A stretch of 64,000 nucleotides of DNA, taken from the NCBI GenBank assembly GCA_031276355.1, contig JAISNC010000028.1, positions 1 through 64,000 of the forward strand. The letters are read 5' to 3'. The notes beneath the pieces are model-generated. The model was not told where the DNA came from. It made no database searches and saw only the letters and a program-made list of their open reading frames with translations. Source of the DNA: Odoribacteraceae bacterium (lineage in GTDB: Bacteria > Bacteroidota > Bacteroidia > Bacteroidales > Marinifilaceae). A program made the position numbers and the translations under genes. This document shows, piece by piece, positions 1-64,000 of this stretch; within the stretch, counting starts at the first letter, position 1; each line of letters starts with the position of its first letter.

Positions 1-2368
1 GCGTGTCCGCCTCGACAACCGTGAAATATTGCTCCAGGGAGTTGCCCGCGGCATCCACGACGTGGAGGAGATGCGGGCCGGGAGGGAGGTTGACCTCCAT
101 CTGGTGGTGACGACGCGTGACTCCCAGGTAGCGAGTGTCCACGTGCCAGTAGACCGTCGTGGCCGGCTCGCGATGCACCAGCTCGAAAACCACGCCACGC
201 GACACACCTCCCCAATCGCGCGGGATGAATACCCGCGTCCCGGGCCGGGGGTAGATCATCTCCATCATCTCGCCGCGCCCGCCCCCACAGTCGCCGCGAT
301 AGGGGGGCATCTTCCGGTACGAGGCGCGCGAACGGGCGTAGTACCACTCCTGCACCGGGGAGAGAACGAACCACGGGCGAGTCTTGATCCGGTGCACAGG
401 CTCGCACCCCGAGTGCACGCGGAATCGCTCGCTCGCGTCCAAGTGCACCAGCACATGATAGGGACACGCGGGGGTGTTCTCCCCGGCACGACACGCCCAC
501 ACCGTGTCCACCTCCGGGCAGATGCTCGAGGCACGATAGCCGCTCTGTCGACAGACCGGAAGGCGGGCCATCGCTTCCGCGGGGAAGGGCAGCGGGGGCG
601 CGGGGGGTAGTAGCGATGCCACCTCGAAAAGGATCGGCGCCGCGACCCGTACGCCGGTCAACCCGGGGCGGCCCTCGCCGTTCGCGTTGCCTACCCACAC
701 GCCGATCACGTGCTCGGCGTTCACGCCAACGGCCCAGGCATCACGCAAACCGAAGCTGGTACCGGTTTTCCAAGCCAAGCTCACGGACGAGGCGAAGTGT
801 TTCCAGCCCGACTCGAGGTCGGGACGCTCCACCTCTTGCAGGGCCTGCAACGTGAGCCACGCGGAGGCCGCGTCGAGCGGGAGGTCGGCGCGCGTCATCG
901 CGGTGTCCGGTTGCGCGTCGCTCCAGAGGTGGAGGCGGGAGAACTCGTCGGCGGCGGGCAACCCGTCGCGCGCGCGGTAGTGGAGCAGGAGGGAAGCCAT
1001 CCCGGCGTACATGTTCGCGATATCCCACAAGGAACACTCTCCCCCGCCGAGTATGAGACTCAGGCCATAGTGGTCGGCATCCTTATCGAGGGTCGAGATC
1101 CCCAGCCGCCGCAGGTTGTCGAGGAGATGCCCCGTGCCATACTCCCCAAGCATCCTGACGAAGGGAACGTTGAGCGAAGAGGAGAGGGCGATGTCCGCGG
1201 GAACAACTCCCTGGAACTCCTTGTTGAAGTTAGTCGGGGCGTAGGTTCCGAAACGGGTGGGGATATCCGGCACGATCGCGCGCGGGAGAAGGTAGCCCTC
1301 GCGTTGCATCAACGCGTAGAGGGCGGGTTTCAAAATACTGCCGGGAGAGCGCGGCGCGGTGATCACGTCCACGTGGTGGCCACCGTCGTCCCTCGTCCCG
1401 GGGGAGTTGCCGACGTAAGCGCGCACCTCGCCCGTGGGGATATGAGCAACGAGCACGGCGGCGTTGTGAATGTAGTTGTGTTGTAACGCCTCCACGTGCC
1501 GCTTGACGATGGCGTTTACCCGCTCTTGCAGACGGGAGTCGATGGAGGTGGAGGAGAGCGTGCCGCGGCGTTGCAAGTAGGCCCGGGCAAGCACGTGAGG
1601 GGCAACACATTCCGGCTGGAGAAGCACTCCCGGAAGCGGTTCCGCCTCGGCGAGGAGAAGATCCTCGGCGGGGAAGTACCCCCGTTCGTGCAGGACGCGG
1701 AGGAGGCGGTCGCGTTTGGCCTTCAGAAGCGCGGTGTTTTTCCCGGGGAATATCAGCGCCGGGGCATTCGGCAAGACGGCCAGCAAGGTGGCTTCCGCCC
1801 AGCTGAGGGCATCGGGGTCACGGTTAAAATACTTCAGCGCGGCGGCCCGCAACCCGACGATGTTGCCGCCGAAGGGGGCATGATTGGCATACAGGTTGAG
1901 GATCTCCCACTTGGTAAAGGCTTGCTCGAGGCGCACGGCGAGCAACATCTCGAAAAGTTTCTCGCGAAAAGTACGCGGCGGGTTTCCGCGGGCGAGGCGA
2001 ATGACTTGCATGGTCAGCGTGCTGCCGCCGCTGGTGATCTTCCCGTTCTTGATGTTAAGCCACGCGGCCCGCAGGATAGCCAGTGGATCAACGCCCGGAT
2101 GGGCGAGGAATCGCCTGTCCTCGAAACAGAGGAGGGCGGCGATGTATTTAGGCGAGAGCGCGGCCTGCCCCGGGAAACGGTACTGGCCGTCGGCGGCGAC
2201 GGTGAGACCGAGGACGCGGTGATCACGATCGGTGACTACCGTGGAGTAGGGGACGGCAAAGAGAGGGTCGGGAAGGAGGCGATACCAGGCAACCAGCAAG
2301 GAGATGACGAGCAGGAGAAGAAAGAGCACCCTCCCTCGTTTTCCGGTCGCGAGGGGCCTCGTGATCAT
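1..2368 (-). CDS. pbpC: Penicillin-binding protein 1C (transglycosylase/transpeptidase), 3' end truncated by window edge
   Basis: Not in the ORF track. Minus-strand reading from ATG at 2368 gives MITRPLATGKRGRVLFLLLLVISLLVAWYRLLPDPLFAVPYSTVVTDRDHRVLG...LCFEDRRFLAHPGVDPLAILRAAWLNIKNGKITSGGSTLTMQVIRLARGNPPRTFREKLFEMLLAVRLE; later APRSPGSILKPALYALM and SLAWKTGTSFGLRDAWAVG (GT51 and transpeptidase motifs). ATGA overlap with fmt stop. Confidence 0.93.
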   Translation of the reverse strand, partial: MITRPLATGKRGRVLFLLLLVISLLVAWYRLLPDPLFAVPYSTVVTDRDHRVLGLTVAADGQYRFPGQAALSPKYIAALLCFEDRRFLAHPGVDPLAILRAAWLNIKNGKITSGGSTLTMQVIRLARGNPPRTFREKLFEMLLAVRLEQAFTKWEILNLYANHAPFGGNIVGLRAAALKYFNRDPDALSWAEATLLAVLPNAPALIFPGKNTALLKAKRDRLLRVLHERGYFPAEDLLLAEAEPLPGVLLQPECVAPHVLARAYLQRRGTLSSTSIDSRLQERVNAIVKRHVEALQHNYIHNAAVLVAHIPTGEVRAYVGNSPGTRDDGGHHVDVITAPRSPGSILKPALYALMQREGYLLPRAIVPDIPTRFGTYAPTNFNKEFQGVVPADIALSSSLNVPFVRMLGEYGTGHLLDNLRRLGISTLDKDADHYGLSLILGGGECSLWDIANMYAGMASLLLHYRARDGLPAADEFSRLHLWSDAQPDTAMTRADLPLDAASAWLTLQALQEVERPDLESGWKHFASSVSLAWKTGTSFGLRDAWAVGVNAEHVIGVWVGNANGEGRPGLTGVRVAAPILFEVASLLPPAPPLPFPAEAMARLPVCRQSGYRASSICPEVDTVWACRAGENTPACPYHVLVHLDASERFRVHSGCEPVHRIKTRPWFVLSPVQEWYYARSRASYRKMPPYRGDCGGGRGEMMEMIYPRPGTRVFIPRDWGGVSRGVVFELVHREPATTVYWHVDTRYLGVTRRHHQMEVNLPPGPHLLHVVDAAGNSLEQYFTVVEADT

Positions 2369-3330
2369 CTCTCCTCGAGCGTGTAATGATCTAACGAGAA
2401 GCCCCGCAAGAACTCCCGGGCGGTCATTCTCTTTTTCCCTGACAACTGCAATTCCGTGACGCGCATCACGCCATCGCGGACGTGAACAAGGAGGGCGTCG
2501 GCATCGGCGGCAAGATACCCCGCGGGATGGGAAGGGGCACCCGGGTGCCACTCTGCCGAGAAGATCTTCAGCGATACCCGCTCACCGTTGTGCCGGTGGC
2601 GTAACTCCGTCCAAGCCGTCGGGAAGGGGGCGAGGCCGCGGATGTGGTTATAAATAGAGCCTCCATCGCGTTGCCAGTCGATCTTCATCTCCTCCTTGAA
2701 GATCTTCGAGGCCATCTTCGGGGCGCGTCCCTGGAGAAGGGTCGCCTGGTCGATCGAGGGGAACCCGCCCGCGGCCACGGCCTTCACCGTCTTTACGAGT
2801 AACTCGCTCCCGCGAACCATCAGCAGGTCGTGCAACTCCCCGGCGGTCGTCCGTTCCCCGATCTCCACCTCCTCCCGGAAGATAAGGCTACCGGCATCCA
2901 TCGCGCGCGCCAGGAGAAAGGTGGAGATTCCCGTCCGGGTCTCTCCATTCATGATGACCCGGTTAATCGGCGCCGCCCCCCGGTAGTCGGGCAAGAGCGA
3001 GGCATGAAGGTTAACGGTACCCAGGCGCGGCATCGCCCACACGGCTTCCGGCAGCATCTTGAAGGCGACAACGATCTGCAAGTCGGCACGCCAGGCACGC
3101 AACCGTTCCAGGAAATCCGCGTCCCGGAAATCCGTCGGCTGCAGGAGGGGGAGATGGTGGCGCGCGGCAAAGCGTTTGACGGGGGACTCTTGCAGGTGTT
3201 GCCCCCGTCCTGCCGGTTTATCGGGGTTGGTCACGACCCCCACCACGCGGGCTCCCTCTTCCAGCAGGCGGCGCAGGGGATGCACGGCGAACTCCGGCGT
3301 TCCCAAGTAGACGATTCTCAAGTTATTCAT
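2365..3330 (-). CDS. fmt: Methionyl-tRNA formyltransferase
   Basis: MNNLRIVYLGTPEFAVHPLRRLLEEG...NLHASLLPDYRGAAPINRVIMNGETRTGISTF signature. Confidence 0.97.
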   Translation of the reverse strand: MNNLRIVYLGTPEFAVHPLRRLLEEGARVVGVVTNPDKPAGRGQHLQESPVKRFAARHHLPLLQPTDFRDADFLERLRAWRADLQIVVAFKMLPEAVWAMPRLGTVNLHASLLPDYRGAAPINRVIMNGETRTGISTFLLARAMDAGSLIFREEVEIGERTTAGELHDLLMVRGSELLVKTVKAVAAGGFPSIDQATLLQGRAPKMASKIFKEEMKIDWQRDGGSIYNHIRGLAPFPTAWTELRHRHNGERVSLKIFSAEWHPGAPSHPAGYLAADADALLVHVRDGVMRVTELQLSGKKRMTAREFLRGFSLDHYTLEER

Positions 3331-4801
3331 GCACGTTTTTCTTTTTCAGCGGGAAGAGCGATTTGAGAAAACGGCGTGCCTTTTTCAGGAAGAGCACGTA
3401 GGATTCGGCACTCATCACGGCGGAGTCGGTCATGGACATGTAGGTCAGGATACCTCCCAGCGGCAACAAGATCAACGAGGAGATCCACATGCCCAAGGCG
3501 GGGTCGATCACCTCGCGCGCGGAACGCTCGCCCATCATGGAGATGACGTGATAGACGATAAACAGGAGCACCGACACGACCACCGGCATCCCCAGCCCTC
3601 CCTTGCGGATGATCCCACCAAGCGGGGCACCGATAAAGAAAAAGATGAAGCACGCGAAAGAGAGGGAGAATTTCCGGTGCCACTCGATGTTGTAGTAACG
3701 TATGTTTTTCTCCCTGTACTGCATGGAGATCGCGCCGCTCATCCCTGCCTGCTGGACGTCGCGCGCGAACCGGGCCGCGTTGCTCGCGACAATCTTCCGC
3801 TCGCCGATGTCGAAAGTGGCGTAGAGGCTGTCGAGGCTTAGCGTTCGCCCCTGTACCTCTTTCACGAGCAGGCTATCTTGTATCCTGCCGCGCGCGCCGT
3901 TCCTAAGATAGTTATAAGACAGGAGGTTGTTCACGTGCTCTTTTTGATCCACCCGCAGGATTTTCTCTAAGGAATCGGACTTTGCCGTCAGTCGTGCTAT
4001 GTTCAACATCTTGTAGCTGTTCTTGTACATCCCCTCGTCCGAGCGCTGAAATTCGTTCCCCTCCATCGGGATGAGGAGGTATTGCTTCTCGAATTGCACG
4101 GTACGGAAGGGGAACGTGCGCGAGCGCGGATTTTTAAGCCCCTCGTCCGTGTAGGTATAACCGTTAAACAGTTCTACTTTCATGTACGTGCCCCCGTGAC
4201 CGATCTCCATGACCCCCGAATCGGCGATGGTGACCTCGTAGTTATTATCCTGCACCTCCGTGTGGGCGTACACCTGCAAGCCATACATCATGCCGGTTTC
4301 GTTGTTTTTGCGGTTGATGAGGATGCTGTAATTGTCAATATCGTTGATAAAAACGCCGGGCTTGAGGGAGACCTCCGGCTTGTGTTGCCGTATGTCATAG
4401 AAGAGGGTACCCGTCTTCAGGTTAGCGTAGGGGAGCACGTTATTGGAGAAGTAAAAGGCCAGCACCGTGAGCGTGACGATGAAAAATATCAGGGGTTTCA
4501 TGATCCGGTAGAGAGAGATCCCCGCCGATTTCAAGGCCGTCAGCTCGTAGTTCTCACCGAGGTTACCGAAAGTCATGATCGACGCCAAGAGCACGGCTAA
4601 CGGGATGCCCAACGGCACCAGCGTCATCGAAGCGTAGAAGAGGAGTTGCGCGATCACGGTCCACTCTAATCCCTTCCCCACCAGGTCGTCGATGTGTAAC
4701 CACAAGAATTGCATGATCAGCACGAACATGCTGATGAAAAAAGTAGCCACGAATGGCCCCGCGAAACTTTTCATCATGTACCAGTGCAGTCTTTTCATCA
4801 C
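3323..4801 (-). CDS. LptF/LptG (YjgP/YjgQ) family permease
   Basis: 492 aa; MKRLHWYMMKSFAGPFVATFFISMFVLIMQFLW... with terminal TM blocks SFACFIFFFIGAPLGGIIRKGGLGMPVVVSVLLFIVYH. Confidence 0.9.
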   Translation of the reverse strand: MMKRLHWYMMKSFAGPFVATFFISMFVLIMQFLWLHIDDLVGKGLEWTVIAQLLFYASMTLVPLGIPLAVLLASIMTFGNLGENYELTALKSAGISLYRIMKPLIFFIVTLTVLAFYFSNNVLPYANLKTGTLFYDIRQHKPEVSLKPGVFINDIDNYSILINRKNNETGMMYGLQVYAHTEVQDNNYEVTIADSGVMEIGHGGTYMKVELFNGYTYTDEGLKNPRSRTFPFRTVQFEKQYLLIPMEGNEFQRSDEGMYKNSYKMLNIARLTAKSDSLEKILRVDQKEHVNNLLSYNYLRNGARGRIQDSLLVKEVQGRTLSLDSLYATFDIGERKIVASNAARFARDVQQAGMSGAISMQYREKNIRYYNIEWHRKFSLSFACFIFFFIGAPLGGIIRKGGLGMPVVVSVLLFIVYHVISMMGERSAREVIDPALGMWISSLILLPLGGILTYMSMTDSAVMSAESYVLFLKKARRFLKSLFPLKKKNVHE

Positions 4802-4855
4802 TCTATGCTTCGTTTTTAGTTACTCCCGGCGGCGGGCGACGCGAAGGTAGTGAAT

Positions 4856-5230
4856 TTAAGCGCCAATCGTGCGATGAAGCATTTCAATTTGTTTATTCCA
4901 CAACTTGACGGTATCCTCTTCCTCCTCCTCGTCCACGAAATCGGTGATGATCAAGGCCAATTCGGAGGTCAACGGCTCCAGGCGCAGGAAAAATTCAAAA
5001 TACTCGTCGTCGTCCGCGTTTTCCCACCGGAACTTGATGGAAAGATTCCGTTTCAACTCTACCAATTCGGCACGCGACGCCACGCCATCCCACATAAAAA
5101 TAAAAGTGTTGTCCTTGTACTTCACATCATCGGCAAACCATTCGGCTAACCCCATGGGCGTGCTTAAACGAGAGAATAACACGTTGACTGATGAAGAAAA
5201 AATATACTCCAATTCGATTCTCTTTCTCAT
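4856..5230 (-). CDS. START-like/AHSA1-like domain protein
   Basis: 124 aa MRKRIELEYIFSSSVNVLFSRLSTPMGLAEWFADDVKYKDNTFIFMWDG; resembles a Bacteroidota START-like family. Confidence 0.8.
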   Translation of the reverse strand: MRKRIELEYIFSSSVNVLFSRLSTPMGLAEWFADDVKYKDNTFIFMWDGVASRAELVELKRNLSIKFRWENADDDEYFEFFLRLEPLTSELALIITDFVDEEEEEDTVKLWNKQIEMLHRTIGA

Positions 5231-5509
5231 AGCGGGTAAAATTACGGGGCAATATAAGGATTTTTTTTCAAAAACAAGGACACTTTGAGAAGAGTAGCGT
5301 TTCCACGGGGCGTTTTCCGTTTCGCCCGAAAAAAAAGGGGGTGCATCAAAAGCCGGTTTTCGTCATTGGTATCCGCGTGGCGGGAAGCAATCCAGAAACC
5401 CGTGAACCCCCGGGTTACCTCCCCCCACGGGTTCGCGATGACGAAAATCGCCCGAACATCTCGGCCGGGACGCGCGAGCGGGGATTTTCTTCCCTTTTAC
5501 CCGGGATTC

Positions 5510-5635
5510 CTCGCCCGGAGCGCGGTCGTCCGCGCTCGGAGCGCGGATTTCCGCGCTTTTACTGACAACGGCCGCGCTTTTACTGACAGCGGCCGCGCTC
5601 GGAGCGCGGCCGGCCGCGCTTTTAGCGACAAAATG
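5510..5635. repeat. Six-unit 21-bp tandem repeat
   Basis: Units at 5510, 5531, 5552, 5573, 5594, 5615: cgcgctcggagcgcggatttc / cgcgcttttactgacaacggc / cgcgcttttactgacagcggc / cgcgctcggagcgcggccggc / cgcgcttttagcgacaaaatg. Confidence 0.9.
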
Positions 5636-5773
5636 GCAGTTCGGGTCGAGAGCGGGGATGCCCGGGCGGGCGCGATCCCTTTCGAGACAACCTCTTATTT
5701 TAAATGTAACATGCGATAATCGAGCATACAAACAACCACACGCTACTATTATCGTAAATTCTCGATCAAATAA

Positions 5774-5805
5774 TTTGGACAATCGATTACGAACCGGTAC
5801 TTTTG
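5774..5805 (+). promoter_or_regulatory. Putative Bacteroidetes-type promoter (TTTG-N20-TACTTTTG)
   Basis: tttg gacaatcgattacgaaccgg tacttttg upstream of CDS at 5871. Confidence 0.7.
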
Positions 5806-5870
5806 TACCGGATTTTACGAAAAACAATCCGAATAGATCATGTATTTGTTACAATTTAAAATTCAACGTC

Positions 5871-6506
5871 ATGAAAACGAGAAAAATTACGATTAAAATG
5901 GGAAGAAGTGTCGCGGCGGCGCTAATCTGCGTGTCATGCTGCACGGTCGTGTTGTCGTCCTGCGACAATGATGATTACCAAGCCCCGCCGCCCAAGGTGT
6001 ACTGGGGATACTTCGAGGGGAAAGTAAACGAGGTGACGAGTTCCCTGAAAAACACGGCCGAGGATCACTATCTTTGGGGTACGCGGAAAATCGAGTATAT
6101 TGAGAAAGAGAATGGCGCAGTGGATTCCGTGTTTGTCTTGTCTGCAACCATCGGCTTGAGCGGGCATAAGATGCAAATGGGAGAGGAAAGTACCATTCTT
6201 TATATCACGCTTCACATGACTCCAGGCGTGCACGACCTCGCGGCGACCGAGTACGGGAACGCATTTACCGGTAAACCCGCTATTACCTTGAAAATGTCAT
6301 ATGCAAATTCATTCCGCGTGTGTTTTTTTACTTATGAACCAAGCAAAGACGCTCCCGTTAGCGTGGAGGTTTTCAACGTGAACACCTCGCCCGATGGCTA
6401 CCCCATTCTTGAAGCGAGAGTAAAGGGGACATTTTATAGTACGACCGATCGGGAAGACTCGATCAATATAGAAGGTAAGTTCGGTATTGAATCATGTATA
6501 TATTAA
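5871..6506 (+). CDS. Hypothetical lipoprotein
   Basis: MKTRKITIKMGRSVAAALICVSCCTVVLSSCDNDDYQAPPP: signal peptide with lipobox; start chosen inside the longer ORF 5658..6506. Confidence 0.8.
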   Translation: MKTRKITIKMGRSVAAALICVSCCTVVLSSCDNDDYQAPPPKVYWGYFEGKVNEVTSSLKNTAEDHYLWGTRKIEYIEKENGAVDSVFVLSATIGLSGHKMQMGEESTILYITLHMTPGVHDLAATEYGNAFTGKPAITLKMSYANSFRVCFFTYEPSKDAPVSVEVFNVNTSPDGYPILEARVKGTFYSTTDREDSINIEGKFGIESCIY

Positions 6507-6531
6507 TTTTAAAATTTAAACCCATTAATGT

Positions 6532-8148
6532 ATGAAAAACAAATTACCACTTATGCTGGCAGCGTTTGCCTGCTTGTTCTCGTGCTCTAGTGAGCACGAG
6601 GGTGTAACTCAAGAGGAAACTTTCATGGAAGTGACCAAATTAAGTACCAGTGAAGCCCAGAAGGCCTTCGCTAAACTGTTGTCGCGGGCGCTACACGAGA
6701 GTGTCGAGATGCGCGCTTTTTTGAAGGAAGAGGCCTTGGCCCAATTTGACAACGACTACGATGTCTTTTACCCGTTCGTAAAAGACAAGATCGTCACTGA
6801 CAACAAGACTTTTAGAGACATTTTATTGTCTTACTGCGAAGATGAAAAAGATCTGGTACAGGTTGAAGAATCTCTCCTTTTATTGAATATTCTTGTCCCG
6901 GACTTGTCCTGGATCGGGGATTTCAGCGCGGAGACCTGGAACGTGTCCGCCCCAGAAGTGGCCGTGATTTGCCGGGACGACAAGTCGAGCACGCTGTACG
7001 AAAACGGCGAGGAAGCGGGATACTTGCCCCTTAACGAGATTCCCGGTTTCCCGTGCTTAGTGGTGAAAAATAACGAAAGGATTCGAGTTAGCAACGCCGC
7101 TACCCGGGCCAGTGAGGCCACTTACGAGTTCAAGAGCAGCGTGTTTGATGCCCGGTTAAATGCCCCGCAAACGAGGGATAGCTATTTTTACGAGAACGTG
7201 GAAACGACGGAAAATACTAACTCCTACGTGTCAGCAAGTACATTAAACGCCATTAACCCGAAAATTATCACCGGGTGGAACATATTTAAAAATGTAAATC
7301 GTTCGTATAGCCGGGAGTACATCTATTATGGAATCGATCCGACGAACACGTCGGGAGAATTGGACAAGAGTATGAAGGAAATTTTACACAAGTTTAAGGT
7401 TAATCCTTTTGGATTTACCACAATTGCCGATCAAAGCGGGAAAGACCCGGCATTACAGAAAACCTCCATAAAGAAAAGATACCTCACGCCGGAAGAAGTC
7501 GTGCAACGGGTATGGACGGGGGGAAATTTCGAGTTTCGTCTTTCTTACTCGCTGGCAAACAGGAATGGCATGTCCATGACCCAGGAGTTAACATTCAATA
7601 TTCCCCCGAAACAGGCATTTTCTATAGAAAGGGTGTACGTTCATCATCAGAACAGGACTATGCTCAGACACTCGGAGAATACGTACACGGTTGATGTCGC
7701 TGACTTGAGAGCGAAATGGATTTACCCGGCAAACCTTCCGGGGTTCCAGAGCGGGTACATTAGTCTCTACACGTGGGATCTTCTTGATAACTCGTACACG
7801 ATGGCTTTACACGTGGAAGAATGGGATAACACTCAAACTGAAGAGAGGGAAGAAAATTTCACGTATGAATACGTGAAGACTGAATCTTTTGAAACTAGCG
7901 TATCAATAAAGAACGGGGAATCCGTGACCACGACCAATAAAACAACAATCGGCAACACAGAAAAAACAACGAAGAACACGAAGATAAAAACCACAACAAC
8001 GCTCGGATCCGACAACTTAGGGACTATTATTTTCAGTTTTTATGATTCGATTATCCTAAATGATTCGTTGAAAGACACGAAGGGGTACGAGATCCGGACG
8101 TATACTACTGGTGCTTTCGAGATGATGATCTTACCCAAGAGACTATAA
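6532..8148 (+). CDS. Hypothetical lipoprotein (Bacteroidales-type, 538 aa)
   Basis: MKNKLPLMLAAFACLFSCSSEHEG lipobox; N-terminal LSRALHESVEMRAFLKEEALAQFDNDYDVFYPFVKDK. Confidence 0.82.
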   Translation: MKNKLPLMLAAFACLFSCSSEHEGVTQEETFMEVTKLSTSEAQKAFAKLLSRALHESVEMRAFLKEEALAQFDNDYDVFYPFVKDKIVTDNKTFRDILLSYCEDEKDLVQVEESLLLLNILVPDLSWIGDFSAETWNVSAPEVAVICRDDKSSTLYENGEEAGYLPLNEIPGFPCLVVKNNERIRVSNAATRASEATYEFKSSVFDARLNAPQTRDSYFYENVETTENTNSYVSASTLNAINPKIITGWNIFKNVNRSYSREYIYYGIDPTNTSGELDKSMKEILHKFKVNPFGFTTIADQSGKDPALQKTSIKKRYLTPEEVVQRVWTGGNFEFRLSYSLANRNGMSMTQELTFNIPPKQAFSIERVYVHHQNRTMLRHSENTYTVDVADLRAKWIYPANLPGFQSGYISLYTWDLLDNSYTMALHVEEWDNTQTEEREENFTYEYVKTESFETSVSIKNGESVTTTNKTTIGNTEKTTKNTKIKTTTTLGSDNLGTIIFSFYDSIILNDSLKDTKGYEIRTYTTGAFEMMILPKRL

Positions 8149-8218
8149 GCGTTCACGGGAATCCGAGAAGCACAAAAGGGATAGCAATATCCTTCACGAC
8201 AAGTAATAAAAACAGGAA

Positions 8219-8247
8219 GAGGGCTGCCCCCCGGTGGGGCAGCCCTC
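8219..8247 (-). terminator. GC-rich hairpin, likely terminator for the minus-strand SusC/SusD operon
   Basis: gagggctgcccc-ccggt-ggggcagccctc, 12-bp perfect stem; followed on the minus strand by TTCCTGTTTTTATT. Confidence 0.65.
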
Positions 8248-8293
8248 TCGTCGTGTCTCAGTTAACACGCCGGTCAACACGAAGACGAGAGAT

Positions 8294-8326
8294 AGGGGAT
8301 CCCGTCGCGGGATCCCCTCTTTTTTC
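8294..8326 (+). terminator. Rho-independent terminator for plus-strand lipoprotein operon
   Basis: aggggatcccg-tcg-cgggatcccct followed by cttttttt. Confidence 0.8.
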
Positions 8327-8386
8327 ACGCGTGACGGGGCGGCGGGAGGGGCTGTTTCAACAGTTCAGGTTCCCCCCCCTCGCCGC

Positions 8387-10003
8387 TCACGCCGCCGGGG
8401 CGGGGGTCACGGGGTTGTTCTCCTGGATCCCCTTGTTCGTGTTCATCTCGCTCTCGGGGATCAGCCAGAGGAGGATCGGGTCCTCGACCGGCAAGTTGAA
8501 GCGGGCGACGGCCGGGAAGTTCGTCCCGACGCGCTCCAGCGGTTTCTTCAATCGCTTGAGGTCGAAGAGGGAGAAGCCCTCGCCCCACAGCTCGACGCGG
8601 CGCTGCAGCCAGATCTCGTCGCGCAGCTCCCCGGCCGTCGTGGCCGTCGAGGCGAAGGCGGGGTAGCGGCACGTCTTCACGAAATCCTCCAGCACCTTCT
8701 TGCCCCCGGCCAGGTCGCCGCCCATGGCCAGCGCCTCGGCCCGGACGAGGATCATCTCCTCGGCGCGCATGAGGGGGAAGTCGCAGGCGTTCGTCGGGTT
8801 GTTGTAGATGTCCTTGTAGGGGCCGAACTTGACGTTGAGGCAGGAGTCGCGGAAGCCGAACCACTCGGCCGGGCCGTACTCCTGGCCGTTGTAGGTGATC
8901 CTCCAGGCGGTGTCGAGGTGGGGGGAGGAGCGTTTCCCGTCGAGCCACCACCCCTTGCGAACGTCGCCGGCGGGGATGGCGTTCCAGAGGGCGCCGTTGA
9001 TATACCTCCCGGCGTTCGCGGGGGCGTAGCCGTTGCCGGTGAGGCTGCACGCGTGCGAGGGGAAGTTGACGATGCCCGTCTGCACGACCTCGTTGTTCTC
9101 CGAGATGGCGCACCCCCAGATCCACGAGGGGGCGGCGATGTCGTTGAACGAGGGGCGCGAGACCTCCTCGATGGAGTAAGGGACGTGCCCCTCCAGGGCC
9201 TTCGCCGCGTCGTCGGCCGCGTCCTGCCAGCGCTCCATCAGCAGGTAAGCCCGCGCGCGGAGGCCGCGGGCGACGTTGGCGTTGATGACCTCCTTCTTGC
9301 CCCGGCGGTCGAAGCCGTCGAGGAGGGCGATGGCGGAGGTGAGGTCGCCGACGATCTGCTCGAAGAGCCTCTCGAGGGTGACGCGGGGGTTATCGTTCAC
9401 CTCGCGCGGGGTGGCGTCCTGGAGGACGAGGGGGACGGAGAGCGCCCGCTCGTGGCCCTTGTACGTGAACTGGTACACCTGGGCGAGGTGCAGGTAGTCG
9501 AAGGCGCGCGAGGCGAGGGCCTGCCCGAGGTAGGCCTTGAGGGCCTTGTCGGTGGTGGCGGGATCGATGACGGCGATGATGTCGTTGGCCGTCTTGACGC
9601 GCGCGTAGAAGAGGTGCCAGAGGAAGTAGGTGGCCGTCCCGTTGGCCACGCGGTCGGTGAAGAGCATCTGGGAGTTGAACCAGTTGTAGCCGCTGTTCTC
9701 CGAGGGCATGTCCATCCCCGAGGCATCGAACATCAGGCAGGCGGCGGGGTAACCGAAGTCGAAATGGTTATCGCGGCCCGCCCACGAGGAGATGGCGAAC
9801 GCCTGGATCAGGCCGGCGTAGAGGCCGTTGACGTCCGATTGCACCTTGAGGGGGTCGAGGGTGACCAGCTGGTTTTTCCGGTCGCCGGTGACGGCGTCGC
9901 CGGCCGGCTCGAGGGAGAGGTCGCAGCCTCCCCCCGACAGCATCACCGCGGCGATGCAGGCGAAGAGTAACTCGCGTTTTTTCATGATTTTCCTGTTTTT
10001 CAT
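8387..10003 (-). CDS. SusD/RagB family nutrient-uptake lipoprotein
   Basis: MKKRELLFACIAAVMLSGGGCDLSLEP...; C-terminal LMRAEEMILVRAEALAMGG...LRDEIWLQRRVELWGEGFSLFDLKRLKKPL typical of SusD; adjacent to SusC. Confidence 0.95.
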   Translation of the reverse strand: MKNRKIMKKRELLFACIAAVMLSGGGCDLSLEPAGDAVTGDRKNQLVTLDPLKVQSDVNGLYAGLIQAFAISSWAGRDNHFDFGYPAACLMFDASGMDMPSENSGYNWFNSQMLFTDRVANGTATYFLWHLFYARVKTANDIIAVIDPATTDKALKAYLGQALASRAFDYLHLAQVYQFTYKGHERALSVPLVLQDATPREVNDNPRVTLERLFEQIVGDLTSAIALLDGFDRRGKKEVINANVARGLRARAYLLMERWQDAADDAAKALEGHVPYSIEEVSRPSFNDIAAPSWIWGCAISENNEVVQTGIVNFPSHACSLTGNGYAPANAGRYINGALWNAIPAGDVRKGWWLDGKRSSPHLDTAWRITYNGQEYGPAEWFGFRDSCLNVKFGPYKDIYNNPTNACDFPLMRAEEMILVRAEALAMGGDLAGGKKVLEDFVKTCRYPAFASTATTAGELRDEIWLQRRVELWGEGFSLFDLKRLKKPLERVGTNFPAVARFNLPVEDPILLWLIPESEMNTNKGIQENNPVTPAPAA

Positions 10004-10006
10004 GGG

Positions 10007-13000
10007 TTAAAATTTCAAGCTTATGCCTCCCGACAGGGCGCGCACGGGCGAATAGCGGGCGGCGGTGATGGAGGTGTAGGACTGCCTCGGGTCAAGGCCC
10101 CGGCGCCGGGTGAAGAGGGCGAGGTTGTCGGCGGCGCAGTAGACCCGCAGCCCGGCGATGTTATGCCCCTCGAGGAAGGCGGCGGGAAGGGTGTACCCCA
10201 GCGTGACGTTCGTGATGTCGAGGTAGTCGGAACTGACGAGGAAGCGGCTGGAGGAGGAGTTGGCGTAGGTATCGTTGGCGGCCACGCGGGGCACCGGGCT
10301 GTCGGCCCGGAGGGGCGACCAGGAGCGGAGGATATCCTCGTGCCAGTTGTGGCCGGCGCTGGAGGCCGAGCCGGGGTGCATCAACCCCTGGTAGCCGGAG
10401 TCGAAGACGCGCCCGCCGAGCTGGTAGGCGGCCGAGCACGAGAGGTCGAAGCCCCCGCCCGCGAGGGTGAAGCCGAAGCCGCCGTAGAGGCCGGGAAGGA
10501 GGTCGCCGGTGGGGTACTTCACGGCGAGGGGATACTCGGTGGTCGTGACGGGCGTCCCCCCCGGCCCGTCGGCGGCGTGGTAGAGGGCGCGCCCCGCGGC
10601 GTCCACGCCCGCGTAGCGGGGGAGGTAGAGCTGGTACATGGATCGCCCCTCCTGGTAGATGCTCGTCCCGTCGACGAGTTGCCCGCCGAGTTCCGGGGCG
10701 AGGGCGAGGATCTTGTTGTCGAGCATCGTCGCGTTGGCAAAGAGGTCGAGGCGCGCGGGGCCGGCGGCGAAAAGGGCGGAGTTCAGCCCGATCTCGAGGC
10801 CGCTGTTGGAGACCTTGCCGATGTTCGAGGGGAAGACGGCGTAGCCGCCGGAGGGGGAGACGGGGCGGTAGTAGAGCATGTCGTCGGTGACGCGCGAGAA
10901 GTACTCGACCGTCCCGGCCAGCTTGCCGCCCCAGAACGAGAAGTCGACCCCGGCGTTGAAGGAGCGGGAGGTCTCCCAGGTGATCTCCTTGTTCCCCTTG
11001 TAGGCAAGGGCGAGGGCGAAGTCGCCGTTGTTCTCGGCGAGGGTGTACTGGTCGCGGTCGGGGTAGTAATTGGTGGAGCCGTCCTGGTAGAGGAGGTCAT
11101 CGTTCCCCTGGATGCCGTAGCTGGCCTTGATTTTCAGGAGATCGATCCAGGAGCGATCGGCCAGGAAAGGCTCCTTGGAGATGACCCAGGCGGCGCCCGC
11201 GCTGCCGAAGTTACCCCAGCGGCGGCTCTTGTCGAAGCGCGAGGAGGCGTCGCGGCGGTAAGAGAGGCTGAAGACGTACGCGTGATCCAGCTCGTATCGC
11301 GCGCGGCCGAACCACCCCTCGGTCTTGTAGCGGTTCGTGCTGGAGGCGGCCGCGGGGTTCAGGATCGCGTTGTTGATCTCGACGACGCCCGGGTCGTAGA
11401 GCTTCTCCTTGTTCGCGCGCAGGGAACTCGCGCGCAGGGAGTAATACTCGTGGCCCAGGAGGAGGTCGACGGCGTGGCGGTCGCCGAACGCGCGCGCGTA
11501 GGCGAGCAGTTGCTGGTGGTTGACGGAGGCCTCGCGGTCGTGCCCGACGTAGACGATGCCGCCGACCTTGGAGTACTGGCCGTAGTGGGTGTTGTAGAGG
11601 CGGGTATAGCGGGTGTTATCGATGTCCGCCCCGAAGTTATAGGTGAAGTTTAGCCCCTCGGCCAGCTCGACGGTGGCGTACCAGCGACCGCCGAAGATGT
11701 CGCTCGTGTAGTCACGCTTGTCCAGCTGGGCGAGGGAGGCGGGGTTAGAACCGCTCATGAAGGTGCGCTTGAAGTTGCCGGTGGTCTGGTCGCCGAAATC
11801 GTAGACGGTAAGCCCGCGGCCGTCTTTCAGGATCGCCCCGGTGCTGTCCCGGGCGTAGAGCGGGTAGACGGGAGCGATGTTGTTGGCCAGGTAGAAGAGG
11901 TTGACGGAACTCCCGCTGGAGGTCTGGCCGGCGGGGTATTGCATGTCGTAGCGGGTGAAGGAGAGTTTACTCCCCACCTTGAGCCAACGCTTGGCCTGGT
12001 AGTCGACATTGGCGCGGGAGGTGTACCGCGTGAACCCCGACCCGGCCATGATGCCGGAATCGTCGAGATAACCGAGCGAGAGGTAGTAGTTGAGGTTGTC
12101 GGTCACGCCCGACACGGAGAGGTTATACTCCTGGCGAAGATTGCCCTTGTCGAACAACTCCTCGTACCAGTCATCGGGGCGATAGGTGTACGTCCCGTCG
12201 GTGTAGCCGAGCGTCGCGTTCCGGTTGATCTTCCCGTCCGTGTCGAAAAGCTCTTCCCCGGCGGGCAGGGTGTAGATCTGGTAACCGATCCCGCCGTCAT
12301 TGTTCGTCGCGATGCCGGCAAGCACGGCCGCGTGGGCCTCGGCGGGGTTTTTGGAAACCGCGAAACTGTTGTACATGGCCTCGTAGACCTTTTCGAGGTA
12401 AGTGGCCGGGTCTTTCAGCACCCGGTAGTTGGGCACGGCGCGGGAGTTATTGCCCCAACGCGCGTCCACGGTAACAAGCGCGTCGCGCGTCTTGGCTTTC
12501 TTGGTGGTCACCAGGATGACACCGTTCGCCCCGCGGGCGCCGTAGAGCGCGTTCGAGGCGGCGTCTTTCAGGACGGTCACCGTCTCGATGTCGGCGTTAT
12601 TGATGGCGGCCACGTCCCCGTCGTACGGCACCCCGTCGACCACGTACAAGGGCGCGTTACCGGCCGACATGGAACCGGTCCCCCGGATACGAACGGTGGA
12701 GGTGACGCCCGGTTGACCGTCCACCGCGCGCACCTGCACGCCGGCCACCTGCCCCGACAGGATGCCGGTGACGTTGGTCGCCTGGCGCCGCGACAGCGCC
12801 TCGTCCTTGATCGTGGCGATGGACCCCGTGAAGGACTCCTTCTTGGCCGTGCCGTACGCCACGACGATGACCTCGTCGATCTGCTTGATCTCTTCCTCCA
12901 GTGTCACGTCGACGCGCCGCCGGTTGCCGACGGCGATCTCCTGGCTCTTGAAGCCGATGAACGAGAACTGTAACACGGCATCGGGCGTGACGGTGATCGT

Positions 13001-13177
13001 GTACTCGCCGCGCGTGTCAGTGATGACGCCTCGTCGCGTGCCTTGTTGAAGGATGGTAACGCCGGGTAGCGCGCCACCGTCCGCGGATGTAACTTTTCCC
13101 GATACTTGCAGTTCCTGGGCCCCGGCTGGAACGGAGAGCAACCAGAACGCGAGCATGTAAATCAATCTTTTTTTCAT
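10007..13177 (-). CDS. SusC/RagA family TonB-linked outer membrane protein
   Basis: MKKRLIYMLAFWLLSVPAGAQELQVSGKVTSADGGALPGVTILQQGTRRGVITDTRGEYTI...DEVIVVAYGTAKKESFTGSIATI...VLKDAASNALYGARGANGVILVTTKKA. Confidence 0.96.
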   Translation of the reverse strand: MKKRLIYMLAFWLLSVPAGAQELQVSGKVTSADGGALPGVTILQQGTRRGVITDTRGEYTITVTPDAVLQFSFIGFKSQEIAVGNRRRVDVTLEEEIKQIDEVIVVAYGTAKKESFTGSIATIKDEALSRRQATNVTGILSGQVAGVQVRAVDGQPGVTSTVRIRGTGSMSAGNAPLYVVDGVPYDGDVAAINNADIETVTVLKDAASNALYGARGANGVILVTTKKAKTRDALVTVDARWGNNSRAVPNYRVLKDPATYLEKVYEAMYNSFAVSKNPAEAHAAVLAGIATNNDGGIGYQIYTLPAGEELFDTDGKINRNATLGYTDGTYTYRPDDWYEELFDKGNLRQEYNLSVSGVTDNLNYYLSLGYLDDSGIMAGSGFTRYTSRANVDYQAKRWLKVGSKLSFTRYDMQYPAGQTSSGSSVNLFYLANNIAPVYPLYARDSTGAILKDGRGLTVYDFGDQTTGNFKRTFMSGSNPASLAQLDKRDYTSDIFGGRWYATVELAEGLNFTYNFGADIDNTRYTRLYNTHYGQYSKVGGIVYVGHDREASVNHQQLLAYARAFGDRHAVDLLLGHEYYSLRASSLRANKEKLYDPGVVEINNAILNPAAASSTNRYKTEGWFGRARYELDHAYVFSLSYRRDASSRFDKSRRWGNFGSAGAAWVISKEPFLADRSWIDLLKIKASYGIQGNDDLLYQDGSTNYYPDRDQYTLAENNGDFALALAYKGNKEITWETSRSFNAGVDFSFWGGKLAGTVEYFSRVTDDMLYYRPVSPSGGYAVFPSNIGKVSNSGLEIGLNSALFAAGPARLDLFANATMLDNKILALAPELGGQLVDGTSIYQEGRSMYQLYLPRYAGVDAAGRALYHAADGPGGTPVTTTEYPLAVKYPTGDLLPGLYGGFGFTLAGGGFDLSCSAAYQLGGRVFDSGYQGLMHPGSASSAGHNWHEDILRSWSPLRADSPVPRVAANDTYANSSSSRFLVSSDYLDITNVTLGYTLPAAFLEGHNIAGLRVYCAADNLALFTRRRGLDPRQSYTSITAARYSPVRALSGGISLKF

Positions 13178-13426
13178 ACTTGTAAGTTTTCTTGTTAACA
13201 TAAATAGGAGATACGAATAGCAGATCCCGGATCACAAACGCCATCTGCATCCAGGCCACGAAAGCGCCGCGCTTCCCGCGCCGGCTCGTGCCGCCGGACG
13301 GGTCGCCCCCATCTGCCCGATAAGGGCGGGTAATTCTTGAAAATCAACTGTTCCATAAATCGATTATTTAATTTGACCACCCGTTCCCTCGCGAGAGAGA
13401 ACGCTAAAATTCTCGCGTGTTTATCG

Positions 13427-13708
13427 TTTACAGGAGGGCCGGCAACGGCGATCGCGTTGCCGTATCTCCTCTCACCTCATCGAGAAAGGGCGCGTTCGGG
13501 ATAGAATGGGCAAAGGATAGTCCGATTTTTCAACTACCACGCGTAACGGGAAGTCTATTTTTACAGGAGTCCCGGCAACAGGGATCGAAGCGAAACAGAG
13601 CGGTAGGGATGAGCGATCGCGTTGTCGTATCTCCTCTCACCTCATCGAGAATCAGTCGTTTTAGGGTAGAATAAATAGATGGTAGTTCGATTTTTCAAAC
13701 AGCACACA
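13427..13708. repeat. Two-copy direct repeat of a potentially structured element (copies about 13427-13543 and 13558-13708)
   Basis: Shared tttacaggag..ccggcaac, gcgatcgcgttg(c/t)cgtatctcctctcacctcatcgaga and gttcgatttttcaa-like blocks. Confidence 0.75.
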
Positions 13709-13719
13709 CGATGATTTGA

Positions 13720-13750
13720 CAAATGTATGCATAGTTCTTGTCAATTCCAA
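13720..13750 (-). promoter_or_regulatory. Putative promoter upstream of susC (minus strand TTG-N20-TACATTTG)
   Basis: Plus strand caaatgta (13720-13727) and caa (13748-13750), 20-nt spacer; implies a leader of about 530 nt. Confidence 0.45.
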
Positions 13751-14040
13751 CATGTCAGGCCCATTATTTTTACAGTTTTATCGCTGGATAACGCATAATA
13801 CGCTTTAAAACACGATTTTTGAACAAGCGGGATCCCTATTCAACCAACCTATCGCGAGGAAAAACGATATGGGCCATAAACTCCTCCCCGCGACAATAAA
13901 CACGAGCGCACGAGGTGGCTGATTGGATATGTCTATTGGCTACCGAGGGTGTGTTGTTTTTCGGATTAGGTGAAAACGAGGTTTAGGAGCGATCGGTTTT
14001 GAATCCAGGAATCGTCGAACGGATGGGCCGTGATGTAAGA

Positions 14041-14122
14041 GGCTGTCTCGAAAGGGAGGTGCGCACGGGCATCCCGTCAGGGATGCGAGAAAACGCCCGA
14101 AAGTTGACTTTTGAGACAGTCC
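14041..14122. repeat. MITE-like element with imperfect terminal inverted repeats
   Basis: ggctgtctcgaaag ... cttttgagacagtcc with internal hairpin gcatcccgtcagggatgc. Confidence 0.65.
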
Positions 14123-14150
14123 CGGATGCAATCGCCCGGTGGTAGCCCAA

Positions 14151-14184
14151 AAAAAATCGTCCCGGTTACCCGGGACGATTTTTT
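14151..14184 (-). terminator. Strong (bidirectional) terminator after rplQ
   Basis: aaaaaatcgtcccgg-ttac-ccgggacgatttttt. Confidence 0.85.
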
Positions 14185-14201
14185 GCCTTTCCAACGAGAG
14201 G

Positions 14202-14783
14202 TTAGGCTTGTGGATCTTCGGCCTTCGGGGCCTCGTCCTCCACCACGGGAGGCTCTTCTGCCACCGCGATCTCTCCCGTCGCCTCCAAGTTCTTTTCCAC
14301 GATCTCCACGGCCTCTTCCACAATAGCCTGAGCATCGGCCGCCGTCATGGGTTTCTCTTTCTTGGAAGAGCGACGCCGGCGGGCCGGGGCCTTCTTCTCC
14401 GCCTTCACCTCGGTGTAAGTGGTATTGTAATCCACCAACTCGATGATACACCTGTCCGCGTTATCCCCGATACGCGTGCCGCTCAATTTCAAGATCCGGG
14501 TATAACCGCCGGGACGATTAGCCACCTTTTGTGACACCTCGTTAAACAACTCGGAGATCACCTGTTTCTGGCGAAGGTACGCGAAGGTAATCCGGCGCGA
14601 GTGCGTCGAATCCTCCTTGCACTTGGTGATCAACGGCTCCACGTACACCCGCAACGCCTTGGCCTTGGCCACCGTGGTTTCGATCCTCTTGTGGAGGATC
14701 AACGAGCAAGCCATGTTCGCGAGCATCGCCTTTCTATGGGAGCTTGTCCTGCCTAAATGGTTAAATTTCTTATTATGTCTCAT
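14202..14783 (-). CDS. rplQ: 50S ribosomal protein L17 with acidic/Ala-rich C-terminal extension
   Basis: [45 protein letters not shown]. Confidence 0.98.
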
Positions 14784-14788
14784 CTTGA

Positions 14789-15781
14789 TTACTCTTTGTC
14801 TAATTTATACTTGGCAACATCCATTCCAAACTCGAGGTTGTTGTTCTCCAGAAGGGCTTCCAACTCGGTCAAAGACTTCTTACCGAAATTCCTAAACTTC
14901 AACAGGTCGTTCTTGTTGAACTGCACTAACTCACCCAAGGTCTCCACCTCCGCCGACTTCAAGCAGTTCAGGGCGCGCACGGAGAGATCCATGTCCACCA
15001 ACCGTGTTTTTAACAACTGGCGCATGTGCAGTATCTCCTCGTCGAACTCGTCATTCCCGTAGTTATCCTCGGTCTCCAGCGTGATCTTCTCGTCGGAAAA
15101 GAGCATGAAATGGTGGATCAGTATCTTCGCGGCCTCTTTTAAGGCATCCAGCGGGGTGATGGAGCCATCCGTTTCGATCTCCAGAAAAAGACACTCGTAG
15201 TCGGTTTTTCCCTCCACGCGGTAATCCTTCACCTCGCACTTGACGTTCAGTATCGGCGTATAGACCGCGTCCACCGGGATAAAACCGATCTCGACATCCT
15301 CCGGCACGCTCTCGGTCGCCGGCACGTACCCGCGTCCCTTCTGGATGGTCACCTCCATCTCCAAAACGGTAGCGGGATCCATGTAACAAATAAGCTCGTT
15401 CGGGTTCAACACCTCGAAACTACTCATCGCGCGGTTGAAATCACCGGCCGTGAAGGTCTCCTGGCCGGAAATAATCAAGGTCACCTTCTCCTCCTCGACA
15501 TCCTCCACCTTCCGCTTGAAACGAACTTTTTTCAGGTTTAAGATGATTTCGGTCACATCCTCTATAATCCCAGGTATCGTGGCAAATTCATGGTCGACAC
15601 CTTGAATGCGGATACCGGTAATCGCAAAGCCTTCCAATGAAGACAATAATATTCTACGTAATGGATTACCGATAGTGGTACCGTAACCAGGCTCCAACGG
15701 GCGGAATTCGAATTTACCGAAATGCCCCGTTGATTCGAGCATGATCACTTTATCCGGTTTCTGGAAAGCTAATATTGCCAT
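14789..15781 (-). CDS. rpoA: DNA-directed RNA polymerase alpha subunit
   Basis: Alpha N-terminal [39 protein letters not shown] and C-terminal [17 protein letters not shown]. Confidence 0.98.
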
Positions 15782-15797
15782 ATAATACTATTTTACA

Positions 15798-16406
15798 TTA
15801 CTTCGAATATAACTCTACGATTAACTGCTCTTTGATATTCTCGGGAATATCCGCGCGTGCCGGCACGTTCAAGAACTTGCCGCTCATGGACGCGCCATCC
15901 CACTCCAGCCACGAATAGCGGTTGCTTCTAAGGCCCCGTAACGATTCGTTGATTACCTCGAGGGATTTCGATTTTTCCCTCACGCCCACGATGTCTCCGG
16001 GGCGAACACTTGCCGAGGGGATGTTACAGACGTGCCCATTCACCGTGATATGGCAGTGATTCACGCACTGGCGGGCAGCGGCCCGCGTGGGGGCTATCCC
16101 CAGGCGGTACACCACGTTATCCAAGCGGCACTCCAGCATCTGGAGCAACACCTCGCCGGTGACGCCTTTCTTGCTCTCTGCCTTCTCGAAGGTGTTGCGG
16201 AACTGTCTCTCCAACAGGCCATAGGTGTACTTCGCCTTCTGTTTCTCCTTCAACTGGATGCCATACTCGGAGACTTTCTTTCTACGGGCGGCCTGGCCAT
16301 GTTGTCCGGGAGGATAATTTTTACGCTCCAACGCCTTGTCCGGGCCAAAAATAGGCTCCCCGAATTTCCTTGCTATCTTAGACTTGGGTCCTGTATATCT
16401 TGCCAT
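15798..16406 (-). CDS. rpsD: 30S ribosomal protein S4
   Basis: [37 protein letters not shown]. Confidence 0.98.
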
Positions 16407-16451
16407 AATCCTATCGAATTTTGAAATCTATTAATGTTTACTCTCGTTCCG

Positions 16452-16844
16452 TTAGATTCTCCTGCGTTTCGGCGGGCGACATCCGTTATGCGGGAGCGGC
16501 GTGACGTCAACGATCTCCGTCACTTCGATGCCACAAGCGTGGATAGCGCGGATGGCCGACTCGCGACCGTTACCCGGCCCCTTCACGAACGCCTTAACCT
16601 TTCTCATTCCCAAGTCAAAAGCGACTTTTCCACAATCGGTTGCCGCCGTCTGGGCGGCATACGGGGTGTTTTTCTTCGATCCTCTAAATCCCATCTTTCC
16701 CGCGGACGACCACGAGATCACCTGACCGTTCACGTTGGTCATGGAAACGATGATGTTATTGAAAGAGGAGTGAACGTGTGCGTGTCCCACGGCTTCTACT
16801 TTAACCAGCCGTTTCTTGTGCGACGATGTAGTCTTCTTTGCCAT
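16452..16844 (-). CDS. rpsK: 30S ribosomal protein S11
   Basis: [43 protein letters not shown]. Confidence 0.98.
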
Positions 16845-16862
16845 ATTTCAATCTCTTTTCAA

Positions 16863-17240
16863 TTATTTCGTTGCCTTCTTCTTGTTAGCAACTGTTTTCT
16901 TCTTGCCCTTTCTCGTGCGGGCGTTGTTCTTTGTACTCTGTCCCCGAACCGGGAGGCCGAGACGATGCCTGATTCCACGGTAACAACCGATGTCCATCAA
17001 GCGTTTGATGTTCGTTTGGACGGACGTTCTCAACTCTCCTTCTACCTTGTACTCATCGTTGATGATCTTACGTACGGTAGCCAGTTGATCGTCATTCCAA
17101 TCCTTGACCTTAACGTCTAAATCGATGCCAGCCTTTTCTAATATGGTCTTGGCACTACTTCTGCCTATACCGTAGATATAGGTCAGAGCTACTTCCCCTC
17201 TTTTACTCGAGGGTAAATCTACACCGACGATTCTTGCCAT
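16863..17240 (-). CDS. rpsM: 30S ribosomal protein S13
   Basis: [34 protein letters not shown]...[24 protein letters not shown]. Confidence 0.98.
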
Positions 17241-17273
17241 AAAAATTTTACTCGTTTATAACTAAATTAATAA

Positions 17274-17390
17274 TCACCCCTGGCGTTGTTTAAACTTCGG
17301 GGTCTTTTTGCAAATGACGTATAACACGCCTTTTCTTCTTACAATCTTGCAATCAGCGCTACGCTTCTTGACCGACGTTCTTACCTTCAT
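17274..17390 (-). CDS. rpmJ: 50S ribosomal protein L36 (38 aa, absent from ORF track)
   Basis: Minus-strand translation [38 protein letters not shown]. Confidence 0.95.
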
Positions 17391-17402
17391 GGTTCCTACA
17401 AT

Positions 17403-17624
17403 TTAATTTTTATACCTGAACGTTATCCTACCTTTCGTGAGATCGTAGGGGGACATGTCCACCCGTACCTGATCTCCCGGAAGTATCTTTATATAATGCA
17501 TCCGCATCTTGCCAGAGATATGGGCGGTGATGATGTGCCCATTCTTCAACTCGACCCGGAACATCGCATTCGACAATGCTTCCGTTATCACTCCATCTTG
17601 TTCTATCGAAGGCTGTTTTGCCAT
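17403..17624 (-). CDS. infA: Translation initiation factor IF-1
   Basis: [72 protein letters not shown]. Confidence 0.98.
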
Positions 17625-17629
17625 AGATT

Positions 17630-18403
17630 TTACAGTTGATATTTACTATCTATAAACTCAAACGTCGACAAAATGTCCGCGTTCCCCTTGGCCACGGCCA
17701 CCGTGTGCTCGAAGTGAGCGGAAGGCAACCCATCACGCGTTTTGATCGTCCAACCGTCGTCCAACTGGACAACGTAACGCTTCCCCGCGTTGATCATCGG
17801 CTCGATAGCGATCACCATGCCCACGTTTAACTTAGGCCCTTGTCCCCGCTTGCCGTAATTCGGCACCTGCGGATCCTCGTGCAGGTCGCGTCCCACGCCA
17901 TGTCCTACCATCTCTCGTACGACCGAGAAGCCGTTCGACTCGGCGTGCTGTTGCACCGCGTGGCTCACATCTCCTATACGCATCCCGGCCACGGCTTGCT
18001 CGATTCCCTTGTACAGGCACTCCTTCGTCACGCGCAACAAATTCCACTTCTCCTCGCTCACCTCCCCGACAGCAAACGTGTAAGCACTGTCCCCGTGGAA
18101 TCCGTTTTTTACCACCCCGCAATCAATAGAAACGATGTCCCCCTCTTCCACGAGACGAGACGACGGGATCCCGTGCACCACCTCGTCATTTATCGAGATG
18201 CAAAGCGTGTTCGGAAATCCCCCGTAACCGAGGAAACCGGGAACCCCGCCGTGCGACCGGATAAAATCTTCCGCGATCCTATCCAACGCGCTGGTCGAGA
18301 TACCGGGGCGGATGTGTCTCGACACCTCCCCCAGCGTCATCCCGACCAGCCGGTTGCTCTCCCGCAATAACTCGATCTCCTCTCGTGTCTTTAAAAAAAT
18401 CAT
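17630..18403 (-). CDS. map: Type I methionine aminopeptidase
   Basis: [31 protein letters not shown]...[13 protein letters not shown]...[20 protein letters not shown]. Confidence 0.97.
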
Positions 18404-18426
18404 CTCGCAAAAGTACAACAATTTTT

Positions 18427-19770
18427 TTAATATGCTGTTGGCCCTCCGGGATTTTTACCCTTGATACGCCCCGACTTCATCAACCCGTCATAGTGACGCA
18501 TCAACAAGTGGGACTCTATCTGTTGCAACGTATCCAGCACGACACCCACCAAGATCAACAAGGAGGTACCCCCGTAGAACTGGGCGAACTGCTGGTTCAC
18601 GTCAGACAACTGGGCAAATGCCGGCAGGATGGCCACGATCCCCAAAAATATCGACCCCGGCAGGGTGATGCGCGACATCACCGTATCCAGAAATTCCATC
18701 GTCTTCCTACCCGGCTTGACCCCAGGGATAAATCCACCGTTCTTCTTCATATCTTCTGACATCTGCATCGGATTCACCGTGATCGCCGTGTAGAAATAGG
18801 TGAAGGCCACGATCATGAGAAAAAATATCAAGTTAAACCAGAATCCCACCGGATTGGTCAGCGCGGCAGCGATCCCCGCCATTGACCCCGAGTCGGAAAG
18901 TGTCATAAACGAGGCCGGCAGCATAATAATCGCCTGCGCGAAGATGATCGGCATCACGCCAGCGGCGTTGATCTTCAACGGAATGTATTGACGTACCCCG
19001 CCATATTGCTTGTTCCCCACGACACGCTTGGCGTACTGCACGGGCACTTTTCGCGTACCCTGTACCAGCATAATCGTGGCACAGAAGACGAAGAAAAGCG
19101 TGATCCCCTCGATGATAAGCACCACCGCTCCTCCCCCGTGTTGCACCATGCGACCGGTAAACTCGGCGAACAGCGCAAAGGGCAAGCGGGCCACGATACC
19201 CACCATGATGATCAAGGATATCCCGTTACCGACCCCCTTGTCCGTGATCCGTTCTCCCAGCCACATGACGAACATCGACCCGGCCGCCATCATGACGATG
19301 GAAGATATCGAGAAGAAGGTGCCCGTCAGCACGAACGCCTCCGGTGGCACGGTAGATTGCAAGTTCGTCAAGTAAGCGCTCCCTTGCAGCACGAGGATGA
19401 TCAAGGTCAAATAACGCGTGATCTGGTTGATCTTGCGCCTGCCGCTCTCGCCCTCTTTCTGCAGCCGCTGAAAATAGGGAACGGCTATGCCTAACAATTG
19501 TACCACGATGGAGGCGGAAATGTAGGGCATGATCCCCAACGCGAATATAGAGGCGTTAGAGAAAGCTCCCCCGGAAAACATATTCAACAAGCCGACGATA
19601 CCGTTATTCTCTCCCTGCTGCGCCAAGGCTTCCAGGTGAGCCGGGTTGATGCCCGGTAACACGACCTCCGTTCCCAACCGGTAAACGAGTACAAGCCCGA
19701 GCGTGGTAAGAATCCTCGTTCGGAGCTCTTCAATCTTCCATATATTCTTTAATGTATCAAATAATTTCAT
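18427..19770 (-). CDS. secY: Preprotein translocase subunit SecY
   Basis: Multi-TM protein; GINPAHLEALAQQGENNGIVGLLNMFSGGAFSNASIFALGIMPYISASIVVQLL. Confidence 0.98.
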   Translation of the reverse strand: MKLFDTLKNIWKIEELRTRILTTLGLVLVYRLGTEVVLPGINPAHLEALAQQGENNGIVGLLNMFSGGAFSNASIFALGIMPYISASIVVQLLGIAVPYFQRLQKEGESGRRKINQITRYLTLIILVLQGSAYLTNLQSTVPPEAFVLTGTFFSISSIVMMAAGSMFVMWLGERITDKGVGNGISLIIMVGIVARLPFALFAEFTGRMVQHGGGAVVLIIEGITLFFVFCATIMLVQGTRKVPVQYAKRVVGNKQYGGVRQYIPLKINAAGVMPIIFAQAIIMLPASFMTLSDSGSMAGIAAALTNPVGFWFNLIFFLMIVAFTYFYTAITVNPMQMSEDMKKNGGFIPGVKPGRKTMEFLDTVMSRITLPGSIFLGIVAILPAFAQLSDVNQQFAQFYGGTSLLILVGVVLDTLQQIESHLLMRHYDGLMKSGRIKGKNPGGPTAY

Positions 19771-19869
19771 AAGTTCTTCCTTTTAAGGCTCTTATTTGAA
19801 GTTCGTCTAAAGCTGTCCCAAAAGTAGTAAAACTATTTAAAAGCCAACCTTACACCCCGACTATTTTAA

Positions 19870-20316
19870 TCACAATGTAACCGCCACACCTCCGGCAGCT
19901 TCAATAGCGGCAACCGCTTTTGCCGAGAAGGCATCTGCCTTCACCTCCAGCTTGGCGGTCAATTCACCATCTCCTAATACCTTAACAAGGTCGTTTTTTG
20001 AAATCAAATTGGCACGAATCAGGCACTCCTTATCAATCATCTCGAGGTTATAGGCCTCGGCTAATGCCTGTAACACGTTCACATTAACAGGCCTGTACTC
20101 TATCCTGTTGATGTTTTTAAAACCAAATTTGGGGACGCGCCTTTGGAGAGGCATCTGTCCTCCCTCGAACCCGATTTTACGCTTGTAACCGGATCTCGAC
20201 TTGGCTCCTTTATGCCCTCTCGTGGAGGTTCCGCCCTTTCCCGAACCTTGCCCGCGCCCGATCCGCTTTACCTTGTGTACCGATCCGGCTGCCGGTTTTA
20301 AGTTACTTAAGTCCAT
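19870..20316 (-). CDS. rplO: 50S ribosomal protein L15
   Basis: [43 protein letters not shown]. Confidence 0.98.
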
Positions 20317-20345
20317 GCTATTTTTTCGTTATAACGTTCAACATT

Positions 20346-20528
20346 TTACTTTACCTCCTCCACGCGGACGAGATGACTCACTTTCGCTACCATACCGAGG
20401 ATCGGGGGGGTAGCCTCATGTACCGCGCTGCTACTGATCCTTCTGAGGCCCAAAGAGCGTACTGTCTCGACTTGACGTTTGCTGTGGCGGATCGTGCTTC
20501 TCACCAATGTAACCTTAATCTTTGCCAT
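20346..20528 (-). CDS. rpmD: 50S ribosomal protein L30
   Basis: MAKIKVTLVRSTIRHSKRQVETVRSLGLRRISSSAVHEATPPILGMVAKVSHLVRVEEVK; start trimmed from the track ORF. Confidence 0.96.
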   Translation of the reverse strand: MAKIKVTLVRSTIRHSKRQVETVRSLGLRRISSSAVHEATPPILGMVAKVSHLVRVEEVK

Positions 20529-20541
20529 AATTTTCCTCGCA

Positions 20542-21051
20542 TTAACCGTTAAACACTTTATCCAAGCTAATCCCCCGCTGCATGGCAACCATGCGGGCAT
20601 CCCGCAGTTCCTTTAACGCGGCGACCGTGGCTTTCACCAAGTTGTGAGGATTAGACGATCCTTTACACTTCGCCAGCACGTCTTTCACGCCGGCACTCTC
20701 CAAGACGGCCCGCATGGCTCCCCCGGCCACCAGCCCGGTACCCGAGGAGGCAGGACGCATGAACACCGTCGCGCCGCCATACTTGGCCAGTTGCGCGTGA
20801 GGGATCGTGCCTTTACGCACCGGTACCCTGATCAGATTCTTCTTGGCAGCCTCTATACCCTTGGCAATGGCGGCGGTCACTTCGTTGGCTTTTCCCAAAC
20901 CGTAACCCACGACACCCTTCTCGTCACCCACGACGACGATCGCCGAAAACGTGAACGTTCTACCTCCCTTGGTCACTTTCGTCACGCGGTTGATGGCCAC
21001 TAAACGGTCTTTTAACTCCAAGTCAGCCGTATTTGTTATCTTTTGTTCCAT
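20542..21051 (-). CDS. rpsE: 30S ribosomal protein S5
   Basis: [46 protein letters not shown]. Confidence 0.98.
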
Positions 21052-21063
21052 TCTCTACTTACG

Positions 21064-21420
21064 TTAAAAGTTAAGACCACCGTTACGGGCCGCGTCTGCT
21101 AACGCCTTTACTCGCCCGTGGTATAAATACCCGTTCCTGTCAAACGCCACCTTTTCGATGCCGGCAGCTTTCGCCTTCTCGGCAATGATAGCACCCACCA
21201 ATTGAGCTTGTTCCGTCTTGTTCACCTTCTTCTCGGCGATCTCCTTAATCAAGGAGGAGGCGGAAAGCAACGTCTTCTGTGCCACGTCATCGATGACCTG
21301 CACGGAGATCTGCTTGTTCGAGCGGTACACCGTCATACGGGGTCTTTCCGGGGTACCGGAAATCACCTTCCGTATTCTTCTCTTAATTCTTATTCTTCTG
21401 TCAGTCTTTGTTAAAGCCAT
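21064..21420 (-). CDS. rplR: 50S ribosomal protein L18
   Basis: [38 protein letters not shown]...[28 protein letters not shown]. Confidence 0.98.
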
Positions 21421-21442
21421 GATCTTCTCTATTTACCCGTGA

Positions 21443-21997
21443 TTAAACTTTAGCGGATTTACCGGCTTTGCGGCGAAGTACTTCACCCACGAAGCGGATT
21501 CCCTTTCCTTTGTAAGGCTCCGGCTTACGGAACGAGCGGATCTTCGCGGCCACTTGTCCCAGCAATTGCTTGTCACAACACTCCAACGTGATGATTGGAT
21601 TGGCTCGTTTCTCGGCTTTGACACTTACCTTTACCTCGTCCGGTAACACAAAAAATAACCCGTGCGAGTATCCCAGCCCCAGCTCAAGTACTTGGCCATC
21701 GGCATTGGCCCGGTAACCTACCCCGACTAACTCTTGCTGGACGGTGTAACCTTGCGACACGCCTACCACCATGTTATACACTAACGCGCGGTACAACCCG
21801 TGCTGTGCCTTATGACTCTTCTCGTCGGTGTGACGTTCCAGCAGCAACTGGCCACCCTCTACCTTTACGGCAATCGCCTTTCCCACTTTCTGGGAGAGTT
21901 GGCCCTTGGGACCTTTCACGGTCACCACGTTATCAGAGCTCACGTCCACCGTGACCCCCTGTGGTATATCTATTGGTAATTTTCCTATACGTGACAT
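21443..21997 (-). CDS. rplF: 50S ribosomal protein L6
   Basis: MSRIGKLPIDIPQGVTVDVSSDNVVTVKGPKGQLSQ...KPEPYKGKGIRFVGEVLRRKAGKSAKV. Confidence 0.98.
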   Translation of the reverse strand: MSRIGKLPIDIPQGVTVDVSSDNVVTVKGPKGQLSQKVGKAIAVKVEGGQLLLERHTDEKSHKAQHGLYRALVYNMVVGVSQGYTVQQELVGVGYRANADGQVLELGLGYSHGLFFVLPDEVKVSVKAEKRANPIITLECCDKQLLGQVAAKIRSFRKPEPYKGKGIRFVGEVLRRKAGKSAKV

Positions 21998-22012
21998 GTT
22001 CAGCCCTCCCTA

Positions 22013-22411
22013 TTAGTAAATATAACACAATATTTCCCCGCCCACGTTTCTCTGACGAGCCTCTTTGTCCGTCATCACGCCCTGCGATGTAGACACGATC
22101 GCGATCCCCAGGCCGTTTAACACGCAGGGCATCTCGTCCACGTTCGTGTAACGCCGGAGTCCCGGCTTCGAGATACGCGTCAATGCCTTGATGGCGGGAA
22201 GTTTCGTCTCGGGATTGTACTTCAAGGCAATCTTGATGTTGCTCTTCACGCCATCTTGCTCGAACTTGTAGTTCAAGATATATCCTTTCTCTTTCAGGAT
22301 TTTCGTCATCTCTCGCTTGATATTGGAGCCGGGAATATCGACCACCTTGTGACCTGCTCTCACGGCGTTCCGTATGCGAGTCAAGAAATCTGCTATTGGA
22401 TCAGTTGTCAT
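22013..22411 (-). CDS. rpsH: 30S ribosomal protein S8
   Basis: [45 protein letters not shown]. Confidence 0.98.
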
Positions 22412-22428
22412 CTCTTTTCATTTTAATG

Positions 22429-22698
22429 TTACCAACTCGCCTTTTTCACGCCGGGGATCAGCCCGGCAGAGGCCATCTCGCGAAACTGAATCCGGCTTAT
22501 CCCGAACTGTCTCATGTACCCCCTGGGTCTCCCCGTTAACTTGCAACGGTTATGCAGCCGGACACGGCTGGAATTGCGAGGCAGGAGACTCAGGCCGATC
22601 CAATCGCCCTCCTCCTTTAGCTTGGCACGTTTCGCCGCGTACTTTTCTACCAATTTCGCACGCTTGACCTCCCGGGCCTTCATTGATTCTTTTGCCAT
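22429..22698 (-). CDS. rpsN: 30S ribosomal protein S14 (zinc-free form)
   Basis: [28 protein letters not shown]...[42 protein letters not shown]. Confidence 0.97.
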
Positions 22699-22709
22699 GA
22701 TGCTTGTTT

Positions 22710-23258
22710 TTAATTCTTCTTAAACGGTACTCCAAACTCTCTTAGCAGCGCGTAGCCCTCTTCGTCGGTATTAGCCGAAGTGACAAACGTGATATTCATA
22801 CCCATGATCTTGTGGACATTGTCCAGTACAATCTCGGGGAATATGATCTGCTCTTCTATCCCTAATGTATAATTTCCTCTTCCATCCAACTTGTTGCCGA
22901 CACCCTTGAAGTCGCGGATACGCGGCAGGGCCGACACGACCAGTCGCTCTAAAAACTCGTACATCCGCTCCCGACGCAACGTGACCCGCACGCCTATAGG
23001 CATGTGCTTACGCAACTTGAAGTTCGAAACGTCTTTTGTCGACTTACAAGTGACGGGTTTTTGTCCCGTGATCTGGGCCAGCTCGTTGATCGAGAACTCG
23101 AGGATTTTTTTGTCCTGTATGGACGCTCCTACACCCTGGTTGATTACTATCTTCTCCAACCGGGGCACCTGCATGACTGACTTGTATCCGAACTCTTTCT
23201 GCAAAGCCGGTACAACCTCTTCGTCATACTTTTTCTTGTAATTTGGTACGTATTTCAT
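22710..23258 (-). CDS. rplE: 50S ribosomal protein L5
   Basis: [44 protein letters not shown]. Confidence 0.98.
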
Positions 23259-23303
23259 CAATTGTATTTTGTAAATATTGAATTGTCAATGTTTCATTGC
23301 CAA

Positions 23304-23657
23304 TTACTTCAACTCTGTCCCGGATTTCTTGGCGTAACGAACCGACCTGGTTTTCTGCACCGTCTTGCCGTCCTTGACCACTTCCACCTCCACGCGTCTC
23401 CGCCCCACCCGGGTGGGTTTTCCCGTCACCGGATCCACCACGTTCAAGTTGGAGATGTGGATAGGCGCCTCTCTCTTCACGATCCCGCCCTGCGGGTGTG
23501 CCGAACTGGGTTTCACATGCTTGCTGACCATGTTAATCCCCTCCACGATAGCCCTCTCTTTTTTCGGATCTACCTCAAGTACCTTGCCTTGCTTCTTCCT
23601 ATCCTCACCGGCATTTACCTGGACTAAATCGCCTTTCTTTATATGAAATTTTCTCAT
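23304..23657 (-). CDS. rplX: 50S ribosomal protein L24
   Basis: [47 protein letters not shown]. Confidence 0.97.
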
Positions 23658-23675
23658 CGCCTGTTTTATTTACGA

Positions 23676-24041
23676 TTATAACACTTCTGGAGCCAACGAA
23701 ACGATCTTGGTATACCCCTCGCGCACCTCCCTGGCCACCGGCCCGAAAATACGGGTACCCCGCATCTCGCCGGCATTGTTCAACAAGACACAAGCGTTAT
23801 CATCGAAGCGGATGTAGGATCCGTCCGAACGCCTGTATTCTTTCTTCACGCGTACGATCACGGCCTTGCTCACGGAGCCTTTTTTCACCTCGCTGTTCGG
23901 CATGGCATTTTTCACGGTGACAACGATCTTGTCACCGATGCGCGCGTATCGTTTCCGGGTTCCCCCCAAGACGCGGATGCACAACACCTCGCGGGCTCCA
24001 CTGTTGTCTGCTACTACTAATCTACTCTCCTGTTGTATCAT
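23676..24041 (-). CDS. rplN: 50S ribosomal protein L14
   Basis: [46 protein letters not shown]. Confidence 0.98.
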
Positions 24042-24043
24042 GG

Positions 24044-24307
24044 CTACTTCGCTTTTTCAATGATTTCAACTAATCTCCACCGCTTGGTTTTACTCAAGGG
24101 GCGAGTCTCCATAATTCTCACCGTATCGCCGATATTGCACTCGTTCTTTTCGTCATGCGCCGCGTACTTCTTGGTCTTGCTCACGAACTTCCCGTAGATC
24201 GGGTGTTTCTCCTTGAAACGGACGGAAACCGTGATGGTCTTCTCCATCTTGTTGCTTACCACCAAGCCGGTACGCTCTTTTCGTAGATTTCTTACTTGTT
24301 CCTCCAT
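24044..24307 (-). CDS. rpsQ: 30S ribosomal protein S17
   Basis: [76 protein letters not shown]. Confidence 0.98.
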
Positions 24308-24311
24308 AGTT

Positions 24312-24512
24312 TCACTTCTTTACCGTTAATTCGCGTTTACGCAATTCCGTCAATAAGCGGGCGATCGTCTTCCGGGAAGCCTTGATCTGCATCGGGTTTT
24401 CCAACGGGGAGACCGCGTGATTGATCCTCAGCTTGGTCAATGTCATCCGTTCAGCCTCGATCCGCTCTTTCAAATCCTCGGTAGTTAACTCTCTAATCTC
24501 TGTATTTTTCAT
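24312..24512 (-). CDS. rpmC: 50S ribosomal protein L29
   Basis: [62 protein letters not shown]. Confidence 0.97.
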
Positions 24513-24546
24513 TTCTCTACTTTTTTACGTGTAAACATCGCAACGA

Positions 24547-24966
24547 CTACTCCGAATAATCGCGTCTAACCACGAACTTCGTAGCGATGGGCAACTTCTG
24601 GGCAGCCAAGCGCAATGCTTCCTTGGCCAACGCGTAAGGTACCCCCTCGGCCTCGAAGAGGATACGACCCGGCGTTACCGGTGCCACAAATCCCTCGGGA
24701 GATCCCTTACCTTTACCCATACGTACCTCGGCAGGCTTTTTCGTGATCGGCTTGTCAGGGAAGATCCGTATCCATATCTGTCCTTGACGTTGCATGTGAC
24801 GGGTTACCGCTACACGAGCCGCTTCTATCTGGCGCTGTTCGATCCACGCGCACTCCAACGCCTTGATGCCAAAGGAGCCGAACGCCAGCTGGTGCCCCCG
24901 TTGAGCGTTCCCCTTCATGCGTCCTTTCTGTGATCTCCTGTATCTCGTCCTTTTTGGTTGTAACAT
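24547..24966 (-). CDS. rplP: 50S ribosomal protein L16
   Basis: [37 protein letters not shown]. Confidence 0.98.
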
Positions 24967-24989
24967 AGCTCTACTTTTTTATTTAAAGA

Positions 24990-25724
24990 CTACTTTTTTC
25001 TTCTCTTAAATCCACCGCCCTTTTTCGCGTTATTGTTACCAAGACGATTATTCTCTTTCGAGAAAGAGCCTGTCTGGGAGTTGGGGACTAACTCGCGTTT
25101 CCCGTACACCTCGCCCTTGCAGATCCAGACCTTGATACCCAACTGACCATACGTGGTCAAGGCCTCGGCTTGGGCGTAATCAATGTCGGCGCGGAACGTG
25201 TGCAACGGGATCCTTCCTTCCTTGTATGTCTCGGAACGCGCGATCTCCGCGCCGTTCAACCGGCCGGATATCAAGATCTTGATCCCTTCGGCTCCCATGC
25301 GTATAGTAGAGGCGATCGCCATCTTGATCGCGCGCCGGTAGGCCACGCGCCCCTCCAGCTGACGAGCGATGTTATTACCCACGATCACGGCATCCAGCTC
25401 CGGGCGTTTAATCTCGAAGATATTAATCTGCACCTCTTTATCGGTGATCTTCTTTAACTCTTCTTTCAATTTATCCACCTCCTGGCCCCCTTTACCGATG
25501 ATCAGGCCCGGCCGCGCCGTATTGATCGTGATCGTGATCAACTTTAACGTTCTCTCGATGATGATCTTGGCAATGCCAGCCTTGGAGAGACGGGCGTTCA
25601 GGTATTTCCTGATCTTGTAGTCTTCCAGCAACTTATCCCCGTAGTTTTTACCACCGAACCAGTTAGAATCCCACCCTCTGATGATTCCTAATCTATTACT
25701 TATTGGATTAACTTTCTGTCCCAT
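24990..25724 (-). CDS. rpsC: 30S ribosomal protein S3
   Basis: [42 protein letters not shown]; start trimmed. Confidence 0.97.
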
Positions 25725-25728
25725 GTAA

Positions 25729-26148
25729 CTACTCTTTAGTGATATTTTCAACTGCCGTCTTACTTCCCAGTATAATGGTCACGTGATTCGAGCGTTTACG
25801 AATCCTGTGTGCCCGGCCTTGCGGGGCGGGTCTCAACCGCTTCAACATGCCCGCTCCGTCCACGAAGACCTCTTTCACGAACAACCCGGCCTTATCCACG
25901 TTTTGCCCCTCGTTTTTGACGGTCCAATTCGCGATAGCCGACAACAAGAGTTTCTCCACCCGACGGGCGGCCTCTTTCGGACAGAACTTCAATATATCCA
26001 AAGCTCTCTGTATCTCCACCCCGCGTATCAAATCAACTACCAGCCGCATCTTCCGGGGGGAGGTAGGACAATCGCGAAGAATAGCAAAAGCCTTATCTTT
26101 CTTGGCTTCTTTATTTTTATCTGCTCTTATTCTTTTTCTAGCACCCAT
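25729..26148 (-). CDS. rplV: 50S ribosomal protein L22
   Basis: [54 protein letters not shown]. Confidence 0.97.
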
Positions 26149-26182
26149 TTTAATACATCTTCATTGGTTCAACATTCACGCT

Positions 26183-26452
26183 CTATTTTTTCTTCTTGTC
26201 AGCGTGGCCTCTAAATGTACGCGTAGGAGCGAACTCACCCAACTTGTGGCCTACCATGTTTTCGGTCACGTACACGGGGATGAATTTATTTCCATTGTGT
26301 ACCGCGATAGTGTGCCCCACAAAGTCAGGCGAGATCATGGAACGACGAGCCCAGGTCTTGATAACTGACTTTTTATTGCTCTCATTCATCACCAGGATTT
26401 TCCGCTCTAACTTGAAATCTATAAAAGGGCCTTTTTTTAACGAACGACTCAT
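26183..26452 (-). CDS. rpsS: 30S ribosomal protein S19
   Basis: [20 protein letters not shown]...[51 protein letters not shown]. Confidence 0.98.
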
Positions 26453-26471
26453 AACATCAAGTATTAATCAG

Positions 26472-27296
26472 TTATTTTTTCCTTCTTTCAACAATGTACT
26501 TGTTCGAGAGCTTCTTCGGGGATCTCGTTTTGTATCCCTTCGCCAACAAGCCTTTGCGCGAACGCGGGTGTCCGCCGGATGCACGCCCTTCGCCGCCACC
26601 CATCGGATGGTCTACCGGGTTCATCACGACACCACGCACGCGCGGCCTGCGTCCCAACCAGCGGGAGCGTCCGGCCTTTCCCGACCGTTCCAGCGCGTGA
26701 TCCACGTTCGACACCGTACCGATCGTCGCGCGGCACGTTTGCAGCACCATGCGAACCTCCCCGGAAGGTAACTTGATGAAAGCGTACTTGCCCTCCCTCG
26801 ACATTAACTGGGCGGATGAACCCGCGCTACGGGCCATCACGGCCCCTTGTTGGGGTCTTAACTCGATGTTATGAATGATGGTACCAAGTGGAATTTCAGA
26901 TAAAAACAAGGCATTGCCGAGTTCCGGGACAACTCCCAAGCCGCTCATCACGGTTTGGTCCACTTGCAACCCGTCGGGAGCCACGATGTAACGTTTCTCG
27001 CCATCGGCATACACCAACAGAGCGATGTGAGCGGTCCGGTTCGGATCGTACTCGATCGTCGCCACGCGGGCAGGGATGTTATCCTTGTCGCGTTTAAAGT
27101 CTATCTCTCTGTACCTTTGTTTATGACCTCCACCTATATATCTCATTGTCATTTTACCGGAGTTGTTACGTCCACCGGTCTTTTTCATCGGTCTCAACAA
27201 TGATTTCTCAGGTTTATCTGTAGTCAACTGGTCACGGGTAACAGCGACCTTGTGTCTCTGACCAGGCGTTACAGGATTGAATTTCTTTATAGCCAT
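26472..27296 (-). CDS. rplB: 50S ribosomal protein L2
   Basis: [71 protein letters not shown]. Confidence 0.98.
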
Positions 27297-27301
27297 CTTA
27301 G

Positions 27302-27592
27302 TTAAATATTGCTAAAAAAATCGATATTATCACCTTCTGCTAACGTCACGATTGCTTTCTTGAACGAAGCGGTACGACCGGAGAGGACCCCTCGCTTCGT
27401 GTAGCGAGATTTCGCGTCCCCCTGGTAAATCATGGTATTCACCTCTTTCACGGTCACTCCGTACAGTTTCTCAACCGCCTCTTTGATCTGGTGCTTGTTC
27501 GCCGCCTTATCCACGACGAACGCTACTCGGTTCTGCTTGTCGGTCAACTTGGTCATCTTCTCCGACAGCACGGGCTTCTTGATTATTTCCAT
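27302..27592 (-). CDS. rplW: 50S ribosomal protein L23
   Basis: [68 protein letters not shown]. Confidence 0.98.
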
Positions 27593-27594
27593 CG

Positions 27595-28236
27595 TTACTC
27601 TTCGTTTTTAAGATTGAACATTTCATTCAGCCCTTCCACGGAACTCTCGACGAAGACAAGGTGTCTCGCCCTCATGATATCGTAAGTAGCCAAATCGCTT
27701 ACCCTCATCACGCTCACGTCCTGCAGGTTGCGAACAGACAAGTAGACGTTATCGTTATTCCCGTTCATCACGAACACAAGATTCCGGCTACTCACGTTCA
27801 GATCCTTGATGATCTGGAGAATCCGCTTGGTCTTCGGGGTCTCGAACGTGAAATCTTCGACAACCGTCACGGCGTTCGTGCTGGCTTTCAAGGACAAGGC
27901 TGACCGGCGGGCTAATCTTTTCAACTTCTTGTTCAACTTGAAACTGTAATCCCTTGGCACAGGCCCGAAGACTCTACCCCCGCCCCTGAACAACGGATTT
28001 TTGATGCTACCGGCACGAGCGCCGCCCGTCCCCTTTTGTTTCTTCAGTTTCTTGGTGCTTCCCGATACCTCGTTCCGCTGCTTGGCCTTATGCGTCCCTT
28101 GGCGTTTGTTAGCCAAATACTGCTTCACGTCAAGGTAAATCGCGTGTTCATTCGGCTGAATCCCGAAGATAGTATCGTTTAACTCCACCTTCCTGCCGGT
28201 CTCTTGCCCGGCAATGTTTAATACACTTAACTCCAT
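27595..28236 (-). CDS. rplD: 50S ribosomal protein L4
   Basis: [21 protein letters not shown]...GTHKAKQRNEVSGSTKKLKKQKGTGGARAGSIKNPLFRGGGRVFGP. Confidence 0.98.
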   Translation of the reverse strand: MELSVLNIAGQETGRKVELNDTIFGIQPNEHAIYLDVKQYLANKRQGTHKAKQRNEVSGSTKKLKKQKGTGGARAGSIKNPLFRGGGRVFGPVPRDYSFKLNKKLKRLARRSALSLKASTNAVTVVEDFTFETPKTKRILQIIKDLNVSSRNLVFVMNGNNDNVYLSVRNLQDVSVMRVSDLATYDIMRARHLVFVESSVEGLNEMFNLKNEE

Positions 28237-28853
28237 CACTTCTCGATAATTACGTATGAACCTTTAGCTCCGGGGATAGACCCTTTTACCAGTAACAAAT
28301 GATTTTCAGGGATCACCTTCAGTATCTGCAAGTTCTGCACGGTCACCCGGTCGCCCCCCATGCGTCCACCCATGCGCATCCCCTTGAACACGCGGGCCGG
28401 CGTGGAGCAAGCCCCGATAGATCCCGGTTTCCTCAAACGGTTATGTTGCCCGTGCGTGGATTGGCCCACCCCGCCAAAACCGTGGCGTCTCACAACCCCC
28501 TGGAAACCTTTACCTTTGCTGGTACCGATCACGTCTACGAACCCCGCCCCGTCGAACAACGTCACGTCGATCACTTCGCCTAACTTGTAATCAACATCGT
28601 ATCCCGAAAACTCCACTAATTTCCTCTTCGGGGTAGTGCCTGCCTTTTTAAAATGTCCCATAAGCGGCTTCGTGGTGTTTTTCTCCTTCGCCTCACCAAA
28701 ACCCAGCTGAAGCGCCGCGTAACCGTCGTTCTCGATGGTTTTCACCTGCGTCACGACACAAGGACCGGCCTCAATCACAGTGCATGGGACATTTCTCCCC
28801 TCGGCACTGAACACGGAAGTCATTCCGATTTTTTTTCCAATTAAACCTGGCAT
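28236..28853 (-). CDS. rplC: 50S ribosomal protein L3
   Basis: [39 protein letters not shown]...[59 protein letters not shown]. Confidence 0.98.
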
Positions 28854-28909
28854 CTTCTTCTCTTTTTAATCGTTTAATCTTCTAATAACGACATAGGTTT
28901 TCGTCGTTA

Positions 28910-29215
28910 TCACACTTTAATCTCCACTTCCACCCCACTCGGTAACTCAAGTTTCATCAAGGCATCAATTGTCCCAGCCGTCGAGCTATAGATGTCAATC
29001 AAACGCTTGAACGTGCATACCAAGAACTGTTCCCGGCTCTTCTTGTTGACGAAAGTAGAGCGGTTCACCGTGAAGATCCCCTTGTGCGTCGGGAGCGGTA
29101 TCGGCCCGCTCACCACGGCCCCGGTAGCCTTCACGGTCTTAACAATCTTTTCTGCCGACTTATCCACCAAGTTGTGATCGTAAGATTTTAACTTAATTCT
29201 GATTTTTTGGCTCAT
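28910..29215 (-). CDS. rpsJ: 30S ribosomal protein S10
   Basis: [53 protein letters not shown]. Confidence 0.98.
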
Positions 29216-29325
29216 AATTTATGGATGTAAATTGTAAATTTTGACACATGAACTGGTTTGCATCACCTCCCATCCCGTGCACAAAACTCACCATGATCAT
29301 TCGTTATTTTATCTATTTTATTATA

Positions 29326-31428
29326 TCACAATAAATTCACCTTGCCGCTGTTCTTCTCCACCACCTCCTTGGCTATCGTCTTAGGTACCTCGGCGTTGTG
29401 TGAGAACTCCATAGAGGAACTGGCCCGCCCTGACGACAAGGTACGCAGGACGGTCACGTAGCCGAACTGTTCCGACAGCGGTACTTTGGCGTTGATCACG
29501 CGGGCCCCTGCCCTTGACTCCATCCCCTCTACCTGGCCGCGCCGACGATTGAGGTCACCGATGATATCCCCCATGTACTCCTCCGGAGTCACCACTTCCA
29601 ATTTCATGATCGGCTCCAGCAACACCGGCTTCGCTTTTTGAGCGGCCTCCTTGTAGCCAATTTTAGCGGCCATCTCGAACGACAACTGATCGGAATCCAC
29701 CGGGTGGAAAGAACCATCCAACAAGGTGATTTTCATGTTATTTAACGGGAATCCCGCCAGCACGCCACTCTCCATCGCCTCCTTGAAGCCCTTCTCCACG
29801 GAGGGTACAAACTCTTTCGGGATGTTACCTCCCTTGACTTCGTTGACGAAAGTCAACCCTTCCGTCCCAGCCTCGCCCGGCTCCATGCGGAAGATGATAT
29901 CGGCAAATTTACCGCGGCCGCCCGTCTGTTTCTTGAACACGTGACGATGATCGACGCATCCGGTGATCGCCTCTTTATACGCCACTTGCGGGGCACCCTG
30001 GTTACACTCTACCTTGAACTCCCGTTTCAGGCGGTCAAGAATAATGTCAAGATGCAACTCGCCCATGCCACTGATCACGGTCTGTCCCGAATCGGAGTCC
30101 GTCTTCACGCGGAACGTGGGATCCTCCTCTGCCAGTTTCGCCAGGGCCATCCCTAACTTATCCGTATCTTTCTGGGTCAACGGCTCCACGGCTATCCCGA
30201 TCACCGGCTCGGGGAAGGTCATGCTCTCCAGCACGATCTGATTCTCCTCGGAGCAGAGCGTGTCACCGGTACGAATATCCTTAAACCCGACACACGCGCA
30301 GATATCACCGGCCTCGATCTCTTCCCGCGGCTGCTGCTTGTTCGAGTGCATCTGGAAGAGACGCGAAATACGCTCCTTCTTCTCTGTACGCGGGTTATAG
30401 ACATACGAGCCGGACACGATCTTGCCCGAGTAGACGCGCGTGTAACACAAGCGCCCCACGAAGGGATCGGTAGCGATCTTAAAGGCCAACGCCGAGAGCG
30501 GAGCCTCCGGGTCAATCTCGAAAGTCTTGCACTTGTCGGTTTTCGGATCCACGCCCACGGCCGCCGGCACGTCTAACGGGTGAGGCAAGAAAGCGACCAC
30601 CGCGTCCAGCAGGTTGTGAACCCCTTTATTTTTAAACGACGAGCCGCACATCACGGGGCAAAAAGTCATGGCAATCACGGCTTTCCGAACCACGGCTTTC
30701 ACCTCCTCCGTCGTGATGCTCTCCGGGGCCTCGAAGAAACGTTCCATCAAGGCCTCGTCTTGCACGGCGGCGGCCTCGATCAACTTCTCTCGCCACTCCC
30801 GCGCCTCGGCCAACATATCGGCGGGAATCTCCTTGACAACCGGCTCCATCTCGCCATTTTCCCAGACGAACGCCTTCATCTCGATCAAGTCGATCACGCC
30901 GGAAAAATGCTCCTCGGCACCTATCGGCAACTGGAGCGGTATCGGATTTGCTTTCAACTTCTCTCGTATCTCGCGCACCGCTTTCATGAAGTCGGCACCC
31001 GAACGGTCCATTTTGTTCACGAAAGCGATCCGCGGCACGCCATACTTGTCGGCTTGCCGCCAGACAGTCTCCGACTGCGCCTCCACGCCACCCACGGCAC
31101 AAAACAACGCCACGGCCCCGTCCAGCACGCGCAGGGAGCGCTCTACCTCCACGGTGAAATCCACGTGACCGGGAGTGTCGATAATATTAATTTTATACTC
31201 TTTATCCTCGTATTTCCAGTAGCAAGTGGTAGCGGCGGAAGTAATCGTGATCCCCCGCTCCTGCTCCTGCACCATCCAGTCCATGGTAGCCGCCCCATCG
31301 TGCACCTCGCCGATCTTGTGGGAGACACCCGTGAAATAGAGGACGCGTTCTGTCGTGGTCGTTTTTCCAGCATCAATGTGAGCCATGATGCCGATGTTAC
31401 GCGTATAATGTAAATCTCTCTTTGCCAT
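29326..31428 (-). CDS. fusA: Elongation factor G
   Basis: [59 protein letters not shown]. Confidence 0.98.
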
Positions 31429-31449
31429 CTATATAACCCTTCTTCTTTT

Positions 31450-31929
31450 TTAAAATCTGAAATGAGCGAAAGCCCGGTTGGCCTCAGCCATACGATGGAT
31501 CTCCTCCTTCTTCTTGTACGCGGCTCCCTCTTGCTTGTATGCCGACATGATCTCGGATGCCAACTTCTCGGCCATCCCCTTGCCGCTACGCTTGCGGGAG
31601 TAGAGTATCATGTTCTTCACGGAAAGCGATCTTTTCCGGTTGGGATTGATCTCCGTCGGCACCTGGAACGTGGCTCCCCCTACCCGGCGGCTCTTCACCT
31701 CCACGTCCGGCGTGATATTGATCAAGGCTTGTTTCCAAATCTCTAACGCGGGTTTCTCCTCTTTCTTCGCCAGCTTCTCCTCCACGATATCAATAGCATC
31801 GTAGAAGATCCGGAACGCGATCGACTTTTTCCCGTCTCTCATCAAATCATTTACGAACCGGGTGACCAATGTATCATTAAACTTGGGATCCGGCAGAAGA
31901 ATTCTTTTTTTTGGTTTTGACTTTCTCAT
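31450..31929 (-). CDS. rpsG: 30S ribosomal protein S7
   Basis: [46 protein letters not shown]. Confidence 0.98.
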
Positions 31930-32045
31930 CCTTGTTTTAGTTTACGAATTTGTTCGTTGGCTGCCCTTTTGGTCTTCAACGGTCTCACGACCATTTACTC
32001 AACTATTGGGAACAACTCATAAACAACTTCCCATTCATACTTTAA

Positions 32046-32459
32046 TTACTTCTTACCCTTTTGAGCGGGAGCCGGAGCGCCCTTACCCGCCTTGGGCCGC
32101 TTGGTGCCGTACTTGGAACGGCTCTTCGAGCGTCCATTCACGCCGGAAGCGTCCAATGCACCGCGGATCAAGTGATAACGAACACCGGGAAGATCCTTCA
32201 CGCGACCACCGCGAATCAACACGATCGAGTGCTCTTGTAAATTGTGCTCTTCCCCCGGTATGTAGGCATTCACCTCCTTACCGTTGGTCAGTCTCACCCT
32301 GGCCACCTTTCTCATCGCCGAATTCGGCTTCTTCGGGGTAGTCGTGTATACACGTACACACACGCCGCGTCGTTGAGGACAAGCATCCAGGGCAGGAGCC
32401 TTGCTCTTATCCTTGATTTTTACTCTTCCTTTTCTTACTAACTGTTGAATAGTTGGCAT
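32046..32459 (-). CDS. rpsL: 30S ribosomal protein S12
   Basis: [63 protein letters not shown]; start trimmed. Confidence 0.98.
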
Positions 32460-32501
32460 ACAAGTACTTTTAATTTGGTTACAATTATTCAGTTTGGCCT
32501 G

Positions 32502-32533
32502 CAAAAGTAGCAACTAAAATTATTATCACCAAA
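32502..32533 (-). promoter_or_regulatory. Putative str/ribosomal superoperon promoter (TTTG-N20-TACTTTTG on minus strand)
   Basis: Plus strand caaaagta (32502-32509), 20-nt spacer, caaa (32530-32533). Confidence 0.7.
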
Positions 32534-32710
32534 CATTCTCACTATTTTTTCCTAAAAAAGACAAGAATCTGAAACGGTTAAGGGCCGCGCGACGACATCG
32601 CTTCGGAAAAATTTCCTCGAAGGCCCCTCCCGCGTTAGGTTATTATCGCTACATTTGTCCCCGTCACACGCGGGGAGAACTTGACGCGAAATTTGAGTAA
32701 ATGATTAAGT

Positions 32711-33325
32711 TTGTTGAAAGTGAACGAAGGAGATCCAGATAACGTAAGGAGTACGCGACAAAGGGATGCTGAAACGATAGAGCAACTCTTTCGACGGTAT
32801 TACAACCCCTTGTGCAACTATTGCCGGGGCATCGTGGATACCAAAGAGGCCACGGAGGATATCGTGCAGGAGGTGTTTGCCTATCTCTGGGATCACCGTA
32901 TCGCGATCGACATGACAACCTCTATTAAGGCATATCTCTACGCGGCAGTTCGTAACGGGGCGCTCAAGCACCTCCGGCAGCAAGCCATGGAACAAGCACA
33001 CGCCGCGCGATTGACAGAGTTCATCACCTATCTCCAAGAACTGGAATCCCCCGAACAGGAACACCTATATATAAAGGAGGTACGGCAAGCACTCCATGAA
33101 TTGCCCGAGCAGTGTCGCACGATTTTCCTGATGAATTGCATCGATGGGAAAAAATACCGGGAGATCGCCGCCGAACTGGGTATCTCCATAAACACGGTAA
33201 AAACGCAACTCTCGCGGGCTTACAGTAGTATCAGGAAGAAGGTGGGCATCAAAGGCTCGCTCTTGTTGCTCCTGCTCTACTGGCAACGGATGACCGACAA
33301 CAGCTACGCGCTCTCCCTCTCCTGA
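32711..33325 (+). CDS. RNA polymerase ECF-type sigma-70 factor
   Basis: AETIEQLFRRYYNPLCNYCRGIVDTKEATEDIVQEVFAYLWDHR ... LPEQCRTIFLMNCIDGKKYREIAAELGISINTVKTQLSRAYSSIRKK. Confidence 0.95.
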   Translation: MLKVNEGDPDNVRSTRQRDAETIEQLFRRYYNPLCNYCRGIVDTKEATEDIVQEVFAYLWDHRIAIDMTTSIKAYLYAAVRNGALKHLRQQAMEQAHAARLTEFITYLQELESPEQEHLYIKEVRQALHELPEQCRTIFLMNCIDGKKYREIAAELGISINTVKTQLSRAYSSIRKKVGIKGSLLLLLLYWQRMTDNSYALSLS

Positions 33326-33394
33326 AAAAATCCGGGGAACTTGTCACCCGTTTTATCACTTCGTGGACTATACGTGCAGTAACACGAAAAATCC

Positions 33395-34441
33395 ATGAAT
33401 CATCGATTACGATTTTTAGTTCGACAAGCCACCGCGTCCACGCTCGACGCGTGGCACGACCCGGACGAAGGGTGGGAAAAGGTAAAAAGGAAGAGAGCCA
33501 TCCGACGCCTCCGCTCGTTACGAACGCGGGCATTGAGATACGTCGCCGCGATCGCCACGATCACGGGAGCGGTCGCCTATTTTTATCTTTCTCACCCCGA
33601 CAACACCGGCACAGGGCCGCCACCGGAAGCCTCTTCACGCGTCACCTTGATCTTGGCCAACGGGGAGCAGATCCAGTGGGCAGACGGAAATCAACAGTTT
33701 CACGTCGAAGATTTAGGCATCTCCGTGACCCGGGACAGCGCGGGGAGCGTCATGCAGTATCAAGCAGACTCGGTCGCGGAAGAGCACGCGCGCTACAATC
33801 AACTGATCGTCCCCCGCGGGTGCGAGTTCTCCGCGCAACTACCGGACGGATCCACCGTATGGCTCAACTCCGCCACGTCGTTGCGCTTCCCGGTAAAATT
33901 CGCCCGCGATGCACGCACGGTATATTTAGACGGGGAGGCCTACTTCAAGGTCATGCCGGACGAGAAAATGCCGTTCCGGGTGATCTCCGGCAATCAAATC
34001 ATCACCGTACGGGGCACATGCTTCAACGTCAGCGCCTACTCCGACGACCCGACCTGGCACGTCACGCTGGTGGATGGAAAAGTAAGCGTCCGCACCGAAG
34101 AGGAGGCGGGGGAGAGATTCTTAAAACCCTCTCAACAATTGCTCTTCTACAAGAGCACGGGGAGAGATGAGGTGAACACCGTCGAGACGGAGACGTACAC
34201 CGCGTGGACACGCGGACAAATCTACTTTAAACTCTCCCCGCTCGAGGATATTATCAAGAGATTGGAACGCTGGTACAATTTCACGATCTCCTACGAAGAG
34301 GAGGCACTAAAGCAGGTGCAGTTCCGGGGGGGTATCAACAAATACCGCCCCCTGGAAGAGACATTGCGCTACTTAGAAGAGACCGGAAAAGTTCGTTTTA
34401 TCGTCCAAGGGAAAAATGTCATCGTGACAAGAGCCATATAG
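33395..34441 (+). CDS. FecR family anti-sigma factor
   Basis: LIVPRGCEFSAQLPDGSTVWLNSATSLRFPVKFARDARTVYLDGEAYFKVMPDEKMPFRVISGNQIITVRGTCFNVSAY. Confidence 0.95.
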   Translation: MNHRLRFLVRQATASTLDAWHDPDEGWEKVKRKRAIRRLRSLRTRALRYVAAIATITGAVAYFYLSHPDNTGTGPPPEASSRVTLILANGEQIQWADGNQQFHVEDLGISVTRDSAGSVMQYQADSVAEEHARYNQLIVPRGCEFSAQLPDGSTVWLNSATSLRFPVKFARDARTVYLDGEAYFKVMPDEKMPFRVISGNQIITVRGTCFNVSAYSDDPTWHVTLVDGKVSVRTEEEAGERFLKPSQQLLFYKSTGRDEVNTVETETYTAWTRGQIYFKLSPLEDIIKRLERWYNFTISYEEEALKQVQFRGGINKYRPLEETLRYLEETGKVRFIVQGKNVIVTRAI

Positions 34442-34444
34442 ATA

Positions 34445-34477
34445 AAGGGATAAGAGAATGGAGCGCTCTTATCCCTT
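34445..34477 (+). other. 12-bp perfect inverted repeat (possible attenuator/terminator) after fecR
   Basis: aagggataagag-aatggagcg-ctcttatccctt; no long T tract follows. Confidence 0.6.
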
Positions 34478-34559
34478 ACTACTCGAAATCCATCCACTAT
34501 TTCACGACGTTGTTGCACCGACGAAATAGTGTAACCTTTAAACTCTAACACGCGAAGCT

Positions 34560-34703
34560 ATGAAAAAAAACAACATGCTTTACACTTTCGATCCAAAAGA
34601 AAAACGCGAATGGAGCTTTTTTCGCTCTCTTCTTTTCGCAAGTATCCTCCTGGGTACCACCTTCACCGCGCAAGCGAGGGGCGCCACCGCCCCGGACAGC
34701 GTT
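34560..34703 (+). pseudogene. Probable N-terminal remnant of a SusC-like TonB receptor (signal region only)
   Basis: MKKNNMLYTFDPKEKREWSFFRSLLFASILLGTTFTAQARGATAPDSV; beyond here the frame (34560..35651) reads Arg-rich nonsense antiphase to a SusD frame. Confidence 0.55.
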
Positions 34704-35676
34704 ACCTTACGCCGAGAGGGTCTCCATCACCGAATTACCGCCGTACTACGACCACGAGCGGTTTATCGCCAAGGTAGAGGCCGACCTGGTCAAGGCGGAA
34801 ACACTATTAAAGGACAACGACCCGCTCTTCACCCACACGTTCGCCCGGCTGAACGACGGCGCGGCCGGCGATCCATTCATGAACTATCGCCAGGGTCGCT
34901 TCAACTACTGGGCGGTACGGGGGCTTCAAGCCCGCTTTTACCTCTACACGGGGGAAAGAGAGAAAGCCTATCAAATAGCCAAAAGCATCATTCAAGCACC
35001 GGGGGCCGACGGCAACCCGCTGATGACCCTGAGCGGCACCGGCGACATCACGGCCGGTCACCTGGCCTGCCCGTCGGAGTGCCTGCTGATGCTGAACGCC
35101 TACAACCTGGCCGACTACTGGCCCCTGCTATTCGCCACCGGATCGTACGCCGTCACGGACACGCGCTACGCGCTCTCGCAATCCCAGTTCGCGACGCTAT
35201 TCGAGGGGCAGAACGTCGCCTCCAACAACCGCTACCTCCACCTCTGGGAAAAAGCGTCGGGCAATCCCAGCGGCACCGTTTTCCCGACGCTGAAGAAATA
35301 CTATTACGACCCGGGGGCCTGGCCCTACTCTCCCGGCACGCAGCTGACGAAGCAACAGGTCATCCCGTTAATCCGCCTGTCCGAGATGTACTTGATCGTC
35401 ATGGAGAGCACCACCAGCCTGCCGGAGGCCAACGCGTTGTGGGCCGAGTACCAGCTGTCACACAACGTGCTGGTCACGCAAGATCATTTTACCACCTTGA
35501 ACGACGTCCAGCCGGAAATCGTGGCCGAGTACCGGCGAGAACTCATCGGCGAGGGGCAGATGTTCTACACGTACAAGCGGCTGAACGCCCCGGCCATGCT
35601 GTGGCGGGCGGGGCCAGTCGCCGAGGAGAACTACCTCGTCCCCCTCCCTGAAACCGAATTTAACTCGAACCTTTAA
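34702..35676 (+). pseudogene. SusD/RagB-like lipoprotein, N-terminally truncated (lacks signal peptide and about the first half)
   Basis: Frame +1 reads LPYAERVSITELPPYYDHERFIAKVEADLVKAETLLKDNDPLFTHTFARLNDGAAGDPFMNYRQGRFNYWAVRGLQARFYLYTGEREKAYQIAKSII...IRLSEMYLIVMESTTSLPEANALW...IVAEYRRELIGEGQMFYTYKRLN. Confidence 0.82.
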
Positions 35677-35687
35677 AAACGGAACAC

Positions 35688-36470
35688 ATGAAGATGTTAT
35701 ACTATTTCATAGGAACGGCGGCGATCGCCCTGTTTACCTCCTGCGAAAAGGAGCTGGAGGTCTACCACGCGGGCGCCGGGCTAAATTTCTACTACGCCAC
35801 CCCGGGCGACACGCTGGTAAGCTACTCCTTCGTGTACGGGCCGGCCACCACCACGCGAGACACCGTCTGGCTGGAGGTGGAGACCATCGGGCGGCTCTCC
35901 AACACGGAGCGCCCGGTAGTCATCGAACAACTCCTCACCGGCACCGGCGACGCCTTACCGGGCGTGCACTACGTGCCATTTGACGACGCCTCGCTCCGGG
36001 CGGCGTATACCGTCCCGGCACGGCAGGCCAGGGCGCGCGTCCCGGTGATCCTGAAACGCGACGCCTCCTTGCAGGCCCAACAGGTGACGCTACTCGCGCG
36101 TGTCGCGCCCACCGGGGAGTTCCCGCTCATTAACCCGGGCAGGAACCGGGTGAAGATCCTCTTCTCCGATCAGATAGAGAAGCCGGCCAGCTGGAACGAG
36201 AGCGCTTACCTCTTCCCCTTTGGTGTTTATGGCCCGGCCAAACACCGCTTCATGATCGAGCAAACGGGCGAGAAGTGGGATGACGCGTATTTCAACAACG
36301 TCCTGGGCCTAACCAAAGAGGCGCCCTATTACAACCAGAATTACGATAACGCGTATTGCGACTACCTGGTGGGCGTGCTCCGGCGGGCGCTGCAAGCGCA
36401 TAACGCCGAACGACAAGCACGCGGGGAAGACGTGTTAAAAGAGGCCGACGACACGCCGGTAAGTTTTTAG
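35688..36470 (+). CDS. DUF4843-like domain lipoprotein
   Basis: MKMLYYFIGTAAIALFTSCEKELEVYHAGAGLNFYYATPGDTLVSYSFVYGPATTTRDTVWLEVETIG; position after SusD. Confidence 0.8.
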   Translation: MKMLYYFIGTAAIALFTSCEKELEVYHAGAGLNFYYATPGDTLVSYSFVYGPATTTRDTVWLEVETIGRLSNTERPVVIEQLLTGTGDALPGVHYVPFDDASLRAAYTVPARQARARVPVILKRDASLQAQQVTLLARVAPTGEFPLINPGRNRVKILFSDQIEKPASWNESAYLFPFGVYGPAKHRFMIEQTGEKWDDAYFNNVLGLTKEAPYYNQNYDNAYCDYLVGVLRRALQAHNAERQARGEDVLKEADDTPVSF

Positions 36471-36488
36471 ACCTAAATAAAATAAACC

Positions 36489-38024
36489 ATGAGAAAGAGA
36501 TCTATTTTCATCGCGTTATGGGCAGCCCTTGCATCTACCGGTTGCTACGAGGATCAAGGGAACTACACCTACACTCCCATCAGCGACATCGAGATCGAGG
36601 GGATGGACGAGACCTACACGCTCGTCACGGGAGTGGATACCCTGAACATCACGCCGCGGCTGACCACCACGTATCCGGATAGTGACTTGGAGTACCGATG
36701 GGTATTGGCCAAATCGATCAATAACACGGTGGGAGGCGAGCACGAGTACGACACCCTCGGTCACGAGCGCGACCTCTCCTTCCCTGTGAACAAAGCTCCC
36801 GGCGTGTACACGCTCTACTGTTACGCGAGAAACCGGGCCAACGGCTACACGACCTTCGTCAAGAGCACGTTGGAAATCGGCACCTTGTACAGCCGCGGGC
36901 ATTACATTCTCAAGGAGACCGCCACCGGTGCCACCGACCTCGACCTGCTGATGGAGGACGGGCGGTTGTTGACGGATATCCTGGAGCGAACCCAAGGCGC
37001 CCCCCTTCCGGGCGCCCCGCGTAACCTGGGCATCCTCTACTCGAAATTCGTCGTCGATCCCGACACGCACGCGAAGGTACGGGTTCACTGCCTCGGCGTG
37101 ATCACCCGCGACAAGGAGGTCGCCATCTACCGGGCCTTCGACATGTACAAGGCGTTCGACCACCACACGCTCTTCTTCGACGAACCGAACGAGACGCCCT
37201 ATCGATTTTATACCACCGCGCAATCATGCGATTACCTGGCCAGTGCCGGGGTATATACCGAGCACAACGCCGGGATAATGACCGCGGGCACCTCCGTCGG
37301 CAAATACAGCTTCCCAAAAACGGACGCTGCGGGCGGGAGCGACTGCTGGGCCTACTGCCCCAACATCTGGGGCGCGATCTACTGGGACGAGACCCATCAC
37401 CGGGTGCTATACGCCAACGCCAGCGGCATGGCCTACGAGCTAACAAGCACCGACTTTCCCATGCCCGGCAGCGATCACGAGTGCCTCTTCATGGGCGCCT
37501 ACGGCGTGAACATCGTCTACGGCCTGTTTCGCGACACGAGCGGCCCGGACGCTTATTACCTGTACACCTTCACGACGGCCTACCAGCGGGGAGCGCCCGC
37601 CGTCACCGGCGTGCAAGCCGTCGCTCCCGCGAGCAAACTGCTATCAGCCACCTTGAGGGCCACCAACGAGAAGACGGCCAACATCATCTATTTCGTGCAT
37701 GACAACAAGGCGTACTACCATGACGTGACGAACGGGACGGAACACGCGCTGGAGATACCCGGATTGCCTGCCGACGAGACCATCACCGCCATCGCCAACC
37801 GGCACTTCAATTACGCGGAGGCCCCGGCGTTCGATTATTTTTCCGTCGCCACGTGGAAGAACGGGAGCTACAAGTTACTCACCTATCTCATGATCGGGGG
37901 ATTGCCGAACGGCGACGCCGTGTTGACGGCCACCGGCACGGGAAAAATCAAAACAGTGCAATACCTGGCACCAGGCGCCGGCTATTCCAACGTCTTCTTT
38001 GCCGGTAGAAGCTACTCCCGGTGA
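36489..38024 (+). CDS. PKD-like family lipoprotein
   Basis: MRKRSIFIALWAALASTGCYEDQGNYTYTPISDIEIEGMDETYTLVTGVDTLNITPRLTTTYPDSDLEYRWVL. Confidence 0.8.
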   Translation: MRKRSIFIALWAALASTGCYEDQGNYTYTPISDIEIEGMDETYTLVTGVDTLNITPRLTTTYPDSDLEYRWVLAKSINNTVGGEHEYDTLGHERDLSFPVNKAPGVYTLYCYARNRANGYTTFVKSTLEIGTLYSRGHYILKETATGATDLDLLMEDGRLLTDILERTQGAPLPGAPRNLGILYSKFVVDPDTHAKVRVHCLGVITRDKEVAIYRAFDMYKAFDHHTLFFDEPNETPYRFYTTAQSCDYLASAGVYTEHNAGIMTAGTSVGKYSFPKTDAAGGSDCWAYCPNIWGAIYWDETHHRVLYANASGMAYELTSTDFPMPGSDHECLFMGAYGVNIVYGLFRDTSGPDAYYLYTFTTAYQRGAPAVTGVQAVAPASKLLSATLRATNEKTANIIYFVHDNKAYYHDVTNGTEHALEIPGLPADETITAIANRHFNYAEAPAFDYFSVATWKNGSYKLLTYLMIGGLPNGDAVLTATGTGKIKTVQYLAPGAGYSNVFFAGRSYSR

Positions 38025-38053
38025 TTCATCTAAAAACAATTTAATCAAAGAGT

Positions 38054-39148
38054 ATGAAACGCAGTTTTATCATCGTGTTACTCCTGGGCCTCTCCCTCGC
38101 GCTACCGGCCCAAGACAAAGGAGTCAAATTCGAGCAGGGCACGCTGGCGGAAGCCCTGAAAAGAGCAAGTTCCAAGAAAAAAGAGGCCCCGAACATCGTC
38201 TTCGTCGACTGCTACACCACCTGGTGCGGGCCGTGCAAGATCGTGAACGAACAGATTTTCCCGTTAGAAGAGGTGGGCGAATTCTTTAACAAACACCTCA
38301 TCAGCATCAAGATCGACATGGAGAAAGGCGAGGGAGCGGCCCTCAAGGAAAAATACAACGTCCAAGGCTACCCCACCTTCCTCTTCCTCGACGCGAACGG
38401 GAGGGAGATCAACCGCTTCTTGGGCGTGCGCGACGCGGCCGCGTTCCTGGAAGCGGTAAAAAGAGCCATGGACCCCTCGACCAGCCCGGCCGTCACGAGA
38501 GCGGCCTACGAGCAGGAGAAGAGCCTCGACAAGGCCATCGCCTACCTCCAGTCACTCCGCCACTCCATGGATCAGGGGATCCATCAAGAAGTGACACGCA
38601 TCTTCCGGACGCTCCCCGAGCGGGAACGCTACTCGGAGGCGTTCTGGAGTTTCCTCTCTCACGCGCTCGCCACCACGAGCGAAGGCGAGGTGTTCGACGC
38701 CGTGTTACACGACAAACTGACGGCGGATCGCTACCTGACGAAAGAGCGGGTGGACCACGCGCTCTATAACGGTCTCTTCGAGCTGGCCAAGAAGTACGTG
38801 AGCGGGAGTTTGAAGGGGATCAGCGAGGAAGAGGCCCTGGAAAGGATCAACTACATAGCTTTTGTCGGAGAGAAAAGTCAAGAAGCCGTGTACGTGATGA
38901 AAATCGTAAAACTCTACAGGGAGGGGAAGGGGAAGGAGATCCAGGCGCTACTCGATGCCCGGGAATTGAGCAGGCTGAATGAATACGCGCAAGGCAGGAT
39001 CGCGGCCATGCTCACCTCCATGAAGGAGATATCCGCCGACACGCGATTGAAATACCTCCACTCCAAAATCGAGTACAACGACCAGAAAAACGCCCAAACA
39101 AGGCGCCTCATCGACGCGGAGATCAACCGGAACGATCCCGCGAAATAA
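38054..39148 (+). CDS. Thioredoxin-fold family protein with signal peptide
   Basis: MKRSFIIVLLLGLSLALPAQ...NIVFVDCYTTWCGPCKIVNEQIFPLEEVGEFFNKHLISIKIDMEKGEG. Confidence 0.92.
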   Translation: MKRSFIIVLLLGLSLALPAQDKGVKFEQGTLAEALKRASSKKKEAPNIVFVDCYTTWCGPCKIVNEQIFPLEEVGEFFNKHLISIKIDMEKGEGAALKEKYNVQGYPTFLFLDANGREINRFLGVRDAAAFLEAVKRAMDPSTSPAVTRAAYEQEKSLDKAIAYLQSLRHSMDQGIHQEVTRIFRTLPERERYSEAFWSFLSHALATTSEGEVFDAVLHDKLTADRYLTKERVDHALYNGLFELAKKYVSGSLKGISEEEALERINYIAFVGEKSQEAVYVMKIVKLYREGKGKEIQALLDARELSRLNEYAQGRIAAMLTSMKEISADTRLKYLHSKIEYNDQKNAQTRRLIDAEINRNDPAK

Positions 39149-39346
39149 CGGCACCAGGCCCCACGCGGAGCTATTTCAAAAGTCTCGTCCGCCCATCGTT
39201 GCGAGAGCGCAGGCCGAAGTGAGCCATTGATTTTATGGGCTCTACATTGCTTTCCACTCGTTCCTTGCGATTCGCGCTGACGAAAATCGACTGTCGAGCC
39301 AGCCCCAAGAGTGCTCGCTTTTTAGAGCGCCGCTCCTTCCTTGGCG

Positions 39347-39378
39347 AAAAAAAAACTTGCCGCAAGGCGACAAGTTTT
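39347..39378 (-). terminator. Terminator downstream of tRNA-Asn
   Basis: Minus strand AACTTGTCGCCTTGCGGCAAGTTTTTTTTT. Confidence 0.7.
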
Positions 39379-39382
39379 AAGG

Positions 39383-39456
39383 CTCCTCAGGTAGGACTTG
39401 AACCTACGACCTACGGATTAACAGTCCGCCGCTCTAACCAACTGAGCTACTAAGGA
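39383..39456 (-). tRNA. tRNA-Asn (GTT anticodon), CCA not encoded
   Basis: Minus strand TCCTTAGTAGCTCAGTTGGTTAGAGCGGCGGACTGTTAATCCGTAGGTCGTAGGTTCAAGTCCTACCTGAGGAG; cloverleaf arms and CTGTTAATC anticodon loop. Confidence 0.96.
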
Positions 39457-39818
39457 ATTTTTTAGAAAGCGAGGCAAATGTAGCGATTTATTCGCGTTCG
39501 CCAAAGAAATCAGAGGAAAAAATCGGGAGGGCAGATTCAAGCACCAAATGCAACTTTGCTAAAGAATCTCTCTTTCCCTTGCATCCCAAGGGTGATGCAT
39601 GCGTAACGGGATGTAATAGACAGGGGTGATGTTTCTATCGAGCGTTGCATCCTGAGTGGGATGCGGGCCACTGAATAAAAGGCGGGGGTATCTAGCCATG
39701 AGAAGTGAATATCGTGTTAACCATCACCCCGTCAAAAAATCGCCTCCCGATTTTCAACCCTCCACTTTTTGTGCTATTTTTGTCCCCCGATTATAATAAC
39801 ATCTAAAGACCACGACGT

Positions 39819-40250
39819 ATGTTAAAGGATATCTTATCCATCTCCGGGAAGCCGGGATTATACAAAAGGATCACGAACACCGCTCGCGCCATCATCGTCG
39901 AGTCGTTGCAGGACGGGAAACGATTCCCCGCTTACACTAACTCCAAGATTATCTCCCTCGAAGATGTTTCCGTGTATGCCGAGACCGAGGACATATCCTT
40001 GAAAAACATTTTCAAGCGTATCTTTGAAAAGGAGAGTGGTGGCCCGACCATCTCCCACAAGGAGAGCGCTGCTGTCGTCACCGGCTACATTGAGGAGATC
40101 GTTCCCGAGTACGACCGGAACCGGGTCTACCTCTCCGACATGAAAAAGATCCTGCAATGGTATAATACATTGCTGGAAAAAGGATTACTACACTTCGAGG
40201 AAGAACAGCCCGACGCGGGCGAGAGCGAGATAAAAGAGGCAGAAGCGTGA
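39819..40250 (+). CDS. DUF5606-like domain protein
   Basis: MLKDILSISGKPGLYKRITNTARAIIVESLQDGKRFPAYTNSKIISLEDVSVYAE. Confidence 0.85.
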   Translation: MLKDILSISGKPGLYKRITNTARAIIVESLQDGKRFPAYTNSKIISLEDVSVYAETEDISLKNIFKRIFEKESGGPTISHKESAAVVTGYIEEIVPEYDRNRVYLSDMKKILQWYNTLLEKGLLHFEEEQPDAGESEIKEAEA

Positions 40251-40284
40251 CCTCTCCCCGGTCAAGCCATGTACGCTGCCCGTT

Positions 40285-40992
40285 ATGCCTAACTCGTTTT
40301 TCAGGTTCAAGCAATTCACGATTTACCAGGAGCGTTGCGCGATGAAGGTGGGTACCGATGGGGTACTGCTGGGAGCGTGGGCCGATCTGGAACGGGCGGC
40401 CTCTATCCTCGACGTCGGCAGCGGTAGCGGCCTGATCGCCTTGATGGCGGCCCAACGTGCCCCGATGGCCGTTATTCACGCCGTGGAGATAGACCAGGAG
40501 GCGTGCGGGCAAGCGAGGGAGAATATCGCGCGATCTCCTTGGAGCGATCGGGTCATCCTCTTCGAGGGAGCCGTCCAGCAGTTTCAGCCCGCGTGCCTCT
40601 ACGACGTCATCCTCTGTAACCCTCCCTTCTTCGTCCGTTCCACCCCCAGCCCCCGGCCTGGCAAAAATATCGCTCGCCACTGTGAGACCCTGACGCACGA
40701 AGAGCTACTCGTTGTCGCCGAGAGGGCGCTCGCCCCGGGGGGTACCCTCCAGGTGATATTGCCCGTTGTCGAGGCGGAACGATTCTCGCGACACGCCGTC
40801 GCGCGGCAGTGGTACGTCAACAAGACCGCCCACGTCCTGCCAACCCCCGGGAAAGCTCCCAAGCGCGTGCTTCTCCTCCTCGCGCGGGAAGAGAGGCCCC
40901 CCGTGCACGAGACGCTGATCATCGAGATAGAGCGACACGACTACCACGAGAGCTACTTGAATTTAATCCGCGCGTTTTATTTAAACGCTTGA
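40285..40992 (+). CDS. trmN6: tRNA1(Val) (adenine(37)-N6)-methyltransferase
   Basis: FRFKQFTIYQERCAMKVGTDGVLLGAWA...ILDVGSGSGLIALMAAQR...DVILCNPPFF. Confidence 0.92.
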   Translation: MPNSFFRFKQFTIYQERCAMKVGTDGVLLGAWADLERAASILDVGSGSGLIALMAAQRAPMAVIHAVEIDQEACGQARENIARSPWSDRVILFEGAVQQFQPACLYDVILCNPPFFVRSTPSPRPGKNIARHCETLTHEELLVVAERALAPGGTLQVILPVVEAERFSRHAVARQWYVNKTAHVLPTPGKAPKRVLLLLAREERPPVHETLIIEIERHDYHESYLNLIRAFYLNA

Positions 40993-41152
40993 CACATAGT
41001 ATCTATATCTCGTTCCGGCGTGCTTTAAATCTCCATATAGAAAAGATTAACGAACTCTTAACGCGCGGGCATCCCGTTTTGCTCTATCTTCGCGTCATAA
41101 AGTTGAAGACACAGTTTTTTTTCATAAGTTTGTATGTTTAGGTTAGTAGTTT

Positions 41153-41188
41153 AAGAGACCGTTCCATCGGTCTCTTACTTTTTTTTAC
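41153..41188 (+). terminator. Rho-independent terminator
   Basis: aagagaccg-ttccat-cggtctctt-acttttttttac. Confidence 0.85.
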
Positions 41189-41225
41189 TACTTTTCGCCC
41201 CGCGAATCACGAAAAAGAAAATTAT

Positions 41226-42176
41226 ATGCAAAAACGACAAATAGCCATGGGCATAGATATCGGGGGCACCAACACCATCGTCGGGCTGATCGATGCCGAG
41301 GGGCGATGCCTCGCGGAGGAGTCTATTAAAACGTGGGATTATCCCCGCGTGGAGGAGTTTGTTGATCGCGTGCACGCGGTCGGGCACGAGCAAGCGGCTG
41401 CCCTGAGTGTCTCGTTGGTCGGCATCGGCATCGGGGTGCCGACGGGAAACGCCGATGACGGTACCATCCACGCGAGCAATCTCCCCTGGAAAGGAGTGGT
41501 ACCCATCGCCGCGCTTTTCCGCGATCGTTTTCACCTGCCCGTCTTCGTGACGAACGACGCCAAGGCGGCTGTCCTGGGCGAGATGACCTACGGGGCGGCC
41601 CGGGGCATGAAGAACCTCGTCGTCGTCACGCTGGGCACGGGCCTGGGCTGCGGCATCGTGCTGAATGGCGCGTTGGTATACGGTCACGATGGCTTTGCCG
41701 GCGAGTTGGGCCACACCATCGTGACGCCGGGCGGGCGGGCGTGCGGCTGCGGGAGACGCGGCTGCCTGGAGACCTACGTCTCGGCTACCGGGATCAAGAG
41801 AACCGCGATCGAGTTGCTGGCCACGGAGGTAGATGATAGCCCGTTGCGAGAGATACCTTACGCGAGCCTCGGCTCCAAGGCGATCGACGAGGCGGCGGCC
41901 CGCGGGGACTCCATCGCGCTAAAGACATTTCGCTACACGGGGGAGATCCTGGGCTTGGCCCTGGCGAACCTGGTCGCGATCATTCGCCCCGAGGCGATCT
42001 TCTTGCAAGGGGGAGGCGCCAAGGCTGGCCCGTGGTTTTACGACGCGATCAACCGGTCGATGGATGAAAACCTCCTCTTCCTCTACAAGGGCCAAGTCCC
42101 CGTTCATCGTTCCCTTCTCCCCGATGGGGCCATCATCGGGGCCTCCGCCCTGGTTTGGCGCGCGCGACGGGGGTAA
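41226..42176 (+). CDS. ROK family sugar kinase (glucokinase-like)
   Basis: MGIDIGGTNTIVGLIDAEG...VFVTNDAKAAVLGEMTYGAARGMKNLVVVTLGTGLGCGIV...GELGHTIVTPGGRACGCGRRGCLETYVS. Confidence 0.93.
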   Translation: MQKRQIAMGIDIGGTNTIVGLIDAEGRCLAEESIKTWDYPRVEEFVDRVHAVGHEQAAALSVSLVGIGIGVPTGNADDGTIHASNLPWKGVVPIAALFRDRFHLPVFVTNDAKAAVLGEMTYGAARGMKNLVVVTLGTGLGCGIVLNGALVYGHDGFAGELGHTIVTPGGRACGCGRRGCLETYVSATGIKRTAIELLATEVDDSPLREIPYASLGSKAIDEAAARGDSIALKTFRYTGEILGLALANLVAIIRPEAIFLQGGGAKAGPWFYDAINRSMDENLLFLYKGQVPVHRSLLPDGAIIGASALVWRARRG

Positions 42177-42217
42177 CGCGAACGCCCGTTTAAATCCACC
42201 CCGTGTTCCCGGGCAAC

Positions 42218-42248
42218 TTTTGAATATCGCGAGATTGTCTTACCTTTG
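42218..42248 (+). promoter_or_regulatory. Putative promoter of the 42.3-47.9 kb operon (TTTTG-N18-TACCTTTG)
   Basis: ttttg aatatcgcgagattgtct tacctttg, about 33 nt before ATG 42281. Confidence 0.65.
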
Positions 42249-42280
42249 TCAGAACAAAATCGGGTAAAGTGAGCGTTTAA

Positions 42281-43793
42281 ATGATACAAGAAACGATTAT
42301 AATCATCGGTGGAGGAATGGGTGGACTATTTTGCGGCGCGATCTTGGCAAAAGAGGGGTTCCGTGTCCGGGTTTTTGAACAGCATCACGCTATCGGTGGT
42401 GGCCTGCACGAGTTTCGTCGTGACGGCATCTCCTTCGAGACCGGCATGCACGTTGCCGGGGCCTTCCACCCGGGCGGGGCGCTCTATCGTCTTTGTTCCT
42501 ACCTCGGCATCATGGAGCGCCTCGCGTTGTTGCCCGCTGACGAGGAGTGTTTCGAGCTTTTTCACGTCGCGAGCGACGGGAAACGCTACAAGACGCCGCG
42601 CGGGGCCGCGCGGCTTGTCGAATCGCTTGCGTCCGAGTTTCCCGGCGAGAAGGAGAATATCCGGCGACACGTTCACGCGCTTTACGCGCTTTGCGACGAG
42701 GTCCAGTTTTATGACCTCCGCCTTCCTCCCTCCCGGCCCGATCACTTCCTTCTTTTCTCCCGCGGTGTTGGCGAGTTTATCGATTCTTTTACCTCCAACG
42801 AGCGCCTGCGGCACGTGCTTGCCTTTCGCAATCCCCTCTATGCCGGTGATCGCGACAAGACGCCCGCTTACGTTCACGCGTTCGTGAGCAAGTTGTACAT
42901 CGATGGGGCCACCCGCTTCATCGGCGGCAGCCAGCAACTGGCAGACGCGCTCGTCGACGTTATCGCGCGTGCCGGTGGCGAGGTACATGCCGCTCGCGGG
43001 GTCACGCGGGTGGAGATCGACGGGAAACGGGTCGATCATGTCGTCACGGTCGACGGCGAACGTCACCGCGCCGCGTGGTATATATCCTCCATCCACCCCT
43101 CCTCGTTGTTCGACCTGCTCGATCGCTCCCGGTTACAGCGCTCTTATTGGCAGCGGATCGACTCGATCCCCTCGACTTACTCCGCCTTTACCCTTTACAT
43201 CACGTTCAAGCCGGGCACTTTCCCCTTTTTTAATTATACCTATTATTACATGGACGATTACGCGGCCACCTGGCAACAGGCCGCGTATACCGACGCCTCT
43301 TGGCCGCGCGGCCTGATGTGCGTCACTCCCCCGGTGACGGCGAACGACGCGTACGCCGAGAAGATGATCGTGAATTGCATCATGCGGTTTGATACCGTCA
43401 GGCCCTGGGAAAACACGATCACCGGCCGGCGGGGCGAGGGGTACGAAGGCTTTCAAGCGAGAGCGGGAGCGTCGCGTGCTCGACAAGCTCGAGGAGATCT
43501 TCCCCGGCATCCGCTCTTGCATCAAGCACCTTTACAGCGCCACGCCCCTGACCATCCGCGACTATTACAAGCAGAAGGAGGGCGCCCTGTACGGGGTGAA
43601 GCGGGAGCGCGATCGCGTGGAACTCTCCTATCTCCCCGTCCGCACGAAGCTCGCGAACTTGCTGCTCACGGGACAGAACGTCAACCTGCACGGCATCCTC
43701 GGCGTTCCTATCACGGCGGTCGACACGTGTTCCGCGCTCGTGGGGATGGAGTATTTGCTGGACAAGATAAACCATAAAACATACACGACATGA
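42281..43793 (+). pseudogene. CrtI/retinol-saturase-like NAD(P)/FAD oxidoreductase, interrupted by a +1 frameshift near 43450
   Basis: MIQETIIIIGGGMGGLFCGAILAKEGFRVRVFEQHHAIGGGLHEFRRDGISFETGMH...; after GRRGEGYE the homologous-looking sequence continues in another frame: AFKRERERRVLDKLEEIFPGIRSCIKHLYSATPLTIRDYYKQKEGALYGVKRERDRVEL...NLHGILGVPITAVDTCSALVGMEYLLDKI. Confidence 0.85.
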
Positions 43794-45085
43794 AATTAAA
43801 ATTGATCTACCCTCGCTGGCAAAAGCTCAAGGGGCAAACCACTTTCAACCTCCCGCCACACGGCCCGGTGGCCTTCGCCGCCACCCTGCCGGAAGAGGTG
43901 GAGGTCTCTTTCACGGACGAGAACGTGGAGGAGATCGACTTCGACGAGGCGTGTGACCTCGTGGCCATCTCCATGATGCTAAGCACGCAGGCGCGCCGCG
44001 GCTGGGAGATCGCCGCCCGCTTCCGGGAACGCGGCAAGCAGGTGATCTTCGGCGGTATCGCCACCATGCTCCACGCCGAGGAGACCCTGGCGCATGCCGA
44101 CTCCATCTTTCTCGGCGAGTCCGAGGGGCGCATGGAGCAGGTGCTGGAAGATTGGCGGCGGGGCGCGTTGAAGAAGGTCTATAACTACATGGCGCGGCAG
44201 CCCGCCATCGAGCTGGTGGGGCCCGCGCGCAGGGAGTTGTACAAGCGCGCGCTTTACAACCACAAGGGGGTGCAGATGGTGGATCTTTTTCACGCCTCGC
44301 GCGGGTGCCGTTTCAGTTGCTACCCTTGTGCCGTCTCCTACCTCGGCGGGCGCGTCTTTCGCCCGCGCCCGATGGAGAGGGTGGTCGAGGAGCTGGCCAC
44401 CATCGAGAACAATCGCCTCTTTGTCGTCGACAACTCGTTGGCGCAAAACAAGGAGTGGGAGAAGCAGCTTTTCCGGGAGATGATCCCCTTCAAGAAAAAG
44501 TGGATCAGCCACACGATCGAGGACGACCCCGAGATCCTCGACCTGGCCGCCCGCGCCGGGGCGTGGTACGTCTACCAGGCCATATACGACACCTCCGACT
44601 ACATCAAGGAGCGGGTGAAGCGCTACCACGACCACGGCATCGGGGTCGAGGGCACCATCCTCCTCGGCTTAGACAACCAGACGGAGGACGATATCAAGCG
44701 CTTGATCGATTTTCTCCTCGAGATAGACCTCGACCTGGCCGAGTTCACGATCATGACCCCCTTCCCGCACACGAAGGGGTACGACGATCTCTTGCGCGAG
44801 AACCGGATCTTCGATTTTGACTGGGATCATTACAACGCCGGGCAGGTGGTCTTTCACCCGAAGCACATGAGCGCCAATCGCCTGCAGGAGTTGTACGACC
44901 ACGCGTGGGAGTCCTTCTACCGCGACGAGTCGCAGGAGTCCAAGATGTTCCGCCTCTTCTGCAAGGTGGCCCTGCGCGAGATGAACGAGGGCACCTACCG
45001 CGCGCGCGACCGGCGACTGGCGAACCGCTCCTTCGGCAAGGAGGTGGTCAGGAAAAATAGCGTGAATGAAATCAAGATATCATGA
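43790..45085 (+). CDS. B12-binding-type radical SAM protein
   Basis: DLVAISMMLSTQARRGWEIAARFRERGKQVIFGGIATMLHAEE (B12-binding-like) and ASRGCRFSCYPCAVSYLGG (CxxxCxxC). Confidence 0.9.
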   Translation: MKLKLIYPRWQKLKGQTTFNLPPHGPVAFAATLPEEVEVSFTDENVEEIDFDEACDLVAISMMLSTQARRGWEIAARFRERGKQVIFGGIATMLHAEETLAHADSIFLGESEGRMEQVLEDWRRGALKKVYNYMARQPAIELVGPARRELYKRALYNHKGVQMVDLFHASRGCRFSCYPCAVSYLGGRVFRPRPMERVVEELATIENNRLFVVDNSLAQNKEWEKQLFREMIPFKKKWISHTIEDDPEILDLAARAGAWYVYQAIYDTSDYIKERVKRYHDHGIGVEGTILLGLDNQTEDDIKRLIDFLLEIDLDLAEFTIMTPFPHTKGYDDLLRENRIFDFDWDHYNAGQVVFHPKHMSANRLQELYDHAWESFYRDESQESKMFRLFCKVALREMNEGTYRARDRRLANRSFGKEVVRKNSVNEIKIS

Positions 45086-45438
45086 AAGTACCGGAAAAAT
45101 ACTACGACGAGATCTTCGAGTTCAAGGGGGCGTGGGACGTCCCCTCGAAATGCGGCTTGAAGATCATCGACAAGGGGGAGCGGAAGGTCGTCATCGTCAC
45201 GGAACTCTACCAGGATAACCCCGGCACCTCGGTCACCCGCGCCGGCCGGTCGCTTGCCGAGCAGGCGTGCGCGGCCAAGGGCGTGGATCTCGCGTCGGCC
45301 CTCTACCTCGAATGTAACCCCGACACGCGCTCGAAACTCTCCTTCTACGACGAGGAGTATTTCGAGGTCACCTTCGGCGGGGGCACGCCCTCTTACAGGT
45401 TATTAAGCCCGGGAGAGGTAAAAGAGTTGTTGTCATGA
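45082..45438 (+). CDS. Small protein of unknown function (118 aa)
   Basis: ATGA overlaps on both sides with radical SAM and ligase genes; MKVPEKYYDEIFEFKGAWDVPSKCGLKIIDKGERKVVIVTELYQDNPGTSVTRAGRSLAEQ. Confidence 0.8.
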   Translation: MKVPEKYYDEIFEFKGAWDVPSKCGLKIIDKGERKVVIVTELYQDNPGTSVTRAGRSLAEQACAAKGVDLASALYLECNPDTRSKLSFYDEEYFEVTFGGGTPSYRLLSPGEVKELLS

Positions 45439-46733
45439 GGGGGGCGGCCATAGAATACCGCCCGCTCGAGGAGATCAAGCTCTTCCAGGAAGAGAAGCTG
45501 CGGGAAGCGATCGCCTACCTGGCCCTCCGCTCGCCCTTTTACCGGCGCCTCTTCCGCGAGCACCGCGTCGACCCGGGCGCGATCCGGCGGATAGAAGACC
45601 TGCGTCGCCTTCCCTTCACCGGGAAGGAGAGCCTCCAGCGGTACAACGACGATTTCCTGTGCGTCCCGCGCGAGCGGGTGATCGACTACATCACCACCTC
45701 CGGGACGCTGGGCGACCCCGTGACCTTCGCCATGACCGACAAGGACCTGGATCGCCTGGCCTACAACGAGAAACTCTCGTTCCTGTGCACCGGCACGCGG
45801 CCCGGCGACGTCGTCCAGTTGATGACGACCCTCGACAAGCGTTTCATGGCGGGGTTGGCCTATTTCCTCGGCCTGCGCGCGCTGGGTGCCGGCATCATCC
45901 GCGTCGGTAACGGCATCCCCGAGTTGCAGTGGGACACGATCCGCCGCGTGCGCCCCGACACGATCATGTGCGTCCCCTCGTTCATCCTCCACGTGATCAA
46001 GTACGCGGAGGAGCACGGCATCGACTACCGCGCTTCCAGTGTCAAGAAAGCGGTTTGCATCGGCGAGGGGCTACGGGAGGCCGATTTCTCGCTCAACCTG
46101 CTGGGACAACGCGTCAAGGAGAAGTGGGACATCGCGCTCTACTCGACCTACGCCTCGACGGAGATGGCCACCACGTTCGCCGAGTGCGAGCACGGGCGCG
46201 GGGGGCACCACCACCCGGAACTGATCATCTGCGAGCTGGTGGACGAGCGCGGGAATCCCGTCGCGGAGGGGGAGGTGGGCGAGCTGGTGGTCACCACGCT
46301 GGGCGTCGAGGGGATGCCCCTGCTGCGCTTCAAGACGGGCGACCTGGTGAGCATGCACCTCGACCCCTGTCCCTGCGGGCGCACCTCCGCGCGCGTCAGC
46401 CCGGTGGTGGGGCGCACCGGTCACGCGATCAAGTTCAAGGGGACGACTCTCTATCCCCCCGCCCTCTTCGACGTGCTCGACAACGCGCCCCACGTCGAGA
46501 ATTACCTCGTCGAGGTGGATCGCGACGACAACGGCAACGACTGCGTCACCGTCCGCGTGGGGTTGCGCTCGCTCCCGGTCGACGATGTCGTGAAGGAGTT
46601 GAAGGATCGTTTCCGCGCGAAGGTGCGCGTGGCCCCCGATATCGTCACCTGCCCGGTGGAGGAGATCCGCCGCGCGAACTTCCCCGCCATGAGCCGCAAG
46701 CCGGTGAAATTCATCGATAAACGCGAGAGGTAG
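45435..46733 (+). CDS. PaaK-like adenylate-forming ligase (phenylacetate-CoA ligase family)
   Basis: DYITTSGTLGDPVTFAMTDKDLDRLAYNEKLSFLCTGTRPGDVVQLMTT...STYASTEMATTFAECEHGRGGHHHPELIICELVDE...LLRFKTGDLVSMHLDPCPCGRTSARVSPVVGRTGHAIKFKGTTLYP. Confidence 0.88.
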   Translation: MRGAAIEYRPLEEIKLFQEEKLREAIAYLALRSPFYRRLFREHRVDPGAIRRIEDLRRLPFTGKESLQRYNDDFLCVPRERVIDYITTSGTLGDPVTFAMTDKDLDRLAYNEKLSFLCTGTRPGDVVQLMTTLDKRFMAGLAYFLGLRALGAGIIRVGNGIPELQWDTIRRVRPDTIMCVPSFILHVIKYAEEHGIDYRASSVKKAVCIGEGLREADFSLNLLGQRVKEKWDIALYSTYASTEMATTFAECEHGRGGHHHPELIICELVDERGNPVAEGEVGELVVTTLGVEGMPLLRFKTGDLVSMHLDPCPCGRTSARVSPVVGRTGHAIKFKGTTLYPPALFDVLDNAPHVENYLVEVDRDDNGNDCVTVRVGLRSLPVDDVVKELKDRFRAKVRVAPDIVTCPVEEIRRANFPAMSRKPVKFIDKRER

Positions 46734-46736
46734 GGC

Positions 46737-47888
46737 ATGGAAGGCGACCCGTTCGATGACTTGCGGCCCTACCGCGACGCGGAGATCGCGCCCGCCATGC
46801 GCCGCGTGGTCGGCGATCCCCTTTTCCCCGCCCTCTCCTCGTTCGTCTACCCGGGGCGCGACGTGGAGGAGGTGAAGGCGATGATACGGGGCTACACCAC
46901 GGTCGACCAGTTCCAGGCCGGGGCCATGAGCGCGTTCGTGGAACGGGTGATCGCCCGCTCCATCAGTCGCTTCTCGTGCACCGGCCTCGACGGGCTGGAT
47001 CCCGGCGAGCGCTACCTTTTCGTCTCCAACCACCGGGACATCGTGCTGGACTCCTCCCTGCTCCAGTACGCCCTCCACCGGGCGGGGCACCGTACCACCG
47101 AGATCTCCTTCGGCAGCAACCTGATGACCTCCCCGCTCGCGGTCGACATCGGCAAGTCGAACAAGATGTTCACGCTCCTGCGCGGCGGTAACGCGCGGGA
47201 GCTTCCCGCCCGCTCGCGGCACCTATCGGCCTACATCCGCCACGCGCTCCTCGAGAAGCGCGAGTCGGTGTGGATCGCGCAACGCAACGGACGCGCGAAG
47301 GACGGCCGCGACGTCACGGAACGGGGGATCATCAAGATGTTCCGCATGAGCGCCCCCGGCGACCCGGTCGACGCGCTGGCGGCCCTGCGGGTCGTCCCCG
47401 TCTCCGTCTCCTACCAGTGGGAACCGTGCGACGCGCTGAAGGCCATGGAGGTCTATCGCTTCTCCCGCGCGGGGAGCTACACCAAGCGGCCCGGGGAGGA
47501 TCTCGAGAGCATCCTCGCCGGCATCACGCGACCCAAGGGGGAGGTGCACCTCCACGCGGGGACGCCGCTGTCGCGGGACGCGCTGGCCCCGCTCGCCGCC
47601 CTGCCGGGCAACGCGTTTAACGCGCGGGTGGCCGCCCTGGTGGACGAGCAGGTGACCGGGAACTACCGCCTGACGTGCAACAATTACATCGCCCACGACC
47701 TGCGCTCCTCCTCCGGGCGGCACGCGGGGCGCTACACGCCGGGCGAACGGGAGGCGTTCATCCGGCACTACCGCGCGGCCCTCCCCGCCGGCGTAGAGGA
47801 CAGGGCGCTCCTCGAGGACATCTTCCTGGGGATATACGCCAACCCCGTCGACGCGCGGGAAAGGCTGGAACGCGGGCGGGATACGTAG
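46737..47888 (+). CDS. PlsC-like acyltransferase (glycerol-3-phosphate acyltransferase-type)
   Basis: GERYLFVSNHRDIVLDSSLLQYALHRAG (NHxxxxD), GKSNKMFTLLRGGNARELPARSRHLSAYIRHALLEKRESVWIAQRNGRAKDGRD. Confidence 0.87.
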   Translation: MEGDPFDDLRPYRDAEIAPAMRRVVGDPLFPALSSFVYPGRDVEEVKAMIRGYTTVDQFQAGAMSAFVERVIARSISRFSCTGLDGLDPGERYLFVSNHRDIVLDSSLLQYALHRAGHRTTEISFGSNLMTSPLAVDIGKSNKMFTLLRGGNARELPARSRHLSAYIRHALLEKRESVWIAQRNGRAKDGRDVTERGIIKMFRMSAPGDPVDALAALRVVPVSVSYQWEPCDALKAMEVYRFSRAGSYTKRPGEDLESILAGITRPKGEVHLHAGTPLSRDALAPLAALPGNAFNARVAALVDEQVTGNYRLTCNNYIAHDLRSSSGRHAGRYTPGEREAFIRHYRAALPAGVEDRALLEDIFLGIYANPVDARERLERGRDT

Positions 47889-47961
47889 GGGCGAAAAACC
47901 TTTCGCCCGCGCCGCTCACGCGGGCGACCCCGCGACCTCCCGCGGGTCAAAGATATTCCTT

Positions 47962-48002
47962 AAAAAACGGCCGTCGCGGGCGAGTAAGCCCGTTTTTTTT
48001 TA
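47962..48002 (+). terminator. Probable terminator after the acyltransferase gene
   Basis: aaaaaacggcc...gggcgagtaagcccgtttttttttt. Confidence 0.6.
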
Positions 48003-48027
48003 AATTCGCGTGAGATAATTCAAGATC

Positions 48028-50163
48028 ATGGGAAACGCATTCATGTCAGTCGTGACGTTGCCGCTGGACAACCCGGTGCTGATATTCGCCATCCTGCTGT
48101 TCGTCATCTTGCTGGTGCCGATCGCGCTGCAGTCGTTCAAGATCCCGGACGTCATCGGGTTGATCGCGGCGGGCGCGTTGCTCGGCCCGCGCGGGTTCCA
48201 CGTGATGGAGCGGGACAGCAGCATCGTGCTTTTCGGGACGGTGGGGTTGTTGTACATCATGTTCCTGGCGGGGCTGGAGGTCAACATGGCCGATTTCAAG
48301 AAGAATAGCGCGAAGGGATTCATCTTCGGGATGTTCACCTTCTGGATCCCGGCGTTGCTGGGGATCTTCGCCGGGCGTTGCCTGCTGGGTTTCTCGTGGG
48401 GTGCCTCGATCTTGCTGGCGAGCATGTTCGCCTCCAACACGCTGCTGACGTACCCCATCGCGAGCAAGTACGGGGTGACGAAGAACCGGTCGGTGACGAT
48501 CGCGGTGATGGGGGCGGTCGTCACGTGCGTCCTTGCGTTGCTGGTGCTGGCCGTCGCCACGGGGATGTCGACGGGGGAGCTGGGCCAGTTCTTCTGGTGG
48601 CGCCTGGGCCTCTCCACGTTGCTGGCCTGCGCGGGGATCATCTTCTTGTTCCCCGTTTGCACTCGCTGGTTCTTCAAGCGTTACGACGACAAGGTGCTCC
48701 AGTACATCTTCGTGCTGGGGTTGCTGTTCCTGGCCTCGTTCCTGGCCGAGGTGGCGGGGCTGGCGGCGGTGATCGGCTCGTTCCTGGCCGGGCTGTCGTT
48801 GAACAAGTTGATCCCGAACACGTCGGCGTTGATGAACCGCATCGAGTTCGTGGGGAACGCCCTCTTCATCCCGCTCTTTCTGGTGGGGGTGGGGATGCTG
48901 GTCGATTACCGGGTCTTCGCCGGCGACTGGAACACGCTGTGCGTGGCCGCGGTGATGACCGTGTTGGCCACCGCGTCGAAATTCGCGGCGGCGTGGCTGG
49001 CGCAGAAGAGCTTCCGTCTGACCGTCGCCGAACGGAACCTGGTCTTCGGGTTGAGCAACTCGCGGGTGGCCGCCACGCTGGCGGCCGTGATGGTGGGCTA
49101 CCAGGTGATCCTTCCCGACGGGAGCCGCCTGCTGGACGATAGCATCCTCAACGGCACGATCGTGATGATCCTGGGGACGTGCGTCATCGCGTCGTTCGTC
49201 ACGCGGCGGGGCGCGCGGGAGGTGGCCCTGGCCGACATGGCGGGGGAAGATATCGCGGCGGACGACACGGGGGAACGGGTGCTGATCCCGTTGAGCAACG
49301 TGACGAACGTGGAGGAACTGGTCAGCCTGGCCGTCTCCCTGAAGTCCGCCAGGGGGGAGTCGACGCTGGCGGCGCTACACGTGATTCGCTCGGATAACGC
49401 CGGCCCCCCGGCGGAGCGAGAGGCCGGCAAACTGCTGGAGGGCGCCGTGAAAACGGCCGCCGCGATGGACGCGGCGTTGACCCCGTTGACGCGCTACGAT
49501 TACGACGTGGCGAACGGGATCAAGCACGCGGTGAAGGAGCAGAAGATCACGGACCTCGTGCTGGGATTGAGTGGCGAGCGAGAGATCACGGACTCGTTCC
49601 TGGGGCGATTGATCGACAAGGTGCTGGCGAAATGCGCCGCGACGACCTTGATCTACCGGCCGGTACAGCCCCTGTCCACCGTGAGGCGTTACGTCGTGCT
49701 GATCCCCCACCACGCCGAGAAGGAGGTGGGCTTCCCCTACTGGCTGCTCCGGGTGTGGAACCTGGCCCGGAACCTGGGCAACAAGATGATCTTCTACGCC
49801 GGCCCCGTCACGCTCGGCGTGTTGCGGGAGATTCACGCCCGCCACCCGATCCACGCCGAGTTCAACGATTTGCCGGGGCGGGACGATTTCTTGATCGTCT
49901 CCCGCGAGGTGAAGGGGGACGACGGGCTGGTGATCGTCATGAGCCGCCGGAACTACCCGTCGTACGCCCGGGACATGGCCGCGCTCCCCGCGTGGCTGAA
50001 TAAACATTTCAGCCGCAATAACTGCCTGCTGATTTACCCCGTGCAGATAGGCGTGGGGGAGGAAGGGATGGGCTTCGTTCACCTCGTGCCCCGCCTGGAG
50101 GCGTTCGAGAACCTGGACGGGATGAGCCGGGTACTCCGGGAATTGTTCCGTAAAAACAAATGA
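48028..50163 (+). CDS. CPA2-type cation:proton antiporter with C-terminal cytosolic (Usp-like) region
   Basis: LVPIALQSFKIPDVIGLIAAGALLGPRGFHVMERDSSIVLFGTVGLLYIMFLAGLEVNMADFKKN ... multi-TM. Confidence 0.92.
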   Translation: MGNAFMSVVTLPLDNPVLIFAILLFVILLVPIALQSFKIPDVIGLIAAGALLGPRGFHVMERDSSIVLFGTVGLLYIMFLAGLEVNMADFKKNSAKGFIFGMFTFWIPALLGIFAGRCLLGFSWGASILLASMFASNTLLTYPIASKYGVTKNRSVTIAVMGAVVTCVLALLVLAVATGMSTGELGQFFWWRLGLSTLLACAGIIFLFPVCTRWFFKRYDDKVLQYIFVLGLLFLASFLAEVAGLAAVIGSFLAGLSLNKLIPNTSALMNRIEFVGNALFIPLFLVGVGMLVDYRVFAGDWNTLCVAAVMTVLATASKFAAAWLAQKSFRLTVAERNLVFGLSNSRVAATLAAVMVGYQVILPDGSRLLDDSILNGTIVMILGTCVIASFVTRRGAREVALADMAGEDIAADDTGERVLIPLSNVTNVEELVSLAVSLKSARGESTLAALHVIRSDNAGPPAEREAGKLLEGAVKTAAAMDAALTPLTRYDYDVANGIKHAVKEQKITDLVLGLSGEREITDSFLGRLIDKVLAKCAATTLIYRPVQPLSTVRRYVVLIPHHAEKEVGFPYWLLRVWNLARNLGNKMIFYAGPVTLGVLREIHARHPIHAEFNDLPGRDDFLIVSREVKGDDGLVIVMSRRNYPSYARDMAALPAWLNKHFSRNNCLLIYPVQIGVGEEGMGFVHLVPRLEAFENLDGMSRVLRELFRKNK

Positions 50164-52790
50164 ACATGAAAAGATCGCTGTTACTGTTGTTACCCGCGAC
50201 CGGCTTGTCGATCGCGTGGATGGCCACCTCGTTCGAGAAGGACGTGCTGGCCAAGTTCACGGCGCACGTGTACGCCATCCCGCACGAGAAACTATACATG
50301 CACACGGACAAGAGCGTTTACGTGACCGGGGAGAAGGTCTGGTTCCGGGCCTACCTCGTGAACGCGCGGGATCACGCCCCCGGCGGGGTGTATAGCCGTT
50401 TCATCTACGCCGACCTGGTGGACCAGCGGGATTCGCTGGTCGCGCGGGTGAAGGTGGCGGGACGGGGGGACACCGCTTGCTTCCACGGCTACCTCCCCCT
50501 CCCGCGATCGTTGCCCCAGGGGAACTATTGCCTGCGCGGGTATAGCTATTACATGCAAAACGACGGGGATGACTTCTTGTTCAAGAAACAAATACGCGTG
50601 ATCAACCCGCGGGACTCCCGCGTGAGGACGGAGGTCGCTTACCGCGCGGGGCAAGCCGGCAACCACGTCATGGCGGTGCGCTTCTTGGACGTGTCGGGTG
50701 CCCCTTACTCCAGGGCTTTCTTGACCCACGAGGCGCGCGCGGACGGGAGAGAACCCCGTGTCAAGACAACCCGCGCCGACGAGAACGGGGAAGTGATCAT
50801 CCGCGTCGACACGGCGGTAAAACACGTCAAGTTCGGTTTCCTGGACGGCAAGCCCTTCTCTTTCACGCGTCACCTCTACCTCCCCCGGTTGAACCGGGAC
50901 GCGGACGTGCAGTTTTTCCCGGAGGGAGGGACGTTGTTGGTGGGAAACTGGCAAAACGTCGCCTTCAAGGCGGTCGGCACCGACGGCATGCCGGTGAACG
51001 TCGAGGGGGAACTCTACCAGGACTCGACGCTCATCGCCACCTTCGCCTCCCGGCACGACGGGATGGGGGTGTTCCGCGTGCCGGTCTCTCCCGGCCACCG
51101 TTTTTCGGTGGTGACGCGCTTGCCCTCGGGCGAGGAGCGACACCACGACCTGCCCGTGCCGTCACCGGTGGGATTCGGCCTCACCGTCAAGACGAGCGGC
51201 GATTCGCTGCTTTACCGCGTCCTCAAGGGAGAGCAAGCGCTCTTCCCGGGTGACCTCTATCTCTTCGTCCACTCCGCCGGCCGCGTGATGGCCCTCGAGC
51301 GCGTGAATCGCCTTTACACGGGGAAGATGGCCCTGGCGCCCTTCCCGGAGGGGATCGCTCACCTGTTGCTGGTCGACGGGCAGGGGGCGGTCTATAGCGA
51401 GCGCCTTCTCTTCGTGCGGCAACGGGAACGCCCGCGGGTGAAGATCGTGCCGGACAGGAGCGCGTACGCAACCCGCGACCGGGTGACGCTGGACATCGGC
51501 TTTGAGCCCGCCCTCGAGGGGACGGAACGAGGCTCCTTTTCCATCACCGTGACGGATGATAGTCAAGTGCCCGTGGACACCACCGGGGATCATATCCTGT
51601 CCCATTTGCTGCTGACGTCCGAGTTGAAAGGCCATATCCACGCCCCCGCGTACTATTTTTCCGGTGCCCCGGGAGCGGACGAGGCCCTCGACCTGGTCAT
51701 GATGACGCACGGGTGGAGGCGTTTTGACTTCCCCGCGATCATGCGGGGGGAGATCGCCAGGCCCTATCCCATCGAGCGGGGCCAAGTGGTGTCGGGCAAG
51801 GTCGACAACTTGTGGGGGAAACGGTCGAAGGCAGCCAACGTCATCTTGCTCTCCACGAGCGGCATCGTGCGGATGGGCGAGACGGACGACGCGGGCCACT
51901 TCTCGATAGACGTCGCTTTCCCGGACAGCACCCGGTTCGTGCTGCAAGCGTTGAGCGAGAAAGGGCGCCGGGGCGTTGCCGTTACCATTGACAAGGACGC
52001 GTTCCTCCCCCCGCGCTACACGTTACCCCGCACCCTGGAAGCGCGCCGGGAAGAGGAGGCGTTCTTTCGCGCGCACGGCCAAAACTACTACTACGAGCAG
52101 GGCGAGAAAATCTACCTCCTTGACGAGGTGACCGTCACGCGTCGCCGCCAGCGGGAATACCGCTCTTTTTACGACCGGCAAGCCCGCTATTACGCGGACT
52201 CGGCCGCCATCGCGGAGGTACGTGGCGCCAGCGTCCCGGGGATCATCCAGCAGCTATTCCCCGGCGTGTTGCTGGAACGGGACGATGAAGGAGAGGAGTA
52301 TTTCTCCTATTTTGATCGCAGGTTATACCTGTTGGCCAACGATTTTGAAGAGCGGATGGAGTTCTTCCACGCGTTGCACCCGGACGCGCTGTTGAGCATC
52401 TCGATGCTTGACGGGCAACAGGGGCGCATGTATTTCGGGGAACAGGGCGCGGGCGGCGTGATTAACGTCTCCTACAAGTTCGGCTTTACCCCGGCTTCCC
52501 CCGGCCGGCCCAATATCGTCCCCTTCACGTTACTGGGCTACCAGAAGGCGGACCAGTTTTACGTCCCGAAGTACGACATCGACTCCGTCCGGACGGCCAG
52601 AGGGCATGACTCCCGCCGGACGATCTACTGGAATCCCGTGGTGAACCTCTCGCCCGGGAAACGGGGCGAACAACTCTCTTTTTACACCGCCGACACGCCA
52701 GGACGTTACTCCGTGCTCCTGGAGGGGATCACCGCCGGGGGCAGGATATGCCGGGAACGTCACGCCCTGATCGTGAAAACGAGACGGTAA
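50160..52790 (+). CDS. MG2/carboxypeptidase-regulatory-like surface protein with vestigial TonB-plug-like C terminus
   Basis: HEKLYMHTDKSVYVTGEKVWFRAYLVNARDHAPGGVYSRFIYADLVD (MG2-like); C-terminal YLLDEVTVTRRR...MYFGEQGAGGVINVSYKFG (plug-like); ATGA overlap with antiporter. Confidence 0.8.
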   Translation: MNMKRSLLLLLPATGLSIAWMATSFEKDVLAKFTAHVYAIPHEKLYMHTDKSVYVTGEKVWFRAYLVNARDHAPGGVYSRFIYADLVDQRDSLVARVKVAGRGDTACFHGYLPLPRSLPQGNYCLRGYSYYMQNDGDDFLFKKQIRVINPRDSRVRTEVAYRAGQAGNHVMAVRFLDVSGAPYSRAFLTHEARADGREPRVKTTRADENGEVIIRVDTAVKHVKFGFLDGKPFSFTRHLYLPRLNRDADVQFFPEGGTLLVGNWQNVAFKAVGTDGMPVNVEGELYQDSTLIATFASRHDGMGVFRVPVSPGHRFSVVTRLPSGEERHHDLPVPSPVGFGLTVKTSGDSLLYRVLKGEQALFPGDLYLFVHSAGRVMALERVNRLYTGKMALAPFPEGIAHLLLVDGQGAVYSERLLFVRQRERPRVKIVPDRSAYATRDRVTLDIGFEPALEGTERGSFSITVTDDSQVPVDTTGDHILSHLLLTSELKGHIHAPAYYFSGAPGADEALDLVMMTHGWRRFDFPAIMRGEIARPYPIERGQVVSGKVDNLWGKRSKAANVILLSTSGIVRMGETDDAGHFSIDVAFPDSTRFVLQALSEKGRRGVAVTIDKDAFLPPRYTLPRTLEARREEEAFFRAHGQNYYYEQGEKIYLLDEVTVTRRRQREYRSFYDRQARYYADSAAIAEVRGASVPGIIQQLFPGVLLERDDEGEEYFSYFDRRLYLLANDFEERMEFFHALHPDALLSISMLDGQQGRMYFGEQGAGGVINVSYKFGFTPASPGRPNIVPFTLLGYQKADQFYVPKYDIDSVRTARGHDSRRTIYWNPVVNLSPGKRGEQLSFYTADTPGRYSVLLEGITAGGRICRERHALIVKTRR

Positions 52791-52834
52791 AACAAAGAGG
52801 ATAATACTTAATTTTCATGAAACGCTTCTCCCCC

Positions 52835-52865
52835 TTTTGTATTTGGCGAAAAAAATATACTTTTG
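52835..52865 (+). promoter_or_regulatory. Putative promoter of the HTH paralog pair (TTTTG-N18-TACTTTTG)
   Basis: ttttg tatttggcgaaaaaaata tacttttg upstream of ATG 52903. Confidence 0.6.
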
Positions 52866-52902
52866 CGCGCATGGAAAGTGCGTCCTTTTCTACCGATAAA
52901 AT

Positions 52903-53862
52903 ATGAAAGAAGAATTAAACAAAGAGTTAATAACCGCTATCGCGCAGTGCCTGCCGAGAGGGGAGAGCATGGTGAACTTGATCTCCGAGATCCTGTCCAT
53001 GGGAAAAGAGTCGGTGTATCGCAGGTTGCGGGGCGAGGTGTTGTTCACGTTCGAGGAGGTGGCCAAGCTCGCCCGGGGATTGAACATATCCATGGATAAC
53101 ATGATCGGCCTGAAAAGCATCAGGCGGGCCCTCTTCGACTTGAGCTTGATAAAGATGGATAACCTGTTCGACAAGTACTACGAGGTGTTAGACGGTTATA
53201 TAGAGATATTCAAGGTCTTGAAGCGAGATCCCGGGTCGAAAATCAAGCTGGCTTTTAATACATTCCCTTACATGTTCGTGACGCCTTACCCGACGCTCGC
53301 GCGGTTCCAGCTCTTCAGGTGGATCAACCAGATACGGGTGAACCAGAACCTGACCGCCTTCTCCGCGTTAGAGATGCCGGAACGGGTGCTGGATATCCAG
53401 CGAGCGTTCGTCAGCGAGATGTACGGTGCCGGGAGCACGCAGTACCTCATGGACGAGAGCATGTTCTCCTCGTTCGTGCAGCAAGTGCGCTATTTCGCCA
53501 AGCTCAGGCTGCTGAACAAGGAAGAGACCAGGCAGTTGCAACAGGAACTGCTCGCGTTGTTGAACGACCTGGAGGCGTTGTCCATCCGGGGATCTTTCGA
53601 GAACGGGAAAGAGGTACAGATCTACCTCTCCGATTTTGCCTTCAAGCTCTCTTCGGCCTACTTCGAGTGCCAGGATTTCGTGATGTGCGATCTCCTGCTC
53701 TACTCGATGAACAGGGTGCGTTCTTATAACGTGAAGTTGTGCCAGACTCAGAGTGACTGGATCGAATCGTTGAAACGCTACGCCACGTTGATTACCCAAA
53801 GCGGTGAGATACAGCGAGCGGATTATATGGAAAAACAGAGGGAATGTATCATGACTATTTGA
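52903..53862 (+). CDS. HTH-like N-terminal domain protein, paralog 1
   Basis: MGKESVYRRLRGEVLFTFEEVAKLARGLNISMDNMIGL; C-terminal WIESLKRYATLITQSGEIQRADYMEKQR. Confidence 0.8.
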   Translation: MKEELNKELITAIAQCLPRGESMVNLISEILSMGKESVYRRLRGEVLFTFEEVAKLARGLNISMDNMIGLKSIRRALFDLSLIKMDNLFDKYYEVLDGYIEIFKVLKRDPGSKIKLAFNTFPYMFVTPYPTLARFQLFRWINQIRVNQNLTAFSALEMPERVLDIQRAFVSEMYGAGSTQYLMDESMFSSFVQQVRYFAKLRLLNKEETRQLQQELLALLNDLEALSIRGSFENGKEVQIYLSDFAFKLSSAYFECQDFVMCDLLLYSMNRVRSYNVKLCQTQSDWIESLKRYATLITQSGEIQRADYMEKQRECIMTI

Positions 53863-53873
53863 ACGAGAGCCGT

Positions 53874-54839
53874 ATGAATGACGCGAAAAGATTGAATCAA
53901 GAGTTGTTGGAGGCGATAAAACAGTCCATCCCGGCCGACACGAACCTGGTGAAAGTGATAGAGGTCGCGCTGGGGATCGGGAAAGAGGCTGTCTATCGCC
54001 GGATACGCGGGGACGTTCCCTTTACTTTTGACGAGGTGGTGGCCCTCACGTTGAAGTTCGGCATGTCGCTCGACCGCTTTTTGGGGATACAGTACCAGGA
54101 GTCCGTGATTTATGACTTGAACCAGATATCACCCGCCCAACCGATGGAGGATTACTATAACATGCTGTCGGTGGAGGTGGAGATGTTCAAGGAGTTTAAC
54201 AGGAAGCCGGAAGCGAAGGTCTACATGGCCTATAACATGCTCCCCTTCCCCTTCTTTTACTCGCTGGAATACTTGTGGAAATTTGATATCTACCAGTTAT
54301 TGCACCAGATGGAGCAAGAAAAACGGATAGAAAATTTCTCGCGCGTGCTCTTCCCCGAATCCCTGCTCAAGAAACGCGACGAGTTGTTCGAGGCGTATCA
54401 AAACATCCCGTGGAGTTGCTATATCTTGGATCGCAGGATCTTTACCTCGTTGTTGAGGGAGATAAATTACATCTACAAGTTGGGGTTGATCTCGAAGGAG
54501 GAGATCGGTCGCCTTAAAAAGGAGCTTTACCAGTTGTTCGACACGATCGAATCGACCGCGACGACGGGCAAGTTTCACGGGCGTAGCTCGATGGTTCTCT
54601 ATCTCGCCAACCTCGACCTGGAGGGGGCATATTGTTGCTACGAGTGCCCGGAATTGAATTTCACTCACCTGCGCGCCTATCGCCTGGGAATGTTGAACTC
54701 CTCTACCCCGGAGATCTTCACGGCGCAACGGAACTACATCGAGTCGTTGAAGCGCTTCTCCACGCTTATCACGAAGAGCGGCGAGATGGAACGGAATATC
54801 TTCCTGCAAGAGCAACGGGCGCTGGTGGACGCGTTGTGA
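53874..54839 (+). CDS. HTH-like N-terminal domain protein, paralog 2
   Basis: IGKEAVYRRIRGDVPFTFDEVVALTLKFGMSLDRFLGI; C-terminal YIESLKRFSTLITKSGEMERNIFLQEQR; aligns along its length to paralog 1. Confidence 0.8.
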   Translation: MNDAKRLNQELLEAIKQSIPADTNLVKVIEVALGIGKEAVYRRIRGDVPFTFDEVVALTLKFGMSLDRFLGIQYQESVIYDLNQISPAQPMEDYYNMLSVEVEMFKEFNRKPEAKVYMAYNMLPFPFFYSLEYLWKFDIYQLLHQMEQEKRIENFSRVLFPESLLKKRDELFEAYQNIPWSCYILDRRIFTSLLREINYIYKLGLISKEEIGRLKKELYQLFDTIESTATTGKFHGRSSMVLYLANLDLEGAYCCYECPELNFTHLRAYRLGMLNSSTPEIFTAQRNYIESLKRFSTLITKSGEMERNIFLQEQRALVDAL

Positions 54840-54904
54840 CGCGCTTCTCGCCCGGTCTGCCATGATTGCCTGTTTCCCGGTACATGGCTTTTCCCCCGTG
54901 ATAG

Positions 54905-56074
54905 TCAGTAGGTGAATTGCCCAAATTCACTGGTGATGGTCAACTTGTTCCGGTCGGCGGCACGACATTGCCCCACGATCCGGGCATCGATGTTGAACGC
55001 TTGCGCAATGGCGATGATCTCGTCGGCTATGCGACGGTTGACGTATAGCTCCATGCGATGTCCCATGTTAAACACCTTGTACATCTCTTCCCACGCGGTA
55101 CCCGATTGTTCCTGGATCAACCTGAACAGCGGGGGCACGGGGAAAAGGTTGTCTTTGACCACGTGTAGCCGGTCGACGAAATTCAGCACCTTGGTCTGGC
55201 CCCCCCCGGAGCAGTGGACCATCCCGTGTATCTCTTTCCGGAACTGTTCCAACACCCGCTTGATCACGGGGATATAGGTGCGCGTGGGCGAAAGTACTAA
55301 TTTCCCCGCGTCGATGCCCAGCCCGGCGATCGCCTCCGTCAACGCGAGCGTGCCGGTGTAAACTAACTCGTCGGGGATGGCGTTGTCGTAGCTTTCGGGG
55401 TACTTCAGGGCGAGGTAATGGGCGAAAACGTCGTGACGCGCGGAGGTGAGGCCGTTAGACCCCATGCCGCCGTTATACCCCTCCTCGTAAGAGGCTTGCC
55501 CGAAAGAGGCCAAGCCCACGATCACGTCGCCGGGCCGGATGCGATGGTTCGAGATCACGTCGGCGCGCCTCATCCGGCAGGTGACGGTGGAGTCGACGAT
55601 GATGGTGCGTACAAGGTCGCCCACGTCGGCCGTCTCTCCCCCGGTGGGGTAGATGTTCACGCCCAGCTTCCGGTACGAGTCGACAAGTTCTTCCGTCCCG
55701 TTGATGATGGCGGCGATCACCTCCCCGGGTATCCGGTGTTTGTTTCTCCCGATCGTGGAGGAGAGCAGGATGTTGTCCGTGGCACCGACGCAGATCAAGT
55801 CGTCGATATTCATGACCAGCGCGTCTTGCGCGATCCCTTTCCACACGGAGAGATCGCCCGTCTCTCGCCAGTAGAGGTAGGCGAGGGACGATTTGGTGCC
55901 CGCGCCGTCGGCATGCATGATGTTGCAATAGCTTTTTTTTCCGCCGAGGTAGTCGGGGACGATTTTGCAGAAGGCTTTCGGGAACAAACCCTTGTCGATG
56001 TTTTTGATGGCAGCGTGAACATCCTCCTTGGATGCCGAGACGCCTCTCCGGTTGTATCTTTCGTCTTTTCTCAT
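54905..56074 (-). CDS. purM: Phosphoribosylformylglycinamidine cyclo-ligase (AIR synthetase)
   Basis: RYNRRGVSASKEDVHAAIKNIDKG...MHADGAGTKSSLAYLYWRETGDLSVWKGIAQDALVMNIDDLICVGA...TGGETADVGD; TACCTTTG -7 box (minus strand, 56102-56109) supports the internal start. Confidence 0.9.
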   Translation of the reverse strand: MRKDERYNRRGVSASKEDVHAAIKNIDKGLFPKAFCKIVPDYLGGKKSYCNIMHADGAGTKSSLAYLYWRETGDLSVWKGIAQDALVMNIDDLICVGATDNILLSSTIGRNKHRIPGEVIAAIINGTEELVDSYRKLGVNIYPTGGETADVGDLVRTIIVDSTVTCRMRRADVISNHRIRPGDVIVGLASFGQASYEEGYNGGMGSNGLTSARHDVFAHYLALKYPESYDNAIPDELVYTGTLALTEAIAGLGIDAGKLVLSPTRTYIPVIKRVLEQFRKEIHGMVHCSGGGQTKVLNFVDRLHVVKDNLFPVPPLFRLIQEQSGTAWEEMYKVFNMGHRMELYVNRRIADEIIAIAQAFNIDARIVGQCRAADRNKLTITSEFGQFTY

Positions 56075-56127
56075 AAAACGTGATGCGCGTGAATTTCGTG
56101 CCAAAGGTAAGAAAAATAGCGAGACGG

Positions 56128-56230
56128 GGTTGTCTCAAAAGCCGGTTTTCGGGCGCTGTTTCTCGTTTTTGAGCGTTACCGCGTGTCCCCTCCGGGACGC
56201 GGCACCCACGGGGGCATCATGCCGCTGCTT
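56128..56230. repeat. Degenerate dispersed intergenic repeat (gttgtctcaaaagcc end)
   Basis: ggttgtctcaaaagccggttttcg... matching motifs near 5341, 14041, 39174 and 62070. Confidence 0.5.
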
Positions 56231-56288
56231 TCCATCCAAGTTGCGGAATGTTATTTCACGGGTACATGGTGCCAACGGGTCGCGCACG

Positions 56289-56453
56289 TTATATCATCCC
56301 GCTGCTCGAGTTAAATTCGATCCGTTTTTTCCAGTCGATTTGTCCGGATTCACTGCAAAACTCGTCGATGAACTCCCTCGTGAATTTGTTAATCATGTTC
56401 ACGTACGATGCCATCGCTCCGTTGCTGGTGAAAGGTACCGATGTTCTCTTCAA
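56289..56453 (-). pseudogene. Short ORF (TTG start) overlapping the methyltransferase stop; possible restriction endonuclease remnant
   Basis: (L/M)KRTSVPFTSNGAMASYVNMINKFTREFIDEFCSESGQIDWKKRIEFNSSSGMI*; position immediately 3' of the methyltransferase. Confidence 0.35.
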
Positions 56454-57307
56454 CGTATCTCTATTTCATAGTTCACGTCCGGTTCAAATAAAATTAATTT
56501 CACGGGTTCGAGCCGACGCTTCACCATGTCATAATATTCGGGCGAGATCTCGATCCCGATGGAATGGCGATTCAGGCGCTGGGCCACGAAATTGGTCGTT
56601 CCCGATCCCATAAAGGGATCAAGCACGGTGTCGCCCTCCTTCGTGAAGAGCTTTATAAACCATTCGGGCAACTCTTCGGGAAACGCGGCACTATGGTTTT
56701 TATTGCCACATTCGGTTGCCAGGTGCAACACGTTCGTCGGGTACGCCTTCTCCCGCTCCAACCAGTGAGAGATGTTCTTCCCGAAGCCGCTCCCTACCTT
56801 CGAGTTATCCCGGGTCTTATCCGTCTCGCTTAAATGCTTCAATCGCCCTTTCGTCCAATCCCCCATGGGCACCATCACCTCCTCCTGGTACATGGAAAAA
56901 GCCTTCTGTTTATTAAACTGCAAGAGGCGTTCCCAGGCATCCCGGAAGCGATTAGGCCATTTCCCGGGGTAGCAATTTTTCTTGTGCCAGATAAACTCTT
57001 CCGTCCAGAGCCACCCCTGTTTCCGCATCTCTATGATCAGCTCCATCACGTAAGTGCTCCGCTCGCTATTAACTACTTTTTCCTTGATATTCAATATAAA
57101 AGTACCCGACGGGGAGAGCACCCGCAAGAGTTCTCGCGAAACGGGGAGAAACCACTCGACATATTTGTCGGGCGCGATCCCCCCGTACGTGTTCTTCCGC
57201 TGGTCGGCGTAAGGAGGTGACGTGAACACGAGATCGATCGAGTTGTCCGGAAGCTCCTTGAGCACTTCCCGGCAATCTCCTAACTTTACTGTCGTGTTGA
57301 TTTTCAT
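56450..57307 (-). CDS. Beta-class DNA methyltransferase (TSPPY; probably N4-cytosine or N6-adenine)
   Basis: IDLVFTSPPYADQRKNTYGG (motif IV) and EGDTVLDPFMGSGTTNFVAQRLNRHSIGIEISPEYYDMVKRRL (motif I at C terminus). Confidence 0.92.
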   Translation of the reverse strand: MKINTTVKLGDCREVLKELPDNSIDLVFTSPPYADQRKNTYGGIAPDKYVEWFLPVSRELLRVLSPSGTFILNIKEKVVNSERSTYVMELIIEMRKQGWLWTEEFIWHKKNCYPGKWPNRFRDAWERLLQFNKQKAFSMYQEEVMVPMGDWTKGRLKHLSETDKTRDNSKVGSGFGKNISHWLEREKAYPTNVLHLATECGNKNHSAAFPEELPEWFIKLFTKEGDTVLDPFMGSGTTNFVAQRLNRHSIGIEISPEYYDMVKRRLEPVKLILFEPDVNYEIEIR

Positions 57308-57402
57308 GGGGCCTTTGTATTCTTACCCGCGAAGATAGAGAATTATTTTAATCCGCTCGCGACATCCTGACAATTCACGCGAGGGGTTCGATAGTATCTC
57401 CT

Positions 57403-58179
57403 TCAGAGAGAGAGCGAACAGGAAAGGCCACCGTGACGACCGTTGTAGAAAGGCGAGAGGGAGAGAGTTTTACCCTTTCTCGCGAGCAGTTCCTCGATGG
57501 CAGGAGAGAGCCAATAGGCCAGTTTAGTACTCAAGATGCCGAGGCCGGCACCGAAGGAGACATCGCCGACCCAGTGTTTGTTGTTGTAGACGCGGCAGGC
57601 CCCGGTGCAAGCGGCAATAGTGTAACCGGCAATGCCATACCAGATGGAAAGCTCCTTGTATTCCTGATGCAGGAACTCCGCGCCCATGAACGCCATCGCC
57701 GTGTGACCGGAAGGGAACGAGTTGCGAGCCGATTTATCGGGGCGTAACTCGCGCGTGGTATACTTGAGCGCGTTCACCGAGGCGGCCATGAAGAGAGCGG
57801 AGAGTCCCAGGATCACGCTACAGTCGCGGAAGTGGTGCCGTCCCCTGATACCGATCAGGTTGAGCGCGTAGACACTGCCGATAGGGAAGTACTGCGTCGC
57901 GTCATTCGCCTTGATCTTCGCGGGAGGGTGGAGGAGGATAGGGTGCCCGATCGCGTAGTTCAGTAAACGGACGCGAGAGGCCGCGAGCGCCTCGACGGTA
58001 CCGTAGGTCACGAGCACGGCCGGGAGGATAAGTTGCCGTACCGGGAAACCGGTCAGCACTCGCTTTGTATTATCCTCGCGCGGCGTTAGCAGCTCGCCAG
58101 CAACCGCACGGGGAGAGAGGATGACGAGGCATAAGCATAGCATAAAATGGATTAGCTGCTTGTTGTTAGGGTACATCAT
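57403..58179 (-). CDS. PAP2 family phosphatase
   Basis: KYTTRELRPDKSARNSFPSGHTAMAFMGAEFL...GACRVYNNKHWVGDVSFGAGLG. Confidence 0.93.
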   Translation of the reverse strand: MMYPNNKQLIHFMLCLCLVILSPRAVAGELLTPREDNTKRVLTGFPVRQLILPAVLVTYGTVEALAASRVRLLNYAIGHPILLHPPAKIKANDATQYFPIGSVYALNLIGIRGRHHFRDCSVILGLSALFMAASVNALKYTTRELRPDKSARNSFPSGHTAMAFMGAEFLHQEYKELSIWYGIAGYTIAACTGACRVYNNKHWVGDVSFGAGLGILSTKLAYWLSPAIEELLARKGKTLSLSPFYNGRHGGLSCSLSL

Positions 58180-58325
58180 GTTATCTGTTGTTGATTTCAC
58201 ACACGGCCGCGAATATACAATTTCGTCATCTCCCCGCGCGCATTGTCGAAGATTTTTCCGGTTTTTAGCCCGCGGCGGGCATTTCTCGACGAGGGAAAAA
58301 GAAAATGCGTATTTTTGCAAGAAAA

Positions 58326-58856
58326 ATGAATGCCATGAGAAGATTAATGCTTTTAATCACCTGCGCGATGCTGGGAGGGAGCGCGATAGCGCAAGAAGAC
58401 CGGGGGTATATCGTCGAGGTCGGGGAGATGGCCCCGAACATCGACTTGATTTTCCCCGATGGGACAAAAACACGGTTACACGACCTGAAAGGAAACGTGA
58501 TCATGCTGCAATTCACGGCCAGCTGGTGTGGCGTTTGTCGCCAGGAGATGCCGTTTATCGAGCGGGAGATCTGGCTCAAGCACAAGAATAACCCGCGCTT
58601 TCGCTTGTATGGTATCGACCTGATGGAGTCGAAAGAGGTGACCGCCAAGTTTGCCGCCGACACCCGTGTCACCTACCCCCTGCTCTTGGACCCGGAGGGG
58701 AAAGCGTTCTATTCCGTGGCCGCCAAGGGGGCCGGAGTCACCCGTAACGTCATCATCGACGCGACGGGCAAGATCGTCTTTCTCTCCCGTCTCTTCGACA
58801 AAAAAGAGTTCGCCGAGATGGTGAACGTGATCAATAAACTCTTGCAAGGCGCGTGA
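58326..58856 (+). CDS. TlpA-like redoxin with signal peptide
   Basis: MRRLMLLITCAMLGGSAIAQ...VIMLQFTASWCGVCRQEMPFIEREIW; a TATTTTTG -7 box at 58310-58317 argues against the track start at 58305. Confidence 0.9.
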   Translation: MNAMRRLMLLITCAMLGGSAIAQEDRGYIVEVGEMAPNIDLIFPDGTKTRLHDLKGNVIMLQFTASWCGVCRQEMPFIEREIWLKHKNNPRFRLYGIDLMESKEVTAKFAADTRVTYPLLLDPEGKAFYSVAAKGAGVTRNVIIDATGKIVFLSRLFDKKEFAEMVNVINKLLQGA

Positions 58857-58881
58857 TTACCGGCGCGACAACATGAGCGAC

Positions 58882-60504
58882 CTATTGTTGAACGGCCATG
58901 TTTTCTATGGTCATGTTCTCCAATGCCTTCTGGAACGTCTCGTCCATCTGCAACAGGATCGGGTAAAAGCCGTCGTCGTCGATCACGTGGCGGGCGATGT
59001 AGGCCTTGACGCGGTTATCGAGCCACGCGCGGGAGGCCCGGATGTCGGCCTCGTCGCGTTTTAACCCCCGTTCCGCCGCGTAATTTGCCAGGTCGTTGAC
59101 CAGGTTATAGCGATTCAGGTAGGCGAGTATCTCGTCAACCTCTTTCATGCCGGAGAGACGCGCGCGGTGGTGATCCATGAAGTCGATCGTGAACTCGTAG
59201 AGGAAATTCGACCGCAGGATAGCGTTCAAGTAACGCGTGTTGCCGCTCGTGTCCACGGGGACGAAGATATCCGGCATGATCCCGCCGCCGCCGTAGACGG
59301 GACGACCGTCGAGGGTGTGGAACTTCAGCTTCTCGTCGAAGACGATGCTATCCTTTTCCGAGAACTCCCCGTGCAAGGCCCGCGTGTAGAGGTCGCTGTA
59401 ATACTTCTCCTTCCCCTCCTCGTACGATTTCTGTATGGAGCGCCCCGAGGGGATATAATAGCGTGCCACCGTCAGGCGCAGGGCCGAGCCGTCGGGCAGT
59501 AGCCGCTGCTCTTGCACCAGTCCCTTGCCGAAGGAGCGTCGCCCGATGACGAGGCCCCGGTCGTTGTCCTGGATGGCCCCCGCGAAGATCTCGCTGGCCG
59601 ACGCGCTGAACTCGTCAATGAGCACCGTCAGGCGGATATCCTGGAAGTGGCCCCGGCCCGTCGAGTGGTACTCCTTGCGGGGCGAGGCTTGTCCCTCCGT
59701 GTAGAGCATGAGACGGTTAGCATCGAGGAACTCGTTGATCATCTGGAGGGTGATGGGGAGCACGCCTCCCTCGTTGCCCCGCAGGTCGACGATCACCTTG
59801 CGCGCCCCGCGCGATGTCAATTTCGAGAGGGCCTGCGTGAACTCCGTGAGCGTGTTCATGTCGAAGGTGGAGACCTTCACGTATCCCGTCGTATCGTTGG
59901 GCATGAAAGCCACGTCCACGCTCTTCAACGGGATGCTGCCCCGCGTGATCTGCTTCACGAACGGCACCTCCCCGCCCCGGTGGACGGTCAGGTTCACTTT
60001 CGTCCCGATCTCCCCGCGCATCATGCTCATGATCTTGTCGGTATCCATCTTCTTGCCGGCCACGACGGTGTCATCCACCCGCGCGATCCGGTCGCCATCG
60101 CGGATGCCGGCCGCCTCGGAAGGCCCGCCCGGCACCACCTTGATCACCACCACCGTGTCCCTGTACTTGTAGAACTGTATACCGATTCCCCCGAAGTTCC
60201 CCAGGATGCTCTCTTGCGTGCGCTGCATGGCCTTGGCCGGGATATACACCGTGTGCGGGTCCAGCCCCTGGAGGAGGGCGGGGATGGCGACCTCCTCTTC
60301 CAGTTCGGTGATATTCACGCTATCCACGTAAGAGTGTTTGATCATCCCGAGGATATAGTCCAGCTTGCTCCCGTTGACGGGGAGGAAGTGGTGGCGGGCG
60401 GCCTGCCGCTGCCGGGTCACGGCGGGGGCGATCAGGATACCGAACACGACGGCCAACACCAACACGACGGGTGTCAACACGGCTCTTGAATTACTCTTGT
60501 TCAT
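58882..60504 (-). CDS. S41 family C-terminal processing peptidase
   Basis: PDZ GGIGIQFYKYRDTVVVIKVVPGGPSEAAGIRDGDRIARVD; VIVDLRGNEGGVLPITLQMINEF; EFSASASEIFAGAIQDNDRGLVIGRRSFGKGLVQEQ. Confidence 0.95.
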   Translation of the reverse strand: MNKSNSRAVLTPVVLVLAVVFGILIAPAVTRQRQAARHHFLPVNGSKLDYILGMIKHSYVDSVNITELEEEVAIPALLQGLDPHTVYIPAKAMQRTQESILGNFGGIGIQFYKYRDTVVVIKVVPGGPSEAAGIRDGDRIARVDDTVVAGKKMDTDKIMSMMRGEIGTKVNLTVHRGGEVPFVKQITRGSIPLKSVDVAFMPNDTTGYVKVSTFDMNTLTEFTQALSKLTSRGARKVIVDLRGNEGGVLPITLQMINEFLDANRLMLYTEGQASPRKEYHSTGRGHFQDIRLTVLIDEFSASASEIFAGAIQDNDRGLVIGRRSFGKGLVQEQRLLPDGSALRLTVARYYIPSGRSIQKSYEEGKEKYYSDLYTRALHGEFSEKDSIVFDEKLKFHTLDGRPVYGGGGIMPDIFVPVDTSGNTRYLNAILRSNFLYEFTIDFMDHHRARLSGMKEVDEILAYLNRYNLVNDLANYAAERGLKRDEADIRASRAWLDNRVKAYIARHVIDDDGFYPILLQMDETFQKALENMTIENMAVQQ

Positions 60505-60934
60505 CTCGCTTGATTTCATTAATATCTATTAGTAATACCTCTATATGCGCTCTCCGCAGCAGTTCCACGCCGTCGATGCTGCGATAGTCCTCGGAGTAGA
60601 CCACGCGCTTGATGCCGGCCTGGATGATCAACTTGGCACACTCTATGCAGGGGGAGGCCGTCACGTAAAGCGTGGCTCCCTGGCTGCTGTTATTGGATTT
60701 CGCCACCTTCGTGATGGCGTTCGCCTCCGCGTGCAGGACGTGGGGCTTCGTTCGATTCTCCGCGTCCTCGCAAATGTTCTCGAAGCCGGCGGGCGTCCCG
60801 TTGTAGCCGTCCGAGATGATCGCCCCGTCACGCACGAGCAGCGCGCCCACCTGCCGGCGACGACAGTAGGAGTTCTCCGCCCAGATACGGGCCATCCGCA
60901 AGTAGCGTTCGTCTAAAAGTCGTTGCTTGGACAT
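60491..60934 (-). CDS. dCMP deaminase family protein
   Basis: KPHVLHAEANAITKVAKSNNSSQGATLYVTASPCIECAKLIIQAGIKRVVYSEDYR. Confidence 0.95.
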   Translation of the reverse strand: MSKQRLLDERYLRMARIWAENSYCRRRQVGALLVRDGAIISDGYNGTPAGFENICEDAENRTKPHVLHAEANAITKVAKSNNSSQGATLYVTASPCIECAKLIIQAGIKRVVYSEDYRSIDGVELLRRAHIEVLLIDINEIKRDEQE

Positions 60935-60938
60935 GGCG

Positions 60939-61913
60939 TTATTTCTTTCGGCCCACCAGTTCGCGGATCACCTCCATGAAGGTCGCCCGGAACGCTTGTT
61001 TTACCTGGATCCGCTCGAGGGTCTCGAAACTTTTCTCGATATAATAGTCGATCTTCTGCCGGGCCACCCCGGCGATCCCCAACCGGTCATAGATCCGGGT
61101 CACGGCCGCGATCTTCTCCGCCGGCACGAACTCCTTCCTGGCGATCCATCCCAGCAACTCCTCGCGCGCGCTCCCCTCGGCCAACTCCAGGGCCTTGATC
61201 AGCATGTAGGTCTTTTTATTGGTCACGATGTCGCCCCCGATATTCTTCCCGAACTCCCGGACGTCCCCGTAGACATCAAGGTAATCGTCCTGCAGCTGGA
61301 AGGCTTGCCCGAGGTGACCGCCGAACTCGTAGAGGGTCATGTACTCGTTTTCCGGTGCCCCGGCGATCAGCGCCCCGTGGCGCAGGCTCCCGGCGATCAG
61401 CACGGAGGTTTTCAGGTAGATCATCTTCAGGTACTCCTCCTCGGTGACATCGTCGCGGCTCTCGAACTCCATGTCGTACTGTTGCCCGCGGCAGACATCC
61501 AGCGCCACCTGGTTGAAGCCGTCGATACCGCGCCGCAGGTACTTGTCATCGCAGTGCTCGATGCACTTGTAGGCCGTGACGGCCGCCGCGTCACCGCTCA
61601 GGATGGCGACGTTGCTATTCCATCTCTTGTGCACCGTCGGGCGCCCGCGGCGAAGGCTGGCATCGTCCATCACGTCGTCGTGGAGCAGGGTGTAGTTGTG
61701 GAAGATCTCGATCCCGATGGCCGGCTTCAGCGCCTTCTCCACGTCGTCGCGGTAGAGATTATAGGCCAACAACGCCAGCAGCGGGCGCAGGCGTTTTCCC
61801 CCGTCCTCCAGCATGTAGATGATCGGCTCGTAAAGCGAACGAGGCTCGCCAACGTACTCTTGCCGCTCCAGCTCCGCCTTGATCATCGCGCGCAGTTCTT
61901 CAATCGTGTGCAT
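60939..61913 (-). CDS. Polyprenyl diphosphate synthase
   Basis: MLEDGGKRLRPLLALLAYNLY...LLHDDVMDDASLRRGRPTVH...QLQDDYLDVYGD. Confidence 0.94.
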   Translation of the reverse strand: MHTIEELRAMIKAELERQEYVGEPRSLYEPIIYMLEDGGKRLRPLLALLAYNLYRDDVEKALKPAIGIEIFHNYTLLHDDVMDDASLRRGRPTVHKRWNSNVAILSGDAAAVTAYKCIEHCDDKYLRRGIDGFNQVALDVCRGQQYDMEFESRDDVTEEEYLKMIYLKTSVLIAGSLRHGALIAGAPENEYMTLYEFGGHLGQAFQLQDDYLDVYGDVREFGKNIGGDIVTNKKTYMLIKALELAEGSAREELLGWIARKEFVPAEKIAAVTRIYDRLGIAGVARQKIDYYIEKSFETLERIQVKQAFRATFMEVIRELVGRKK

Positions 61914-62069
61914 GATGTATTTTTTAAATAAGCCGCTAAAGTAGAAAAAAACCTTGATATATGGAAAAGTGAAAACGATCGAGGCCGGGCACACTATTCA
62001 TTGACCGCGTACAACGCGTGTTGTATAACCACGCTATAACGTTATAATCACCCTATAGAAATTTCCCAG

Positions 62070-62250
62070 GGCTGTCTCGAAAGCCAGGGGTCCATCACGA
62101 GTACACAGATCGAAGCAATCCATTGATTTACTGTCACTCGGATCGCCTCCCGCTCGTTCCTGGCAGTGCGCGATGACGAAAACCGCAGGTTCGCAATGAC
62201 GTTCAGGTGTAGGGGCGAAAAATCTTTCGCCCCCGCGTCGTTCTCGCTCT
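62070..62250. repeat. Degenerate dispersed intergenic repeat plus GGGGCGAAA hairpin
   Basis: ggctgtctcgaaagcc...gaagcaatccattgattt...gcgatgacgaaaaccgcaggttcgcaatgacgttca...ggggcgaaaaatctttcgcccc. Confidence 0.55.
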
Positions 62251-62374
62251 TCTCCGTCTCTTCCCGCATCAGAATTTCCATTTATAGTCATGATAAACAG
62301 CCGTGTGCCCGATAAAAGCGGGGGTGAATGAAAAAAAATAACTAAATTCACACATCTAATTAATTATATATTCA

Positions 62375-62382
62375 TATATTTG
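62375..62382 (+). promoter_or_regulatory. Putative -7 element (TATATTTG)
   Basis: TAnnTTTG match about 100 nt before the fimbrillin-like CDS; -33 element not clear. Confidence 0.4.
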
Positions 62383-62507
62383 TGTCGTCCAATCGCGTGT
62401 CGATGATTCGCAGGCAAGTGGCCTCGCGGCGGGGTGGCCGGTCGGGTCGTCGCGCGGGCCAGCGATAAATAAAACGATAAATTATGAACGATAAAAATAG
62501 GAACAAC

Positions 62508-64000
62508 ATGAATACATCACGAAATTGCTTGCTCGCGCTGGCGGCCCTCGCGGCCTTGTCGTGCGCGGACGAACCGGTGAACTCCACCGGCGACGAGGGT
62601 ATCGAGACCACGATCGCCCTCTCTCTCACCGCGGCGCCCGAGTCCCCCGGCCTGGCCGGCACGCGGGCCTTGCCCGACCCGCTGGACGTGGACGAGGGCA
62701 CCGACCTCGACTACATCGTCAAGGACTTCTGGTTGTTGCAATTCAACGAGAACGGGCAACGGGTCGGCTCGCCCCGTTATTACACGATGCCCACGATGAC
62801 GTCTACCACGGCGGTCGCGGTGATCCTTCCCCCGGTCAACGAGACCTACAAGGGCGTGCTGATAGCCAACACCCATTCCGAATCGTTCGGCACCACGCTG
62901 GGGACCGTCACCACGCTGGCCGGCCTGGAAACCGTTTACAAGAGGATCTGGAACCTGGAAGACATGTACAATGCCACGAACACTCCCCCCGACTTGCTCA
63001 TGAACGGCACGGTCAACGTGACCAGCGCCACCACCTCGTTGTCCTGCACGTTGTACCGTAACGTGGCCAAGTTCACGCTGACGCTTAACAACACTGCCAC
63101 CTCGGGCGTGACGATCACCTCCGTGCAGGTGCGCAACGTGCCCGATCGCCTCTTCTATTTCGACCGGTGGTTTGACGGCGACGCACCCCCGAGCCCCTCG
63201 GCCACTCAATCGGGCCTGCTCGACCTTCCCGCTGACGAGTTCGAGCTGCTTCCCGGCAGCATCGTGAAGACGCTGCGCTATTACCTGCCCCGTAACCGCC
63301 AGGGTACTACCGGGGCAAGCACGGAAGCCGGGAAGAACGTGGGCGCGCCCACGCGCGCCACCTACATCGAGATCATGGCCGTGACCGCTGGCGAGATCGC
63401 GGACGGCGGGGGCAAGCCGTTGCGCTATCGCTTCTACCTTGGCGCGAACATGAAGAACGATTTCAACATCGAGCCGAATTTCCACTACACGCTCCCGGTC
63501 GTCTTTACTACCGCGGGAGACGTCGAGCAGGACAACCGCGTGGAAAACCTGGGGCAGGTGCAACTGGCCGGGGCGAACTCCTACATCATCAACCCGCTTC
63601 CCGGGGCCGTGCAGACCACCTACGGCGTGCCCGTTGACCGGATCAACAAGTTCTGGAACTCCCCGGACGGGAAGATAACGGGCAACGTGCTTGCCGACGA
63701 TATCCCGTGGGTGGCCGAGGTGATCTGGCAGGATAAAGCGGACCCCCTGATCCAGTTCTGCGAGGCCAGCGGCGTACCCTCGGGCGACAGGTACGCGGGC
63801 ACGGGGGACTCTTTTTTCCACTTCAGCCCCGCGGGGCCAACGGCCAGCGGGAACGTGTTGATCGGGGTCAGGAAAGAGGATGCCACCGAATACCTGTGGA
63901 GCTGGCACCTGTGGATCACGGGCTACAACCCGGACGCCGTGGCGTCTGCCTGGCAGGATGACGTTTACGCGTACGCCGTTCCCGGCGGGGCCGTGCATCG
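62508..64000 (+). CDS. Fimbrillin-like / DUF4906-like lipoprotein, 3' end truncated by window edge (not in ORF track)
   Basis: MNTSRNCLLALAALAALSCADEPVNSTGDEGIETTIALSLTAAPESPGLAGTRALPDPLDVDEGTDLDYIVKDFWLLQFNENGQRV...LYRNVAKFTLTLNNTA...RYYLPRNRQG...DATEYLWSWHLWITGYNPD. Confidence 0.85.
   Translation, partial: MNTSRNCLLALAALAALSCADEPVNSTGDEGIETTIALSLTAAPESPGLAGTRALPDPLDVDEGTDLDYIVKDFWLLQFNENGQRVGSPRYYTMPTMTSTTAVAVILPPVNETYKGVLIANTHSESFGTTLGTVTTLAGLETVYKRIWNLEDMYNATNTPPDLLMNGTVNVTSATTSLSCTLYRNVAKFTLTLNNTATSGVTITSVQVRNVPDRLFYFDRWFDGDAPPSPSATQSGLLDLPADEFELLPGSIVKTLRYYLPRNRQGTTGASTEAGKNVGAPTRATYIEIMAVTAGEIADGGGKPLRYRFYLGANMKNDFNIEPNFHYTLPVVFTTAGDVEQDNRVENLGQVQLAGANSYIINPLPGAVQTTYGVPVDRINKFWNSPDGKITGNVLADDIPWVAEVIWQDKADPLIQFCEASGVPSGDRYAGTGDSFFHFSPAGPTASGNVLIGVRKEDATEYLWSWHLWITGYNPDAVASAWQDDVYAYAVPGGAVH

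Follow-up and report, generated by a model that had tools for sequence, protein, structure and literature searches.

What is the duplicated element that precedes a susC gene in this Odoribacteraceae bacterium, and at which level could it act? On the minus strand of the contig stretch analysed here (the window, 64,000 nucleotides in length), rplQ (14202-14783) and its terminator hairpin (14151-14184) are followed by the duplicated region, susC and susD. The source is a 2.8-Mb draft genome, 84% complete, of a probable termite-gut inhabitant. Post-transcriptional control of SusC transporters was shown only recently, via trans-acting RNAs in Bacteroides, where base pairing close to the susC mRNA start is a recognised mode of control; FopS RNAs block translation at the start of the susC mRNA and RbpB relieves the block (PMC11697453). 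For the present locus, a sequence-only reading had proposed a structured, possibly riboswitch-like element in the susC leader. The features considered are listed in Table 1.

Table 1. Features of the susC upstream region and adjoining genes (window coordinates).
Feature	Position	Strand	Basis
susD	8387..10003	-	domain scan
susC, TonB-dependent transporter (CarbopepD_reg_2 and Plug domains)	10007..13177	-	domains; start codon from orthologs
possible upstream ORF, 53 aa, 3' end over site C	13195..13356	-	AT-rich stretch before ATG
site C, TCGTATCTCCT	13206..13216	-	complementary to both cores
copy A, duplicated leader module	13425..13543	-	direct repeats and gapped alignment
copy A local hairpin (AGGAG...CTCCT outer; CGGCAACG/CGTTGCCG inner)	13427..13470	-	56-nt fold
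conserved 39-nt core of copy A	13448..13486	-	alignment with copy B
seed-like AGGAGATACG(G) in core A	13460..13470	-	perfectly complementary to site C over 10 bp, with one G-U in addition
copy B, duplicated leader module	13556..13708	-	direct repeats and gapped alignment
conserved 39-nt core of copy B, TTCTCGATGAGGTGAGAGGAGATACGACAACGCGATCGC	13613..13651	-	1 mismatch vs core A
seed-like AGGAGATACGA in core B	13625..13635	-	11-bp perfect complement of site C
putative promoter, Bacteroidota type, TTG-N20-TACATTTG	13720..13750	-	consensus PMC7366714; similar box in orthologs

The only close susC orthologs in named genomes belong to two Odoribacteraceae metagenome bins, G001 and G004 (71-72% protein identity), which from their bin names appear to come from termite guts, an origin for which a literature search gave no confirmation. 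A search of the contigs of named genomes returned the same two orthologs and one distant Cyclobacterium protein. Because both orthologs begin with MKK, susC probably starts at the ATG at 13177 rather than at 13201, the start in the ORF list; the MKK N terminus is common to all three proteins, with the start context ACTTACAAGTATGAAAAA here and AACTACAAGTATGAAAAA in G001. Two plus-strand genes at 5658-8148 are convergent to susCD, one encoding a DUF5025 protein and the other a 538-aa protein with no Pfam match; a 522-aa ORF behind susD at the G004 ortholog locus is unrelated to the 538-aa protein. The draft genome holds ~50 further susC-like loci (92 matches in total), many for its size. At 14041-14124, a segment of ~80 bp with the ends GGGACTGTCTCAAAAGT...CTTTCGAGACAGCC has the look of a small element with inverted repeats. 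Its end motif CTTTCGAGACAGCC recurs at 62070-62083 and 5679-5692, and with at most one mismatch it occurs 109 times in the genome, vs once for the reversed control.

Bacteroides promoters carry TAnnTTTG at -7 and TTTG near -33 (PMC7366714). The TTG-N20-TACATTTG match claimed by the sequence-only reading is present, with TTG at 13750-13748 and TACATTTG at 13727-13720, the latter being the sole TAnnTTTG on either strand of 13150-13800. Similar -7 boxes lie ahead of the orthologous susC genes (CATACATTCG in G001, CATACTTTCG in G004), and by inspection the box is separated by a 23-nt spacer from a GAAAA-type motif in all three leaders (GAAAAATCG, GAATTTCCG and GAAAATTCCG). Transcription is expected to start just downstream of the box, and with the start codon at 13177 the leaders would measure ~540 nt here, ~540-544 nt in G001 and 306 nt in G004. 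A susC leader of ~540 nt is likely in the window, since the -7 box and the 23-nt spacing are kept in both known orthologs; this conservation implies that the duplicated module is probably transcribed. The earlier proposal of a susC leader (~530 nt in that reading) enclosing both copies is supported to this extent. The arrangement of a susCD leader was found, with a promoter upstream on the same strand and no terminator before the gene, as the leader scan detected no minus-strand terminator-like site between promoter and susC. Given that 5' UTRs of B. thetaiotaomicron have a median length of 32 nt and exceed 100 nt in 13.5% of cases (PMC7366714), these leaders would be unusually long, if real.

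The duplication of the module in the leader is confirmed and clearly exceeds what chance would give. One pair of direct repeats lies at 13448-13540 and 13613-13705 (93 nt, 76% identity, spacing 165), a second at 13427-13454 and 13560-13587 (28 nt, 86%, spacing 133); the two spacings keep no single reading frame. Two diverged copies with shared blocks, as originally described, were recovered in this way, the blocks being visible in a gapped alignment in which GTTGCCGG..CTCCTGTAAA appears in both copies. When as many as 3 mismatches are allowed, the window holds two copies of the 18-mer GAGGTGAGAGGAGATACG (0.04 expected), and the longest identical run between the copies is 26 (permutation p = 0.005). 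Mismatches between the copies are clustered, with 1/39 in the core and 21/54 in the adjoining positions (Fisher p = 3.5e-5). The core reads TTCTCGATGAGGTGAGAGGAGATACG(A/G)CAACGCGATCGC, the A/G position being the single difference between the copies, and the 3' block (T/C)GTTGCCGG..CTCCTGTAAA is retained past a length difference of ~35 nt. The pattern reflects either selection on the core and the 3' block or gene conversion that made part of the module uniform again.

The case for hairpins in the individual copies is weak. In copy A a short hairpin is predicted that folds well by itself, its 56-nt fold reaching -23.0 kcal/mol (z = -3.0). The equivalent hairpin of copy B would carry ~35 nt of extra loop, in agreement with the loop-length difference noted before; copy B is predicted to fold in another way, and imposing the stem proposed earlier on it costs ~2 kcal/mol. 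As whole copies, A and B fold with z = -1.0 and z = +0.6, the latter no better than chance, and the whole leader barely beats its shuffles (z = -1.5). The sole core difference, G to A, breaks one stem pair in copy B, and no compensatory change was found between the copies. That both arms are retained and the loop is not remains compatible with selection on local stems. The pairings AGGAG/CTCCT and CAAC/GTTG are indeed possible in both copies, but the claim that these stems are under selection finds no support, because compensatory change is absent, one pair is broken and copy B folds differently, with its z-score of +0.6.

A different pairing partner was found outside the module. A reverse-complement copy of a piece of the core, absent from the earlier description, lies at 13206-13216, which is 29-39 nt ahead of the susC start codon (site C). 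Against an expectation of 0.08, the window contains three copies of the motif AGGAGATACG, one in each core and a reversed one at 13206-13215. AGGAGATACGR occurs eight times in the 2.8-Mb genome, three times at this locus and five times inside ORFs. The 11-bp match between core B and site C is the longest and strongest long-range complement of the leader. A complement of length 11 was reached by 7/300 whole-leader shuffles (5/300 on repeat) and by 1/146 natural sequences preceding other susC genes in this genome; for the core against the last 60 nt of the leader, 1/5000 shuffles reached the match, and for the rest of the leader against its last 80 nt p = 0.005, all of these values being suggestive and optimistic because the tests were chosen after the match had been noticed. 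In the partition function of the leader, the pairing of core B with site C has a probability of ~0.99, as does the local stem of copy A.

The orthologous leaders give a mixed picture. Neither contains the duplication, and both are too diverged for reliable alignment. In G001 a different perfect helix of 12 bp (1020-1031 with 1383-1394 of L011, p = 0.004) links the 5' leader to the pre-start region, 63-74 nt ahead of the start, which does not amount to covariation because the segments are not homologous. In G004, with its 306-nt leader, no significant long-range helix was found (p = 0.64). Hence both long leaders (2/2) close on themselves near the start and the short leader does not (0/1); the helix is not conserved as such, since the G001 segments are non-homologous and G004 is without one. 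Upstream of the G001 leader, L011:180-480 and 590-830 contain, by inspection, numerous short tandem repeats of imperfect CACGAGAAGCGCGTGCTTTT type together with GGTGGCTGAGCTTGTCGAAGCC copies.

Relatives of the element were sought more widely. An Rfam scan of the whole window, judged by the gathering scores of the family models, returned one tRNA only, with no match at the element, in line with the earlier statement that no known class was recognised. The element is confined to a single locus in its own genome, without a match in 39 relatives, and a 21-mer search of 295 genomes of the order gave only scattered hits with 2-3 mismatches. Among the GAAWWWYCGRACTAC hits inspected in the genus, only those in the window and in G004 lie in a susC leader; an exact hit in G002 falls within a susC-like coding sequence. 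No shared motif was found in the upstream regions of 50 susC-like loci of the same genome, and those of more distant susC homologs (39-60% identity) are without recognisable similarity by inspection. Ahead of another susC gene of the genome that holds the window (L069, G000:C36, contig end) lies a tandem array of AGAGCCTCGCAAGGTTCTAAA-like units. An IS or integration remnant, which had been named as a finding that would overturn the regulatory interpretation, was sought and rejected along with a dispersed repeat, as the element occupies a single locus and has no match in phages, plasmids or viral contigs. The suggestion of a tandem riboswitch finds no support: there is no Rfam match, no homologous copy turned up in any of these searches, and the orthologs are not duplicated. 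The element belongs to no Rfam family and is no mobile repeat; it is classed here only as a candidate long leader at the 5' end of a susC operon.

The explanation that we tentatively favour, at somewhat less than an even chance, is a cis-acting susCD leader RNA that a long-range helix closes near the start of translation. Two other accounts are serious rivals. A functionless tandem duplication in a permissive intergenic region, with the identity of the cores owed to partial gene conversion or chance, is somewhat unlikely; it would account for the unduplicated orthologs, the lack of dispersed relatives, the poor folding of both copy B and the entire leader and the missing compensatory change, but is opposed by the complementarity of site C to the cores and by the clustered mismatches (Fisher p = 3.5e-5) together with the conserved 3' block, even though the clustering could still reflect gene conversion. 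The cores might alternatively be DNA operators, two direct transcription factor sites with site C as a third, inverted and shorter one, controlling the susC promoter. Operator arrays do look like this, with directly repeated sites whose core is kept while the flanks diverge; the core includes the palindrome GCGATCGC, and the inverted third AGGAGATACG suits a binding site as well as RNA pairing. However, all sites lie downstream of the conserved promoter, ~70 to 510 bp into the transcribed region, the core is absent before the orthologous and other susC genes, and a scan of neighbouring genes revealed no regulator; operators are considered unlikely.

Two further accounts are held less probable. 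Small upstream ORFs could govern the leader if translating ribosomes opened its structures or kept them closed: each core contains ATG-AGG-TGA (Met-Arg-stop), the 53-codon ORF ends 17 nt before the susC start, CGATG is similarly placed in all three leaders (opening Met-Arg-stop twice here, 13 codons in G004 and 19 codons in G001), and short ORFs have been reported in long 5' UTRs of B. thetaiotaomicron (PMC7366714). Chance ATG codons are common, though, the peptides are not conserved, and the 53-codon ORF has by inspection no counterpart in the orthologs; the ORF is listed only as a possibility for this reason, and control by such ORFs is regarded as very unlikely. Highly improbable is a plus-strand antisense RNA of the DonS kind that overlaps the susC leader and carries the repeats. 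Bacteroides is known to have DonS-like RNAs opposite susC genes (PMC7366714), and a weak terminator-like site lies on the plus strand at 13507-13524; yet terminator-like sites are no more frequent than in shuffles (1 vs 1.6 expected), the plus strand of 13150-13800 lacks TAnnTTTG, and the conserved promoter is directed the opposite way.

Under the favoured cis-acting leader, a module of 130-150 nt at the 5' end of the leader would have been tandemly duplicated in this lineage, and the retained cores would carry AGGAGATACG, which can form base pairs with the TCGTATCTCCT that closely precedes the susC start. Because of this complementarity, the leader is most likely to adopt the form of a large loop closed by the long helix, and copy B would be the default partner of site C, as the core of copy A is mostly held in its own hairpin. 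The fold of the leader may then set, and possibly switch, the access of ribosomes to the susC start region, one possible route being the occlusion or insulation of the AT-rich region before the start. Formation of the helix in cells, an effect on translation and the direction of such an effect are inferred, as is the transcription start. Besides its lack of conservation in the orthologs and the weak folding of the entire leader, two points speak against the helix: the conserved core of 39 nt goes far beyond the need of an 11-nt seed, and site C sits at the limit of the zone in which pairing is expected to have an effect. A more elaborate version, decidedly unlikely, is an unrecognised susC leader switch in which the duplicated 5' module functions like a 'small RNA' in cis, with two seeds competing between local hairpins and the long-range start helix, and in which the helix is maintained by different sequences in relatives.

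Several known systems are comparable by description. Like FopS of B. thetaiotaomicron (PMC11697453), the element has paralogous copies of a pairing segment, but FopS RNAs are separate, trans-acting molecules of ~65-70 nt, whereas here the complementary segment and its target are parts of one leader, with the target 29-39 nt ahead of the start, and the pairing is predicted from sequence. With the DonS-type cis-antisense RNAs (PMC7366714) it would share RNA control at the susC 5' end; DonS, in contrast, is encoded on the opposite strand, where no promoter motif was found here (13150-13800). The Roc leader of B. thetaiotaomicron (PMC10294740) likewise determines, within carbohydrate regulation, how much protein an mRNA yields, but has 54 nt and belongs to a different gene. 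Translational and tandem riboswitches resemble the element in 5' leader position, duplicated module and possible alternative pairings near the start codon, and differ in that no Rfam class, conserved aptamer or recognised ligand-linked gene accompanies it and the orthologs are unduplicated.

At present this is one locus with a testable pairing and not an established element. If the reading is true, pairing of a leader with the start region of its own susC would represent a cis version of the control exerted by trans-acting RNAs, beyond the human-gut models.
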